NCBI RefSeq assembly: GCF_003112435.1 | Contig: NZ_BDOQ01000019.1 | Location: forward strand, 124,001-188,000 | Direction of reading: 5' to 3' | Length of the DNA: 64,000 bases | From: Novimethylophilus kurashikiensis | Lineage (GTDB): Bacteria > Pseudomonadota > Gammaproteobacteria > Burkholderiales > Methylophilaceae | Part shown: positions 1-64,000 of the stretch, in pieces | How positions within the stretch are numbered: the first letter of the stretch is position 1 | How the letters are laid out: the number at the start of each line of letters is the position of its first letter | Made by a program: the position numbers and the translations under genes | Notes under the pieces: generated by a model | What the model was told of the DNA's origin: nothing | The model's input: only the letters and a program-made list of their open reading frames with translations | The model's database searches: none

Positions 1-935
1 TGTCGGACGAGTTGATTCCTTCCAAGAAGGAGATCGTGCGGGACAACACCCAGAATGAGATCGAGGACCTGCTCAGCAATTCCGCCAATCTCCTCGATGC
101 GCGGTTGCACAACCTGATCGAGCAACTGGAAGAGCTTCGCGGACTGAGAGGCAAGAACGAAGACGTGGTCGAGCACATGATGGCCAAGGTCAAGGTGGAC
201 AAGGAGAGCTTCGAGAAAGGCTTGCAGCGCTTCCAGGCGCTGCGTAGCGTGTTCTCGCAGCAAACCAATAACCTGTTCACCTACCTCGGCATGGAAACGC
301 TCAAGGCCGAGGTGGCGAAGACGCACGAGGCCATGGTGAAAAGCAATTTCACCAAGGGCATCCGTACCGCGATGGACAACTTTTTCGCCGACTTGAAGTC
401 CAAACTGACGCAATCTGAAAACCAGGTCGCGGAAATCAAGAACATGATGGATGCCATGTATAAGCGCTTTTCTGAAGAGCATGGCTTGAAGCAAGTCGAG
501 CCGCCGGCATTTTCGACGCTACGCTATCAGAAAGAGTTGAACAAGCTGGAGCGCGCCTATAAGGAGCAGTTCGATACCGCATTTAACATGCTGACCAACG
601 AAAAGATGACGCTGACCACCAAGTTCTTCGAAACCTTGGCAAGCCGCGTCATCCATGTGTACGAAGTTGCCAATCGTGACGTTGAAAGCTGGCTGAAGGC
701 GGTGATGGCACCGATGGAATCGCAAGTGCGTGAGCATCAATTGCAGCTGCGTCGCCGCCTGGAAAGCATCAAGCGCATCTACCAGGCCACGGGAACGCTG
801 GAAGAGCGTATCGGCGAGTTGGAAGCCATGGAAAAGTCCATACACGCACAAATGAAGGATGTGCGAGTGCTGCGTCAGCATATCGGCAACGCGCTCGCCT
901 TTGATGTGCCGCACAAGGAAGAGCAAGCAGCATGA
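1..935 (+). CDS. Dynamin-like GTPase, C-terminal part (5' end outside window)
   Basis: The frame is open from the first bases, so the gene starts upstream. About 310 residues are visible, almost all predicted helical and coiled coil, with no GTPase motifs. It aligns with the C-terminal helical half of the complete dynamin-like protein at 51176-53161: both carry LRGKN followed by a similar heptad-rich stretch, and both have an ESW/GVWLK-A-APxxxQ-EH-QL pattern near the end. By homology it is the stalk/effector part of a bacterial dynamin-family GTPase that probably acts at the inner membrane. It overlaps ccoS by four bases (ATGA), suggesting one transcript. The GTPase domain lies outside the window, so function is inferred from the paralogue. 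Confidence 0.75.
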   Translation, partial: SDELIPSKKEIVRDNTQNEIEDLLSNSANLLDARLHNLIEQLEELRGLRGKNEDVVEHMMAKVKVDKESFEKGLQRFQALRSVFSQQTNNLFTYLGMETLKAEVAKTHEAMVKSNFTKGIRTAMDNFFADLKSKLTQSENQVAEIKNMMDAMYKRFSEEHGLKQVEPPAFSTLRYQKELNKLERAYKEQFDTAFNMLTNEKMTLTTKFFETLASRVIHVYEVANRDVESWLKAVMAPMESQVREHQLQLRRRLESIKRIYQATGTLEERIGELEAMEKSIHAQMKDVRVLRQHIGNALAFDVPHKEEQAA

Positions 936-1111
936 CCCCGATTCTTTTATTTCTCTTCGGCTTGACGTTGGTATTCGTGGGCTTTGCCGCAGTGGGTATC
1001 CTATGGGCCATCAAGAGTGGCCAGTTCGACGACCTCGAAGGCCCTGCGCAGCGAATCCTGATGGATGACGACGATCCCATGATCCCGTTCAACGCCAAGC
1101 ACAAGCCTTAG
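932..1111 (+). CDS. ccoS: cbb3-type cytochrome oxidase assembly protein CcoS
   Basis: A 59-residue protein with one N-terminal membrane segment (about residues 3-25), followed by WAIKSGQFDDLEGPA and an acidic DDDDP stretch. This is the typical CcoS layout: TM helix, then (I/V)xSGQFDDLxxPAxRIL. CcoS is needed for maturation of the cbb3 oxidase, together with the copper ATPase CcoI. Its start overlaps the stop of the preceding dynamin-like gene (ATGA), so translation is probably coupled. No ccoI/ccoG/ccoNOP genes are visible downstream; they may lie upstream of the window. The gene is short but the family motif is clear. Confidence 0.88.
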   Translation: MTPILLFLFGLTLVFVGFAAVGILWAIKSGQFDDLEGPAQRILMDDDDPMIPFNAKHKP

Positions 1112-1113
1112 TA

Positions 1114-1142
1114 TTGAAAGCTGGAAGGGGTTGGATTAAAAT
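1114..1142 (+). promoter_or_regulatory. Sigma70-type promoter for the 32-residue membrane protein gene
   Basis: TTGAAA (1114-1119), a 17-base spacer and TAAAAT (1137-1142) give a good sigma70 match directly after ccoS. A start near 1149 would leave a leader of about 30 bases containing a GGGGG Shine-Dalgarno-like run before ATG 1178. The call rests on sequence match only. Confidence 0.6.
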
Positions 1143-1177
1143 GCGACGTCTGCGTCTTTTATTGGGGGTCAAATAAC

Positions 1178-1276
1178 ATGGGTAAGCTCTTCACTTGGGA
1201 AAACGCTCCGATGACGGTGATCGTCACTTTGATCGTCTGGTCTTGGATCGCTTTCTTCTCCGTCATCCTGGCCTAA
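1178..1276 (+). CDS. 32-residue single-pass membrane protein, unknown
   Basis: ATG at 1178 opens a 32-codon frame: a short polar head (MGKLFTWENAPMT) followed by a hydrophobic helix with two tryptophans (VIVTLIVWSWIAFF). It has its own sigma70-like promoter, a G-rich ribosome binding site and a strong terminator immediately after it, so it looks like a complete one-gene unit. Position behind ccoS and the size invite comparison with small accessory subunits of terminal oxidases such as CcoM/CydX-type peptides. I do not recognise the sequence, and that role is only inference. Confidence 0.6.
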   Translation: MGKLFTWENAPMTVIVTLIVWSWIAFFSVILA

Positions 1277-1300
1277 CCGGATCCGGATTTAGAATTCACC

Positions 1301-1337
1301 AAATAAAAACGGCTGCCTAGGCAGCCGTTTTTATTTT
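1301..1337. terminator. Bidirectional intrinsic terminator
   Basis: A near-perfect palindrome: ACGGCTGC, centre CTAG, GCAGCCGT, flanked by A-runs on the left and T-runs on the right, so it can end transcription from both sides. It separates the small membrane protein gene from convergent rpoH. Confidence 0.9.
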
Positions 1338-1351
1338 CTGTGCTTGGCTTA

Positions 1352-2206
<855 letters not shown>

Positions 2207-2233
2207 TGATTAACCTCCCGGAATGAATTCATT

Positions 2234-2260
2234 TTAGCACTCGCGATTAGAGAGTGCTAG
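2234..2260 (-). promoter_or_regulatory. CIRCE-like HrcA operator upstream of rpoH
   Basis: TTAGCACTC, nine bases, GAGTGCTAG matches the CIRCE consensus (TTAGCACTC-N9-GAGTGCTAA) at 17 of 18 positions with exact spacing. On the rpoH strand, a TAAAAT hexamer overlaps its downstream end, so bound HrcA would block the promoter. HrcA itself is not in the window. Confidence 0.85.
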
Positions 2261-2378
2261 TGGCGAAAAGTTCGCGAAAATCCGCTTCGCCTCGCTGCCT
2301 CGGTCGTACAGGGTAAGGACAGTTGAGTCGATTATTCAGGCCAAAAGTTCAATTGAAGCCAGTCGGGGGGTGCCAATG

Positions 2379-2403
2379 AAAACGGGCGGGAGGACGCCGT
2401 TTT
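2379..2403 (-). terminator. Probable terminator of the chemotaxis receptor gene
   Basis: On the minus strand, AAAACGGCG, a six-base loop and CGCCCGTTTT form a stem with one bulge, ending in T residues, 13 bases after the receptor stop codon. The imperfect stem lowers certainty. Confidence 0.5.
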
Positions 2404-2415
2404 GTGGCTGGGGAT

Positions 2416-4095
2416 TTAGACTTGCCGGCTGAGCTTGAACTGCCGGATGGTGCTGCTGATTTCGTTGGCGAGGCGTTCCAGCGTGGTGGCCGTATGCGAG
2501 GTTGCTGCGGCCGCAGCGTTATTTTCGTCGGTCATTTGAGCCACTTGCTCGACGTTCTGGGCAATGATCTGGCTCGCGATGCTTTGTTCCTTCAACGCGG
2601 CTGAAATGTCCTGAACCGCCATCTTCACGTGCTGTGTGCTGGTCTGAATCTGGGCGATGTATCCGCCTGCTTGCGTCGCCAGTGCCTTGCCGTGATCGAC
2701 CTTGGACAGCATCCCTTGCATGCTGGTCACGGCAGTGACGGTGCCATCTTGGATATTCGCCACCATGGATGCGATTTCTTCCGTGGAACGCGAGGTCCGT
2801 TCCGCGAGCTTGCGGACTTCATCGGCGACCACGGCGAAACCGCGGCCTTGCTCGCCGGCGCGGGCTGCTTCGATGGCGGCGTTGAGCGCAAGCAAATTGG
2901 TCTGTTCTGCAACCTCGCGGATGGTGCTGACGATGCTGGAAATCTGCGCGGAACGGTCTCCCAGCGTACCGATGGCTGTCGAGGTGCTTTTTGCGACTTC
3001 GCCGATGGCGTTCATTTCGTCCACGGTCTTGCGGATGACCATGCCGCCTTCCTCGGAAATCCGGCCTGCGCTTTCCGAGAGTTCCAGGGCTTGCGACGCA
3101 TTGTCGGCCACATGGTCGATACTGACCGACATTTCTTCGACTGAGGCAGCCATGGATGCAGTCGCTTCGCTCTGGTCTTCCGAACTCCGAGCGACTTGTC
3201 CCGAAGCGGCCGATAAGGACTTGGCGGAATCGTCCAACTTGGTCGCCTTGCCGAGAATATCGAACATCGCGTGATCCATTTTGGCGATCAGGCTGTTGAA
3301 CGCCTGGGCGGTCTCGCCGATTTCATCCTGGGTCGCAACCTCGGCCGGGCGCGTAAAGTCGTTGGTGCTTTCGATCGTCTTCATGGCGGACTTGACCGTT
3401 TGCAGCGGTCCGATGATGGAACGCGAGATCATGTAGCCCAGCAGCGCCAGCGCCAGGAATGCGGCAGCCACCGATGCGGCAATCCAGGTGTTTTGCCGCG
3501 AAATCGTTGCCGCGCTGGTTTCGTAGTATTGATTGGCTATCTTGACGTTGATGTCGACCAGCTGATTCAACGGCTTGAGTGTTTTCTGCAAAAGCGGATC
3601 GACTTCGTTGTCGAGCTCAGCTTTAAAGACCTGGACCAGATGTTTCTGAGATTCCATATCATTGTTGCGTGTCAGCTGGAGCAAGATGGTATCCAACTTT
3701 TTATTGGCATCCAGCCATTGACTGTAGTTATCGAGAAACTCCTTCCACGGCGCAATTTCCTCTGGCACCTGAGGTAAGGGTTCATAGATGCGCTTGCCGG
3801 CTTCCATTTGCCGGTAGGCATCCTGTTTCTTTTCCAGCTGGCGCGCGAATTTGGCTTGGGCGTTTTGCTCGTCGGCATACACAAAAACGCTCCGGTTTCT
3901 GACGCGAGCTTCCAACTGTCCCCGGCTCATGTCCATCAGTCCCACGATGCTGGGCATGCGGTTGAGGCCGATTTCACGGGTGACTTCAGCAGATTGGCCC
4001 AAACCGTAAATGGCGAAAAGACCTAGTACCAAAATGAAGACGAGGGCGATGAGGTTGAGCAGGTTGAGCTTGGCGCGTATCGATAGGCTATTCAT
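2416..4095 (-). CDS. Methyl-accepting chemotaxis protein
   Basis: A 559-residue transmembrane chemoreceptor. It has TM1 near residues 10-30, a periplasmic helical sensor of the four-helix-bundle MCP type, TM2 near 205-226, a HAMP domain and a long cytoplasmic coiled coil. The signalling tip is the highly conserved [19 protein letters not shown] then [18 protein letters not shown], which binds CheA/CheW. No C-terminal CheR-tethering pentapeptide is present; the chain ends FKLSRQV. The ligand cannot be told from sequence. It is an isolated gene; no che genes are nearby, so it feeds a chemotaxis pathway encoded elsewhere. Confidence 0.95.
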
Positions 4096-4261
4096 GAGCT
4101 GGACGAGATGGAGAGGTGCTTGGAGTAGCTAATACGGCAGGGGGCGCCAGCATTTTAGGCCCGCTGTCATGCATTCAAGCCGCTAAGAACCACAAGTTTT
4201 TCCTTTGAGTTTCGTCGGTACTTAGTGCAAAGTCAGCGCTGAATCGTTATCGGGAGCAGTG

Positions 4262-5068
4262 ATGGAGTGGGAAGAAGAAAGTCGCCTGGCGATTGCCGCG
4301 GTGCTTAAAGGCGGGGGAATGACGCAGCAACCTGCGGTCGCCTTGGATATCCAAACCAAGCAATCCGCGCGCGACATCGCAACAGTGGTGGATCTTGAGG
4401 TCGAACGCGTAGTGATGGAAATGCTGGGCGCATCCCCTTATCCCATCGTCGGCGAGGAAAGCGCTGCCGAGCGGTCATATCTGGAGGGGCCGACATGGGT
4501 GGTCGACCCTATCGACGGCACGGCCAACTTCGTGCATGGGATGGACTACTACGCCGTCTCCATCGGCCTGTGCCATGGTCTGGATTTCCTCACCGGCGCC
4601 GTCTATCTGCCGCGCATGCAGCAGCTGTATTCGCTGGTCGAGGGGCAGGCGCAGCTTAACCATGCTTCGATTTATCATGCCCATCAGCCATATCGCGAAT
4701 CCTTGGTCGCGGTGGGGTTCGCCAATTTCGCCCACGATGCGGAACATCGCGCCAAACAATATGCCTTGTTCGGCGATATCAACGACGAAACGCGCGGCTG
4801 CTTGCGGCTGGGCAGCACCGCCGTCAATATTTGCTTTGCTGCGGCGGGCCGGGTGCAAGCGGCTTATGGCTTGCAAGCCAAGATTTGGGACGCGGCGGGC
4901 GCGATTGCCGTTGCCATCGGGTCTGGATGCAAGGTCAAGGTGGCGCCATGCAGCGGACGCAATACCATCGATTATATTGTCGGCTCACGCGATGCCGTGG
5001 ATACGATTCACGAACGCTGTGTTGCGCGCGGCTTGATGAGCGCCGATTGCCGGGAGTGGGGCGCTTAA
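4262..5068 (+). CDS. Inositol monophosphatase family protein
   Basis: A roughly 268-residue protein of the Mg-dependent FIG/IMPase superfamily. It has the metal site Glu in VGEESAAE, the signature WVVDPIDGTANFVHG (DPxDGTxNF) and the second signature WDAAGAIAVA, with the WDxAAG pattern. ATG 4262 has GGGAG five bases upstream; GTG 4259 is an alternative. The family hydrolyses phosphate monoesters such as inositol-1-phosphate or related sugar/nucleotide phosphates, and the exact substrate is not evident. It is divergent from the chemoreceptor gene and shows no operon partner. Confidence 0.9.
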   Translation: MEWEEESRLAIAAVLKGGGMTQQPAVALDIQTKQSARDIATVVDLEVERVVMEMLGASPYPIVGEESAAERSYLEGPTWVVDPIDGTANFVHGMDYYAVSIGLCHGLDFLTGAVYLPRMQQLYSLVEGQAQLNHASIYHAHQPYRESLVAVGFANFAHDAEHRAKQYALFGDINDETRGCLRLGSTAVNICFAAAGRVQAAYGLQAKIWDAAGAIAVAIGSGCKVKVAPCSGRNTIDYIVGSRDAVDTIHERCVARGLMSADCREWGA

Positions 5069-5101
5069 GGGGTAAGGGCTGGTTTCGTTAGCCGCGCTCA
5101 A

Positions 5102-5590
5102 TCAGCGCGGCCATTTCCAGGGCGGTTGGGGATTGGTATCGCGCCATAAACCGCGGCGGTGGATCTTGGCATCGAATTCTGCATGCTGGTAGGCGCCGCG
5201 GTCGGCCTGCCCCAAATCTTCCACCGTCTCCAGGTGCCACCAGGCCATGCCGTCGTCGATCTGTTGCAAGCCGGCATCTTGCGGTTGTCCGCCGGGTGCG
5301 GCCAGCATTACTTTGCCGACGAGGGCGCCATCGGCCGAGCGCTTGTTCCAGAGCACATTCACTTGCTGTCCGGAAAGCAAACTCCCCAGATGGCTTTGCG
5401 ATTCCTTGCCGAAAGGTTGCTGGAGGCGTGGCGCCGCGATACCGATGAGGCGAACCCGCATCGACCGCGAGTTCTGATCGACCAGGCGTATCGTATCCCC
5501 GCTTTCGATGCCGACGACTTGTCCGATAAGTATATCGGCATGCGTCTGGGCGGCAAACAGCCATAGAAGGAGCAGGACGGCAAGTTGCAT
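5102..5590 (-). CDS. Secreted thermonuclease-fold (SNase-like) protein, active site altered
   Basis: 162 residues with a signal peptide (cleavage likely after THA, residue 18) and an OB-fold nuclease core: VVGIESGDTIRL, VRLIGIAAP, QPFGKES and C-terminal RRGLW-PPW, all staphylococcal nuclease-family landmarks. By alignment to that family the Ca ligand Asp (here D32) and the first catalytic Arg (R47) remain. The expected IDAPE is IAAPR, however, so the second Asp is A52 and the catalytic Glu is R55, and the second catalytic Arg appears as K93. Nuclease activity is therefore doubtful; it may bind nucleic acid or have another role. It follows pqqA but is separated from it by a terminator. Confidence 0.82.
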   Translation of the reverse strand: MQLAVLLLLWLFAAQTHADILIGQVVGIESGDTIRLVDQNSRSMRVRLIGIAAPRLQQPFGKESQSHLGSLLSGQQVNVLWNKRSADGALVGKVMLAAPGGQPQDAGLQQIDDGMAWWHLETVEDLGQADRGAYQHAEFDAKIHRRGLWRDTNPQPPWKWPR

Positions 5591-5618
5591 GCGATGTGCC
5601 TCGGGGGGAGATACAAAT

Positions 5619-5642
5619 GAAAACGGCAGCCGAAGCTGCCGT
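5619..5642 (-). terminator. Intrinsic terminator after pqqA
   Basis: On the minus strand ACGGCAGC-TTCG-GCTGCCGT followed by TTTTCATTT is a compact UUCG-loop terminator. A second hairpin, CCGGTT-TTG-AACCGG (5651-5665), precedes it. Together they lie between pqqA and the nuclease-fold gene and should end or attenuate the pqqA transcript. Confidence 0.85.
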
Positions 5643-5675
5643 CTTGTCTACCGGTTTTGAACCGGCAGCAAACGC

Positions 5676-5747
5676 TTAGCGGTTGCAGACGTACATCGTC
5701 ACTTCGAAACCGAAACGCATTTCCGTCACTTCAGGCTTGCTCCACAT
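5676..5747 (-). CDS. pqqA: Pyrroloquinoline quinone precursor peptide PqqA
   Basis: A 23-codon frame beginning MWSKPEVTEMRFGFE and ending YVCNR. It matches the PqqA consensus along its full length, with Glu15 and Tyr19 at the positions that PqqE crosslinks to build PQQ. An excellent ribosome binding site (AAGGAG, 7 bases before ATG) supports expression, and TATAGT at 5811-5816 (minus strand) is a possible -10. It is followed by two hairpins and then an unrelated gene, so pqqBCDE are not adjacent. The product is a ribosomally made substrate, not an enzyme; the cofactor serves periplasmic quinoprotein dehydrogenases. Confidence 0.95.
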   Translation of the reverse strand: MWSKPEVTEMRFGFEVTMYVCNR

Positions 5748-5885
5748 GGTGAATCTCCTTTTGAAAATTTAGTTTTAATACGGTCAAACGGTTGCTTGCC
5801 GTACGACCCTACTATACCTGTCTGCCCGAATTTGAAACTCGGGTGGGTCATGAATTGCGCCTAATGATTTTCATGAGTGCTGGGC

Positions 5886-5915
5886 TTGACGAAATGTACG
5901 TCCGTACAGTATTGT
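5886..5915 (+). promoter_or_regulatory. Promoter with palindromic operator for the LexA-like gene
   Basis: TTGACG (5886-5891), 18 bases, TATTGT (5910-5915). The spacer holds the palindrome TGTACG-TC-CGTACA (5895-5908), placed so that a bound repressor would block RNA polymerase. The predicted start falls on the ATG at 5922, giving a leaderless mRNA. This is not the E. coli SOS box CTGT-N8-ACAG, but such boxes vary among LexA lineages. Confidence 0.65.
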
Positions 5916-5921
5916 GCGCGC

Positions 5922-6500
5922 ATGGGAAACGATTTCGATTACCTCGCCAAGCTGCAGGATTATTACGCCGACCACAAGACTCTGCCGTCGTATTCGACGA
6001 TTGCACAGATGGTGGGGTTCAAGTCCAAGAACGCTGTGACCGCCCTGGTGGCCAGACTCAAGTTGCAGGGCTACTTGGAGTCCGCGCCGGATAAGCGCCT
6101 TAAGCCAGGTTTGCGCTTCTTCGAGCGTTTGTTGGCTGAAAGCACGGTGCGCGCGGGCTTTCCTTCCGCCGCCAGCAGCGATCGCGGCGATACGCTCAGC
6201 ATCGACGAATTCCTGGTGGAGCGTCCTTCCCAAACTGTGCTGATTACGGTGAAGGGCGACTCCATGATCGACGCCGGCATCATGCCGGACGATATCGTCA
6301 TCGTGGAAAAGCGCCAATTGGCGAATGTCGGCGATATCGTCGTCGCCATCGTCGATAACGAATTCACCCTCAAGACTCTTGGGCGCGAAAAGAACGAGTT
6401 CGTCTTATTGCCTGCCAACAAGGCCTACCCCGTCATTCGCCCACAAGGCCAGCTGGAAATCTTCGGCGTGGTCGTCGGGCAGTTCCGCAAATACAAGTAA
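5922..6500 (+). CDS. LexA-like S24-family transcriptional repressor
   Basis: A 192-residue protein with an N-terminal winged helix (roughly residues 5-60) and a C-terminal S24/LexA self-cleavage domain. The cleavage site Ala78-Gly79 (RAGFP), catalytic Ser114 (KGDSMIDAG) and Lys151 (FTLKTLGRE) are all present, so RecA-stimulated autocleavage is expected. An in-frame upstream start at 5877 would place promoter and operator inside the coding region, so ATG 5922 is chosen. There is no Shine-Dalgarno; the mRNA is probably leaderless. It is either the SOS regulator or a second LexA-type repressor; the N-terminal domain looks less typical than canonical LexA. No imuB/dnaE2 or other SOS genes adjoin it. 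Confidence 0.85.
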   Translation: MGNDFDYLAKLQDYYADHKTLPSYSTIAQMVGFKSKNAVTALVARLKLQGYLESAPDKRLKPGLRFFERLLAESTVRAGFPSAASSDRGDTLSIDEFLVERPSQTVLITVKGDSMIDAGIMPDDIVIVEKRQLANVGDIVVAIVDNEFTLKTLGREKNEFVLLPANKAYPVIRPQGQLEIFGVVVGQFRKYK

Positions 6501-6506
6501 GCTGAT

Positions 6507-6545
6507 AAAAAAGCACGCGGCCTAGTCATGGCGCGTGCATTTTTG
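6507..6545. terminator. Bidirectional terminator between lexA-like gene and dps
   Basis: AAAAAGCACGCG, a loop of about 12 bases, CGCGTGC(A)TTTTT. Runs of A and T on both sides let it serve both convergent genes. Confidence 0.8.
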
Positions 6546-6576
6546 TTGCCGGCCAACCCTACAGATTGTGACCGGT

Positions 6577-7047
6577 TTACTCTTCTAGCAGGCTGCGCAG
6601 CATCCAGGCCGCCTTTTCATGTACTTGCAGGCGCTGGGTCAGCAGATCCGCCGTCGGTTCGTCGCTGGCGCGTTCCACGACGGGAAACAGTGAGCGCGCC
6701 GTCCGTGCGACCGCTTCTTGTCCTTGGACCAGTTGGCGGATCATGTCCTTGGCAGTGGGCACGCCTTCCGGTTCGGCAATCGAGGTCAGTTTGCCGAATT
6801 CGCGATACGTGCCGGGTGCGGGAAAATCCAGTGCGCGGATACGTTCAGCGATTAAGTCTACGGCCAGCGCAAGTTCGTTGTACTGCTGCTCGAACATCAG
6901 GTGCAGCGTCTGGAACATCGGGCCTTTCACGTTCCAGTGAAAGTTGTGAGTCTTGAGATAGAGCGTATAGGTGTCGGCCAGCAGGCGCGACAATCCTTGT
7001 GCGATTTCTGCCCGGTCTTGCTCATTGATGCCAATATCGATTGCCAT
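6577..7047 (-). CDS. dps: Dps-family ferroxidase / DNA protection protein
   Basis: 156 residues from ATG 7047, which has GGAGAT upstream; a longer frame to 7134 has no such support. The ferritin-like dodecamer signature [13 protein letters not shown] is followed by [12 protein letters not shown]. Intersubunit ferroxidase ligands are at the expected spacing: His37, His49, Asp64, Glu68. The protein oxidises Fe(II) with peroxide and stores iron, and may coat DNA under oxidative stress. It lies directly behind rubredoxin on the same strand and divergent from oxyR, which fits OxyR-linked peroxide defence. Confidence 0.93.
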
Positions 7048-7137
7048 TGAAGTATCTCCAGTCGTCGAAACATCCATCAATATTGCGCCGCGCCAGGGGT
7101 AAGGCTGGGCGGGTGTTCTGCTTTTTTTTCGCAACAG

Positions 7138-7302
7138 TTAAATTTCCACCATTTCAAAATCCGATTTACCTACGCCGCAATCCGGGCAAGTCCAGTCCGC
7201 GGGGACGCTCTCCCACGGCGTTCCGGGAGCGATGCCGTCCTCAGGCAAGCCATCGGCCTCGTTATAGACAAAACCGCATACCTTGCATTGCCAGACTTTC
7301 AT
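7138..7302 (-). CDS. Rubredoxin
   Basis: 54 residues starting [18 protein letters not shown]. The four iron ligands are the two knuckles C6xxC9G and C39PDC42G, with the standard [12 protein letters not shown] spacer between them. It is a one-electron carrier with a single Fe(Cys)4 centre. The ribosome binding site is AAGGAGC. Located upstream of dps and divergent from oxyR, it may take part in oxidative stress reduction chains, but that role is inferred from context only. Confidence 0.95.
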
Positions 7303-7479
7303 GATGCGCTCCTTGATAGCTTTTGTTGGTTATGCAGCAGGCAAAGCCTGCGGGACGATATTGCTGCATCGCTCATTGACGATGGAGCGAATTGTAGCGC
7401 CTGAGGTTCAATAAGGATAATTTTATGATCTAATGCCTATCATTAACTATTCTTATTGTTTTAAGTAAGGTTATTCATC

Positions 7480-8388
7480 ATGACGCTGAACGAGTTGCGC
7501 TATATCGTCGCGGTCGCACGTGAACGCAATTTTCGCCGGGCCGCCGAACGTTGCTTCGTAAGCCAGCCTGCCTTGAGCCTGGCGATCCAGAAACTGGAAG
7601 ACGAACTCGGCGTGCAGCTGTTCGAGCGCAAAAAGACCGATATCAGCCCCACGGAGATCGGTGAGCGCATCATCGAACAAGCAACGCGGGTGCTGGACGA
7701 GGCGGCCAAGATCAAGGAAATGGCTAAGCAGGGCGGGGATCAGCTTATCGGTTCGATTCGCTTCGGCGTGATTTATACGGTCGGCCCTTACTTATTGCCC
7801 GAACTTATCCCGGTATTGCATCAAAAGGCGCCCGAAATGCCGCTGGATGTCGAGGAAAACACCACGGCCAGCCTGGAAGTGCAGTTGCGAAACGGCGTTG
7901 TGGACGCGGCCGTCATCGCGCTGCCGTTCGACCTGCCCGGCATCGTCACGGCACCGCTCTACGACGAGCCGTTCGTGGTAGTCGTGCCTGCCACCCATGC
8001 CTGGGCGAACAAAACCAGTATCGAGGCCGGCGATCTTTCAGGTGAAAAGGTGCTGCTGCTGAATAGCGGCCACTGCTTTAGCAACCAAGTGGTCGAGGCG
8101 TGCCCTGAACTATCGCGCAAGGGCGAGGTATTGCAGGGCAATTCGCTGGAGACGATCCGCAACATGGTGGCTTCCGGTCTTGGCATTACCGTACTGCCTT
8201 GCAGCGCTGCCAGTGACCGCTACCGCAATCCGCTGCTGCGGGTGATTCCCTTCCAGGAGCCCGTACCGACGCGTCGGATTGCATTGGCTTGGCGCAAGAG
8301 TTTCGTGCGGCAGAACGCCGTCGAGGTGCTGGTGGAAGCCGTCCGTGCCATCCGGTCGGACTGCTTTCACCCGATTCAGCTGGGTTAA
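7480..8388 (+). CDS. oxyR: Hydrogen peroxide sensor OxyR (LysR family)
   Basis: 302 residues. N-terminal LysR helix-turn-helix (about residues 2-60: FRRAAERCFVSQPALSLAIQKLE) and a C-terminal sensor domain. The redox cysteines fall exactly at C199 (SGHCFSNQV) and C208 (VVEACPE), as in E. coli OxyR, and identify it. It activates peroxide-defence genes when the disulfide forms. The 177-base region shared with rubredoxin/dps is AT-rich near 7410-7470 and contains ATGATCTAAT and CCTATC...CTATT, loosely reminiscent of OxyR tetranucleotide repeats; I do not define a site. Its 3' end overlaps convergent ftsX by four bases. Confidence 0.95.
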   Translation: MTLNELRYIVAVARERNFRRAAERCFVSQPALSLAIQKLEDELGVQLFERKKTDISPTEIGERIIEQATRVLDEAAKIKEMAKQGGDQLIGSIRFGVIYTVGPYLLPELIPVLHQKAPEMPLDVEENTTASLEVQLRNGVVDAAVIALPFDLPGIVTAPLYDEPFVVVVPATHAWANKTSIEAGDLSGEKVLLLNSGHCFSNQVVEACPELSRKGEVLQGNSLETIRNMVASGLGITVLPCSAASDRYRNPLLRVIPFQEPVPTRRIALAWRKSFVRQNAVEVLVEAVRAIRSDCFHPIQLG

Positions 8389-9284
8389 AGCTTGGAAAGG
8401 TAACGGCTTACCGACCAGTAGGAGCCCAACCAGCCCAGCAGGGCGGCGCTAACGATCAGGATCAGGCTGGCTTGCAGGCCCAGTGGATGCAGGCGGAAGT
8501 CGGAGGCGTAGAGTTGCGCCAGCTCTTCTACCGATTGGTTGAAGATATAAAGCGCCACGAACAAAATCAGCCATGCCGTTACGCCGCCCAATACGCCTTG
8601 TAATGCGCCGGCGTAGAGAAAAGGCCGGCGGATGAAGCGGTCGGTGGCGCCGATAAGCTTGCTGACTTCTATCTCTTCGCGTTGCGTGAGGATTTGCAGG
8701 CGGATGGTGTTGCCGATAATGGCGATCAGCGCAAAGCCCAGCAGCACGGCCAAAATCATCACGGCTTTCTCGCCCAGCTTGAGCAGAGTGTAGAGCCGCT
8801 TGACCCAGGCAGCATCCAGTTGCACGTGCTCTACCTGGGGCCAGGCGGAAAACTCTTTTTGCAAGGCATCCGCCGTCGCCGGATCGCTGCTGCTGACATG
8901 CACGATGAAAGCATCCGGCAGCGGATTCTTCTCCAGACCGTTCAACGCCCCTTGTACGCCGTTACGTTCCTGCAAGTCATGCCAAGCGGTCTCGCGACTC
9001 ACGAAACGGTATTCGCGGATGCCTGAATGCTTGTGCAAGCGGTTGTCGATCTCCTTGGTCGCGGCATCGTTTGCGCCCAACGTCATGAATAACGTGATTT
9101 GCGGGTCGGTTTCGATATCTGCAGCCGCGTTCCCCAGGTTGGCAAGCACCATGTAAAGGCCGGCAGGCAGACTGAGCGCGGCACCGATGACAGCCGCCAT
9201 CACCAAGTGTGCGAATGGCGCGGACCGCAATTTTTTCAAAACTAGCGTCAACGCTTGCTGGTGGGCATGTATCCAGGCTTGCAT
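8385..9284 (-). CDS. ftsX: Cell division protein FtsX
   Basis: 299-residue membrane partner of FtsE. TM1 lies near residues 22-45, a periplasmic loop of about 120 residues follows, and three TMs are in the C-terminal half (around 173-195, 220-245 and 270-290). FtsEX couples ATP hydrolysis to activation of peptidoglycan hydrolases at the septum. The start overlaps the ftsE stop codon, so translation is coupled; order ftsY-ftsE-ftsX is the classical cluster. Confidence 0.95.
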   Translation of the reverse strand: MQAWIHAHQQALTLVLKKLRSAPFAHLVMAAVIGAALSLPAGLYMVLANLGNAAADIETDPQITLFMTLGANDAATKEIDNRLHKHSGIREYRFVSRETAWHDLQERNGVQGALNGLEKNPLPDAFIVHVSSSDPATADALQKEFSAWPQVEHVQLDAAWVKRLYTLLKLGEKAVMILAVLLGFALIAIIGNTIRLQILTQREEIEVSKLIGATDRFIRRPFLYAGALQGVLGGVTAWLILFVALYIFNQSVEELAQLYASDFRLHPLGLQASLILIVSAALLGWLGSYWSVSRYLSKL

Positions 9285-9940
9285 CAGGCCGGTACTCCTT
9301 CGGTCAACGCCCCGTGATCGAGGTGCAGCAATCGGCCCTCGGCATTGCCGGCGTCATGCGTGGCGACGAGGACGGTCACACCGACTTCGTTGAACGAACG
9401 AAACAGCGCCATGATGTCGTGCGCGTAATTGGAATCCAGGTTGCCTGTCGGTTCGTCGGCCACCAGTACTGCCGGGCGGCTGACGATGGCGCGGGCGATG
9501 GCGAGGCGTTGCTGCTCGCCGCCGGAAAGCGCGATGGGCATGGCTTTTTCGCGGTTGAGCAGGCCGACTTTATCCAGGGCGGCGCGTACCCGTTTACCGG
9601 CCTCGCGTCCCGCAACGCCGTCAATGGCAAGCGGCAAGGCGACATTGTCGAACGCGCTGCGATCGTAAAGCAGCTTGTGATCCTGGAAGATCATGCCGAA
9701 ATTGCGCCGAATGTAGGGCAGGGCAGCGCGGCGCAGGGTGCCGATGTTCTGGTTGTTGAGCAGGACGGTTCCCGTGGTGGGGCGCTCGATGGCCGCGATA
9801 AGTTTGAGTAACGTGCTTTTGCCTGCGCCGGAATGGCCGGTGATATACACCAGTTCACCCTTGGCGATTTCAAACGTGACGCTGCGCAGGGCTTCGTGCC
9901 CGCCTGGGTAGCGCTTGGTGACCTTGTCGAACTTGATCAT
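9284..9940 (-). CDS. ftsE: Cell division ATP-binding protein FtsE
   Basis: 218 residues from ATG 9940; an upstream in-frame extension lacks homology. ABC ATPase: Walker [13 protein letters not shown] signature LSGGEQQR, Walker [13 protein letters not shown] and the H-loop [22 protein letters not shown] is the standard FtsE N terminus. It works with FtsX at the divisome. It overlaps ftsX by the ATGA junction and lies 34 bases behind ftsY. Confidence 0.97.
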
Positions 9941-9974
9941 GGTGCCGCCTGCGCTACAGCTGTTGTCCACCGCA

Positions 9975-10964
9975 TCACGAGAACAATGCCTCGCTGAATT
10001 CCGCCGCGTCGAACGGCTGCAAATCGTCGATTTGCTCACCTACGCCAATAAAACGTACGGGAATCGGCCGCGTCTTGGCGATGGCCGCGATCACGCCGCC
10101 CTTGGCCGTGCCGTCCAGCTTGGTCAGCACCAGGCCGGTGACCTTGAGCGCGTCGTCGAAGGCCTTGACCTGCATGACGGCGTTCTGCCCGGTGGTGGAA
10201 TCCAGTACCAGCAGCACTTCGTGCGGCGCATCGGGCAAGGCTTTGCCGATCACGCGCTGGATTTTCTTGATTTCTTCCATCAAGTTAAGTTGCGTAGGCA
10301 GGCGTCCGGCCGTGTCGGCGATGACGACGTCGATGCCCTTGGCCTTGGCCGAATTCACCGCGTCGAAGATGACAGCTGCCGGGTCGCCGCCTTCCTGGGC
10401 AACCACATGGACGTTGTTGCGCTCGCCCCAGGCTTGCAACTGCTCGCGGGCCGCGGCCCGGAAGGTATCGCCGGCGGCGATCAGCACGGATTTGCCTTCG
10501 GCTTGCAGCTTCCAGGCCAATTTTCCGATCGTGGTGGTCTTGCCCGCGCCGTTGACGCCGGCGAGCATGATGACGAAGGGCTGCTGCCTCGTGGTATCGA
10601 GCGGCTTGGCGAGCGGCGTGAGAAGATGGGTCATGGCCTGGCGCAAGGCACCGCGCAATTCGCTGGCATCCTTCAGCGAGCTGCGGCTCACTTGGCCGCG
10701 TACGTCTTCGAGCAATTCCGTGGTTGCCGAAACGCCGCAATCGGCCATCAGCAGCATGGATTCCAGCTCTTCGTAGAGCGCTTCGTCGATCTTGCCGCCG
10801 GTAAAGAGCTCGGAAATTGGCGTATTGAGCGTTTCCCGTGTTCGGGCGAGGCCGGCCTTGAGGCGATCGGTCCAGCTGGGACGTGCGGGCTCGGCCACAG
10901 GCGTGGTCGGCGCTGCCGGTGCGGTAGCAGGCGCCGGATCTTTTTTCTTAAAGAAATCGAACAT
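9975..10964 (-). CDS. ftsY: Signal recognition particle receptor FtsY
   Basis: 329 residues: a short proline/alanine-rich acidic linker, then N and G domains. GTPase motifs are GVNGAGKTTTIGKLA (G1), DTFRAAAREQL (I-box), DTAGR (G3), TKLDG (G4) and GVGEQ near the C terminus. It receives SRP-ribosome complexes at the inner membrane for cotranslational insertion. The N-terminal A domain is much shorter than in E. coli. First gene of ftsY-ftsE-ftsX and divergent from the M16 protease pair. Confidence 0.97.
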   Translation of the reverse strand: MFDFFKKKDPAPATAPAAPTTPVAEPARPSWTDRLKAGLARTRETLNTPISELFTGGKIDEALYEELESMLLMADCGVSATTELLEDVRGQVSRSSLKDASELRGALRQAMTHLLTPLAKPLDTTRQQPFVIMLAGVNGAGKTTTIGKLAWKLQAEGKSVLIAAGDTFRAAAREQLQAWGERNNVHVVAQEGGDPAAVIFDAVNSAKAKGIDVVIADTAGRLPTQLNLMEEIKKIQRVIGKALPDAPHEVLLVLDSTTGQNAVMQVKAFDDALKVTGLVLTKLDGTAKGGVIAAIAKTRPIPVRFIGVGEQIDDLQPFDAAEFSEALFS

Positions 10965-11021
10965 AAGGTTATTTTACCCTGCCAGAACCAATTTCGCCTC
11001 TGCCGTGTCATATCGGGCGGG

Positions 11022-11027
11022 TATAAT
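11022..11027 (+). promoter_or_regulatory. -10 element (TATAAT) upstream of the M16 peptidase pair
   Basis: A perfect TATAAT lies 28 bases before the GTG start, with AAAAAGGAGAA as ribosome binding site between them. No convincing -35 hexamer is present at 16-18 bases. Confidence 0.5.
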
Positions 11028-11054
11028 CCCCCGCCAAAAAGGAGAACTCACGTC

Positions 11055-12413
11055 GTGATCAGAAAAATTCTCGCTGTTCTGCTGTTGTCTTTTTCGCTGG
11101 GCGCGCTGGCCGACCAGCATATCCAGGAATTCAAGCTGCCCAACGGGCTCAAGGTCGTGGTACAGGAAGATCATCGATCCCCGGTCGTGGTCTCGCAGGT
11201 ATGGTACCGCGCGGGCAGTATCGACGAATTCAACGGCACCACGGGTGTGGCGCATGTGCTCGAACACATGATGTTCAAGGGCACCAAGAAGGTGCCCGCA
11301 GGGCAGTTCTCGCGCATTGTCGCCGCGGCTGGCGGCAAGGAAAATGCCTTCACCAGCCACGATTACACCGTCTATTTCCAGCAGCTGGAAAAATCCAAGC
11401 TGCCGCTATCGCTGAAGCTGGAAGCCGACCGCATGGCCAACCTGCAACTTTCGGCTGAGGAATACGCCAAGGAAATCCAGGTGGTGATGGAAGAGCGCCG
11501 CTGGCGCACCGAGGACAAGCCGCAGGCCAAGGTGGGCGAGCAGTTCATGGCAGTGGCCTACCAGGCACATCCCTACGGCCGCCCGATTATCGGCTGGATG
11601 AACGACCTCGAGCACATGACGGTGGAAGACGCCCGCAACTGGTATCACACCTGGTACGCGCCCAACAACGCGACCCTTGTAGTGGTCGGTGATGTCGATC
11701 CCAAGCAGGTGTACAAGCTGGCGCAGCAGTATTTCGGCTCTATCAAGCCGCACAAGTTGCCGGTACGCAAGCCGCAGACCGAACCTGAGCAAAAGGGCGA
11801 GCGTCGCGTGGTGGTCAAGGCCCCGGCCAAGTTGCCCTACATCATCATGGGCTACCCTGCGCCGTCGCTCGAGAAGGCCGACGAATGGGAGCCGTACGCG
11901 CTGGAAATCCTCTCCGGCGTGCTGGACGGCAATGCTTCCTCACGCCTCAATCGCGACCTGGTGCGGCGCGACCGCATCGCTGTGGATGTGGATGCCGGCT
12001 ACGACATGCTCAACCGAGGCCCCTCCATGTTCACCTTCGACGGAACGCCCAGCGAAGGCACCAAGATCGGCGACCTCGAAGCCGCGATCCGCAAGGAGAT
12101 CGACAACCTCAAGCAAAACGGCGTGACCGAGGACGAGTTGCAGCGCGTCAAGGCGCAGGTCATCGCGGCCGACGTCTACAAGCGCGATTCGATGTTCTAC
12201 CAGGCCATGCTGATCGGCCAACTCGAAAGCGTGGGGCTGTCCTGGCGCTTGCTGGACGACTATCCCAAGCGCTTGCAGGCCGTCACGGCCGAGCAGGTGC
12301 AGGCCGTCGCCCGTAAATACCTGGATAACGACAAGCTGACGGTCGCTACGCTCGACCCGCAGCCCATCGATGAGAACGCCCCCAAGCACAAGGAAATGCC
12401 GCATGTTCATTAA
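11055..12413 (+). CDS. Periplasmic M16 zinc metallopeptidase (catalytic subunit)
   Basis: 452 residues from GTG 11055, behind AAGGAG; the long open frame to the left is antisense to ftsY and is not coding. Signal peptide ends near LGALA (residue 19). The inverted zinc motif HVLEH is at residues 67-71, and the third ligand Glu follows in the VVMEERRW region. Insulinase/processing-peptidase family, whose members degrade or trim peptides. The adjacent gene encodes a homologue without the motif, so the pair probably forms a heterodimer. The stop codon lies inside the next gene (11-base overlap). Confidence 0.92.
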   Translation: MIRKILAVLLLSFSLGALADQHIQEFKLPNGLKVVVQEDHRSPVVVSQVWYRAGSIDEFNGTTGVAHVLEHMMFKGTKKVPAGQFSRIVAAAGGKENAFTSHDYTVYFQQLEKSKLPLSLKLEADRMANLQLSAEEYAKEIQVVMEERRWRTEDKPQAKVGEQFMAVAYQAHPYGRPIIGWMNDLEHMTVEDARNWYHTWYAPNNATLVVVGDVDPKQVYKLAQQYFGSIKPHKLPVRKPQTEPEQKGERRVVVKAPAKLPYIIMGYPAPSLEKADEWEPYALEILSGVLDGNASSRLNRDLVRRDRIAVDVDAGYDMLNRGPSMFTFDGTPSEGTKIGDLEAAIRKEIDNLKQNGVTEDELQRVKAQVIAADVYKRDSMFYQAMLIGQLESVGLSWRLLDDYPKRLQAVTAEQVQAVARKYLDNDKLTVATLDPQPIDENAPKHKEMPHVH

Positions 12414-13731
12414 TCCACTGTCTTTCGTCGGCCGCGGATTGCTGGCCGGCCTCTTCGCGCTACTGCCGTTTGCAGTGCAGGCCGGACTGCCGATCCAGCA
12501 CTGGCAATCGGCCTCTGGCGCCCAGGTTTATTTTGTCGAAAACCACGATCTGCCTATCCTCGACGTCAGCGTCAATTTCTCTGCGGGTGGCAGCTTCGAT
12601 AACGCCGACAAGGCCGGCACCGCCGCCATGACTCAGGGCATGTTGGCCTTGGGCGCGGGCGGCCTTACCGATGATCAAATCGCGGACAAGTTTGCAGAAT
12701 TAGGTGCGCAAATGGGCGGCGATTTCGATCTGGATCGCGCCGGCCTCAAGCTGCGCACTTTGTCCAGCGAGCGTGAGCGCACCGCTGCCGTCGATCTTTT
12801 CGCCACGCTGTTGCAGCGGCCGGATTTTCCAGCCAGCGTGTTGGAGCGCGAAAAAGCGCGCATGATCGCCGGTTTGCGCGAAGCCAAGACGCAGCCTGAA
12901 AGCATCGCCTCCAAAGCGTTCTCCGGCGCCTTGTACGGCAGCCATCCGTATCACAACGACGAAGCGGTTGAGCCGGAAACGGTGGAGAAAATCAATCGCG
13001 ACGATCTGGCAGGGTTCTATCAGAGCCATTACACCCGCAGCAGTGCGGTCGTGGCGCTAATCGGCGATCTGAGCCGCGCCCAGGCCGAGCAGTTGGCCGA
13101 GCAACTCACGGCCAAGCTGCCGGACGGTCCGGCGCCTGCAGCCGTTCCTCCGGTACCGCTTCCTACGCAGCCTGTCGAGAAGCGGATTCCGCATCCGGCG
13201 GCACAGTCGCACATCCTGATCGGCTACCCGGGCATCAAGCGCATCGACCCGGATTACTTCCCGCTGTATGTCGGCAATTACATCCTGGGCGGCGGCGGTT
13301 TCGTTTCGCGACTGACTGAGGAAGTGCGCGAGAAGCGCGGATTGGCGTATAGCGTCTACAGCTACTTCATGCCCATGCGCGAGGCCGGACCGTTCCAGAT
13401 TGGCCTGCAAACCAAGCGTGAGCAGACGGACCAATCGCTCGCCATCGTACGCGATACGGTCAAGAAATTCGTGCAGGACGGTCCGACCGAGAAGGAACTG
13501 AAGGCTGCCAAGGACAACCTCGTGGGCGGCTTTGCCTTGCGCATCGACAGCAATTCCAAGGTGCTGGATTACCTGGAAGTGATCGGCTTCTACGGCCTCC
13601 CGCTGACCTGGCTGGACGATTACGTGGGCAACGTGCAGAAGGTGACCGTGGCGCAAATCAAGGACGCCTTCGCGCGGCGCATCAAGCCCGACGACATGGT
13701 GACAGTGGTGGTCGGTGGCGGCGCTCAATAA
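12403..13731 (+). CDS. Periplasmic M16 family protein, non-catalytic subunit
   Basis: 442 residues from ATG 12403. Signal peptide MFIN-LLAGLFALLPFAVQA. It has the two-domain M16 fold, including the C-terminal EVREKRGLAYSVYSYF segment, which supplies substrate-binding Arg/Tyr in active heterodimers. At the position of HxxEH it reads TAAMTQG, so zinc binding is lost. The partner encoded immediately upstream keeps the zinc site but has its own C-terminal domain, and heterodimers of one active and one inactive subunit are known in this family. Overlap with rsmD (17 bases) suggests the same transcript continues. Confidence 0.9.
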   Translation: MFINPLSFVGRGLLAGLFALLPFAVQAGLPIQHWQSASGAQVYFVENHDLPILDVSVNFSAGGSFDNADKAGTAAMTQGMLALGAGGLTDDQIADKFAELGAQMGGDFDLDRAGLKLRTLSSERERTAAVDLFATLLQRPDFPASVLEREKARMIAGLREAKTQPESIASKAFSGALYGSHPYHNDEAVEPETVEKINRDDLAGFYQSHYTRSSAVVALIGDLSRAQAEQLAEQLTAKLPDGPAPAAVPPVPLPTQPVEKRIPHPAAQSHILIGYPGIKRIDPDYFPLYVGNYILGGGGFVSRLTEEVREKRGLAYSVYSYFMPMREAGPFQIGLQTKREQTDQSLAIVRDTVKKFVQDGPTEKELKAAKDNLVGGFALRIDSNSKVLDYLEVIGFYGLPLTWLDDYVGNVQKVTVAQIKDAFARRIKPDDMVTVVVGGGAQ

Positions 13732-14255
13732 GGTTCGTATCGGCGGTGGGGAATGGCGCAGCCGCTTGCTGCGCTTTCCCGATGCGCTGGCGTTGCGGCC
13801 GACGCCGGATCGGGTGCGGCAGACGCTGTTCAACTGGCTCGGGCAGGAGCTGTATGGACTCCATTGCCTTGACTTGTTTGCGGGCAGCGGTGCGCTCGGC
13901 TTCGAAGCCTTGTCGCGTGGTGCGGCTTCGGTCACGTTGGTGGAGAATAATCCCGCCGTTCATCGCGCCCTGCAGGATAACGCCAAGCTGCTGAAAGCCG
14001 ACAAGGCCCATATTTTACGCAGCGACGCCCTGTCTTTCCTCACCCAGAATCGCCAGCCTTTCGACGTGATCTTCCTCGATCCGCCTTACGGCCAGGGTTG
14101 GCTGGAGAAGTTGCTGCCGCTGTTGGCGCAACACTTGGCGCCCGAAGGGGGGGTGTATGCCGAAGCGGAAAAAGCCTTACAGGACGGGGAGGGTTGGCAG
14201 GTGGTCAAGCACGGCAAGGCGGGCAATGTGCACTATCACCTGCTAAAATCGGCGC

Positions 14256-14266
<11 letters not shown>
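13715..14266 (+). CDS. rsmD: 16S rRNA (guanine966-N2)-methyltransferase RsmD
   Basis: 183 residues. [13 protein letters not shown] and [16 protein letters not shown] are typical RsmD N-terminal motifs; the SAM site is [18 protein letters not shown] and the catalytic motif is DPPY (FLDPPYGQG). It methylates G966 in the 30S subunit. Start GTG 13715 lies inside the preceding gene; the 3' end overlaps coaD by 11 bases. The rsmD-coaD order is conserved in proteobacteria. Confidence 0.95.
14244..14249 (+). promoter_or_regulatory. Possible -10 element for coaD
   Basis: TAAAAT is followed by exactly six bases (CGGCGC) and then the coaD ATG, with no Shine-Dalgarno. It lies within the rsmD coding region and no good -35 is present, so it could be chance. 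Confidence 0.35.
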
Positions 14267-15781
<1,515 letters not shown>

Positions 15782-15860
15782 GGGACTATTCTGCCGCGAT
15801 TTCGACGCTGGCGCGAATCCGGTAAGATAGCCAATTAATTAGCCACCAAAGGAAAATATC

Positions 15861-16253
15861 ATGCGCATGCTGCATACCATGTTGCGTGTCGGCAATCTCG
15901 ACCGCTCCATCAAGTTTTATACCGAAATCCTGGGCATGAAGGTCTTGCGCAAGCAGGATTACCCGGATGGAAAGTTCACGCTGGCATTCGTCGGCTACGG
16001 CGACGAGCGCGAGAATACGGTGCTTGAATTAACGCACAACTGGGATACCGAGAGCTACGACCTAGGTAATGCCTTCGGTCATATTGCTCTTGAAGTGGAC
16101 GATGCTTATAAAGCCTGCGATGCGGTGAAAGCGGCAGGCGGCAAGGTAGTGCGGGAGGCAGGGCCGATGAAGCACGGTAATACCGTAATCGCGTTCATCG
16201 AAGATCCGGATGGCTATAAGATCGAATTCATCCAGAAAGGCACGCAATTCTAG
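15861..16253 (+). CDS. gloA: Lactoylglutathione lyase (glyoxalase I)
   Basis: 130 residues, a full-length bacterial GlxI. Metal ligands are His5 (MLHTML), Glu in TVLELTHNW, His in [10 protein letters not shown] and Glu in GYKIEFIQ, the standard H-E-H-E set. It isomerises the methylglyoxal-glutathione hemithioacetal to S-lactoylglutathione. The start has AAAGGAAAATATC upstream and TAAGAT may serve as -10. Monocistronic; the 111 bases to convergent adk contain only a short GTGCT-AAC-AGCAC hairpin. Confidence 0.96.
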
Positions 16254-16364
16254 GCGTCTTGAAAACGATTACGGCGTTTCCCCTTCCTCGCCGTGCTAAC
16301 AGCACTGTCTGCGTCGGGGCGCCTTGTTCTCGTTTCCAATCCACCTAGAATTGGAGGTTCCGTT

Positions 16365-17030
<666 letters not shown>

Positions 17031-17120
17031 CTACAGGGGTCGTGAGTTTTGAATGGTTAACGCGAGATGGGCCTGCGCGATCCCCGCACCCTCTCGTAGT
17101 TTTGCTTTAGCCGGATTATA

Positions 17121-17885
17121 TCAGGCGACGTGATTCGCTATCGCCACGAACTCCGCCACGCCGAGATTTTCCGCCCGCAACTGCGGGTCGATGCCGAGCG
17201 CGGCAAAGCCGGCGTCGTCGAGGATGCCCTTGAGCGTGTTGCGCAAGGTCTTGCGACGTTGTGCGAAGGCTGCCGTGACCACCCTGGACAGCACTTTCTC
17301 GTCCTTGGCGGGGTGGGGCAGCACGTCGAACGGCACAGCGCGTACGAAGGCGGACTCCACCTTGGGCGGCGGGTCGAAGGCATCGGGCGGTACGGTGAGG
17401 AGGTACACCATCTGCAAGCGGTATTGCAGCATGACCGACAAGCGTCCGTATTCCGGCGTCGAGGGCTCGGCCACCATGCGTTCCACCACCTCTTTTTGCA
17501 GCATGAAATGCATGTCCACGATGTGATCGACGTTGTCCAGCAGATGAAACAGTATGGGCGTGGAGATGTTGTAGGGCAGGTTGCCGACGACGCGGATGCG
17601 TTCGCCCAAGCTGGCGAAATCGAATTTCAGCGCATCGATATTGTGGATGGTGATCTTGCCCGCCGGATAATGGCCGTTCATCCATTCGATGATGTCGCGG
17701 TCGAGTTCCACAGCGTGGAGATGATTGAGCGTCTTGATCAGCGGCTGCGTCAGTGCGCCCAGGCCGGGGCCGATCTCGACCATAAGGTCATCCGACATCG
17801 GGCGGATCGCCTCGACCAGCGCACGGATGATGTCAGGGTCGTTGAGGAAATTCTGCCCGAAGCGTTTTTTGGGGATGTGTTTCAC
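17121..17885 (-). CDS. rsmA: 16S rRNA dimethyladenosine transferase RsmA (KsgA)
   Basis: 254 residues; RFGQNFLND at the start, SAM motif [17 protein letters not shown] and the catalytic NLPYN. It dimethylates A1518 and A1519 of 16S rRNA. The start codon is GTG, overlapping the pdxA stop (GTGA), so translation is coupled. Last gene of lptD-surA-pdxA-rsmA. Confidence 0.97.
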
Positions 17886-18829
17886 AGTCTTGCTTTTTTG
17901 TTGGCGGCTAATTCGATGGCGAGGTTAATGGCGGTCAACAGGCTGCCAGGATCGGCCTTGCCGGTTCCGGCGAGGTCGAGCGCCGTGCCGTGATCGACCG
18001 AGGTACGGATAATGGGCATGCCCAAGGTCACGTTGACGCCCTCGCCGAAGCTGGCGTGCTTGAGCACCGCCAAGCCTTGGTCGTGGTACATGGCGAGAAA
18101 ACAATCGGCCTGGGTCAGGTTTTTCTGCGAGAACATGGTATCGGCAGGCAGCGGCCCTGACAGGTTCATCCCTTCGCCTCGCAATTTTTCGAGGACGGGC
18201 GTGATGACTTCGATTTCCTCCCGGCCCAGGTAACCGTCTTCCCCGGCGTGCGGGTTGAGACCGGCGACGAAAATCCGCGGTTGGCTAATGCCGAAGCGTT
18301 CAACCAAATCGTGGTGCAGGATCCGGATGATGCTCTCTAGTCCCGGTCGGGTAATGGCGTCGGGGACTTGGCGCAAGGCCATGTGTATGGTGATCAACGC
18401 TACGCGCATGCCGCCGCCGACCAGCATCATCACGACTTGCGGCGTATTGGTGAGTTCGGCGAGGAATTCGGTATGACCGGTAAAGGCAATGCCGGCATCG
18501 TTGATCACGCCCTTGTGCACGGGTGCCGTGACCATGGCATCGAATTCACCAGACAGGCAACCTTCAACGGCGCGGCGCAAGGTTTGAAGCACGTAGGAGC
18601 TGTTGGCGGCATCGAGTTTGCCGGGAGCTGCAGGCGTTTGGAGCGGAACGTGCTCGATATTGAGGTTGCCCAAAGGCAAACCGATTTGTTCGGCTCGAGC
18701 TTCGATCAGAGAGTGGTCGGCGATAATGGTGAGGTCGGCATCGATAACATGCTGGGCTAGCATCACACATAAATCGGGGCCGATGCCTGCGGGTTCGCCG
18801 GCGGTAATGGCAATGCGGGGAAGGCTCAT
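17882..18829 (-). CDS. pdxA: 4-hydroxythreonine-4-phosphate dehydrogenase PdxA
   Basis: 315 residues from ATG 18829 ([19 protein letters not shown]). Metal-binding histidines are in [16 protein letters not shown] and [11 protein letters not shown]. It oxidises 4-phosphohydroxythreonine in pyridoxal phosphate synthesis, feeding PdxJ. It lies 41 bases behind surA in the conserved operon. Confidence 0.96.
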
Positions 18830-18870
18830 GGTTGGTTCACGGGCAGCCGTCAAGCTGCCCGGATACTCCC

Positions 18871-20184
18871 TTAATCCTTGTCTTCCAGGCGGTATTCGAC
18901 ATAAGCGCGGTCGCGCAGTTCGCGAATCCAGTCTTGATAGGCTTCGTCAGCCTTGCGCGCCTTGATTTCCTGGCGAGCTTTCAAACGAGCTGAATCCTTG
19001 CTCATATCCTGGCTGCGGCGCTCGATCACTTGGATCAAGTGCCAGCCGAAAGGCGAGCGAACAGGGTCGCTGACTTGGCCGGGTTGCAGCGCATCCATGG
19101 CTTTCTCGAATTCAGGGACGGTATCGCCAGGATTCAGCCAACCGAGGTCTCCACCCTTGCTGGCGGTGCCGTCTTCGGAGTACTGGCGCGCTAGCTCTTC
19201 GAAATTGCCGCCGTTCTCCAGCCGTTCCTTGAGGTCGGTCAAGCGTCGCTGTGCTTCTGCGTCCGACAACACTTCGCTAGGTTTGACCAGGATGTGACGT
19301 GCATGGGTCTGCTGCACGACCATGGGGCCCGAATCGCCCCGCTTGTCGTTGATCTTGAGGATGTGAAAGCCGTTGGGGCTGCGCAGGATTTGCGTGATTT
19401 CACCCGCTTTGAGCTTCTTGAGCGGGTCCTGGAACAAGTCCGGCAGCTCAGATAATTTTTTCCAGCCGAGCTTGCCGCCTTCGAGCGCGTTAGGGGCATC
19501 GGAGAAGCCTGCGGAAATCTGGGCGAAATCGGCGCCGCCTTGCAGTTTCTTGAGCACATCCTCGGCCTTGGCGCGTAGCTTTTGCAGTTCTTCAGGGGAG
19601 GCTTGTTCAGGCGTGCGGATCAGGATATGGGAGATGTCGACTTGTTCGTCTTCCGAACCGCGTGCCTGCTGGGTGGTGAGCAGGTTGTCGACTTCGGCTT
19701 CACTCACGGTGACGCGGTTATCGACCTCACGTTCGCGCAGTCGCGCCAGGATGATTTCGCGGCGAATATCCTCGCGGAATTTCTTGAACGGAATGCCCTC
19801 GTCTTCCAGGGCCTTGCGGAAATCGGCTGTGCTGAGCTTATTCTGCTCCGCGATGCGATCGATGGTTTTGTCCAGTTGAGCATCGTCCACGCGCAAGCCG
19901 GTTTGGCCCGCATAGGCCAGCTGCAAGCGGTCGACGATCATGCGCTCGAGCAGTTGCTTTTCCAGAGCCTCCTGCGGCGGCATGGGCGTACCCTGCTGTT
20001 GCAACTGCTTGGTGACAATCTTCAGGCGGTCATCCAGTTCGCTGCGAGTGATAACGTCGTTATCGACCACGGCGATAATGCGATCGATCTGGACGACTTT
20101 ATCGTCGCTACTCGCTGCGAAGGACGCGGGAATAAGTGTCGGCAGCAATAAACTGCCGATCAGGATGGCGTGCAGGAATCTCAT
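18871..20184 (-). CDS. surA: Periplasmic chaperone / peptidyl-prolyl isomerase SurA
   Basis: 437 residues: signal peptide ending SFAA, an N-terminal chaperone domain ([24 protein letters not shown]), two parvulin domains (roughly residues 175-275 and 288-385, each with HILxxP/HILVKPS and GFHILK/GWHLIQV motifs) and a C-terminal helix. SurA escorts outer-membrane proteins such as LptD, whose gene lies one base upstream, to the BAM complex. The adjacency fits that substrate relation. Confidence 0.96.
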
Positions 20185-20185
20185 G

Positions 20186-22417
20186 TTATTCGACAGTATT
20201 TGAAATCTGGTCTGGGTTGGTAAAGCCAGGGATGCTGCGCTTCAACAAGTCCAGCGGATTAGAACCGATGGAACTCATGCCGGTCAGCTCGAGCTGGAAG
20301 AAAATCGAATAGTTAGCGGTAGTCGTCGCGGTGGTCAAGCGGTGAACGACGGTACGAGCCTGCCAGCAGCCGGCGTTGTATTCCAGGCCGGCCAAGGCCT
20401 CGATGGGGCCGCGTTTGTCATTGGTGGAGGCATTGTTGCGCAAAGAATAGTTGAATCGAGCCAAGCCGTACCAGTTGGTTCCCAACGGCCATTCGGTGGA
20501 AACGTCGATTTGTTCCAGGCGGTCGCGCGTGAAGCGATAGCCTAAGTTCATGATTTTACCCGGCTCAGGCTGGTAGCGGAGCCCCATGTTGGCACGTACT
20601 GTTTCACTGTTGTCCGTGTTGTATTGCCACGCCGCATCGGCATTCCAGCCATTCAGCAGCTTGGCGGAGACGGCTGTTAAGAAGTCCGAGTGCACGGTGT
20701 TGGTACTGGAGCATTCTGCAGCAGTCGGGTTGGCCGGAGAGCAGGTGGTAACGCGTGGATCGTTGAAGTAGAAACGTTCACCAATGGTAGCTGACAGACG
20801 CTGAACTCCGGTGCGTTGGTCGATCATACGGCTGGTGAGCGCCAGCGTAACTTGGTTGGCATCGTTGATCCGGTCCCCCCCAACGAACTGGTTTTCTGCA
20901 AACAGGGTAGATATGTTGAGGTCGCTTAGACCCGTATCGAAGATGGGCAGGCGATTCTGGTTCTCATAGGGAATGTAAACGTAGAACAGCCGCGGCTCCA
21001 GCGTTTGCGTATAAACATTCTTGACGACCCGCATGGTGCGGTCGAAATAAAGACCGGTATCTAGGCTGAAAGTCGGGATAGCCGTCGATTTGGAGTCATA
21101 GCTTGTGCCGGCATTGTTCAGGTTGTACCCGGTATAGCGTAGACCGACTTTTGGGGTGATGTAGCCATAGGAGGCAAGGAGTGGCAGGCTAGCAGTAGGG
21201 TAGATCGTATACCGTTCTCCGGTCACTGATATCGGCGCAGCACTATTCTTGTCGAAGCGAACGAATTCGGTTGAAAGTCGGGTGTCGATGGGCCCTAATT
21301 CCTGGAAGCCACTGAGCGCAATTTGAGGTAAGCGCTGGTAAGGGTATGAAACCTTATCCAGCGTCTGATACTGTTGCGCCATCAGAGTAAAGTGCCAGTC
21401 GTTGGTCAGCGTGTTCTTGTCGTAGTGCAGATCGACCTGTTGCGGCAGGTTGACGCGGCTAGTCAAGGCGATGCGAGTGGACATGTCGGAGAAGTAAGTG
21501 TCATCAGAAACCCGCTCGAATTGCAGATTACCCCACCAACCACCTCCAAAAGTATGGGTGTTGCGTAAATTGATAGCGTAGCGGCTTCGCCCGGTCATAT
21601 CATCGTTGGGTAGGTATTCCAGACGATCTGTATTGACGATGTGAGGATTCGATCTATCCAAGTAGCGGAACTCGCCCTGTACTTGGGTTCCACGCTTGCT
21701 CATGTAGCGCGGCGTAATGGTCGCATCCATTTCCGGTGCGATATTCAGATAGTACGGTACAGCCAGTTCAAACCCGCTGCGCGTGGTGCTGCCGAATGTT
21801 GGCAGCAGAACGCCGGAGGCACGCTCGTTACTGAACGGGAAGTCGATCCAGGGCGTATACAAAATAGGCATGCCCTTGAATTGAATCCACGCGTTTGTCG
21901 CCGTCGCTGTTTCGGAATGGTGGTCGATTTCCAGTTCATTGGCATGCATGTACCAATCGTTCACCCCGGCTTCGCAAGTGGTGTAGCGCACGCTTTTGAG
22001 GCGCTCCTTGGTCGGGCCTTCGAACATAATGGTGCTGGCGTTGCCGCGTCCCTTGCGTTCGCCATCTCCGCCAATAGTGAAGGAGGGCTCAGGCATTTCG
22101 CCCTCGCGATCTTCCATTTTCATCCGAAGTTCCGGGCCTTCTGCCGTAGCATTCCCTTGTTTGACGAAGACGTTGCCGACGGCATGGATTTCGTCATTGA
22201 TGGTGTTGACGAAAATGCGATCGCCCTTGATGTATTGCCCATCCTTGCTGATCTCGGCATCGCCGAAGGCACGCATTTCGCGGTCCATGTAGATTTCCAG
22301 GCGCATCGCATCGATAGTGGTCGTTCCCTTGTCCGGAGCGGTTTCGGCAGCGTGGGCGGAAGAGCCTGCGCCACAGAGAAACAACATGGCCAGTGTGGTG
22401 GAGCGGGCGATCGACAT
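20186..22417 (-). CDS. lptD: LPS-assembly protein LptD
   Basis: 743 residues from ATG 22417 with a signal peptide ending SSAHA; a longer frame to 22486 lacks a credible start. N-terminal OstA/LptA-like domain (DAMRLEIYMDREMRAFGDAEISKDG) followed by a large LptD beta-barrel. YTTCEAG and a C-terminal YNAGCWQ contribute disulfide cysteines. It inserts lipopolysaccharide into the outer leaflet with LptE. First gene of lptD-surA-pdxA-rsmA and divergent from amgK. Confidence 0.96.
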   Translation of the reverse strand: MSIARSTTLAMLFLCGAGSSAHAAETAPDKGTTTIDAMRLEIYMDREMRAFGDAEISKDGQYIKGDRIFVNTINDEIHAVGNVFVKQGNATAEGPELRMKMEDREGEMPEPSFTIGGDGERKGRGNASTIMFEGPTKERLKSVRYTTCEAGVNDWYMHANELEIDHHSETATATNAWIQFKGMPILYTPWIDFPFSNERASGVLLPTFGSTTRSGFELAVPYYLNIAPEMDATITPRYMSKRGTQVQGEFRYLDRSNPHIVNTDRLEYLPNDDMTGRSRYAINLRNTHTFGGGWWGNLQFERVSDDTYFSDMSTRIALTSRVNLPQQVDLHYDKNTLTNDWHFTLMAQQYQTLDKVSYPYQRLPQIALSGFQELGPIDTRLSTEFVRFDKNSAAPISVTGERYTIYPTASLPLLASYGYITPKVGLRYTGYNLNNAGTSYDSKSTAIPTFSLDTGLYFDRTMRVVKNVYTQTLEPRLFYVYIPYENQNRLPIFDTGLSDLNISTLFAENQFVGGDRINDANQVTLALTSRMIDQRTGVQRLSATIGERFYFNDPRVTTCSPANPTAAECSSTNTVHSDFLTAVSAKLLNGWNADAAWQYNTDNSETVRANMGLRYQPEPGKIMNLGYRFTRDRLEQIDVSTEWPLGTNWYGLARFNYSLRNNASTNDKRGPIEALAGLEYNAGCWQARTVVHRLTTATTTANYSIFFQLELTGMSSIGSNPLDLLKRSIPGFTNPDQISNTVE

Positions 22418-22595
22418 GGGCGGAAAATTGGCGGACAAGTTTGTATTTTGTGATGATAAAATCACACAGATTCTACTATAAAGCAATCTCTAAAACCGCC
22501 TTGCCTTGGCGTCATCTGGAATTAAAAGGGTTTTCCTTCCAAGCCGGGGTGCTGTGCGCCGATTACCCACGAACCTACTTTCAGGGACATTAATT

Positions 22596-25542
<2,947 letters not shown>

Positions 25543-25550
<8 letters not shown>

Positions 25551-26712
25551 AACGGCGGATGTGCTGGTCGTCGGCGGTGGCCCAGTCGGAGGAACGCTGG
25601 CATTGGGATTGGCCGGGAGTGGCCTTCGCGTACAGGTGCTCGAAGCCCGATCACAGCCGGAAACGGGAGCTGACCCCCGCGCCATTGCCTTGTCCGAGGG
25701 GAGTCGTATCATCCTGCAGCGTCTAGGTGTTTGGGAAAACCTTGCTCCTCATGCTACAGCTATCCGCACCATCCATATCACGCAAAAAAAGCGCTTCGGC
25801 CGCACCGTACTTCGCAGTGAGGAAATGGGCCGCACGGAGCTCGGCTACGTAGTCGGTTTTGCCGAGTTGGCGGCATCTATCGATGCTCGCTTACAAGCTG
25901 TAGGCATCGAGGTCATGCGCGGCGCGCAAGCAAACAGCTTGCAACCGGGTAACGATGGCTGCCGTGTTGGGTATGAAAAAAATGGAAGTGAGCACACCGT
26001 TGAGGCCTCTCTAGCTGTCGTTGCCGATGGCGGGCGCAGCCTGGATTCGGTTCCTGGCTTGTCGCGCAATATCCGCGAGTACGGCCAAAGTGCCGTGGTC
26101 GCCATGGTGCAGGCAGAGCAAGCGCACGGTGGGGTAGCCTATGAACGTTTTACGTCCAACGGCCCGGTGGCCTTGTTGCCTTGGGGGGTGCGCGGTTTTG
26201 CTTTGGTATGGACGGTAGCACCGGAGGCAGCCGAGCGACTCGTGGCACTCAATGAAACCGATTTTCTGCAGGAACTGCATGCCCATTTCGGCGACCGCGT
26301 CGGACATTTCACCTCAGTCTCGGGTCGGGCAGCTTATCCGCTGAAGCTGGCCCGCATGCAGCCCAATACTGCACCACATCTCGCTGTTATCGGCAATGCC
26401 GCGCAAACCCTGCATCCGGTTGCGGGGCAGGGGTTCAATCTAGGGCTGCGGGACGCCTGGGAACTGGCGAACGTCATTCGTTCCTACTCGCCGCAAGAAC
26501 TCGGCGGAGACAAAATGTTGGCCGAATACGTTGCCACGCGCCGTCCCGATACCGAAGGTGGCATGTTCTTTACCGATTTTCTGGTACGCACTTTTTCAAA
26601 CGATTGGCCCGCCCTGGGCCACGTCCGCGGTGCGGCATTGGCGGCGTTGGATTTATGCAATCCCGCACGCCAATTCGTGGTGCGCAAAATGAGCCTGGGA
26701 GCGAAGGGATGA
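25543..26712 (+). CDS. ubiH: Ubiquinone biosynthesis hydroxylase UbiH
   Basis: 389 residues, class A FAD monooxygenase. GGGPVGGTLAL binds ADP, and the second FAD motif reads IGNAAQTLHPVAGQGFNLGLRD, the GNAAQ form found in UbiH rather than GDAAH. It hydroxylates the ring of an octaprenyl-phenol intermediate. Start ATG 25543 overlaps pepP; the long upstream extension in this frame is antisense-type noise. Four-base overlap with the next hydroxylase. Confidence 0.88.
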
Positions 26713-27887
26713 GCGGCGAAGCAAAAAATTACGATGTGATCGTCGTAGGCGGTGGTTTGGCCGGCAGTGCGCTGGCCTTGTCTTTGGGGCAAGGCGGATT
26801 GCAAGTGGCGCTGGTGGAACGTACCCAGCCTCAGCCTTTGCCGCAGGACGAAAGCTGGGACCCGCGTATTTACGCTATTACCCCGGGCAACGTTGATTTT
26901 CTGAGGCGCCTGGGCGTGTGGGAAACCATGGATACGGACCGTATCGCCCCCATCCATGCCATGGCAGTGTGGGGCGACAATGGGGACGCCAAGCTAGGTT
27001 TCGACCCGTACGATATCGGCGTGCCGGAGCTCGGTTTCATCGTCGAAAGCCGCTTGATGCAGGATGCCATGCATCGCGCCTTGCAAGAACAATCCACCGT
27101 GGAACTGGTTTGTCCCGCGCAATGTGCCGCGCTGACCCTGACTGACTCTGCCGCTATGCTTGATCTTGATGATGGGCGCACATTGAAAGCGGCGCTGGCT
27201 GTGGGTGCTGACGGCAGCGGTTCATGGATGCGCCAGCAAGCGGGTATTCAGGTCAATACTATGCCTTACGGCCAACTCGGCGTGGTGGCCAATTTCAAGA
27301 CAGAAAAACCGCATGGCAATGTGGCCCGGCAATGGTTCCTAGAAGACGGTATCCTGGCCTGGCTGCCCTTGCCGGGCGACCGTATTTCCATCGTCTGGTC
27401 TGCGTTCGAGACGCGGGCCCAAGCTTTGCTGCAGCTCGACCAGCTCGCATTTTGCGAAACGGTTGCAGCAGCTGGGCACCATGCATTGGGCACGTTGCAA
27501 CTGATTACGCCGCCGGCTGCTTTCCCACTGCGTTTGCAGCGCAATGAAGCCATGATCGGCCAGCGACTGGCCTTGGTAGGCGATGCTGCGCACTTGGTGC
27601 ATCCGCTATCTGGCCAGGGGGCCAACCTGGGGTTCCGAGACGTGCAGGCCTTGGCGGAAGTACTGTTGCAACATGGGCGGCGCGATCTTGGCGATGCTCT
27701 GTTGTTACGTCGCTTCGAGCGCTCACGCCAGGCCGATATTCTGGCGATGCAGGCTGTCACTACAGGCTTGCAGCGCTTGTTCAATAACGATAGTCCGTCC
27801 CTGTCCTGGCTGCGTAATACCGGCTTGGGCCTGGTCGATAAAATTACTCCACTCAAGCGCCAACTCATGGCGCACGCCATTGCTTAA
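26709..27887 (+). CDS. Second UbiH/UbiF/VisC-family FAD hydroxylase
   Basis: 392 residues. VVGGGLAGSALALSLGQGG and VGDAAHLVHPLSGQGANLGFRD are the two FAD motifs; DPRIYAITPGN is the family middle motif. Paralogue of the upstream UbiH. The GDAAH form fits UbiI, UbiF or the betaproteobacterial UbiM; the ring position it hydroxylates cannot be settled here. The two genes overlap (ATGA), consistent with a joint role in the ubiquinone pathway. Confidence 0.88.
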   Translation: MSGEAKNYDVIVVGGGLAGSALALSLGQGGLQVALVERTQPQPLPQDESWDPRIYAITPGNVDFLRRLGVWETMDTDRIAPIHAMAVWGDNGDAKLGFDPYDIGVPELGFIVESRLMQDAMHRALQEQSTVELVCPAQCAALTLTDSAAMLDLDDGRTLKAALAVGADGSGSWMRQQAGIQVNTMPYGQLGVVANFKTEKPHGNVARQWFLEDGILAWLPLPGDRISIVWSAFETRAQALLQLDQLAFCETVAAAGHHALGTLQLITPPAAFPLRLQRNEAMIGQRLALVGDAAHLVHPLSGQGANLGFRDVQALAEVLLQHGRRDLGDALLLRRFERSRQADILAMQAVTTGLQRLFNNDSPSLSWLRNTGLGLVDKITPLKRQLMAHAIA

Positions 27888-27897
27888 AAGGAAATTC

Positions 27898-28611
27898 ATG
27901 CTTAAAAAAATCATTGCCGCGGCAGCCCTCATGAGCGTGACGGCGGCAACTTTCGCCGACGAAGCTTCCATTCGTAAGGCCATTCAAACAGCGTATCCCA
28001 AGGTCAAGGTGGATAGCGTTGCCAAGACGCCGTATCCCGGTTTGTACGAGGTTTTTCTAGAGGGGCAGATCGTCTATACCGACGAGAACTTTTCTTTCTT
28101 CATCGCGGAAGGTCGCTTGATCGACACCAAGACCAAGAAAGACCTCACCTCCAGCCGCATGGAGGATCTCACGCGTGTCGATTTCAAGTCGTTGCCTTTG
28201 GACCAGGCCATCAAGGTGGTGCGCGGCAATGGTAGCCGCAAGGTGGTGGTGTTCTCCGATCCTGATTGCCCGTACTGCAAGAAGCTTGAAGTGCAGGAGC
28301 TGGCGCCGCTCACCGATGTGACCATCTACACGTTCCTTTATCCGTTGGAGGGCTTGCACCCGGATGCCGGCAACAAGGCCAAGGCCATCTGGTGTTCGGC
28401 CGACCGCACCAAGGCGTGGAACGATTGGATGTTCAAGGGGCAGATCGATAAATCGAATACCAGCTGCGATACGCCGCTGGAAAAAAATGCAGAACTGGGT
28501 CGCAAGCTGGGCGTGAGCAGTACGCCTACGCTGATTTTTGCAGACGGTCGGCGCATGCTTGGGGCCTATCCAAGCAAGGACATTGAGAAGGCCTTGAACG
28601 GCGGCAAGTAA
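27898..28611 (+). CDS. dsbC: Thiol:disulfide interchange protein DsbC
   Basis: 237 residues from ATG 27898 with GGAAATTC nearby. Signal peptide cleaved after ATFA (residue 20), an N-terminal dimerisation domain, and a thioredoxin fold with CPYC at residues 124-127 and the cis-Pro segment SSTPTLIF. It isomerises wrong disulfides in periplasmic proteins and is kept reduced by DsbD. Last gene before a strong terminator. Confidence 0.95.
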   Translation: MLKKIIAAAALMSVTAATFADEASIRKAIQTAYPKVKVDSVAKTPYPGLYEVFLEGQIVYTDENFSFFIAEGRLIDTKTKKDLTSSRMEDLTRVDFKSLPLDQAIKVVRGNGSRKVVVFSDPDCPYCKKLEVQELAPLTDVTIYTFLYPLEGLHPDAGNKAKAIWCSADRTKAWNDWMFKGQIDKSNTSCDTPLEKNAELGRKLGVSSTPTLIFADGRRMLGAYPSKDIEKALNGGK

Positions 28612-28632
28612 AACTGCTGGGAGCGCAAAAGA

Positions 28633-28667
28633 AAAGGCGGCAAGCTGGTGTTCAGCTTGCCGCCTTT
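28633..28667. terminator. Terminator between dsbC and pilC
   Basis: AAAGGCGGCAAGCT, 7-base loop, AGCTTGCCGCCTTT: a perfect 14-bp stem, followed by GTTTTT on the plus strand and preceded by AAAAGA, so usable from both sides. Confidence 0.92.
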
Positions 28668-28694
28668 GTTTTTACGGCTGTCGCTGGTCTGGGC

Positions 28695-29909
28695 TTAAAC
28701 CACTTGACCCATCTTGAAGATCGGCAGGTACATGGCGATAACCAAGCCCCCGATCAGCGTACCCAGTACGACCATGATCATCGGTTCCATGAGGCTGGAG
28801 AGCGCTTCCACTGCGTCATCCACTTCCTGTTCGTAGAAGTCCGCAACCTTGCTTAGCATGGAGTCCAGCGCACCGGATTCTTCGCCGATGGCAACCATTT
28901 GCAGCACCATGTTGGGGAAGACTTCGGTGTTTTGCATGGCAACAGTCAGGCTGGTACCGGTGCTGACTTCGCTCTGGATGCGCTTGGTGGCGTCGAAATA
29001 CACGCGATTGCCCGCTGCGCCGGCCACGGAATCAAGAGAATCGACCAGCGGTACGCCGGCGGCGAACATTGTGGACAAGGTGCGGGCGAAGCGGGCGATG
29101 GTGGCAATGCGGATGACATGGCCGAACACCGGCAGCTTGAGCAGCAGTCGGTCCATGACGTCCTGCATCTTTTCCGAGCGCTTCCATGTGTAGAAGAAGA
29201 ACCAGATGCCGCCGCCGATGGTGCCGAAAATCGCCCACCAGTATCTGACGAAAAAGTCGGAAATCGCCATGACAATCAAGGTGGGCGCAGGCAGGTCGGC
29301 ACCGAAGCTGGAGAACAACTCCTTGAAAGCCGGGATCACGAAAATCATGATGATGGCGGTGATAACGAAGGCCACCACGATGATGGAGATCGGATAGAAC
29401 AGCGCGGACTTGATCTTGCCGATGATGGCCTGGGTCTTTTCCATGTAGGTAGCCAGGCGATCCAGCAGGGAATCGAGAATACCGGCCTGTTCGCCGGCGT
29501 TGACCAGGTTGCAGTACAGGTTGTCGAAGTAAAGCGGGTACTTGCGGAACGACTGGCTCAGGCTGCTACCGGTTTCCACGTCGGCCTTAATGTCTGCGAG
29601 CAGCTTGGAAACAGCCGGGTTGCTGTGACCCTTGCCCACGATGTCGAAGGCTTGCAGCAACGGAACGCCGGCCTTCATCATGGTGGCGAGTTGGCGCGTA
29701 AACAGGGTGACGTCCTTGGCCGTGACCTTGCCGCCGGCTTTGCTAAAAGCGCTTTGCTTCTTGATCTTGGTAACAGTGATGCCCTGGCGGCGTAGCGAGG
29801 CGTTGACGAAGCCCTGGCCGCTGGCCTTCATTTCACCCTTGAGTTTCTTGCCTTTCTTGTCCGTTCCTTCCCAGACGAAGACGGCTTCTTTAGCAGCACT
29901 TTGACCCAT
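28695..29909 (-). CDS. pilC: Type IV pilus inner-membrane platform protein PilC
   Basis: 404 residues. Two GspF domains (about residues 70-195 and 270-395) with repeats of the LPVFGHV / GVPLLQAFD-GVPLVDSLD type and membrane helices near 170-195, 220-245 and 375-400. The N terminus FVWEGTDKKGKKLKGEM is typical. PilC anchors the assembly ATPase PilB, encoded immediately upstream. pilD, which often follows pilC, is not here. Confidence 0.95.
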   Translation of the reverse strand: MGQSAAKEAVFVWEGTDKKGKKLKGEMKASGQGFVNASLRRQGITVTKIKKQSAFSKAGGKVTAKDVTLFTRQLATMMKAGVPLLQAFDIVGKGHSNPAVSKLLADIKADVETGSSLSQSFRKYPLYFDNLYCNLVNAGEQAGILDSLLDRLATYMEKTQAIIGKIKSALFYPISIIVVAFVITAIIMIFVIPAFKELFSSFGADLPAPTLIVMAISDFFVRYWWAIFGTIGGGIWFFFYTWKRSEKMQDVMDRLLLKLPVFGHVIRIATIARFARTLSTMFAAGVPLVDSLDSVAGAAGNRVYFDATKRIQSEVSTGTSLTVAMQNTEVFPNMVLQMVAIGEESGALDSMLSKVADFYEQEVDDAVEALSSLMEPMIMVVLGTLIGGLVIAMYLPIFKMGQVV

Positions 29910-29944
29910 GTATTCCCCCGGTGCCGGCCGGTTAAACGGCAGCG

Positions 29945-31660
29945 TTATTCATTGGTACAGCTTTCGACCTCGGCTAAGGAGGTCAATCCCTGTTTGACTT
30001 TTAATAAACCGGACTGGCGCAAGTCGCGAATACCTTCGCGTTGCGCCTGGTCGGCGATGTCGTGAGCTGTCCCGTTCTTCATGATGATACGGCTCATTTC
30101 ATCGCTGATCGGCATTACTTGGTAAATCCCCACGCGGCCCTTGTAGCCGCCATTGCACAATTCGCAACCGCCTTCCTTGGGGCCGTACGGGTGCCACGTT
30201 CCATCCAGTTCTTCTTCCTTGAAGCCGGCTTGCAGCAAGGCTTCCTTGGGCAGGTCGAGCGGTTCTTTGCAGTTTTTGCACAGGCGGCGCGCCAGACGCT
30301 GGGCTGTGATCAGACTTACGGCTGAAGCGATGTTGAACGGGGCAACCCCCATGTTCACGAGACGAGTGAGCGTGGAAGGCGCATCGTTGGTATGCAGCGT
30401 CGATAGCACCATGTGGCCGGTCGATGCAGCCTTGATCGCCATGTCGGCGGTTTCTAAGTCGCGGATTTCGCCGATCATGATGATATCCGGATCCTGACGC
30501 AGGAAGGATTTCAATGCGGCAGCGAAGGTGAGGCCTTGTTTTTCGTTGACGTTGACCTGGTTGATGCCCGGCAGCGGAATTTCTGCCGGGTCTTCGGCAG
30601 TAGAAATGTTGACGCCTGGATTGTTCAGGATGTTGAGGCAGGTGTAGAGCGATACCGTCTTGCCCGATCCGGTCGGGCCGGTGACCAGCACCAGGCCGTA
30701 GGGGCGGCTGACGGCGTGTAGCAGCGCTTCTTTCTGATCCGGCTCGTAGCCTAGTGCTTCAATGCCTAAAGTGGCACTGGTCGGGTCGAGAATACGCATC
30801 ACGATTTTTTCGCCGTTGACGCAAGGCAGTGTGCTCACCCGGAAATCGATGGTGCGGTTCTTCGAGAGCACCAGTTTCATGCGGCCGTCTTGCGGCACGC
30901 GTTTCTCAGCGATATCTAGGCTGGAAATCACCTTGATGCGCGAGGCGATCTTTTCTTTGATTGCGAGCGGCGGCTGGGCGATTTCACGCAGTACGCCGTC
31001 CACGCGATAGCGAACGCGGTAAAACTTTTCGTAAGGCTCGAAGTGCAAGTCGGATGCGCCCATGTTGATCGCATCCAACAGCATCTTCTGAATGTATTTG
31101 ACTACCGGCGCATCGTCGATCTCGGCTGTATTAGCTTCAGGTTCGGCCTCGGTTTCGGATTTGATATCGAGGTCGATATCGTCGCCTAGATCCAGCGATT
31201 TGAGGCTGGAGTCGCGCTGTTCGACGACTTTCTCCAGCAGCTTGGTCAGTTTGTCGTCCTCGACCACCACCGGCGACAATGCCATTCCGGTCTGGAATTT
31301 AAGATCATCCAACGCGTGCAGGTTGGTTGGATCGGAGAGACCTACAAACAGCGTATTCCCGCGCTGCTGCAATGCCAGCACCCGTGAAGCCTGCAACAGC
31401 TTCACATCGACACTGGTCGGAATGAAGTCTGGATTAATGCTGTTGAGGTCGAAAAGTGGAAAGCCGAAAGCCGCTGCTGCCGTCTCGGCAATCTGCAAGG
31501 CACTCAGTTTCTTGCTAGAAATCACTTGGGCCACAAACGGCAGGCTCTGGGCGTTGGCCTGCTTCTGGATGGCTTCTGCCTCTTCTTCTGGGAGAAGTTT
31601 TTCTTGAACCAGGATGCGAGCGAGGCCTCCTAGTTTGATCGGTGAGCTATTCGCGGCCAT
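29945..31660 (-). CDS. pilB: Type IV pilus assembly ATPase PilB
   Basis: 571 residues: N-terminal MshEN/GspE_N domain, then a catalytic domain with Walker A VTGPTGSGKTVSLY, Asp box, Walker B DPDIIMIGEIRD, His box STGHMVLSTLHTNDA and a zinc tetracysteine motif (CKNC...CELCNGG). It powers pilin polymerisation. It precedes pilC by 35 bases; pilT/pilU are encoded 15 kb away in this window. Confidence 0.96.
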   Translation of the reverse strand: MAANSSPIKLGGLARILVQEKLLPEEEAEAIQKQANAQSLPFVAQVISSKKLSALQIAETAAAAFGFPLFDLNSINPDFIPTSVDVKLLQASRVLALQQRGNTLFVGLSDPTNLHALDDLKFQTGMALSPVVVEDDKLTKLLEKVVEQRDSSLKSLDLGDDIDLDIKSETEAEPEANTAEIDDAPVVKYIQKMLLDAINMGASDLHFEPYEKFYRVRYRVDGVLREIAQPPLAIKEKIASRIKVISSLDIAEKRVPQDGRMKLVLSKNRTIDFRVSTLPCVNGEKIVMRILDPTSATLGIEALGYEPDQKEALLHAVSRPYGLVLVTGPTGSGKTVSLYTCLNILNNPGVNISTAEDPAEIPLPGINQVNVNEKQGLTFAAALKSFLRQDPDIIMIGEIRDLETADMAIKAASTGHMVLSTLHTNDAPSTLTRLVNMGVAPFNIASAVSLITAQRLARRLCKNCKEPLDLPKEALLQAGFKEEELDGTWHPYGPKEGGCELCNGGYKGRVGIYQVMPISDEMSRIIMKNGTAHDIADQAQREGIRDLRQSGLLKVKQGLTSLAEVESCTNE

Positions 31661-31770
31661 GCGAGAGGTGATTTAGGCGATCAAGGTCTTGATTTTTGGT
31701 GCCTTGAATAATGCACGCCGGTCCAGCATTTGTCAAAGGACTGGCGGCTTTGCAGGCGCTTCTGGATGGG

Positions 31771-31798
31771 CCGGCTGCCCACGCGGATGGGCAGCCGG
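31771..31798 (-). terminator. Strong hairpin downstream of icd
   Basis: CCGGCTGCCCA, 6-base loop, TGGGCAGCCGG: a perfect 11-bp GC-rich stem eight bases beyond the icd stop on the minus strand. There is no T-run, so it may be an mRNA 3'-end stabiliser or Rho-assisted end rather than a classical intrinsic terminator. Confidence 0.5.
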
Positions 31799-31806
31799 AA
31801 ACCTCA

Positions 31807-33045
31807 TTACATATTGGCGACGATCTCTTCGCCGAACTGCGAGCACGATACCTGGGTCGCGCCCTCCATTTGGCTGGAGAAGTCGTAAGTAACGCGCTTG
31901 GATTCGATGGCTTTGCCCACGCCCTTGAGCACCAGGTCGGCAGCTTCGGTCCACCCCATGTGACGTAGCATCATCTCGGCGGAGAGGATGAGCGAGGAGG
32001 GATTGGCGATATCCTTGCCGGCGATCTTAGGTGCAGTGCCGTGCGTGGCTTCGAACATGGCGATGGTGTCGGACAAGTTGGCGCCGGGGGCAATGCCGAT
32101 GCCGCCTACCTGCGCGGCCAATGCATCGGACACATAGTCGCCGTTGAGGTTGAGTGTCGCCACCACGTCGTGGTCTTCCGGGTGCAGCAGGATTTCCTGC
32201 AAGAAGGCGTCGGCGATGCAATCCTTGATGATCAGGCCGTTTTCCAGCTTGCACCATGGGCCGCCATCGATCTCCACCGCGCCGAACTCTTCCTTGGCCA
32301 GATCGTAGCCCCAGCTCTTGAAGCCGCCTTCGGTGAACTTCATGATGTTGCCTTTGTGGACAATGGTCAGTGACTTGCGGCCATTGTCGATGGCGTATTG
32401 GATGGCCTTGCGGATCAGTCGTTTGCTGCCGTCCACGGAGACAGGCTTGATGCCGATGGCGGAAGATTCCGGGAAGCGGATTTTCTTGCGAACGCCCATG
32501 TCGGAGAGGAAATCCACCACCTTCTTGACTTCCGCCGTACCTGCCGCCCATTCGATACCGGCGTAGATGTCCTCGGTGTTCTCGCGGAAGATCACCATGT
32601 CGGTCTTTTCCGGATGCTTGACCGGGCTGGGCACGCCGTTGAAATACTGCACCGGACGCAAGCAAACGTAGAGGTCGAGCTCCTGGCGCAGGGTGACGTT
32701 GAGCGAGCGGATACCGCCACCGACCGGCGTGGTCAGGGGGCCCTTGATGGAGATTACGTAATCTTTAACCGCCTGCATGGTTTCTTCCGGCAGCCAGATG
32801 TTTTCGCCGTAGACGCCAAGCGACTTCTCACCTGCGTAGACTTCCATCCAGGAGATGGAGCGCTTGCCGCCGTAAGCTTTTTCGACTGCCGCATCCACCA
32901 CGCGCTTCATCGGTGGCGTAATATCCACACCGATGCCGTCGCCCTCGATAAATGGGATAATCGGGCAATCCGGCACGTTGAGCGTGTTATCGGCGTTGAC
33001 CGTGATTTTTTGCCCATTCGCGGGCACGCTGATTTTTTGCGACAT
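31807..33045 (-). CDS. icd: NADP-dependent isocitrate dehydrogenase
   Basis: 412 residues, close to the family norm. Substrate loop [18 protein letters not shown] with the regulatory Ser, [17 protein letters not shown], and the metal-binding DCIADAFLQ and [13 protein letters not shown]; the dinucleotide segment fits NADP use. Converts isocitrate to 2-oxoglutarate in the TCA cycle. Divergent from rluE, with only 18 bases between start codons. Confidence 0.96.
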
Positions 33046-33063
33046 TATTTCAAAAACTCCTGG

Positions 33064-33678
33064 ATGCTAATCCTGTTCAATAAACCCTACGGGGTCATCT
33101 GCCAATTCAGTAAGCACGAAACGCACCCGACGCTCAAGGATTACATTACGATTCCTGGGGTCTATGCGGCGGGACGGCTTGATACCGACAGCGAGGGATT
33201 GCTTATTTTAACCGATGACGGCGCCTTGCAACATCGGCTTTCCGATCCCAAGCACAAGCAGCCTAAAACCTATTGGGTGCAGGTCGAAGGCGCGCCTTCG
33301 GATGATGACTTGGCCCCATTACGAAAAGGTGTCGATCTGGGCGATTTTGTAACCCAGCCTGCCAAGGTACGTGTTATCGACGAACCGTCTGGATTGTGGG
33401 AACGCGTGCCCCCGATCCGCGAACGCAAGGCCATCCCTACTACTTGGCTCGAAGTCATTATTTCAGAAGGCAAGAACCGTCAGGTGCGTCGGATGACCGC
33501 CATTATCGGCTTTCCCACGCTCCGCCTGATCCGTGGCGCTATCGGCGAGCATAAGCTCGACGGCTTGCAACCGGGGGAGTGGCGCCAGATTGGCACGCCC
33601 ATTGCTCCCAAACTTCAGCCAAAATCTCATTACGGCAAGTCTTCCCAACCACAACGCAAGCGCATCCATCGACCATGA
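33064..33678 (+). CDS. rluE: 23S rRNA pseudouridine synthase (RluE type)
   Basis: 204 residues. [15 protein letters not shown], catalytic [18 protein letters not shown] with the essential Asp, [16 protein letters not shown] and [13 protein letters not shown] identify the RsuA/RluB/E/F group; there is no N-terminal S4 domain, as in RluE. Expected target U2457 of 23S rRNA. ATG 33064 is preceded by CTCCTGG only, a weak ribosome site. It overlaps the next gene by four bases. Confidence 0.88.
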
Positions 33679-34382
33679 AACCCATCGCCATTTTTCGTCA
33701 TGCACGCACCGAAGGTCCCGGCCATCTCGCCACTTTTCTCGATCAACGCAATATTCCCTGGCAGTTGATCTGCATCGACGAGGGCGATGCGTTGCCTGAT
33801 TCTGTCGAAGCGTTCAGCGGCCTGGTGTTCATGGGCGGCCCCATGAGCGTGAACGATGATCTGCCCTGGATTCCCCCTGTACTCGCGCTGATTCGGAGCG
33901 CAGTTGCAGCGGATATCCCCGTCCTGGGGCATTGCCTGGGCGGCCAACTCATGTCCAAAGCCTTGGGCGGCAGTGTCGGGCGCAATCCGGTCAAGGAAAT
34001 CGGCTGGGGTGTGCTGAAAGCGGCTGATAATGCCGAAGCGCGCCGTTGGTTCGGCGATATGCAGGCTTTTACCGGTTTCCATTGGCACGGCGAGACGTTC
34101 ACGATTCCCGAGCGCGCAACCCGCATTCTTGCCAGCGATTATTGCGACAACCAGGCGTTCTCGCTCGGCAAACACCTGGGTTTTCAATGCCATATCGAAA
34201 TGACGGAGCCTATGATCCGCGAATGGTGCGACATTGGCATCGATGAAATCCAGTCCTCGGCCGCGAGTCCAGGTGTGCAAAAGCCAGAGACCGTGTTCGA
34301 GCAAATGCCGGCTCACCTGCCAAAATTGAATAGCGTGGCGGCACGTGTTTATGAGGAATGGATTCAAGGACTTAAATCCTGA
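33675..34382 (+). CDS. Class I glutamine amidotransferase domain protein
   Basis: 235 residues. The triad is visible: Cys in [11 protein letters not shown], His in FQCHIEM and the nearby Glu (EMTEP), with oxyanion segment [12 protein letters not shown]. It resembles stand-alone GATase1 proteins related to the GMP synthase amidotransferase domain. Some members cleave gamma-glutamyl compounds, but no synthetase partner is adjacent, so the substrate is unknown. Translation may be coupled to rluE (ATGA overlap). Confidence 0.85.
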
Positions 34383-34478
34383 TTAGGCCTTATTGAAAAT
34401 AAGGTCTGGTTTGGTTGGTATGGTTGGGCAACAGCTTGTATTTCCTCGTAAATCTTTATTTAAAGGAGGGAGTGGAAG

Positions 34479-34598
34479 ATGTCGAACCAGCATACCTATG
34501 GGCCGGAGCCTGTACCCCATGAGGCCTGGTATTTCATTTTTGTGCTGATCGGGGTTTTGGGCGGGCTTATTACCGCCTGGATAGTCAGCATGCTTTGA
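34479..34598 (+). CDS. 39-residue single-pass membrane protein, unknown
   Basis: ATG 34479 is preceded by AAAGGAGGGAG, a near-ideal Shine-Dalgarno. The peptide has a polar, proline-rich head (MSNQHTYGPEPVPHEAWY) and one hydrophobic helix (FIFVLIGVLGGLITAWIVSML). A strong terminator follows 18 bases after the stop, so it is a monocistronic unit. I do not recognise the family. Size and layout are like accessory peptides of membrane complexes, but nothing in the neighbourhood says which. Confidence 0.65.
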   Translation: MSNQHTYGPEPVPHEAWYFIFVLIGVLGGLITAWIVSML

Positions 34599-34615
34599 GG
34601 TGATTCCTCAGATAC

Positions 34616-34648
34616 AAGGCCAAGCCTTTCGGTTTGGCCTTTTTGTTT
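34616..34648 (+). terminator. Intrinsic terminator after the 39-residue membrane protein
   Basis: AAGGCCAAGCC-TTTC-GGTTTGGCCTT followed by TTTGTTTTTTT: an 11-bp stem with one G-T pair and a long T-run, a textbook terminator on the plus strand. Confidence 0.93.
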
Positions 34649-34725
34649 TTTTACGAACACCTGGGGTGGGGCTGATTTTGGAGTTGGCGTTTGATAATTC
34701 TGCGGATTATCACGCGTTTTATGGC

Positions 34726-34754
34726 CTGAAAAGACGGATGCTGTCTGTTAAAAT
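34726..34754 (+). promoter_or_regulatory. Promoter of ribE, probably giving a leaderless mRNA
   Basis: CTGAAA (34726-34731), 17 bases, TAAAAT (34749-34754), six bases, then ATG 34761. The expected transcription start is the A of the ATG. No Shine-Dalgarno and no FMN riboswitch lie upstream. Confidence 0.6.
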
Positions 34755-34760
34755 GCCGTC

Positions 34761-35360
34761 ATGTTTACCGGAATCGTTCAGGCCTTGGGCCGCATAGAAA
34801 AAGTCGAGCCGCATGGCGGTGATGTTCGTCTCACGATCGCGTGCGGCGGACTGGATATGGCAGACGTCATGCAAGGCGATAGCATCGCCGTCAATGGGGT
34901 ATGCCTTACCGCGGTGGAATACGATGCAAACTCTTTCCAGGTGCATGTGTCGGCAGAAACGCTGCGCTGTGCCACCGGGTTAAGCGCCCCTGGCGAGGTC
35001 AACCTGGAAAAAGCCTTACGTCTGGCAGACCGGCTAGGCGGGCATCTCGTCAGCGGACACGTGGACGGCATCGGCGAGGTGACGCGCTTCGACGACGTGG
35101 GTGATTGCAAATTGCTGGCGATCCGTGCACCGCATGCCTTGTCGCGCTATGTGTCTACCAAGGGCTCGATCACGATCAACGGCGTCAGTCTTACCGTCAA
35201 TACGGTCGAACGCGACGAATTCACCATTAACCTCATCCCGCACACGCTGGAAGTCACTACCCTTAAGCATCTCAAGCCTGGCAGTCCAGTGAATCTCGAA
35301 GTCGATCTCATTGCCCGCTACGTCGATCGCATGCAGCAGTGGGAGCAGGAAAGCGCATGA
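34761..35360 (+). CDS. ribE: Riboflavin synthase (alpha subunit)
   Basis: 199 residues made of two homologous lumazine-binding barrels (MFTGIVQALGRI...; HLVSGHVDGIGEV...). GVCLT and GVSLT are the repeated motifs. It dismutates two 6,7-dimethyl-8-ribityllumazine molecules into riboflavin. It overlaps the ribB-type gene by four bases. ribH (lumazine synthase) and ribD are not in the window. Confidence 0.96.
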   Translation: MFTGIVQALGRIEKVEPHGGDVRLTIACGGLDMADVMQGDSIAVNGVCLTAVEYDANSFQVHVSAETLRCATGLSAPGEVNLEKALRLADRLGGHLVSGHVDGIGEVTRFDDVGDCKLLAIRAPHALSRYVSTKGSITINGVSLTVNTVERDEFTINLIPHTLEVTTLKHLKPGSPVNLEVDLIARYVDRMQQWEQESA

Positions 35361-36445
35361 CCGCCATTAGCCCGATCCGTGAGATCGTCGAGGATATCCG
35401 TGCCGGAAAGATGGTGGTGCTGGTGGACGAGGAAGACCGCGAAAACGAAGGCGACCTCGTATTCGCCGCTCAATTCGTTACCCCCGAACACATCAATTTC
35501 ATGGCCACCCACGGCCGCGGCCTGATTTGCCTGACGTTGACCGAGGCACGCTGCCGCCAGCTCAACCTCACGCCCATGGTGCAGCGCAACGGCACCAAGA
35601 TGGGGACCAATTTCACGGCTTCCATCGAGGCTGCGGTCGGCGTCACCACGGGGATTTCCGCCGGCGACCGTGCCAAGACTATTGAAGTCGCCGTCGCCAA
35701 GAACGCCAAGGCGAGCGATATCGTCAGCCCTGGTCATGTGTTTCCATTGATCGCCCAGAGCGGCGGCGTGCTGGTGCGCGCCGGACATACCGAAGCCGGT
35801 TGCGATCTCGCCCAAATGGCCGGGCTGGAGCCGGCCGCGGTGATCTGCGAGATCCTCAAGGATGATGGCACCATGGCGCGCCTGCCCGACCTGCTGGTGT
35901 TCGCCGAAAAGCACGGCCTCAAGATCGGCACGATTGCCGACCTCATCCATTACCGTAGCCAGACCGAGCATCTGGTGGAACGCGCCGCCGAACGCATGGT
36001 CAATACACCGTATGGCGAATTCAAACTGATCGCCTATAGCGATAAGACCGCCAACGAGACACACCTCGCGCTGATCAAAGGGGAACCCAAGCCGGATGAG
36101 GAAACCTTGGTTCGCGTTCACGAACCTTTGTCAGTTTTCGATTTGCTGGACCACGACAGCCAAACCCACGCCTGGAGCGTGCCGCGGGCAATGGAGGCCA
36201 TCAACGAAGCCGGCTGCGGCGTGATCGTCCTGCTGCGTCGCAACGAAGACGGTCAGCAGTTGATCGACCGCATCCGTTTTGCCAACGAGCCCGTGCGTTT
36301 CAAGCAGGATTTACGTGACTACGGCATCGGCTCGCAGATTCTGCTGGACGTCGGCGTTAAGAAAATGCGCCTCCTCGCCGTACCGCGCAAAATGCCGAGC
36401 ATGACGGGCTTTGGGTTGGAAGTTTGTGGGTATCTGGAAAAGTGA
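35357..36445 (+). CDS. ribB: 3,4-dihydroxy-2-butanone 4-phosphate synthase with degenerate RibA domain (RibBX type)
   Basis: 362 residues. The N-terminal ~200 residues are a full Rib[30 protein letters not shown]-equivalent [15 protein letters not shown] and [10 protein letters not shown]. The C-terminal ~155 residues align with GTP cyclohydrolase II ([26 protein letters not shown]) but lack the zinc-binding C-x10-C-x-C; the region reads [12 protein letters not shown] instead. The second domain therefore cannot be a normal cyclohydrolase. Such RibB-X fusions are known in Proteobacteria; a separate ribA is expected elsewhere. Translation is coupled to ribE. Confidence 0.93.
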
Positions 36446-36451
36446 GATAAT
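36423..36451 (+). promoter_or_regulatory. Candidate promoter of yqgE
   Basis: TTTGTG (36423-36428), 17 bases, GATAAT (36446-36451), then six bases and ATG 36458. The hexamer begins immediately after the preceding stop codon. There is no Shine-Dalgarno, so a leaderless message is possible. Confidence 0.45.
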
Positions 36452-36457
36452 CGCCCC

Positions 36458-37018
36458 ATGGAAAACGTCAACCTCACCGGACATTTCCTGATTGCCATGC
36501 CCGCCATGGTCGATCCCAATTTTGCCAAATCCGTCACCTACGTCTGCGAGCACAACGAAAACGGCGCGCTCGGCATCGTCATCAACCGCCCCATCGACAT
36601 GAAGCTCGACGACCTGTTCGAGCAGATCAGCATCGAGCTGCAAAACAAGGAACTGGGCGGCAATCCTGTGCACTTCGGCGGCCCGGTGCAAGTCGATCGC
36701 GGTTTCGTGCTGCACCAGCCCGTGGGCGATTGGCAATCCACCATCGCCGTGACCGGCGAAACGGCGCTTACCACCTCCAAGGATGTACTAGAAGCCGCGG
36801 CGCGCGGCGAAGGTCCGGAAAAAATGCTGGTGAGCCTGGGCTACACCGGCTGGTCGCCCGGCCAGCTGGAACAAGAGATTTCCCAAAACGCCTGGCTGAC
36901 CGTGCAGGCGAGCGAAGGTATCATTTTCGACCTGCCGGCCGAAGAAAAGCTAGTCGCAGCCATGGGGCTGCTGGGGGTGGATTTCGCAACGCTGTCGGAA
37001 TTTGCGGGACATGCATAG
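36458..37018 (+). CDS. yqgE: YqgE/AlgH family protein (UPF0301)
   Basis: 186 residues. [50 protein letters not shown] and [15 protein letters not shown] are the full set of DUF179 motifs. The biochemical role is unknown; the gene is usually coupled to yqgF/ruvX, as here 18 bases downstream, and named AlgH in pseudomonads. Confidence 0.95.
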
Positions 37019-37036
37019 GTTGCCCGGGGCCTCTTT

Positions 37037-37465
37037 GTGAACGGCGCCGTCTTGGCCTTTGATTTCGGCGAAAAACGCATCGGCGTCGCAGTCGGCGATC
37101 TGGAAATCGGCATCGCGCATCCTTTGCAAACCATTGCCGGCGAAGGCAACGATCTCAAGTTTGCCGCCATCGCCGAACTCATTTCCGAATGGAAACCCGC
37201 TCGCTTGGTCGTCGGCCTGCCCATGCATCTCGACGGTACCGAGCACGAGTTGACCCGGCTATCGCGTAAATTTGCGCGTCGCCTGGAAGGGCGTTTCAGC
37301 CTGCCTACTGCCATGATCGACGAGCGCCTGAGTTCGGCCGAGGCCAGTCAAACCCTCAACGAACTCGGTATCCGTGGCCGCAACCAGAAAGCGATGCTGG
37401 ACCAAGTGGCAGCGCAACGCATTCTTCAATCCTATTTCGATATGCAACCTCATGAACTTGCCTGA
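37037..37465 (+). CDS. ruvX: Putative pre-16S rRNA nuclease / Holliday junction resolvase YqgF (RuvX)
   Basis: 142 residues from GTG 37037. RNase H-like fold: FDFGEKRIGVAVGD, LVVGLPMHLDGTEHE, and DERLSSAEA with the catalytic acids. It takes part in 16S 5'-end maturation and was also described as a resolvase. The 3' end overlaps pyrR by 14 bases, forming yqgE-ruvX-pyrR-pyrB-pyrC'. Confidence 0.93.
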   Translation: MNGAVLAFDFGEKRIGVAVGDLEIGIAHPLQTIAGEGNDLKFAAIAELISEWKPARLVVGLPMHLDGTEHELTRLSRKFARRLEGRFSLPTAMIDERLSSAEASQTLNELGIRGRNQKAMLDQVAAQRILQSYFDMQPHELA

Positions 37466-37949
37466 CGCGGAACAGCTGATCCTGTCCCTGGCCGACCAGG
37501 TGCGCCCCCTTCTGGACGAGGGCGCGGCGCTGGTCGGTATCCATAGCGGCGGCGCCTGGCTGGCGCAGCGCATCCAGAAGCTCTACGGCAAGAACGTCGA
37601 TCTCGGCACGCTGGACATTTCCTTTTATCGCGACGATTTCAGCCGCATCGGCCTGCATCCGCAGATCAAGCCGTCGGATATCCCCTTCGACGTCGAAGAG
37701 CGTCCCATCGTGCTGGTGGACGACGTGCTGTTTACCGGCCGTACGGTGCGGGCGGCAATGAACGAACTATTCGACTACGGCCGTCCCGGGAAGGTCACCC
37801 TGGCCGCGCTGGTGGATCGCGGCGGGCGCGAGTTGCCTATCGAGGCGCAAATCGTCGGCGCGCATATCCCGTTGCAACCCCAACAAAATCTCCACCTGCT
37901 GCGCGACGAGCACGGCACCCTTAGCTTGAAACTCCATGAGGCCGCATGA
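37452..37949 (+). CDS. pyrR: Bifunctional pyr regulator / uracil phosphoribosyltransferase PyrR
   Basis: 165 residues from ATG 37452. The PRPP motif [16 protein letters not shown] and [12 protein letters not shown] are typical of PyrR, as is [13 protein letters not shown]. In Gram-positives it binds pyr leader RNA; in proteobacteria its regulatory role is less clear and it may act in regulation or uracil salvage. No attenuator is visible, since the genes upstream overlap. It overlaps pyrB by four bases. Confidence 0.93.
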
Positions 37950-38902
37950 ACAATCCGCAGCTCACTAAAAACGGCGAATTAAAACACCTGCTCTCCATCG
38001 AAGGGCTACCGAAAGCCATCCTCAACCAGATCCTCGATACCGCCGAATCCTTTGTTGGCGTGGCCGAGCGCGAGGTCAAGAAAGTCCCGCTGTTACGCGG
38101 CAAGACGGTGTGCAACATCTTCTTCGAGAACAGCACGCGCACCCGGACCACCTTCGAGATCGCGGCCAAGCGGCTCTCGGCCGACGTGATCAACCTCAAC
38201 GTCAATACGTCCTCGCAATCCAAGGGCGAGACCATCCTCGACACCGTAGATAACCTCATCGCCATGCATGCGGACATGTTCGTCATCCGTCATGCGCAAT
38301 CCGGGGCGGCGCACTTCATTGCCCGCCATGTGGCGCCGCATATCCGCGTCATCAACGCCGGCGACGGCCGCCATGCCCACCCTACGCAAGGCTTGCTGGA
38401 CGTGTTCACCATCCGCCGCTACAAGCCGGACATGCACAACCTGCGCATCGCAATCGTCGGCGACGTGCTGCATTCACGCGTGGCCCGTTCGGAAATTCAC
38501 GCTCTGACCACGCTGGGCGTGCCTGAAGTGCGCGTGATCGCCCCCAAGACGCTGCTGCCTCACGACGTGGAGCGTCTGGGCGTGCAGGTCTACCACGACA
38601 TGAACGCCGGTTTGAAAGATGTGGACGTGGTGATGATGCTGCGCTTGCAGAACGAGCGCATGAACGGCGCCTTGTTGCCGTCGGCGCAGGAATACTTCAA
38701 GTGCTACGGCCTGACGCAGGAAAAACTCGCGCTCGCCAAGCCCGACGCCATCGTCATGCACCCCGGCCCCATGAACCGCGGCGTGGAAATCGATTCTGCC
38801 GTGGCCGACGGTGCGCAATCCGTGATCCTGCCGCAAGTGACCTACGGGATTGCGGTTCGCATGGCCGTGATGAGCATCCTCGCCGGGAATACAGAAGAAT
38901 GA
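37946..38902 (+). CDS. pyrB: Aspartate carbamoyltransferase catalytic subunit PyrB
   Basis: 318 residues. Carbamoyl phosphate site [19 protein letters not shown], then SSSxxKGE-like [21 protein letters not shown] and [11 protein letters not shown]. First committed step of pyrimidine synthesis. Its partner is the inactive dihydroorotase-like PyrC' encoded with a four-base overlap, as in Pseudomonas ATCase. Confidence 0.96.
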
Positions 38903-40173
38903 AGATCCTGATCAAGAACGGTCGATTGATCGACCACAAGAACAATATCGATGCGGTGCGCGATGTCTACGTTGCTGCCGGCAAGGTGGTGGCGGTGGGC
39001 GATGCGCCGGCCGATTTTCACCCCAACGCCACTATCGATGCCACCAACTTGGTCGTAGCCCCAGGCTTGGTCGACGTTTCGGCCCGCCTGCGCGAACCCG
39101 GCTTCGAGTACAAGGCCACGTTGAAAAGCGAACTGCGGGCCGCGGTCGCCGGCGGCGTGACCAGCCTGGCATGCCCGCCCGATACCGATCCCGTCCTGGA
39201 TGAGCCCGGTCTGGTGGAAATGCTTAAGCATCGTGCCAAGCTGCTCAACCTGGCTCACGTTTATCCCGTCGGAGCATTGACGCGCAAGCTGGAAGGCAAG
39301 GAGCTCACCGAGATGAGCGAATTGGCCGAAGCCGGCTGCGTCGGCTTCTCCCACGTGACGGCCCGCCTGACCGATACTCTGGTACTACGCCGCGCCATGC
39401 AATACGCCAGCACCTTTGGATTCACGGTCTGGCTGCATCCTGAAGACGCTTACCTGGCCAAGAACGGCGTGGCGCACGACGGCGAAGTGGCGGCGCGACT
39501 AGGTTTGGCAGGGATTCCGTCGAGCGCCGAAACCATCGCGTTGGCGACCATACTCACATTGGCAGAAGAGACCGGCGCCCGCGTCCATATCTGCCGCATT
39601 TCCACCCGCGAAGGCGTTGAAATGCTGCGCCAGGCCAAGCAACGCGGCCTCGCGGTGAGTGCCGATGCTGCGGCAAACCATGTGCACCTGACCGAGCACG
39701 ACATCGGCTATTTCGATGCGCAGTGCCACCTCAAGCCGCCGCTGCGCAGCCAGCGCGACCGCGACGCACTGCGTCAAGGCTTGGCCGACCATACCCTGGA
39801 TGTGATTTGCTCCGACCACACGCCGGTAGACGATGACGCCAAGTTGGCGCCCTTCGGCGAGACCGAGGCCGGCGCGACCGGTCTGGAACTGTTGCTGCCG
39901 CTTACCCTCAAGTGGGCTCAGGAAACCGCCACGCCGCTCGCCGCAGCGTTGGCGCGCATCACCAGCGAACCAGCACGGCTACTAGGCATTAATGCAGGAC
40001 ACTTGTCGGTGGGAGCCACGGCCGATATCTGTGTGTTTGACCCGGAGCAGTTCTGGAAAATCGAGCGCAACGCGTTGCATAGTCAAGGCAAGAACACGCC
40101 TTTCCTCGGAATGGAACTCGCCGGAAAAGTCCGTTGGACCTTGGTGGCGGGGCAGGTGGTCCATCAAAGTTAG
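38899..40173 (+). CDS. Inactive dihydroorotase homologue PyrC' (ATCase partner subunit)
   Basis: 424 residues with a type I dihydroorotase fold. The zinc motif after PGLVD should read DxHxHLR; here it is D59-V-S61-A-R63-L-R, so both metal histidines are gone. Other catalytic segments ([24 protein letters not shown]) are partly kept. This is the expected state of PyrC' in Pseudomonas-type pyrBC' operons, where it has no DHOase activity but is required to assemble the dodecameric ATCase. An active dihydroorotase must be encoded elsewhere. Confidence 0.9.
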
Positions 40174-40181
40174 GAGCCGTC

Positions 40182-40595
40182 ATGAACAAGCGCTTCGTGC
40201 TGTTACTCGTCGTTTTTCCGTTGACCGCAACGGCTGCGGTGGATGTGCGCGAAGGCTTGTGGGAACTCGGTGCCACGGTGCACCTGGAAAACCAGACCAT
40301 GGGGCCTTATACCCGCCAGCAATGCATCACCAAGGAAGACCTGCAGCATCCCGAGCGCATCTTCGGCGAAACCAACGGTAGCTGCGATTACACCAGCAAG
40401 CGCTACTTCGGGAACCAGTTCAGTTTTAACGTACGTTGTAATTCGGGAATCCCGCTGACCGGGGCGGGCGAGGTGGAATACGGCGCGGATTGGATCAAGG
40501 GCCACATGGAACTCAATGCGCAAGTCTCCGGCGGCCCGACGATTGAGAGTACCAGCGAAATTGCCGGCAAGCGGCTGGGCGATTGCACGCATTAG
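40182..40595 (+). CDS. DUF3617-type periplasmic protein
   Basis: 137 residues with a signal peptide (MNKRFVLLLVVFPLTATA) and DVREGLWEL near the mature N terminus, the hallmark of DUF3617; four cysteines (QQCITKE, GSCDYT, VRCNSG, GDCTH) probably form two disulfides. Function unknown. GGAGCC precedes the start eight bases behind pyrC'; it is likely cotranscribed by read-through. Confidence 0.8.
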   Translation: MNKRFVLLLVVFPLTATAAVDVREGLWELGATVHLENQTMGPYTRQQCITKEDLQHPERIFGETNGSCDYTSKRYFGNQFSFNVRCNSGIPLTGAGEVEYGADWIKGHMELNAQVSGGPTIESTSEIAGKRLGDCTH

Positions 40596-40623
40596 CAAGC
40601 AACCGCCCCATTCCCTTTTTCAC

Positions 40624-40818
40624 CTAGTGGTAAACAAAACCCCTGTATTTGATGCCGGCGTAGATGCTCCAGCGCGTGTCGTCGTTCCCGGTGCGAAAAG
40701 CCTGCAAAGCCTTTTTGTCGGCCGACAGGTGTTCAATCACCTTCTTGTCCCAGGCAGAAACCTGGGCGGGAAGCGCGCCTAAAAAGTGGGATAGCAGTGA
40801 CAACACTTCGGTATGCAT
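40624..40818 (-). CDS. Small hypothetical protein (64 residues)
   Basis: ATG 40818 is preceded by AAGGAGAAACATT, a good ribosome binding site. The peptide (MHTEVLSLLSHFLGALPAQV...) has no signal peptide or membrane helix and contains HLSADKKALQAF and RWSIYAGIKYRGF. I do not recognise it. The 215 bases upstream, up to the DUF72 gene, are AT-rich around 40920-40970 and otherwise hold nothing I can name; a promoter for this gene is plausible there. Confidence 0.55.
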   Translation of the reverse strand: MHTEVLSLLSHFLGALPAQVSAWDKKVIEHLSADKKALQAFRTGNDDTRWSIYAGIKYRGFVYH

Positions 40819-41033
40819 AATGTTTCTCCTTCAGGATGTCTACTCGCCGCCTAATCGCAGAGCTCGGGGACGGCACTGCGATTAAGCCGGGCCGGTGCCG
40901 TCGCTCTATCCTAAACAAGATCTATGCCAATAATTTAATCATTTAAAAACAATAACTTGTTGTTTTGTTCGCGATTGTGCTGCTAGCCGGCAAGCACCAG
41001 TAGATATCGATATGCACCAATTTGAACAGGTGA

Positions 41034-41936
41034 CTAGGGTGGCGGTGTGAGCGGAGTCAGCCCGTGTTCCAAGCCGAGTCGGCCGAGCAGCTTGCGTGCG
41101 TCGAACGGGGCTTTCACCTTGATGTCGTTATCGAAATAACAAAACACATCCCGAGATTTGCGATGCGGGGGCGCAAGATCCGCAATCAAGCGTGCATCTT
41201 CGGGTTGCGAACCCTGACTCCATGCCCGGATACGCGCCGCCCATCGATCCAATGCCTCATCCGTGTATCCGCTGGCATAAAGTTCCTCGGCGCCGTGCAG
41301 GCGGAGATAGACAAAGTCGCTGGTGACGTCCTCGTAATAAGGCCATTTCCCTGCGGTATCGGCGATTACCAGCGCGACGTCATATCGACGCAGCAGCTCG
41401 ATAAAGTGCGGCGTGACAAAGCTCGTATTACGGATTTCTACCGCATGGCGCAAGGGACGCTTGCGATCGATTGCAAGGAATACCTGCTTCATGCCCGCAT
41501 CGTGTCGCCGAGCCAGTTCCAGCCCTTCCTCCGTATCGTGAGGCAGCAGCTTGAGAAACGCCTCGAATAGCATCGGATCGAACTTGAAACTGGGCGGAAA
41601 CTGCCATAGCAGCGGCCCGAGTTTCTCCTTGAGGCAGAACAATCCCGAGGCGAAAAAATTGGCGATGGGCTTCTCGACTTCACGGAGCCGCAGGATATGC
41701 GTGACATATCGCGGGGATTTCACGCTAAAGACGAAATCTTTTGGGGTGTCTGCGTACCAGTTGGCAAAGCTCGTTGGGCGTTGCTGGCCGTAGAACGTGC
41801 CATTGATTTCTATAGTAGGCAACGCGCGAGAAGCGAAATTGAGTTCATGCGCTTGCTTGAGGTCCTTGGGGTAGAACACGCCTCGCCATGGGACATAGCG
41901 CCAGCCGGAAATGCCGATGCGAATATCTGCGGCCAT
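41034..41936 (-). CDS. DUF72 (YecE-like) protein
   Basis: 300 residues. GISGWRYVPWRGVFYPKDL at the N terminus, EINGTFYGQQRPTSFANWY, FVFSVKSPRYVTH, LGPLLWQFPPSF and VYLRLHGAEELYASGYTDEAL are the DUF72 motifs on a TIM-barrel. Function is not established; it is widespread in bacteria and archaea. A frameshifted VOC gene lies 18 bases upstream on the same strand. Confidence 0.9.
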   Translation of the reverse strand: MAADIRIGISGWRYVPWRGVFYPKDLKQAHELNFASRALPTIEINGTFYGQQRPTSFANWYADTPKDFVFSVKSPRYVTHILRLREVEKPIANFFASGLFCLKEKLGPLLWQFPPSFKFDPMLFEAFLKLLPHDTEEGLELARRHDAGMKQVFLAIDRKRPLRHAVEIRNTSFVTPHFIELLRRYDVALVIADTAGKWPYYEDVTSDFVYLRLHGAEELYASGYTDEALDRWAARIRAWSQGSQPEDARLIADLAPPHRKSRDVFCYFDNDIKVKAPFDARKLLGRLGLEHGLTPLTPPP

Positions 41937-41954
41937 AGAGGATGCGACTTCTAC

Positions 41955-42348
41955 TCAGCGTATTAGCGGCTGCAACATGCTCAAGCGGTTGCCTTCCGTA
42001 TCGATAAACGACACATATTGCCCCACGCCGGGAATCTCCATAGGCTCGCCCAACACTTTGCCACCTGCTTCCGCTACTTTCTTCATCGCCGCCTGAATAT
42101 CCTGCACGGCAATGACTAGCGAAGGATGCTGCGCCGGCCAATCCGGTTTATTCTGGTAAAAGCCCCCCGTTGATTGCCCCCGGGTGCTTGGGGCGACCGT
42201 CTTCCCCGGCTTCAGTCGTGGTTGCCAGCACATAATTTCCCATCTCCTCGCCCAGCATTTGCGTCTGCCAGCCGAAGGCCGAGGTGTAAAACTTGGCCAT
42301 ACGCGTGCGGTCATCGTAGGGTATTTCGAAGTGAACGACGGGGTTCAT
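41955..42348 (-). pseudogene. VOC-family (glyoxalase-like) protein, frameshifted
   Basis: The 5' part (from ATG 42348, NPVVHFEIPYDDRTRMAKFY) and the 3' part (GGFYQNKPDWPAQHPSLVI ... GQYVSFIDTEGNRLSML) form one VOC protein of about 130 residues but lie in different frames. They meet at a run of six C (42163-42168; six G on the coding strand). Removing one G restores a single frame, so this is a one-base insertion in a homopolymer: a real mutation, phase variation, or a sequencing error. Confidence 0.85.
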
Positions 42349-42561
42349 GACTCTCTCCTCGACAGATTTAGTATCAAGTGTTGCTCAGCCATTTAAGCAA
42401 GAGAATCATATAACGCACGCTATTGTTTGAATGTCGGCAAGCGATCAAACCCTTAGGTAGATAGCGACGGAAAATTTCTGGCGCATGATGCCCCGGAAAA
42501 TTGCACAATACATGTCTGGGCTGATCGAAGCTCGCCGTCAAAACCTCGGAAACATCAACAG

Positions 42562-43527
42562 ATGTCGCAATACTTAACCGCCGCCCTCTATAAATTCGTA
42601 GCGCTGCCCGATTTTGCCGAACTCCAAGCGCCGCTCTTGGCCTGCTGCAACGATCACGGTGTGAAAGGCACGTTGTTGTTAGCTGAGGAGGGCATCAACG
42701 GCACCATCTCCGGCTTGCCGGAAGGCATCCATGCCGTACTTGCGTTCCTGAGGTCCGATCAGCGCCTGGCCGATCTAGAGCACAAGGAATCGTTCGCTGC
42801 AAAAATGCCGTTCTACCGCATGAAAGTACGGCTGAAGCGCGAGATCGTGACCCTGGGCGTGCCGGGCGTCGATCCCACCAAGATGGCCGGCCGTTATGTC
42901 AGACCGCAAGACTGGAACGCGCTGATCAGCGACCCCAATGTCGTGGTCGTCGATACCCGCAACGATTACGAGGTGACGGTGGGTACCTTCAAAGGCGCAC
43001 TTAACCCCAAGACCAAAAGCTTTTCGGAACTGCCGGCGTGGGTTGCACAAGCCGAGGCCCTGCGCGAAAAAGACGGCACTAAGCCTAAAGTCGCGATGTT
43101 CTGCACCGGCGGCATCCGCTGCGAAAAATCCACCGCCTTGATGCGCAGCCTGGGTTATGACGAGGTCTATCACCTGGAAGGCGGCATCCTGAAATACCTG
43201 GAAACCGTGCCGCAAGAACAAAGCCTGTGGCAAGGCGAATGCTTTGTGTTCGACGAGCGTGTATCGGTCGGCCATGGCTTGAAACAAGGCAGCTACGAAT
43301 TCTGTCGCGCCTGCCGCCACCCCATCAGCGCAGCAGACAAGGCTTCCGAGTTTTTCGAGCCCGGCGTCAGTTGCCCGCATTGCCACGGCCAGAAAACCGA
43401 AGCGCAGAAGCAAGCTTTGGCCGAACGCCAGCGCCAAGTCACCTTGGCCGAGCAACGCAATCAGGCGCACATCGGCGCACGTTTCGAACCCAAAACCAAA
43501 CGCAAGCCTGACGATGCAGAAGACTGA
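42562..43527 (+). CDS. trhO: tRNA uridine(34) hydroxylase TrhO (rhodanese domain)
   Basis: 321 residues. N-terminal acylphosphatase-like domain ([15 protein letters not shown]), then a rhodanese domain with active-site loop [12 protein letters not shown], and a C-terminal zinc-like segment (CRACRHPIS...CPHCHGQ). TrhO uses oxygen to make 5-hydroxyuridine at the tRNA wobble position. The 213 bases upstream contain no gene. Overlaps the GST gene by 14 bases. Confidence 0.94.
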
Positions 43528-44173
43528 CGCTGATCTCCCAGTTCTGTATTCCTTCCGCCGTTGCCCCTATGCCATGCGTGCACGGCTGGCATTGCTGGTC
43601 AGCGGTCAGCGATGCGAGTTGAGGGAAGTGGTGTTGCGGGATAAACCGCAGGCCATGCTGGACGCATCGCCAAAAGGGACGGTGCCGGTTTTGATACTCA
43701 CGGATGGGCAGGTGCTGGATGAAAGCCTGGACATCATGCTGTGGGCGCTGCGGCAGTACGACCCTGAACAATGGTTAAGTCCGCAGCAGGGCTCGCTGGA
43801 GGCGATGCTGGCGTTGATCGCGCAATGCGATGGGGAGTTCAAGTTTCACTTGGATCGCTACAAATATCCGGAGCGTTATGACAATGTCGATGCGCTGGAG
43901 CATCGTGAGGCAGCGCAGGGGTTTTTGTTGGGGCTTGAGGCGCGGTTGGGTGAGGCAGCTTATTTGTTCGGCGAACATCCGGCGTTGGCGGATATGGCGA
44001 TTGCGCCGTTTGTGAGGCAGTTTAGCCAGACGGATTTGGATTGGTTTAGCGCGCAGCCTTGGCCGCGGCTGCGGGATTGGTTGTCGGGGATTGTGGGGGC
44101 GGGGATGTTCGAGCGGGTTATGGAGAAATATTCGCAGTGGGTGCCGGGGACAGATGGCGTTGTTTTCTCCTAG
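43514..44173 (+). CDS. Glutathione S-transferase family protein
   Basis: 219 residues: N-terminal thioredoxin-like domain with the [14 protein letters not shown] Cys motif, [10 protein letters not shown] (cis-Pro), [11 protein letters not shown], then an all-helical domain ([15 protein letters not shown]). The CPY form suggests a thiol-transferase type rather than a classical detoxifying GST. The substrate is unknown. Overlaps trhO, so probably one transcript. Confidence 0.88.
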
Positions 44174-44221
44174 GTAAGGTGGGAGGCAGTTTGGAACGCC
44201 AATTCGGAACTATGCTTCTCT

Positions 44222-44307
44222 CGTACATGTGCGTTTCATTGGTTAGATCATGGCCCTGGGAGGTCCATTTAATGCGGCTTCCAGGAACGAGCAACATCTA
44301 ATGAAAA
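44222..44307 (+). repeat. Diverged ~86 bp dispersed repeat, copy A
   Basis: Matches 45603-45688 in the same orientation. The shared core is TGCGTTTCATTGGTTAGATC; further matches are TTTAATGC/TTTCATGC, GGCTTCCA/AGGTTCCA and CTAATGAA/TTAATGAA at equal spacing. No coding potential. It lies just after the GST gene. Confidence 0.6.
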
Positions 44308-44338
44308 TTCAATACATACGAAATGGAGGAGCTTTCTG

Positions 44339-44471
44339 TAGGGTGCAATAAGCTTCGCATATTGCACCTATCATTTGTGGCTCCGGCGTAAGTTGGGTTG
44401 AATGAAATGAAGCCCAACGATTCGATCGATTTCACATCGGCTATTGTTGGGCTTCACAAGTTCAGCCCAAC
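44339..44471. repeat. Cluster of intergenic palindromes between GST and aqpZ
   Basis: Three inverted repeats. GGTGCAATA-N9-TATTGCACC (44342-44368); GTTGGG...CCCAAC (44392-44418); GTTGGGCTTCA...AGCCCAAC (44446-44471), the last touching the aqpZ stop. Such GTTGGGCTTC/AGCCCAAC units occur as interspersed palindromes in many proteobacteria (from memory). The rest of the 298-base gap shows nothing else. Confidence 0.6.
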
Positions 44472-45161
44472 TTAGCTTTCCTCGCTGGCAATGAATTTAT
44501 AAGTCATGGCCCCCAGCACTGCGCCAACGATGGGCGCGAGCCAAAAGAGCCAGAGCTGACTAATAGCCCAATCGCCGACGAAAACGGCGACTCCTGTGCT
44601 TCGCGCGGGGTTAACCGATGTGTTGGTCACTGGAATGCTGATGAGATGAATGAGTGTCAGCGCCAGTCCGATAGGAATCGGGGCAAAGCCAGTGGGGGCG
44701 CGCTTATCGGTTGCGCCGAGGATGATCAATAGAAAGAACATGGTCATGACGATTTCGCAGACCAACGCCGCCATCAGGGAATAGCCGCCGGGTGAATGTG
44801 CGCCATAGCCGTTCGATGCAAAGCCTTTGGAAACGTCGAAACCCGCCGCGCCGCTGGCGATGACGTAGAGCACACCGCCTGCGACTATAGCGCCGAGAAC
44901 TTGCGCCACAATGTAGGGAAGAAGCTTGTTAGCGGGGAATCTGCCGCCCGCCCAAAGGCCCACCGATACTGCTGGGTTGAGGTGACAGCCTGAGATATGG
45001 CCGATGGCGTAGGCCATGGTCAGCACGGTAAGACCGAACGCAAGCGCGACACCGTGTAAACCGATACCGACATTCGGAAATGCGGCAGCAAGCACTGCGC
45101 TTCCGCAACCGCCAAGAACGAGCCAGAATGTTCCAAGAAACTCCGCACCGTACTGTTTCAT
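44472..45161 (-). CDS. aqpZ: Aquaporin Z
   Basis: 229 residues with six TM helices and two NPA half-helices: [13 protein letters not shown] and [33 protein letters not shown] at the start and a water-channel type selectivity filter region ([14 protein letters not shown]) point to AqpZ rather than a glycerol facilitator. Start ATG 45161 with GGAGAT upstream. It sits in an accessory, repeat-rich region. Confidence 0.94.
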
Positions 45162-45332
45162 TTGTATCTCCTCCCGAATATGGGTAAATCGTATGCAGCG
45201 GTGAAATGGTTATTTCTCAAATAAGGCGATGAAATACTAGCAAAATATTCCATCGGTATCTTGCTCTCTTGGTGGGGGCGGACGGGGTGGTGGTTGGTGG
45301 AGCGTAGGTGCCTTGTATTTAGCGGGAGGATG

Positions 45333-45576
45333 TAAAAGCCGAGGAAACTCGGCTTTTGTTTTTTGTGCCGGGGGTAGCCCGGCGGCTAGTTCCTTTATTT
45401 TGCTTGTCCAAAATAAAGGAACCAAACAAAAAGACACCCCCTGCCGCGGTCCTTCGGACTTCCTTGCGCTGCGCGCCAAGCCGGGCGGCTGCGGAACTCG
45501 GGCTTTCGGCCCTCAGACAGTCCTCGCCGAAAGCCCCCGGCTTGGCTGTGCTGCTCAGCGCGGCAGAGGGGAGTTT
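45333..45576 (+). ncRNA. Structured ~244 bp repeat element, copy 1
   Basis: Nearly the same sequence and order of hairpins recur at 62186-62424. Parts: AAGCCGAG-GAAA-CTCGGCTT; CCGGG-GGTAG-CCCGG; a 14-bp stem GTTCCTTTATTTTG/CAAAATAAAGGAAC (45389-45402 with 45409-45422); then nested stems GCCAAGCCGG/CCGGCTTGGC (45475-45484, 45537-45546) and GGGCTTTCGGC/GCCGAAAGCCC (45500-45510, 45526-45536) around the loop CCTCAGACAGTCCTC, identical in both copies. The 14-bp stem differs between copies by compensatory pairs only. Probably a structured RNA or a mobile structured repeat; function unknown. It fills most of the 550-base gap between aqpZ and the pseudogene. Confidence 0.7.
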
Positions 45577-45602
45577 GGCGGCTTAGGCTACTATTCTTCA
45601 CA

Positions 45603-45688
45603 CGTACGCTTGCGTTTCATTGGTTAGATCATCGCTCTGAAAGGCTTATTTCATGCAGGTTCCAAGTCAATCCAACTTTTAATGAAGA
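45603..45688 (+). repeat. Diverged ~86 bp dispersed repeat, copy B
   Basis: Second copy of the repeat at 44222-44307, beginning CGTACGCTTGCGTTTCATTG. It ends about 25 bases before the stop codon of the frameshifted gene and starts 27 bases after the structured element. The pair brackets aqpZ and the element. Confidence 0.6.
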
Positions 45689-45711
45689 ATCTTAAGACTC
45701 TTGATGCTTGC

Positions 45712-46366
45712 TCAGACCTTGCGTAGTAGCTCTTTGTCGAGTGACTCTATGACTGTTGCGGAAAGATAGTGAAGCGCTTCACCCTCAAGTACGGATATCT
45801 CTGCTTCTAGTGTTCCGGTTTCAAAGTGGAATACTTGTATTTGTACAGAGCCTTCACGTTCTTGCCAGACAAACGACCAATGGGCAAAGCCATTTCTAAC
45901 CTTGCGAAATAGGTCTGTATTGAAGGCATCACGTGCACTTGCAAGTAATGGAAAACTTGAATAGGTGGACTTGAGCACCGCTGCGAGTGGTGAAGGTGCT
46001 TGCTTGAGAAGACGTCCAAGCGGTCCGTCTAGTAGCAGAAAAGTTGGTAGCCATCGAGCAAGATGTTGGCCGCGACGAGCCAATACATGTAGGGATGGTT
46101 GAGCTTGCTCCCACTTAACACCTGCTGAGAAAGCCAACTGTGTGAGAACTGTCTCAACAGACTGGACAATAACAGGATTTGCTTCAAGGTAATTGGCCAG
46201 TTGTGAGCGGAAATTTAGATCGGCAAAGAGCTGCTGGCACTGTTTAATGAGTTGATCTCGTGGAGACTACGCAAGTAGACCAGGCTGATGCAATGCCTTT
46301 CGCTTGAAGCAGCGCGAAGAGCATGCGGTCGATATTTTCTTTTGAGTGAGTTTCAACCTGCCTCAT
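45712..46366 (-). pseudogene. Frameshifted hypothetical gene
   Basis: From ATG 46366 the frame reads MRQVETHSKENIDRMLFALLQAKGIA and runs out in an unrelated tail. A second frame without a start, open after a TAG near 46270, reads DQLIKQCQQLFADLNFRSQL and continues to 45712 (ending SLDKELLRKV). Joined, they give a protein of about 210 residues, cytosolic and helical, of no family I recognise. The frame changes around 46262-46285. Codon and base composition are more AT-rich than in neighbours, consistent with acquired DNA. It may be a decayed gene or contain a sequencing error. Confidence 0.6.
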
Positions 46367-46399
46367 TTAGCATCTAGTAGTCAGAACCCGTCCAAAAAC

Positions 46400-47536
46400 T
46401 TAAACAATATCCAAATGCTCCAATCCCGCCGACAAGTCCTTGTTCTTCGATTCCTTCCCTTCCAGCTTAATCCGTAGCCGCAGGTCGTTCACCGAGTCAG
46501 CATTTCGCAGCGCATCTTCAAACGTAATCTGGCCGCCTTCATAGAGGTCGAACAGGGCCTGGTCGAAGGTTTGCATGCCGAGTTCTCTCGATTTGGCGAT
46601 GATTTCCTTGATCTCGTGGACGTCGCCTTTAAAGATGAGGTCGGAGATCAGCGGGGAGTTGAGCATGATTTCCATGGCGGCGACGCGGCCCTTGCCTTCT
46701 TTTTTGGGGATGAGGCGTTGGGAGATGAAGGCTTTGGCGTTGAGCGAGAGGTCCATCAGTAGTTGCTGGCGGCGTTCTTCGGGGAAGAAGTTGATGATGC
46801 GGTCTAGCGCCTGGTTGGTGCTGTTGGCGTGCAGGGTGGCCAAACACAAGTGACCGGTTTCGGCGAAGGCGATGGCGTAGTCCATGGTCTCGCGGTCGCG
46901 GATTTCGCCGATGAGGATGACGTCGGGGGCTTGGCGCAGTGTGTTCTTCAGCGCGGCAAACCAGTTGTCGGTGTCCACGCCGACTTCGCGCTGGGTGATG
47001 ATGCAGTGCTTGTGCTCGTGCACGAATTCGACCGGGTCTTCGATGGTGATGATGTGGCCGAAGCTGTTTTCGTTGCGGTAGCCCACCATGGCGGCGAGCG
47101 AAGTGGATTTACCGGAGCCGGTGCCGCCGACGAAGATCACGAGACCGCGCTTGGTCATGGCGACTTCTTTCAGCACTTCGGGCAGGCCGAGTTCTTCGAA
47201 GGTCGGGATCTTGGTGGCGATGGTGCGGAATACCAGGCCGGTGCAGCCGCGCTGGACGAAGGCGTTGACACGGAAGCGCGCCAGGCCGGGCAGGGCAATG
47301 GCGAAGTTGCATTCCTTGGTGGCGTCGTACTCGGCCGCCTGCTTGTCGTTCATGATGGAACGCGCGATTTCCTTGCACTGCTGGGGGGTGAGCGATTGGT
47401 TGGTCACCGGGGTCATCTTGCCGTCGATCTTCATCGCCGGCGGAAAGTTGGCAGTGATGAACAGGTCGGACGAGTTCTTGGCCAGCATCAACCGCAAGAG
47501 ATCGAATACGAATTTCTCGGCTTGGCTTTGATCCAT
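46400..47536 (-). CDS. pilU: Type IV pilus retraction ATPase PilU
   Basis: 378 residues. Walker A FVGGTGSGKSTSLAAMV, Asp box IEDPVEFVHEH, Walker B PDVILIGEIRDRETM, His box ETGHLCLATLHANST. FPEERRQQLLMDLSLNAKAF and a longer C-terminal extension ending GLEHLDIV mark PilU rather than PilT. It supports PilT during pilus retraction. 66 bases behind pilT. Confidence 0.95.
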   Translation of the reverse strand: MDQSQAEKFVFDLLRLMLAKNSSDLFITANFPPAMKIDGKMTPVTNQSLTPQQCKEIARSIMNDKQAAEYDATKECNFAIALPGLARFRVNAFVQRGCTGLVFRTIATKIPTFEELGLPEVLKEVAMTKRGLVIFVGGTGSGKSTSLAAMVGYRNENSFGHIITIEDPVEFVHEHKHCIITQREVGVDTDNWFAALKNTLRQAPDVILIGEIRDRETMDYAIAFAETGHLCLATLHANSTNQALDRIINFFPEERRQQLLMDLSLNAKAFISQRLIPKKEGKGRVAAMEIMLNSPLISDLIFKGDVHEIKEIIAKSRELGMQTFDQALFDLYEGGQITFEDALRNADSVNDLRLRIKLEGKESKNKDLSAGLEHLDIV

Positions 47537-47602
47537 GATGAAGTCCTTTTAAATGCGCGCTGAGAGGGAGATGGAGCGCGGCAATCCGCGCTCCGGGGAG
47601 AT

Positions 47603-48646
47603 TTAGCCGACGAAGGTGTCTTTGTTGGCGGCCTTGGAACGAGCCTCGGGTAGGCCGATGATGTTCTTGCGGACCAGCTCGGTGAGGTTCTGGTCCAGTG
47701 TCTGCATGCCGAGGTTCTGGCCGGTTTGAATCGCGGAGTACATCTGGGCGATTTTGGCCTCGCGGATGAGGTTACGGATGGCCGGGGTGCCGATCATGAT
47801 CTCGTGTGCCGCCACGCGGCCGTTGCCGTCCTTGGTTTTACACAGCGTTTGCGAAATAACGGCACGCAGGGATTCCGACAGCATCGAACGCACCATTTCC
47901 TTTTCCGCGGCCGGGAACACGTCGACAATACGGTCGATGGTCTTGGCAGCGGAGGAGGTGTGCAGTGTGCCGAACACCAGGTGGCCGGTTTCGGCGGCAG
48001 TCAGCGCCAGGCGGATGGTTTCCAAGTCGCGCATTTCGCCCACCAGGATCACGTCCGGGTCTTCGCGCAACGCAGAGCGCAGGGCGTTGGAGAACGATAG
48101 GGTGTGCGGGCCGACTTCGCGCTGGTTGATGAGGCACTTCTTGGATTCGTGCACGAATTCGATCGGGTCTTCTACCGTGAGGATGTGGCCGTATTCTTCT
48201 TCATTGATGAAGTTGATCATGGCGGCCAGGGTAGTGGACTTACCCGAGCCGGTGGGGCCGGTAACGAGTACCAAGCCGCGAGGATTCTGGGCGATATCCT
48301 TGAAAATCGGCGGGCAGTTGAGCTGTTCCAGCGTTAGCACCTTGGACGGAATGGTCCGGAACACGGCGCCTGCGCCGCGTTGGTGATTGAAGGCGTTGAC
48401 GCGGAAGCGGGCCAGGTTGGGAATCTCGAACGAGAAGTCGCACTCGAGGTTTTCCTCGTATTGCTTGCGCTGGCCATCGTTCATGATGTCGTACACCATG
48501 TCGTGGACCTGGCTGTGGTCCATCACCGGTACGTTGATCTTGCGCACGTCGCCATGGACGCGGATCAGCGGGGGCATGCCTGCGGAGAGGTGCAGGTCGG
48601 AGGCCTTGTTCTTGACGGAAAAGGCCAGCAAATCGGAAATATCCAT
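47603..48646 (-). CDS. pilT: Type IV pilus retraction ATPase PilT
   Basis: 347 residues from ATG 48646 (MDISDLLAFSVKNKASDLHLSAG). Walker A VTGPTGSGKSTTLAAMI, Walker B PDVILVGEMRDLETI, and the AIRNLIREAKIAQMYSAIQTG motif needed for retraction. It depolymerises pili for twitching and DNA uptake. Divergent from yggS, in the conserved pilU-pilT / yggS-proC-yggT arrangement. Confidence 0.97.
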   Translation of the reverse strand: MDISDLLAFSVKNKASDLHLSAGMPPLIRVHGDVRKINVPVMDHSQVHDMVYDIMNDGQRKQYEENLECDFSFEIPNLARFRVNAFNHQRGAGAVFRTIPSKVLTLEQLNCPPIFKDIAQNPRGLVLVTGPTGSGKSTTLAAMINFINEEEYGHILTVEDPIEFVHESKKCLINQREVGPHTLSFSNALRSALREDPDVILVGEMRDLETIRLALTAAETGHLVFGTLHTSSAAKTIDRIVDVFPAAEKEMVRSMLSESLRAVISQTLCKTKDGNGRVAAHEIMIGTPAIRNLIREAKIAQMYSAIQTGQNLGMQTLDQNLTELVRKNIIGLPEARSKAANKDTFVG

Positions 48647-48701
48647 GAAACCCCCTGATATAATTTTTGAAAGATGTAGAGATTCGAACGATTCGAGGAT
48701 T

Positions 48702-49406
48702 ATGACAACAATCTCAGAGCGCTTGCAAGCCACACGGGACCGCGTTCGCAAGGCCGCCGAAGCCGCTGGGCGCGATCCGCAGGAGGTCTTGCTGCTGGCC
48801 GTGAGTAAGGCGCATTCGAGCGATGAATTGCAAGAGGCTTTCGATGCAGGCCAACGGGCATTCGGCGAGAGTTACCTGCAAGAAGCACTGGCGAAACAGG
48901 AACTGCTGAAATCGCTGCCTATTGAGTGGCATTTCATCGGGCCAATCCAAAGCAACAAGACGCGGCCCATTGCTGAACATTTTAGCTGGGTGCATGGTGT
49001 GGATCGCCTCAAGATCGCCCAACGGCTTTCCGAGGCGCGGCCGGAAACGCTGCCGCCGCTTAATGTTTGTTTACAGGTTAACGTCAGCGGCGAAGCGAGC
49101 AAAAGCGGTTGCGCGCCGAACGAGGTTGCGGCGCTGGCCGAGGCTGTGTCGGCCTTACCGCGCCTCAAGCTGCGCGGCTTGATGACGATCCCGGAACCGA
49201 GCGACGACATTGCATTGCAACACCGGCGGTTTAGAATGCTAAAGGAATTACGCGATGGCCTTGCTGCACAAGGCTATGCGCTGGATACACTGTCTATGGG
49301 CATGTCGGACGATTTTGCGACAGCGATTGCGGAAGGTTCGACCATCGTTCGTGTGGGAACCGCGATCTTCGGTCCGCGGCAATATCGGACCGAGACTGAA
49401 GCCTGA
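48702..49406 (+). CDS. yggS: Pyridoxal phosphate homeostasis protein YggS
   Basis: 234 residues from ATG 48702. PLP-binding Lys in LLLAVSKAHSSDEL, FGESYLQEALAK, WHFIGPIQSNKTRPIA, LRGLMTIPEP and LSMGMSDDFATAIAEGSTIVRVGTAIFG are the COG0325 motifs. It binds PLP and balances the vitamin B6 pool rather than catalysing a reaction. Divergent from pilT. Confidence 0.95.
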   Translation: MTTISERLQATRDRVRKAAEAAGRDPQEVLLLAVSKAHSSDELQEAFDAGQRAFGESYLQEALAKQELLKSLPIEWHFIGPIQSNKTRPIAEHFSWVHGVDRLKIAQRLSEARPETLPPLNVCLQVNVSGEASKSGCAPNEVAALAEAVSALPRLKLRGLMTIPEPSDDIALQHRRFRMLKELRDGLAAQGYALDTLSMGMSDDFATAIAEGSTIVRVGTAIFGPRQYRTETEA

Positions 49407-49424
49407 GCAGAAAGTTTCTAAAAA

Positions 49425-49449
49425 TGCAGGCGAGGCCGTCTGCGCTACA
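49425..49449 (+). repeat. Single arm of a dispersed GC-rich repeat
   Basis: TGCAGGCGAGGCCGTCTGCG followed by CTACA, between yggS and proC. The same motif forms paired arms at 62484-62540 and 62963-63027 and a diverged single arm at 57115-57139. Confidence 0.65.
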
Positions 49450-49496
49450 TTCAAGCTGCCATCATCAAGGCAGCCGGGGCTAAAAAAGGATTTCAA

Positions 49497-50306
49497 TTGA
49501 GAATCGCATTCGTAGGCGGCGGCAACATGGCCCGCGCCATCATTATCGGCTTGTTGGCCAAGGGCTGCCCACCGGCAGACATCACTGTGGTGGAGATGGA
49601 TCGCGACCGCCGTTATGCACTTAACCAGGATTTCGGCATTAACGTCGCGGCCGAGCTGCCGGCGGCGTCTTTGTCCGATGTCATCGTGCTGGCGGTCAAG
49701 CCGCAGCAACTGCGTGACGTGGCGATTTTCCTGGGCAGCCTGCTCAGCAATCAATTGGTGATTTCCATCGCCGCCGGCGTGCGGTGTTCCGATCTTGCCC
49801 GCTGGCTGGGCAACTACGGTGCCGTGGTGCGCGTCATGCCCAATACGCCGGCCCAAGTGCAGGCCGGAGTGTCGGCACTATATGCTGCTCCCGCTACCAC
49901 ACCCGAGCAGCGTCATTTGGCCGGTCAGCTTATGAGCGCTGTCGGCGGGGTGGTTTGGCTGGAGGACGAGGTGCAGATGGATGCTGTCACTGCGGTTTCC
50001 GGCAGCGGCCCTGCGTATGTGTTTTATTTTCTCGAGGCCATGCAGCAGGCGGGTGTCGAACTTGGATTGTCGGCCGAGCAAGTCCGTGTGTTGGCGATGC
50101 AAACCTTCTTGGGCGCAGCACAATTGGCGCTGGGCAGCGAGCACGATTTTGCCACTTTGCGCCAGCAAGTGACGTCCAAGGGCGGTACCACCGAGCAGGC
50201 GCTGCTCAGCATGGAAACCAACCATGTCAAGGACAGCATCGTGCAGGCCCTGCATGCCGCCGCGAACCGTTCGAGAGAGCTGGGCGATATCCTAGGGAAC
50301 CAATAA
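49497..50306 (+). CDS. proC: Pyrroline-5-carboxylate reductase
   Basis: 269 residues from TTG 49497, with AAAGGATTTCAA upstream. Rossmann motif IAFVGGGNMARAII, VLAVKPQQL, RVMPNTPAQVQAGVSAL and the C-terminal dimer signature VSGSGPAYVFYFLEAM...TSKGGTTEQAL. Last step of proline synthesis. The next gene starts directly at its stop codon. Confidence 0.96.
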   Translation: MRIAFVGGGNMARAIIIGLLAKGCPPADITVVEMDRDRRYALNQDFGINVAAELPAASLSDVIVLAVKPQQLRDVAIFLGSLLSNQLVISIAAGVRCSDLARWLGNYGAVVRVMPNTPAQVQAGVSALYAAPATTPEQRHLAGQLMSAVGGVVWLEDEVQMDAVTAVSGSGPAYVFYFLEAMQQAGVELGLSAEQVRVLAMQTFLGAAQLALGSEHDFATLRQQVTSKGGTTEQALLSMETNHVKDSIVQALHAAANRSRELGDILGNQ

Positions 50307-50882
50307 ATGATCGCGCAAGCTGCCATATTTTTGCTGGATACGTTGTTCGGCCTCTTTACGCTGAGCGTGTTGCTGCGCTTTTACCTGCAACTGGTCGGCG
50401 CGCCGTTCCATAACCCGATTTCGCAAGCCATCGTCGCCTTTACCAATTTTCTGGTTCGCCCGACGCGCCGCATTATCCCTTCGCTGGGCGGGCTGGATAT
50501 GTCCACCTTGCTCCTGGCGTTCATCGCGCAACTCATCCTGCAAGCCGCAACCTTGTGGCTGCAAGGCTATCCGTTGATGCTGGCGACAGGCACAGCTTAT
50601 GCAGCACTGGTTGGGCTGGCTGCATTAGGCTTGGTCAAGCTGTCGATTTATATCTTTCTTTATGCGGTCATCATCCAGGCGATCTTGAGCTGGGTGAATC
50701 CTTATACTCCGGTCGCCCCATTGCTCGATAGTCTGACGCGGCCCTTGATGCGGCCTTTGCGCGGCAAGTTCACCATGGGGTCCGGCATCGATCTGACGCC
50801 GCTCGTCGTGTTTCTAATCGCCCAGTTGCTCCTCATGCTGGTGGTCGCGCCGATTGAAATGCAGTTGCAGAGGCTGCTGTGA
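50307..50882 (+). CDS. yggT: YggT family membrane protein
   Basis: 191 residues with two YggT repeats, each a TM hairpin followed by the conserved NPISQAIVAFTNFLVRPTRRIIP and NPYTPVAPLLDSLTRPLMRPLRG segments. About four TM helices. Role uncertain; related proteins have been linked to osmotic tolerance and envelope organisation. It sits between proC and yggU as in many proteobacteria. Confidence 0.93.
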   Translation: MIAQAAIFLLDTLFGLFTLSVLLRFYLQLVGAPFHNPISQAIVAFTNFLVRPTRRIIPSLGGLDMSTLLLAFIAQLILQAATLWLQGYPLMLATGTAYAALVGLAALGLVKLSIYIFLYAVIIQAILSWVNPYTPVAPLLDSLTRPLMRPLRGKFTMGSGIDLTPLVVFLIAQLLLMLVVAPIEMQLQRLL

Positions 50883-51172
50883 GTGCATTGTGGTACACCT
50901 TGAAGGAAGACGGTCACAAGCTGGTGCTGAACCTGCACATTCAGCCCAATGCCAGTAAAACCGAAATTGCCGGGCTGCATGGCGATGCACTCAAGGTCAA
51001 GGTGGCCGCACCGCCTGCCGATCATCAGGCGAACGATAAGTTATTGGAATTCCTAAGAAAATCATTTAAAGTCAGTAAGAGCCAGGTGGTGCTCAAGCAT
51101 GGGGAGCACTCCCGCCAGAAGGTGGTGGAAATCCTGGACCCGCCGATTGCGCCGGAGACGCTGCTAGCCTAA
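50879..51172 (+). CDS. yggU: YggU family protein (DUF167)
   Basis: 97 residues from GTG 50879, overlapping yggT by four bases. LNLHIQPNASKTEIAGLHGDALKVKVAAPPADHQANDKL is the DUF167 core. Small alpha/beta protein of unknown function, commonly coupled to yggT. Confidence 0.93.
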   Translation: MSALWYTLKEDGHKLVLNLHIQPNASKTEIAGLHGDALKVKVAAPPADHQANDKLLEFLRKSFKVSKSQVVLKHGEHSRQKVVEILDPPIAPETLLA

Positions 51173-51175
51173 ACC

Positions 51176-53161
51176 ATGAGTACGACACAATTCGAACAAA
51201 AAATTGCCGACTATCGCCAGTGGCGCGAGCTCATCGCGACGGCTATCGCCGACTATCGCAACTGGCTGGACGCCAACGGGACGTCTGATTCGGTGCAGGA
51301 TCTGCGCCTTTACGACATGGCCGAGGCGTTGAAGCACGACCGCCTGGTGCTGGCCTTCGTCGCCGAATTCGCCCGCGGCAAGACCGAAACCATCAACGCG
51401 CTGTTTTTTTCCGATTACAAAACCCGGCTGCTGCCTTGTGATGCGGGTCGCACCACCATGTGCCCGACGGAAATTTTCTGGGACCCTGACGATGAGCCTT
51501 ATATCCGCCTGCTGCCCATCGAGACGCGCAAGGGCGACGACAGCATCGCCCTGCTGAAACACAATACTAGCGCCTGGAACAAGCTGCGTCTGGATACCAG
51601 CTCGGCCGAGGCCATGCAAGAAGCCTTCCGCGCCCTAGTGCAGCAGAAGGAAGTCACGCAGGAAGAAGCCAAGTCGCTCGGCCTGTGGGACGAGAACGAC
51701 GTGATGATGGTGCAGACGTTGAAAGCGCGGGGCAAGGTGGAGATTCCATTCTGGCGCCATGCGATGATCAATTTCCCGCATCCTCTGCTGGAAAGCGGCC
51801 TGGTCATCCTCGATACGCCAGGGCTCAATACCTTGGGTAGTGAGCCGGAGCTGACGCTCAGCATCATTCCAAATGCCCATGCGGTGATTTTCCTGCTGGC
51901 CACGGATACCGGCGTGACCAAGTCGGACATGACTATCTGGAGTAATTTCATCCGCGACCGGGCGAGCCGCAAGCTGGCCGTGCTCAACAAGATCGATATC
52001 TTGTGGGATGACCTCAAGAGCCGAGGCGAGGTCGAGGCCATGATCCAGGCACAGGTCGTCTCCACCGCGCGGCAACTCACGATTCCTCCGGCTGATGTTT
52101 TCGCTATTTCCGCCCAGAAAGCGCTGGTGGCTCGTGTGCGCGAAGATGAAGCCCTGCTCGAACGCAGCGGCATCGAACGCCTGGAACGGACGCTGGCAAA
52201 GAGCCTGACGGCTGGCAAACACGCCATCCTGCGCAAGACCATCCTGGCCGAAACCGGCAACATGGTGAAAATCTCGCGCAAGGCTTTCCAGCAGCGCGTG
52301 GAAGCTGCAAAGGCGCAGTACGACGAGCTCAACGCGTTGCGCGGCAAGAACCAGGCCGTGGTGCAAAAGCTGCTCGACAAGGTCACTGCCGACCGGCATG
52401 TGTATGAAGAATCGCTGCGCACTTACAGCGTTGCGAGCCAGAAGGTGCATCAGCAGGGCGAAGCGCTTATGCATCAGCTCAGCATGAAACGGCTGGACCA
52501 GATGCTGGACAAGGCCCGTGAGGATATAGGCGATTCGTGGACCACCCGCGGCCTTAACAATGGCATGAAGCGGTTGATCCAGCAAACCAGTGCTCTCGCC
52601 CAAGGCATTACCCAGGAAGGCCTGGAACTGCAAAAACTGAGCGAAGAACTCTACCGGATGTTCCACGCTAAGCATGGCTTCGAGCCGCGTATTCCACCCA
52701 AGCTCGACATGAGCGAATTCCGGCAGAGTATGGAAAACCTGGTAAAGCTTACCGAGGATTTCTGCGAAGACCCGGTGAACGTCATGACGGAAAAGCATTT
52801 CCTGGTAAGGAAGTTCTTTTTCAGCCTGGTGACCGAAGCGCGCAATATTTTCGAAACTGCCCATCACGACGCCGGTGTCTGGCTCAAGGGGCTGCTGGCG
52901 CCCCTCAAGCTGCAAATCGCCGAACACAAGGCGCAACTCGACAAGCGTACCGAGTCGCTGATGAAAATCCACGAAAACCTCGATGCGCTGCAAAAGAACA
53001 TCGCGGAAGCCGAAGCCAATTGCAAGGCAGTACAAGCGCAAGGCGCCGCCATCGACCAGATTTTGCTCAAGTTGGTGAAAGCCGCTCAAGAGAGCGGAGA
53101 AGAATCCCCGGCAGCAGCAGAGGTAACGGCCGGAGGCCCGGAACTGAGCTTCTCATCCTGA
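51176..53161 (+). CDS. Dynamin-like GTPase
   Basis: 661 residues. GTPase domain in the N-terminal half: P-loop FARGKTETINALF near residue 63, a CPTE (G2-like), G3 VILDTPGLNT, G4 LNKIDIL and ISAQKA (G5-like). The second half is long helical coiled coil with no TM helix or GTPase-effector signature I can define. Homologous in its C-terminal half to the truncated gene at 1-935. Bacterial dynamin-like proteins bind membranes and often work as pairs. Begins four bases after yggU, so it is probably the last gene of yggS-proC-yggT-yggU. The stop codon is inside a perfect hairpin. Confidence 0.88.
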   Translation: MSTTQFEQKIADYRQWRELIATAIADYRNWLDANGTSDSVQDLRLYDMAEALKHDRLVLAFVAEFARGKTETINALFFSDYKTRLLPCDAGRTTMCPTEIFWDPDDEPYIRLLPIETRKGDDSIALLKHNTSAWNKLRLDTSSAEAMQEAFRALVQQKEVTQEEAKSLGLWDENDVMMVQTLKARGKVEIPFWRHAMINFPHPLLESGLVILDTPGLNTLGSEPELTLSIIPNAHAVIFLLATDTGVTKSDMTIWSNFIRDRASRKLAVLNKIDILWDDLKSRGEVEAMIQAQVVSTARQLTIPPADVFAISAQKALVARVREDEALLERSGIERLERTLAKSLTAGKHAILRKTILAETGNMVKISRKAFQQRVEAAKAQYDELNALRGKNQAVVQKLLDKVTADRHVYEESLRTYSVASQKVHQQGEALMHQLSMKRLDQMLDKAREDIGDSWTTRGLNNGMKRLIQQTSALAQGITQEGLELQKLSEELYRMFHAKHGFEPRIPPKLDMSEFRQSMENLVKLTEDFCEDPVNVMTEKHFLVRKFFFSLVTEARNIFETAHHDAGVWLKGLLAPLKLQIAEHKAQLDKRTESLMKIHENLDALQKNIAEAEANCKAVQAQGAAIDQILLKLVKAAQESGEESPAAAEVTAGGPELSFSS

Positions 53162-53198
53162 CATTCGGATGCAGCTTTTGGCTGCATCCGAATGTCAG
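53158..53198 (+). terminator. Perfect 18-bp hairpin at the end of the dynamin-like gene
   Basis: CTGACATTCGGATGCAGC, loop TTTTG, GCTGCATCCGAATGTCAG. The left arm contains the TGA stop. No T-run follows (CAAAG), so it may stabilise the 3' end, act through Rho, or be a DNA-level palindrome. Confidence 0.55.
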
Positions 53199-53277
53199 CA
53201 AAGTACTAATTTAACTGAGGGATAAGCTCTAGCGTGTCGGCTTTTCCTCACTGAATATAAACATTTGATTACGGTTG

Positions 53278-53286
53278 TGCTACTAT
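53278..53286 (+). promoter_or_regulatory. Extended -10 candidate for the receptor operon
   Basis: TGC-TACTAT matches an extended -10 (TGnTAtaaT-like) 39 bases before ATG 53325. No convincing -35 at standard spacing. Sequence match only. Confidence 0.35.
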
Positions 53287-53324
53287 GGCAACCTAATGAA
53301 AACAATAATAAAAAGCCACTTCCA

Positions 53325-55301
53325 ATGGCGAACCCAATAAAACAAAAAATCATTCTGGCTCTGGTGGCCGGTCTTTGGGCCGCACCCACAGTGGCAGCCG
53401 AATCGACGGCGCTGGATGTTACGCAGGTGCCGATCGAGCAACTGGTCCAGACCGAATTCATACCCGCCAGCCGTATTGCGCGTCAAATCAGTGATGCGCC
53501 TTCTGCCGTTTCCATTGTTACTGCGCAAGACATTCGCGACTACGGTTATCGCACCTTGTCCGATGTCCTCAAGAGCATGCGCGGGCTCTATGTGACCTCC
53601 ACGCTGATACAAGACTCCTTGGGCGGTCGCGGATTGGGGCATCCCGGCGACTATGCCGGCCGCATCATGCTTATGATTGATGGCTATGCGGTCAATGATA
53701 ATGTCCAGAATCAAGTGTTTATCGGTGACGATGGACTGATCGACGTTGAACTCATCGATCGCGTCGAATTTATCCCTGGCCCTGGCTCAACCAGCTATGG
53801 CAACAATGCATTTCTCGGTGTTATCAATGTCACCACCAAGCGAGGTCGGGACATTGATGGGGTCCAGCTAGGCGCCGGATTCGGCAGTGAAAATGCCAAT
53901 CAGCGCATGCAAAGGTTCTCCTACGGTAAGCATCTGGATAACGGCGCAGAGTTATTGCTTTCTGCCTCCCGTTATGAGGATGAGGGCCGCAGTATTGTAT
54001 TCCCGGAACTGAGCGCCGTCGGGTTGGGGGATCATGATTTCCGCCATATGAAAGAGACGGATAATCATCGTCTGTTCTTCAAGGGGAGCTATGAAGGCTG
54101 GACCTTGGAGTTCGGCAATGCCAGATATGCGCTCTACGACGACACGTTCTTCGATAATGGCGTCCCAACAGAAGTTGGGCGTCGCGATAGTTCAACTATC
54201 AACGATAACGGGTTTATTAGCCTTAATTACGATGCCGAGCTGAATGAGCGGCTCAAATCATCAAGTCATGTGTATTACGGACAATACCTGTTCCGTTCCG
54301 ACTACCGAGACCCGACCATCGATCCCGGTAATCCAGATCTACCCTACGTGCAGCTTAATAATGGGCGCTGGTGGGGGACTGATGTCAAGTTCGTCGGAAC
54401 CTGGTTCGACAACCATACCGTTCTGTTCGGGGCTGAGCTACGCAACAATTATCAACAGAAGCTATCCGATAGCAGTGCTTCCGACGAGCCTTTGATCGAT
54501 ACGAGCGCGAGGACGCTCAGCCTGTACGCTCAGGACGAATACCGCCTGACCAATAACTTCGCGATTACTCCCGGGTTCCGCTACGACCATGACAGTCGAA
54601 ATGGTGGGGCGTTCAGCCCACGTTTGGCAGGCGTCTATCAGCCCTGGTCATCTTCAACTTTCAAACTGTCCTATGGCAACGCATTCAGGTACAGAAATCC
54701 CTGGGAAGATACGCTCGTAGCGATCGATCCAAACAGGACCACCTTCAAGCAGGAAGTTGTCTCGACGACAGAACTGGTCTGGCAGCAGCAATTCTCAAGC
54801 AAGTCCCGGCTGACGACATCGCTTTACCATAGCCATATCACGAATGTCGTCGCTGAGTTTCACAAGGAGGTTACAACCGACGGGCAGGAAATCGGCTTGG
54901 AGCATATTACAGATGATGGTATGCGGCTTAATACCAGCTACATCCATCAGTATGTCGAGAACAATTTGGGACCGCATATCGCCAATGTTCCCCATTGGCT
55001 GGCAAAGCTGAATATTGCAAAACCGCTATTGCAGAATCAGCTGACTGCAGGGTTTGAGGTTCAGAGCATTGGGCCAAGGTATAAATTCGTCAATTTGTCC
55101 AAAGCCAAATCCGAAACGCTGGCCAACCTGACCCTAAGTTCAAGCCACCTTATTGAAAACGCGAATGTTTCGTTAAGTATTCGCAATCTCTTCAACACCT
55201 ACGCAACCGATATCGCCCAACCAGGATATGTGAGCGATCTTCGCTTGTTGCCGCTCCCGCGTCGCAATCTCTGGCTTCAACTGGAGTACAACTTCAGATG
55301 A
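53325..55301 (+). CDS. TonB-dependent outer-membrane receptor
   Basis: 658 residues from ATG 53325; signal peptide ends TVAAE-like (residue ~26). Plug domain: ISDAPSAVSIVTAQDIRDYGYRTLSDVLKSMRGLYV, ...MLMIDGYAVND, VEFIPGPGSTSYGNNAFLGVINVTTKRG. The remainder is a 22-strand type barrel ending in LWLQLEYNFR with a terminal aromatic-x-Arg rather than the usual terminal Phe. An N-terminal LDVTQVPIEQL could serve as TonB box. The substrate is not evident; no siderophore or B12 genes adjoin. It overlaps a YfiR gene by four bases, followed by a diguanylate cyclase, suggesting a signalling rather than uptake role. Confidence 0.9.
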   Translation: MANPIKQKIILALVAGLWAAPTVAAESTALDVTQVPIEQLVQTEFIPASRIARQISDAPSAVSIVTAQDIRDYGYRTLSDVLKSMRGLYVTSTLIQDSLGGRGLGHPGDYAGRIMLMIDGYAVNDNVQNQVFIGDDGLIDVELIDRVEFIPGPGSTSYGNNAFLGVINVTTKRGRDIDGVQLGAGFGSENANQRMQRFSYGKHLDNGAELLLSASRYEDEGRSIVFPELSAVGLGDHDFRHMKETDNHRLFFKGSYEGWTLEFGNARYALYDDTFFDNGVPTEVGRRDSSTINDNGFISLNYDAELNERLKSSSHVYYGQYLFRSDYRDPTIDPGNPDLPYVQLNNGRWWGTDVKFVGTWFDNHTVLFGAELRNNYQQKLSDSSASDEPLIDTSARTLSLYAQDEYRLTNNFAITPGFRYDHDSRNGGAFSPRLAGVYQPWSSSTFKLSYGNAFRYRNPWEDTLVAIDPNRTTFKQEVVSTTELVWQQQFSSKSRLTTSLYHSHITNVVAEFHKEVTTDGQEIGLEHITDDGMRLNTSYIHQYVENNLGPHIANVPHWLAKLNIAKPLLQNQLTAGFEVQSIGPRYKFVNLSKAKSETLANLTLSSSHLIENANVSLSIRNLFNTYATDIAQPGYVSDLRLLPLPRRNLWLQLEYNFR

Positions 55302-55837
55302 GGACGATATTGAGACATTGGGTGTTGTGCTTCTCCATTGTGGCTTGTGGATGGCATATTTCATTCGCCAACGCGGCTGGGGCGTTGCCGGAATATACGG
55401 TCAAGGCGGGCTATCTCTACAATTTCGCGATGCTGACCGAGTGGCCGGCGAATAGCCTGGGAGCCAGCCTCGAGCTGTGCTACCTGGGGCATGAGGACTT
55501 GGGGGCCGCCCTGGATGCCTTGCAGGATAAGGTGGTCAATAACCGGCGTATCAATATCCGACGGCTTGAAGCCTTGGGCGATGCCAAGGAATGTCAGGTG
55601 CTATTCGTTTCGGAAGTCGGACATTCGGACGTGTCCAAGCTCATGCGGGAAATTGCCGGGCGGCCAGTCTTGACTGTTACCGACGACGAGAATGTGGCGC
55701 GCGCCGGAATGGCGATTTTCCTGCGACCGGAAAGCAAACGCTTGGTCTTCGAGATCAATAACAACGTCGCCAAGAGCGTCAATCTCAACATCAGTGCACG
55801 GTTGTTGCGTCTGGCCCGCGGAGGCGGGAGTGAATAA
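55298..55837 (+). CDS. YfiR family periplasmic protein (DUF4154)
   Basis: 179 residues; signal peptide ending FANAA. Mature start LPEYTVKAGYLYNFAMLTEWPA is the YfiR motif (KAAYLYNFAKFTEWP), followed by LCYLGHEDLG, VNNRRINIRRL, CQVLFVSEV and VTDDENVARAGMAIFL. Two cysteines (LELCYLG, KECQVLF) may form a disulfide. In Pseudomonas, YfiR is a periplasmic repressor of the diguanylate cyclase YfiN. Here a membrane diguanylate cyclase follows with a one-base overlap and a TonB receptor precedes it. Confidence 0.92.
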   Translation: MRTILRHWVLCFSIVACGWHISFANAAGALPEYTVKAGYLYNFAMLTEWPANSLGASLELCYLGHEDLGAALDALQDKVVNNRRINIRRLEALGDAKECQVLFVSEVGHSDVSKLMREIAGRPVLTVTDDENVARAGMAIFLRPESKRLVFEINNNVAKSVNLNISARLLRLARGGGSE

Positions 55838-57075
55838 TGACTCGGCTGAACGATTGGTTTAATAATCAGCCGATTCAATCCAAGCTGATACTTACCAATA
55901 CGTTCGTCGTATTGATCGCGCTTATTCCTATCGTATTCGTTCTGTTCGGCTACGAATACTACGCAACGCAACAGGCTACTTTGCAGGAAATCCGTATCCA
56001 GGCCGATATCGTCAGCGACAATGCTGCGGCGGCGATGGCCTTCGATGATGCGACCATGGCAAGAGAGGCGCTAGCGACGTTGCGCGCTTCTCCCGACATG
56101 CAACGCGCCACGCTAATGGCTCCAAATGGGGCCGTGCTGGCTTCTTACCGGCGATATGATCTACCGCAGCGTGATACTGAGCGCATCGAGATTTCCACGA
56201 AATCGACCGAAGTCTTGAGTTGGAAAGGGTTCAAGCTGACCAAGCCGGTTTACCTCAAATCTCAGTTCGTCGGCATGTTGGCGTTGGAAACCAGCCTGGA
56301 TTCGTTTTATCACCGGGTGTGGCTGTACTTTATCGTGATCTCAGTCACGGTCTTCCTGGGGCTCGCGATTTCGCTCTGGCTGGCCATTCAGCTCAAGCAT
56401 TCCATTACCAAACCGTTGTCCCAACTCATGGCGATGGTCAACCGCGTTGCTGACGAACAGGATTACAGCGTGCGTCCAGTGGCAGAAAGACTGGATGAAA
56501 TCGGCGACTTGTCCCGGGCTTTTCGCGACATGATGTCTAACCTTCAGGAGCGCGACGAGCGGTTGCAGGAACTGGCGTTCTACGACAGCGTGACTGGGTT
56601 GCCGAACCGGCATTTTTTCAAGGAGCGCATCGAGCAGGCGGTGGCCAATGCCAAGCGTTATCACATGCGGTGCGGCTTGATGTTCATCGACCTCGACGAT
56701 TTCAAGATCGTCAACGATACCTTGGGGCACCATGTTGGGGACGATTTGCTGCGAGAGGTAGGCAACCGTCTGAGCGCCGTCCTACGCAACAACGATCTTG
56801 TTTGCCGTATCGGCGGAGATGAATTTGCCGTGATCCTGGAAAACGTCAAGGACTTGCAAACACCTGCGATGCTTGCGGAAAAAATTATCGCAGCGGTATC
56901 CCTGCCGGCGTTACTGCATGGGCATGAGGTGGTGGTCGGCGCGAGTATCGGTATCAGCATGTGCCCGGACTTCGCCGACGATACTTCCACACTGCTGCAA
57001 ACGGCCGATGCAGCGATGTATATCGCCAAAGGCCATACCAAGAATACCTACCATCAATACAGCATAGAACTGTAG
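55837..57075 (+). CDS. Membrane diguanylate cyclase (HAMP-GGDEF, YfiN-like)
   Basis: 412 residues. TM1 about 18-38, a periplasmic sensor domain 40-160 (CHASE8-like, DNAAAAMAFDD), TM2 162-184, HAMP about 185-237 (ITKPLSQLM...DEIGDLSRAF), GGDEF domain from about 245. The active site is an intact GGDEF (326-330), and the product-inhibition I-site RxxD is present (RNND, 317-320, five residues before). It should make c-di-GMP and be feedback inhibited. The order receptor-YfiR-cyclase with overlaps suggests the YfiR homologue controls this enzyme. Confidence 0.93.
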   Translation: MTRLNDWFNNQPIQSKLILTNTFVVLIALIPIVFVLFGYEYYATQQATLQEIRIQADIVSDNAAAAMAFDDATMAREALATLRASPDMQRATLMAPNGAVLASYRRYDLPQRDTERIEISTKSTEVLSWKGFKLTKPVYLKSQFVGMLALETSLDSFYHRVWLYFIVISVTVFLGLAISLWLAIQLKHSITKPLSQLMAMVNRVADEQDYSVRPVAERLDEIGDLSRAFRDMMSNLQERDERLQELAFYDSVTGLPNRHFFKERIEQAVANAKRYHMRCGLMFIDLDDFKIVNDTLGHHVGDDLLREVGNRLSAVLRNNDLVCRIGGDEFAVILENVKDLQTPAMLAEKIIAAVSLPALLHGHEVVVGASIGISMCPDFADDTSTLLQTADAAMYIAKGHTKNTYHQYSIEL

Positions 57076-57114
57076 CAAGCGGCTTGCCGGTATCAGCCTG
57101 TGTAACTTGTTTTA

Positions 57115-57139
57115 CTGCACGAGGCTGTCTGCGCTACAG
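57115..57139 (+). repeat. Diverged arm of the dispersed GC-rich repeat
   Basis: CTGCACGAGGCTGTCTGCGC followed by TACAG, related to the arms at 49425, 62484 and 62963. It lies between the convergent diguanylate cyclase and rng genes. Confidence 0.5.
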
Positions 57140-57160
57140 ACTGATCTCCTCCGGGCGATC

Positions 57161-58609
57161 CTACATCAGCACGATATCGAAAGTTTCCTGCCCGTACTGC
57201 GCTTCTACCTGCAATGAAATCGGTTTACCGATAAAGTCGGACAGCATCGCAAGCGCCTGCGACTCCTCATCCAGGAAGAGATCGATGACCTTCTGCGAAG
57301 CCAGGATGCGATATTCGCGAGCGTTGAACTGGCGCGACTCGCGCAGCAGTTCTCGCAGGATTTCGTAACACACCGTCTGGGCCGTCTTGAGTTCCCCGCG
57401 GCCCTGGCAGCAAGGGCAGGGCTCGCACAGGATATGCCCCAGGCTTTCGCGGGTGCGTTTTCGCGTCATTTCCACCAATCCCAGCCCGGAGAACCCGTGG
57501 ATGCTGGTGCGTGCGCGGTCGCGCGTCACAGCCTTGTGCAGTTCATCCAGTACAGCAGCGCGGTGGGTTTCATCCTCCATGTCGATGAAGTCGATGATGA
57601 TGATGCCGCCGAGATTTCTGAGCCGTAGCTGGCGCGCTATGGTCTGTGCGGCCTCAAGATTGGTCTTGAAAATGGTGTCGGCAAGCGTGCGGCTGCCGAC
57701 AAAGCTGCCGGTATTGACGTCTACCGTGGTCAGCGCCTCGGTCTGGTCGAAAATGAGGTAGCCGCCGGATTTGAGCTCGACCTTGCGCGAGAGCGCTTTC
57801 TCGATCTCGTTCTCGATGTTATGCAAATCGTACAACGGCCGCTCGCCAGGATAATGTTCGATGCGCTCCAGCGATGCGCTTGCATAGCGCTGGGCGAAGT
57901 CCTGCATCTTCTGGAACGTCTCGCGCGAGTCTACATAAATGCGTTCGGTTTCCTCGTTGACGAAGTCGCGCAGCACTCGCATCGGCAGGCTGAGGTCCTG
58001 GTAGATGAGTGAACGGTTCTTGGCCGTGCGGCTGGTCTCCCGGATATTGGCCCAGGCCTTGTGCAGGTAATCCAGGTCGGCCAACAGTTCCGCATCGGTC
58101 GCCGTTTCGGCCATGGTACGAATGATATAGCCGCCTTCCACGCCTTCCGGCAGCAGCCTGGTCAGGCGCTCGCGCAGCGCCTCGCGTTCGGCTTCGTTTT
58201 CGATGCGTTGGGAAACCCCGATGTGTTCCTGTTCCGGCAGGTACACCAGGAAACGTCCCGCGATGCTGATCTGTGTGGTCAGCCGTGCGCCCTTGGTGCC
58301 GATGGGCTCCTTGATCACCTGCACCATCAGCGGCTGGCCTTCGTGCAGCAGTTCCTGGATTTCTTTTTCCTGGTTGTTGCCGAATTCCAGCAAGTCCGCA
58401 ATGTGCAAAAAGGCTGCGCGACTCAAGCCCACTTCGACGAACGCCGACTGCATGCCCGGCAGTACCCGGCACACTTCGCCCTTGTAGATATTGCCCACCA
58501 GGCCGAGGCTGCTGGTGCGCTCGATATGCAGTTCCTGTACCACGCCTTGTTCCAGCACGGCGACGCGGGTTTCCTGCGGGGTGACGTTGATCAGTATTTC
58601 TTCGCTCAT
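57161..58609 (-). CDS. rng: Ribonuclease G
   Basis: 482 residues. S1 domain near the N terminus (GNIYKGEVCRVLPGMQSAFVEVGLSRAAFLHIADL), catalytic DNase I-like domain with DVNTGSFVG and IDFIDMEDETHR (metal-binding Asp), and the zinc-link CEPCPCCQGRGEL. It lacks the long C-terminal scaffold of RNase E. Processes 16S rRNA 5' end and mRNAs. AGGGAT before ATG 58609 is its ribosome site and abuts a palindromic repeat; maf follows upstream in the order maf-rng. Confidence 0.95.
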   Translation of the reverse strand: MSEEILINVTPQETRVAVLEQGVVQELHIERTSSLGLVGNIYKGEVCRVLPGMQSAFVEVGLSRAAFLHIADLLEFGNNQEKEIQELLHEGQPLMVQVIKEPIGTKGARLTTQISIAGRFLVYLPEQEHIGVSQRIENEAEREALRERLTRLLPEGVEGGYIIRTMAETATDAELLADLDYLHKAWANIRETSRTAKNRSLIYQDLSLPMRVLRDFVNEETERIYVDSRETFQKMQDFAQRYASASLERIEHYPGERPLYDLHNIENEIEKALSRKVELKSGGYLIFDQTEALTTVDVNTGSFVGSRTLADTIFKTNLEAAQTIARQLRLRNLGGIIIIDFIDMEDETHRAAVLDELHKAVTRDRARTSIHGFSGLGLVEMTRKRTRESLGHILCEPCPCCQGRGELKTAQTVCYEILRELLRESRQFNAREYRILASQKVIDLFLDEESQALAMLSDFIGKPISLQVEAQYGQETFDIVLM

Positions 58610-58618
58610 TTTTATCCC

Positions 58619-58680
58619 TGTGGGAGCGGCGCCTCGCCGCGACAGCTATTTTGAAATCGCGCCGAGGCGGCGCTCCTACA
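58619..58680. repeat. REP-like doublet between maf and rng
   Basis: Two inverted GC-rich units: TGTGGGAGCGGCGCCTCGCC (then GCGA) and TCGCGCCGAGGCGGCGCTCC (then TACA). Each forms its own hairpin (GCGGCG-CCT-CGCCGC and GCGCCG-AGG-CGGCGC), and together they form a cruciform-like pair. The right end covers the maf stop codon. The GTGGGAGCGG...CGCGA type resembles Pseudomonas REP sequences. Confidence 0.75.
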
Positions 58681-59263
58681 ATACATTGAGCCCGGCCTTT
58701 TTAAGTAATTGTGCAGTCTCGTACACCGGCAACCCCATCACGCCGGTAAAGCTGCCCTCGATGCGGCGGATGAATGCGCCTGCCAGCCCCTGAATGCCGT
58801 AGCTGCCGGCTTTGTCGTGCGGTTCGCCGGTGGCGATATAAGCCGCAATTTCTTCGTCGGAGAGCGGCGCCATTTCGACCTGCGTGCTGGAAATCAAGAC
58901 TTCCACTTGCCCGTTCCAAGCCAGGGCCACGCCGGTATGCACGCTGTGCCAGCGGTCCGCCATGCGACGCAGCATGGCATGGGCCTCGGCGTCGCTTTCC
59001 GGTTTGCCCAGGATTTCGCCGTCAGCGCATACCGTGGTGTCGGCTGCCAAAATCGGCATCAATGGGCGACCGTCCTGTTGCAGCCGCTGCATGCAAGCTT
59101 CGGCCTTTTCGCGTGCGAGGCGCAGCACATAGTGTTCCGGTGCTTCACCCGGCCGCACCGATTCGTCGATGTCCGAAGGCAATACTTCGAAATCCACGCC
59201 GATCTGGCGCAGTAGTTCTCCGCGCCTGGGGGAGCGCGAGGCGAGGTAGATCTTGACCGTCAT
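58676..59263 (-). CDS. Maf family nucleoside triphosphate pyrophosphatase
   Basis: 195 residues from ATG 59263. LASRSPRRGELLRQIGV, ILAADTTVCADGEILGKP and AGSYGIQGLAGAFIRRIEGSFTGVMGLP are the Maf motifs; the dTTP/UTP pyrophosphatase subgroup (YhdE) is likeliest given its place beside rng. It removes noncanonical or excess pyrimidine triphosphates. The stop codon sits in the REP-like doublet. Confidence 0.93.
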   Translation of the reverse strand: MTVKIYLASRSPRRGELLRQIGVDFEVLPSDIDESVRPGEAPEHYVLRLAREKAEACMQRLQQDGRPLMPILAADTTVCADGEILGKPESDAEAHAMLRRMADRWHSVHTGVALAWNGQVEVLISSTQVEMAPLSDEEIAAYIATGEPHDKAGSYGIQGLAGAFIRRIEGSFTGVMGLPVYETAQLLKKAGLNVL

Positions 59264-59273
59264 GTTGGGAGCG

Positions 59274-59828
59274 TTATTTTCCTGGACGTTGCAGTTCGGC
59301 TTCCACGGCGTCGCGTTTGGTTTTTCCGGCGAGCAATTCGACCAGTTGCAGCGCGAAATCCATTGCTGTACCCGGCCCGCGCGAAGTGACGATGTTGCCA
59401 TCCATTACTACCGGATCTGTTTCGTAACGATGCGTGCCCGGCATTTTGTCGATGACGCCGGGGAAACTGGTGGCACGTTTGCCTTCCAACAAGCCGGCCG
59501 CCTGCAAGGCCATGGGGGCGGCGCAGATGGCGGCGACGTACTTGCCTTGGGCGGCCATGCTTTTCATGAGTTGGCCGAGTCGCGCATCGTTCTTAAGGTG
59601 TTCCGAACCCGGCATGCCGCCGGGCAAGGCCACCATGTCGTAATCCTTTCGGAGTGCTTCGTCCAACGTGACATCCGGCATCAGAACAGTGCCGCGGCTG
59701 GCACGAACCGGGCCGGGCTGCAAGCCTGCTGCAATGACTTCGATACCGGCGCGGCGTAAGATGTCGATAGCCGTGACGGCTTCAATTTCTTCGCACCCAG
59801 GTGCGAGCGGAATCAATACCCTAGCCAT
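59274..59828 (-). CDS. DJ-1/PfpI family protein (YajL-like)
   Basis: 184 residues. Nucleophile Cys in VAAICAAPMALQAAG with the conserved Glu in APGCEEIEAVTAIDILRRAG; ALPGGMPGSEHL and TSRGPGTAMDFAL complete the DJ-1 motifs. Family members act as chaperones, glyoxalase III or deglycase-like enzymes in stress. GGAGG precedes ATG 59828; 10 bases upstream of maf, so likely cotranscribed with maf. Confidence 0.92.
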   Translation of the reverse strand: MARVLIPLAPGCEEIEAVTAIDILRRAGIEVIAAGLQPGPVRASRGTVLMPDVTLDEALRKDYDMVALPGGMPGSEHLKNDARLGQLMKSMAAQGKYVAAICAAPMALQAAGLLEGKRATSFPGVIDKMPGTHRYETDPVVMDGNIVTSRGPGTAMDFALQLVELLAGKTKRDAVEAELQRPGK

Positions 59829-59887
59829 TTTCCGCCTCCTTGTTCAGTTGGGGAGTCGATACTAACCGATTCACTTGAGGCCATCAA

Positions 59888-60526
59888 ATGATCGACTGGA
59901 ACTATTTAGTCAAGATTGGTGTGGGCTTGTTCGCCATCGTTAACGCCATCGGCACGATTCCGATTTTCATCTCCGCCACGGACGGCTGGTCGGCGGCGCA
60001 TCGCGCGAAAACGGCACGTATCATTGGTATTACCGTGTTTACAGTGCTGGCGCTCTCGCTCTTCATCGGCGACAGCATGCTGGATTTCTTCGGCATCAGT
60101 ATCGCTTCGTTCCAGGTGGGAGGCGGCATCCTGCTGTTATTGATGGCGATTTCGATGATGCACGCCAAGGAGAGCGAAGCGCGCCAAACGCCGGAGGAAG
60201 CCCAGGTCGCCATCGAGCACGATGCTGTGGCCATCGTTCCGCTGAGTATCCCGCTCCTGGCCGGGCCGGGTGCCATCAGCAGCATGATTATCGCCGCGGA
60301 GCATAGCGGCGGCGTGGTCGGCCATATCAGCTTGTTGATTCCGGTAGCGGTAGTGAGCGTGCTGTCGTGGCGCATCCTGCTGCTGTCGGACTTCATTGCA
60401 GAGCGCTTGGGCACGATCGGCATCAACATCGTCACACGGCTGATGGGCTTGATCCTCGCGGCAATGTCCGTGGAGTTCATGGCACGCGGATTGGCAAGCC
60501 TGTTCCCAGGCCTCGTTAACGGGTAA
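59888..60526 (+). CDS. MarC family membrane protein (UPF0056)
   Basis: 212 residues, six TM helices in two groups. FAIVNAIGTIPIFISATDGWS, IASFQVGGGILLLLMAISMMHA, VPLSIPLLAGPGAIS and RLMGLILAAMSVEFMARGL are the MarC motifs. Transport or other function is unproven; the old link to multiple antibiotic resistance is not supported for E. coli MarC. Confidence 0.92.
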   Translation: MIDWNYLVKIGVGLFAIVNAIGTIPIFISATDGWSAAHRAKTARIIGITVFTVLALSLFIGDSMLDFFGISIASFQVGGGILLLLMAISMMHAKESEARQTPEEAQVAIEHDAVAIVPLSIPLLAGPGAISSMIIAAEHSGGVVGHISLLIPVAVVSVLSWRILLLSDFIAERLGTIGINIVTRLMGLILAAMSVEFMARGLASLFPGLVNG

Positions 60527-60561
60527 AATTGCACGTTTTTTGCGCAATCTCGAGTAACTCC

Positions 60562-62107
<1,546 letters not shown>

Positions 62108-62185
62108 GTTTGGCTAAGCGTCCGCTGGCAATGGAAATTCCCTCTCACCTTGAGGTAGAGGGTTATGGTGAAGGTTGTCGTTTCA

Positions 62186-62424
62186 TAAAAGCCGAGAAAT
62201 CGGCTTTTTTATTTGCCGGGGGTAGCCCGGCGGCTAGTTACTTTCGTTTGCTCGCCCAAACGAAAGTAACCAAAGGAAATGGCACCCCCTGCTGCGGTCC
62301 TGCGGACTGCCTTGCGCTGCTCGCCAAGCCGGGCGGCTGCGGAACTCGGGCTTTCAGCCCTCAGACAGTCCTCGCCGACAGCCCCCGGATTGGCTGTGCT
62401 GCTCAGCGCGGCAGAAGGGGATTT
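62186..62424 (+). ncRNA. Structured ~239 bp repeat element, copy 2
   Basis: Second copy of the element at 45333-45576. The 14-bp stem reads GTTACTTTCGTTTG/CAAACGAAAGTAAC (62237-62250 with 62257-62270) with loop CTCGCC; compared with copy 1 three base pairs changed on both arms together. The first hairpin is one pair shorter (GCCGA-GAAA-TCGGC), the CCGGG/CCCGG hairpin is unchanged, and the final nested stems have three mismatches, so this copy may be decaying at its 3' part. It lies in the 466-base gap between convergent mnmA and the Rap1a-like gene. Confidence 0.7.
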
Positions 62425-62483
62425 AGGATATGGTGGCAAGTTCGAGATGAGGACTGGTTGTTGGAACGGCTTGAGCTTGAACT

Positions 62484-62540
62484 GTAGGGCAGGCGGCCTC
62501 GCCTGCATTTTTCGATAGCAGATGAGGCCGCCTGCCCTAC
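62484..62540. repeat. Inverted GC-rich repeat pair
   Basis: GTAGGGCAGGCGGCCTC and GAGGCCGCCTGCCCTAC, a perfect 17-bp pair around a 23-base centre. Same family as 62963-63027, 49425 and 57115. It lies 33 bases beyond the stop of the Rap1a-like gene. Confidence 0.75.
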
Positions 62541-62573
62541 GAGGAGAGCGGACACTTTGTGTCTTTCCAAGCG

Positions 62574-62942
62574 CTATTTACCCTTCTCCCCAGGGCACGT
62601 CATCTTGTCCAACAGCGCGCGGTACATTGCAATACTCTTGAGTTCCTTCTGATCTTCCTGATGTTCGCCCAGGTGGTCGACGACGGCTTTCAGCACTTGG
62701 CGTCTGGAGCGTTTTTCAATGTCGCTGCAGATTTGCGGGCTGCCTTCGATTTCCTTTTTGAAGCGGTAGCCTGAGATGTAGCCGTCGATATAGCCCATGC
62801 AGAGGCCGAAGGCGAGGTCGTTGCGTTTGGCGGGGTCGGCGGCTTGTTTGCATAGGGCGTATAAGTCCTGCCCGGTTTCGAAGTTGTCGGCTGATGCTAT
62901 TTGCGGCAGTAGCAGGGCGAGTAGCCAAATCCAGCGGTTCAT
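62574..62942 (-). CDS. Rap1a/Tai-like secreted protein
   Basis: 122 residues from ATG 62942, AGGACC upstream. Signal peptide (MNRWIWLLALLLPQIASA), then FETGQDLYALC, LAFGLCMGYIDGYISG, QICSDIEKRSRRQ and a C-terminal MTCPGEK. This is the Cys-rich helical layout of the Rap1a/Tai immunity-like family. Family members neutralise type VI amidase effectors in the periplasm, but many orphan copies exist, and no effector or T6SS gene is in the window. It is flanked on both sides by the GC-rich inverted repeats. Confidence 0.7.
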   Translation of the reverse strand: MNRWIWLLALLLPQIASADNFETGQDLYALCKQAADPAKRNDLAFGLCMGYIDGYISGYRFKKEIEGSPQICSDIEKRSRRQVLKAVVDHLGEHQEDQKELKSIAMYRALLDKMTCPGEKGK

Positions 62943-62962
62943 GCGCAAGGTCCTGTCATTTG

Positions 62963-63027
62963 TAGCGCAGGCGGCCTCGCCTGCATTTTGGAAATATTAA
63001 ATACTGCAGGCGAGGCCGCCTGCGCTA
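62963..63027. repeat. Perfect 23-bp inverted repeat pair
   Basis: The arms 62963-62985 (TAGCGCAGGCGGCCTCGCCT then GCA) and 63005-63027 are exact reverse complements around a 19-base AT-rich centre. The right arm ends three bases before the stop codon of the radical SAM gene; the left arm is 20 bases from the Rap1a-like start. Confidence 0.8.
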
Positions 63028-63030
63028 AGG

Positions 63031-63870
63031 CTAGGGGCTGACGTTAACCGTTACGCCGAGGGCTCGAATGCGTTCACCGTAAGCCAGCAGCGCATCTTCC
63101 GACAAAGCCGATAAGTGTTCGGCGCCGGGCTGCATGGGTTGTCGGGCGATGCCGTAGAGATGGACGCCTTGGATATCCAACGCCACCGAGCGGATGAGCT
63201 CAAGGTAAGCCATTACTTCCGTCTCGGGCGGCGCTAAACCGTCGATGGCGAACCAGCAGGTTTGCAACCATGTGGGACAGTGGGCAACGCAAGCCAATAG
63301 TCGGCGTTTCGCGCCTTCCACGTTGCCTTCGACTTGATTGATTTCCGCCATGCCGGTTGCGGTGGCACGATCCACCTTGAACCATACCTCGCCGTTCATG
63401 GTCGCCAAGCGGCCGATAGCTTCCAGTACCGATTCGCGGTGCATGAGGCTGCCGTTGGTGATCAGGCGCACTTTCAGCTTTCCCAATAAACCCAGGTCTT
63501 GCAGCACGCGCTGTACTGTTTCAATGACGGCTGGGAACTCCTCGGCGCTGGTGGGCTCTCCGTTGCCGGAAAAAGCGATGTCTTGCAGTTGGCGCATGCC
63601 TCCAGGCACATGTCGATCCAGCCAGTCTCCATGCAGCACCTGGCCGAGAAACTCGCGGAGTTCCGCTTCTAGCTGGGCGATGTCGATCTTCGGCGCAGCA
63701 CCGCGGACGAGGTTGGGCACCTGGCAGTAGATGCAGGCCCAATTGCAGGCGTTGTTCGGGTTGAGGTTAATGCCGACCGATACGCCGCCAGCGCGGCGTG
63801 ATACCACGGGATACACGTAGGTGTAGCCGGCAACGTCGCGGCGGTGGTCGGTGGGGGTTAGCACGGTCAT
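63031..63870 (-). CDS. Radical SAM protein of unknown function
   Basis: 279 residues. The cluster motif is CNWACIYC (CxxxCxxC), preceded by GVSVGINLNPNNA; FSGNGEPTSAEEFP is the GNGEP-type SAM motif and LITNGSLM follows. Layout resembles short radical SAM enzymes with no C-terminal SPASM or auxiliary cluster domain. I cannot name the substrate. No peptide precursor or partner enzyme adjoins; pqqA is 57 kb away and this is not PqqE. Confidence 0.85.
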   Translation of the reverse strand: MTVLTPTDHRRDVAGYTYVYPVVSRRAGGVSVGINLNPNNACNWACIYCQVPNLVRGAAPKIDIAQLEAELREFLGQVLHGDWLDRHVPGGMRQLQDIAFSGNGEPTSAEEFPAVIETVQRVLQDLGLLGKLKVRLITNGSLMHRESVLEAIGRLATMNGEVWFKVDRATATGMAEINQVEGNVEGAKRRLLACVAHCPTWLQTCWFAIDGLAPPETEVMAYLELIRSVALDIQGVHLYGIARQPMQPGAEHLSALSEDALLAYGERIRALGVTVNVSP

Positions 63871-63931
63871 GGCGTGGATTTTAAACGTCTAGCCGCAACT
63901 CCGCTGCTTAAAAGCGTGCGGCAGGTTCGGT

Positions 63932-64000
63932 CTAAAGGGGGAAAACGACGCGGACGATCAATCCAGAGCCGGAGGAGGGTAATGATAGCGTCAGCTCAGC
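63932..64000 (-). CDS. C-terminal end of a probable sensor histidine kinase (5' part outside window)
   Basis: The minus frame is open from the window edge for 22 codons: AELTLSLPSSGSGLIVRVVF then PL and a stop. This resembles the final strand of a HATPase domain (G-AELxLS...GGLxVRVxLP). Only the tail is visible, so the assignment is tentative. Confidence 0.4.
   Translation of the reverse strand, partial: AELTLSLPSSGSGLIVRVVFPL

Follow-up and report, generated by a model that had tools for sequence, protein, structure and literature searches.

The two intergenic elements described here are best explained as arms of a non-autonomous foldback repeat that would act at the RNA level via a triple-helix pseudoknot, a reading to which we assign a probability of roughly 0.5. 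They lie in a 64,000-nucleotide stretch of the genome of Novimethylophilus kurashikiensis (hereafter the window). Sequence comparison establishes a repeat family with paired arms, present or absent at given sites, in which a stem, a pseudoknot and a third strand covary and which is conserved in place. Transcript-end protection, the role that we favor, remains unproven, and the step from structure to exonuclease barrier is an inference.

An earlier note on this DNA had placed the two copies at positions 45333-45576 and 62186-62424 of the window, in the same orientation and between likely genes, which the sequence confirms. Used as a BLAST query, copy 2 recovers copy 1 with 88% identity. RNA folding z-scores are -7.8 for copy 1 and -4.9 for copy 2, with none of 200 shuffled sequences folding as well, and copy 2 folded as DNA reaches a z-score of -6.6. 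The parts of the two copies, and the genes next to them, are the following.

45333..45576, - strand: copy 1, one arm of type A, the likely functional RNA being on this strand with its 5' end near 45576 (the earlier note had used the + strand)
45333..45358, no strand assigned: outer, terminator-like hairpin, seen in the fold, with T-runs on both strands and near the 3' end of the - strand RNA (no termination data)
45367..45383, no strand assigned: hairpin 1 of copy 1 (GCCGGG..CCCGGC), seen in the fold
45389..45422, no strand assigned: stem S1 of copy 1, 14 bp, 45389-45402 with 45409-45422, loop 45403-45408, from covariation
45423..45431, no strand assigned: third-strand tract of copy 1, CAAACAAAA on the + strand, pyrimidine loop 1 on the - strand
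45433..45436, no strand assigned: pseudoknot strand GACA of copy 1, pairing with loop TGTC at 45405-45408, from the family test and the sequence
45437..45573, no strand assigned: closing-helix domain of copy 1 (CCCC..GGGG) with a conserved GCGGAACTC / CAGACAGTCCTCGCC core, from fold and covariation
45712..46137, - strand: 141-aa open reading frame without Pfam match, on the strand of the proposed RNA, its stop about 135 bp from copy 1
62186..62424, - strand: copy 2, one arm of type A, the likely functional RNA being on this strand
62215..62231, no strand assigned: hairpin 1 of copy 2, seen in the fold
62237..62270, no strand assigned: stem S1 of copy 2, 62237-62250 with 62257-62270, loop 62251-62256, from covariation
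62271..62279, no strand assigned: third-strand tract of copy 2, CAAAGGAAA on the + strand
62281..62283, no strand assigned: pseudoknot strand GGC of copy 2, able to pair with GCC at 62254-62256 (three pairs only), from the family-wide test and the sequence
62285..62420, no strand assigned: closing-helix domain of copy 2, from fold and covariation
62574..62948, - strand: gene for a 124-aa Rap1a-family immunity protein (PF18602), on the strand of the proposed RNA, its stop about 150 bp from copy 2

Between the two copies, positions 4, 9 and 10 of the 5' arm of the 14-bp stem differ and all three partners compensate, as had been claimed, and the reported drift of the 6-nt loop at two sites is also real (CTTGTC versus CTCGCC). 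The 15-nt segment described as a loop is, however, not wholly unpaired: in a consensus of 32 arms much of it pairs with GCGGAACTC, as it does partly in a consensus of 29 arms. In the third-strand tract of copy 1, a C facing a stem A corresponds to one G.U-A triple on the - strand. Beside copy 2 lies another inverted repeat (GTAGGGCAGGCGGCCTCGCCTGC..GAGGCCGCCTGCCCTACG, 62486-62541) that is unrelated to it, and a similar-looking stretch follows another copy of the repeat (C6b, locus L026).

Alignment of many copies reveals how consistently the stem is kept. Among 56 diverse cores, 12 of the 14 S1 pairs change on both sides, 95.9% of the cells are paired (80.8% after shuffling) and 101 cells carry a double change (23.7 after shuffling). 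This core set (A2) was picked by eye, mostly from 96 de-duplicated scanner hits and with false hits excluded, and neither covariation cells nor sequence counts are independent events. At the third S1 pair from the base (GTCAC/GTAAC), Caballeronia and others frequently display a C.A on the + strand, that is, a U.G wobble on the other strand; on the + strand this pair is unpaired in 14 of the 56 cores. Compensatory pairs are also found in the closing domain among the 32 arms, and 16 of the 22 pairs in the 29-arm consensus, stem included, show a double change. Moreover, the S1 loop is complementary to a segment beyond the purine tract, with which it would form a pseudoknot. When each distinct loop is counted once, and taken together with one base before it and two after, 57 of 78 show complementarity over four or more consecutive bases, and the mean run is 4.28 compared with 2.92 after shuffling (sd 0.10; maximum 3.31 in 500 shuffles). 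The most extreme pairs are GAAGGGCC/GGCCCTTC and CCTTGAT/ATCAAGG. The proposal that selection acts on structure is thus upheld by covariation in the stem and in the rest of the arm, together with a pseudoknot and a third strand that the earlier note had not seen, and the absence of covariation among many aligned copies, which it had named as a refutation, did not materialize.

The tract between the stem and the pseudoknot strand tracks the 5' arm of S1 base by base in a parallel register. In this register 95.1% of the cells match, against 85.9% after shuffling and no more than 69.6% when the register is slid, and there are 21 double-change cells versus 3.4. The weak point is the number of pairs with a third-strand double change, three out of four, which 116 of 500 shuffles also reach. 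Examples of a stem followed by its tract are TTTTCTTTG with AAAAGAAAG, TTTTCTTG with AAAAGAAG, and TTTCTCTTG with AAAGAGAAG. Alternatively, the tract (L3) could be a plain direct repeat in antiparallel pairing with the 5' arm, which gives 93.1% versus 90.6% after shuffling, with eight double changes. This form was rejected: after an S1 arm reading TTTTCTTTG, 15 of 16 L3 tracts contain AAAAGAAA and one AATAGAAA, never the direct form.

Read on the opposite strand, the 62 combinations of stem and tract give U.A-U in 370 of 386 cases and C.G-C in 60 of 66. At inverted pairs, U-A faces G in four of five cases, while C-G (n = 29) faces C in 14, U in 10 and G in 5. Triplets of the pyrimidine motif include G.TA and T/C.CG at inversions, which fits this table, and C.G-C triples require a protonated C. 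Allowed triplets make up 94.2% of the total, against 84.2% in shuffled data (maximum 88.1%), with the caveat that the allowed set was chosen after the data had been seen and that a number of third strands do not conform to it. The triple helix itself is an inference, drawn from sequence alone. Since stem and third strand change together, inverted pairs included, the putative triplet code is directly testable.

The tolerated mismatches bear on which strand works. On the + strand, 154 distinct S1 stems contain 67 C.A and only 10 G.U; the counts are 55 and 10 without the Caballeronia loop type, 32 and 4 for the loci from L182 on alone, two and zero for the window's genome alone, 16 and 6 when counted by contexts, and 72 and 40 in the arm helices. 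The + strand therefore tolerates C.A and hardly G.U, the reverse of what is expected from RNA, which makes the opposite strand the better RNA. The consensus energy is -115.7 on the opposite strand and -104.4 on the + strand, and in single folds the opposite strand has the lower energy in 27 of 32 arms. There, the pseudoknot strand and the pyrimidine loop 1 come first, followed by stem, loop and stem, which is the order of an H-type pseudoknot, a topology whose loop 1 follows the major groove of the second stem. We infer that the functional RNA most likely lies opposite the strand first read, running outward from the center of the unit, although no transcript has been seen.

Only two copies had been claimed, and while both are real, the number is too low: our core model (R1) identifies 16 full-length cores in the window's genome. 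BLAST with copy 2 returns 23 matches there, including partial ones and ones that fall on the reverse of a palindromic stem. The outer ends are of two kinds, type A consisting of the terminator-like hairpin plus GCCGGGGGTAGCCCGGC, and type B of ACCGTCGG..CCGAC, with two type B arms also exhibiting a terminator-like outer hairpin. Part of the copies in this genome form converging pairs, and on contig C3 two such pairs enclose one open reading frame each (42% G+C, versus 57% in the window), one of 228 aa whose SH3_3 match stays below the cut-off (L024) and one of 318 aa without a match (L025).

The repeat is not confined to this genome, so that a lack of copies elsewhere, which would have counted against the earlier note, can be dismissed. 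BLAST matches were obtained in 15 of 40 relatives, and R1 matches in 92 of 398 genomes of a phylum sample, the window's own included, with at most 14 candidates scored per genome; 46 of these 92 belong to one distant family (f51), have mostly weaker scores and were left uninspected. Among the matches listed for an exact 21-base core (at least 119 stretches, for one selected sequence variant, some in metagenome bins) are Caballeronia, Xanthomonas, Lysobacter, Thiobacillus, Selenomonas, Chitinophaga, Segetibacter, Desulfuromonadales and others. Close core variants occur in Ilyobacter (Fusobacteriota), Pasteurella, Pseudoalteromonas and Burkholderia. Ilyobacter has six cores of equal score, and five units there are mostly 90-97% alike over the longer aligned blocks. 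As judged by these matches, the core family reaches several bacterial phyla; in E. coli, no match to a 48-base core was found. Several contigs of two genomes (G263 and G245) stop inside or beside the repeat, and short-read assemblies may therefore undercount it. Carriage by phages was rejected, as copy 2 has no match in annotated phages; the exact pattern occurs on six viral contigs, which are uninspected. Carriage by mobilizable plasmids was likewise rejected, all 19 plasmid records with the element being typed as non-mobilizable.

Neighboring cores are commonly paired. Among the matches listed for the 21-base-core loci, 41 of 49 pairs of cores lying 250-800 bp apart converge, and in a single-contig genome (G424) each of the 12 cores belongs to one of six pairs. 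Core pairs elsewhere are often the arms of a 0.5-1 kb palindrome, at times with genes inside. Some palindromes are nearly complete (732 bp at 75% identity in L236, 616 bp at 72% in L224 and 960 bp at 82% in L245), and the other five units of G424 show 71-75% palindrome identity. In Pasteurella, a pair occupies the gap between dapF and a DUF484 gene, immediately past the dapF stop codon. Arm identity is 71-75% in the spacer-free palindromes L236, L237, L224 and L238 (82% in L245) and 91-97% where a spacer or cargo separates the arms (L232, L248 and L244), but only 73-85% in the spaced L024, L086, L270 and L271. Long perfect palindromes are perhaps counter-selected.

Comparison of orthologous sites indicates that the repeat comes and goes. 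Four genomes (G466, G453, G478 and G487) lack, at the orthologous site, a 728-bp unit found in G287, a member of their genus; at this one site examined, where the gap is poorly alignable, no target-site duplication was seen relative to the four empty sites. An intergenic locus in the genus of G361, order-level kin of the window's genome (L232, with orthologues L289-L301), is a hotspot with several states: G518 and G521 are without trace, G496 and G498 have remnants, and 25 listed genomes have two arms around a middle of 85-365 bp. In G361 itself, the PAAR and Tae4 effector genes of a type VI secretion system (T6SS; identified by Pfam) lie between arms that are 97.5% identical. G523, G499 and G500 carry DNA that matches this cassette at 74-83% at the same locus, where G511 has four DUF1120 genes and G512 a transposase of the Mutator family (IS256 type). 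At five other loci, the ~2 kb retrieved to each side of effector homologues contains no core, and the arms are therefore a docking place, not a proven vehicle. Elsewhere, a gene with a RelA/SpoT domain lies between inverted arms (L096) and a GNAT gene between two direct copies (L028). The Rap1a gene, which immediately precedes copy 2 on the proposed RNA strand, and the T6SS effector genes between the arms in G361 make a link between the repeat and effector-immunity genes possible. The alternatives left by the earlier note, a structured RNA, a mobile repeat or both, consequently hold in both parts, given the covariation and a dispersal with presence and absence at orthologous sites.

What moves the repeat is another matter. 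No recombinase of its own was found in long-spaced pairs, among the scanned open reading frames of L086, L096, L232, L270, L271, L295 and L296 (L102 and L165 were outside the scan). The Y1_Tnp domain (PF01797) was found by Pfam in eight of 12 element-bearing genomes and is absent from the window's genome (G000), G245, G407 and G165; a resident RAYT/IS200-type transposase, which had been put forward as a possible cognate enzyme, is thus not needed now. No mobilizer was found, and the best reading is that the repeat is non-autonomous.

Once in place, the repeat can be well conserved. At the G361 locus, compared in 13 distinct genomes of the 41 searched (minus, on the left side, one locus with a match shorter than 900 bases, whose genome was kept via another locus), identity in the left and right arms is 95.4% and 95.6% for the knot, 86.7% and 89.6% for the outer arm, and 85.5% and 86.4% for the inner arm. 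The corresponding values are 71.4% and 65.4% for the adjacent non-arm gap and 90.5% and 95.5% for the flanks. The knot at this locus could have been kept in a gene-like manner after insertion, or renewed by conversion between the arms.

As for gene neighbors, nine of the ten solo arms in the window's genome lie 3' of an open reading frame on the proposed RNA strand, according to a manual reading of the open reading frame lists; the lone exception is a truncated arm. The preceding frames include genes for alanine dehydrogenase, the exonuclease VII large subunit, LolA and, for copy 2, the Rap1a immunity protein, while several others are short or without family match. This bias fails in other genomes, where the inner gene points toward the solo arm in 14 of 28 cases and the outer gene in 18 of 28 (28 cores with long flanking open reading frames, the genes being the longest, unannotated frames, and degenerate partners being possible). 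A fixed 3'-UTR role is therefore suggested for the window's genome, not in general, and a single orientation rule for all solo arms was rejected. In three Selenomonadales bins (L068, L119 and L133), solo-looking cores lie 3-71 bases past a stop codon in an inward orientation, unlike in the window's genome. Palindromic units, of which 31 of the 41 converging pairs were kept and with genes again taken as the longest open reading frames, lie between co-directional genes in 21 cases, convergent genes in seven and divergent genes in three.

In the explanation that we favor, a full unit consists of two inverted arms of roughly 250-480 bp enclosing nothing, a short spacer or genes, and solo arms occur too, the window copies being examples. 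The outward strand of each arm would encode an RNA of ~200 nt composed of the closing-helix domain, the H-type pseudoknot and a hairpin, to which some arms in the window's genome, both window copies among them, add the terminator-like hairpin. In the predicted knot, the pyrimidine-rich loop 1 would lie along the purine strand of the long stem in up to seven to nine layers of U.A-U and C.G-C. A transcript crossing a paired unit from either side would carry the functional strand of the far arm, the palindromic form thus offering that strand to traffic from both sides. Near the 3' end of the RNA, the knot may slow 3'-5' exonucleases or mark the transcript end, which would favor the repeat, its cargo or the upstream gene. 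Besides the caveats on the counts given above, several points stand against this explanation: no transcript has been seen, the Rfam family RF02421, discussed below, overlaps the outer end only, the 3'-side bias of the window's genome fails elsewhere, palindromic units lie mostly between co-directional genes, and conversion between the two arms could account for their conservation in place.

Several other explanations have to be weighed. The folded arm might be a single-stranded DNA signal, recognized as an end by an HUH-type (IS200/RAYT-like) enzyme or another one acting on single-stranded DNA, without any RNA role. REPINs serve as recognition ends for RAYTs, and the features of a REPIN or IS200-type element, inverted structured arms plus solo arms, are present here, in a folded, conserved sequence whose DNA fold is also stable (z-score of -6.6) and which is present or absent at orthologous sites. 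Yet Y1_Tnp is lacking in four of the 12 genomes, even if a past enzyme could have been lost, the asymmetry of G.U and C.A favors RNA and one strand, the sequence is kept in place after insertion, and the functional strand is opposite at the two ends, unlike in IS200 ends. We consider this explanation unlikely but worth keeping in mind, and a DNA-level role in movement, beside action at the RNA level, stays open. An ordinary foldback or MITE-like DNA element, mobilized in trans by a transposase that acts on double-stranded DNA and with an RNA fold that is a mere by-product of the palindrome, would account for the long terminal inverted repeats (a MITE feature), the many intergenic copies and their presence or absence. 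Palindromy, however, does not make S1, the pseudoknot stem (S2) and the third strand covary within one arm, no target-site duplication was recognized at the one, poorly alignable site examined, and the sole transposase found between arms, that of the Mutator family in G512, is absent from orthologous units, which leaves this explanation doubtful.

It is also conceivable that the strand first read is the working RNA, with S1, an A-rich loop 3 crossing the stem through minor-groove contacts, and the pseudoknot strand. The covariation data are identical when read on the + strand, and an A-rich loop 3 is common in H-type pseudoknots. The 67 C.A against 10 G.U on that strand and its higher folding energy in 27 of 32 arms argue otherwise, as does the fact that minor-groove contacts are not expected to yield a base-for-base third-strand code; we find this strand assignment quite improbable. 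Finally, open frames do run across both copies and could be taken for members of a small-protein family whose reading frames pass through the repeat. These frames have no family match: for seven open reading frames across or beside the copies there is no Pfam match at E 1 and a single, chance-level NCBIfam match, nothing near the NCBIfam cut-off, so that, at this level only, the translated frame that might have undone the earlier note is not seen. Pairwise compensation and the third-strand code would remain unexplained, and we give this idea next to no credence.

If the RNA-level foldback reading is right, the repeat represents a widespread bacterial structured nucleic acid whose function is undescribed in the open-licence papers searched, and a natural library of base-triple variants. 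It would join repeat elements, RNA triple helices and cargo hotspots, which have so far been separate fields. It may also explain anonymous intergenic repeats in other genomes.

Among known systems, Rfam family RF02421 (Bp1_684, the Burkholderia sRNA candidate Bp1_Cand684_SIPHT) matches the outer ~100 nt of both L232 arms on the proposed RNA strand, scoring 59.2 and 51.1 bits where the cut-off is 44, in only one of 14 loci scanned. The window has no Rfam match at gathering level, RF02421 included; a known Rfam family for copy 1 was rejected after a permissive scan, whose three matches are all far below cut-offs. RF02421 covers only hairpin 1 and the last bases of S1, without pseudoknot, third strand, palindrome or repeat family, and Rfam thus holds only a fragment of the repeat. 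In the accessible part of the source, the Bp1_684 candidate is among those amplified by RT-PCR, is found in several phyla beside unrelated genes, and is treated as an sRNA gene (PMC3521395). Another partly accessible source describes R178 of Pseudomonas fluorescens, a dispersed intergenic repeat of 101 bp with an internal 11-bp inverted repeat (PMC2718517). R178 resembles our repeat in its intergenic dispersal and internal inverted repeat and may be kin to it, as far as that part of the source allows, the R178 sequence not having been compared. In the open-licence papers searched, we found neither the palindrome nor the knot nor the third strand described. With REP doublets (REPINs) and their RAYTs, the repeat shares an inverted pair of structured arms, solo arms, intergenic location and lack of autonomy; it differs in its arms of ~250-480 bp, compared with ~20 nt in REPINs, in lacking Y1 in four of 12 genomes, and in its RNA-strand signal.

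The closest likeness is to triple-helix H-type pseudoknots and ENEs, known from telomerase RNA and MALAT1/PAN and, for ENEs, from the RNAs of plant and fungal transposable elements. Features of such a pseudoknot found here are covariation of stem 2 (S1), pairing between loop and segment, and a third strand covarying in parallel under a pyrimidine code. Also shared, in the inferred structure, are a pyrimidine strand along a purine-rich stem, U.A-U and C.G-C triples, a loop 1 occupying the major groove of stem 2, and a 3'-proximal position. In contrast to ENEs, the repeat is bacterial, sits on a dispersed palindrome, has a long predicted triplex without a solved structure, and is without an A-rich tail as donor. 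Tentatively, and with more doubt than for the reading as a whole, it might correspond, in bacteria, to the triple-helix elements that stabilize eukaryotic transposon RNAs and viral RNAs: a palindromic repeat, selfish or domesticated, spread across phyla, which would guard the 3' end of through-running transcripts with a major-groove triplex of up to seven to nine layers and whose center would be a dock for cargo such as T6SS effector-immunity genes.
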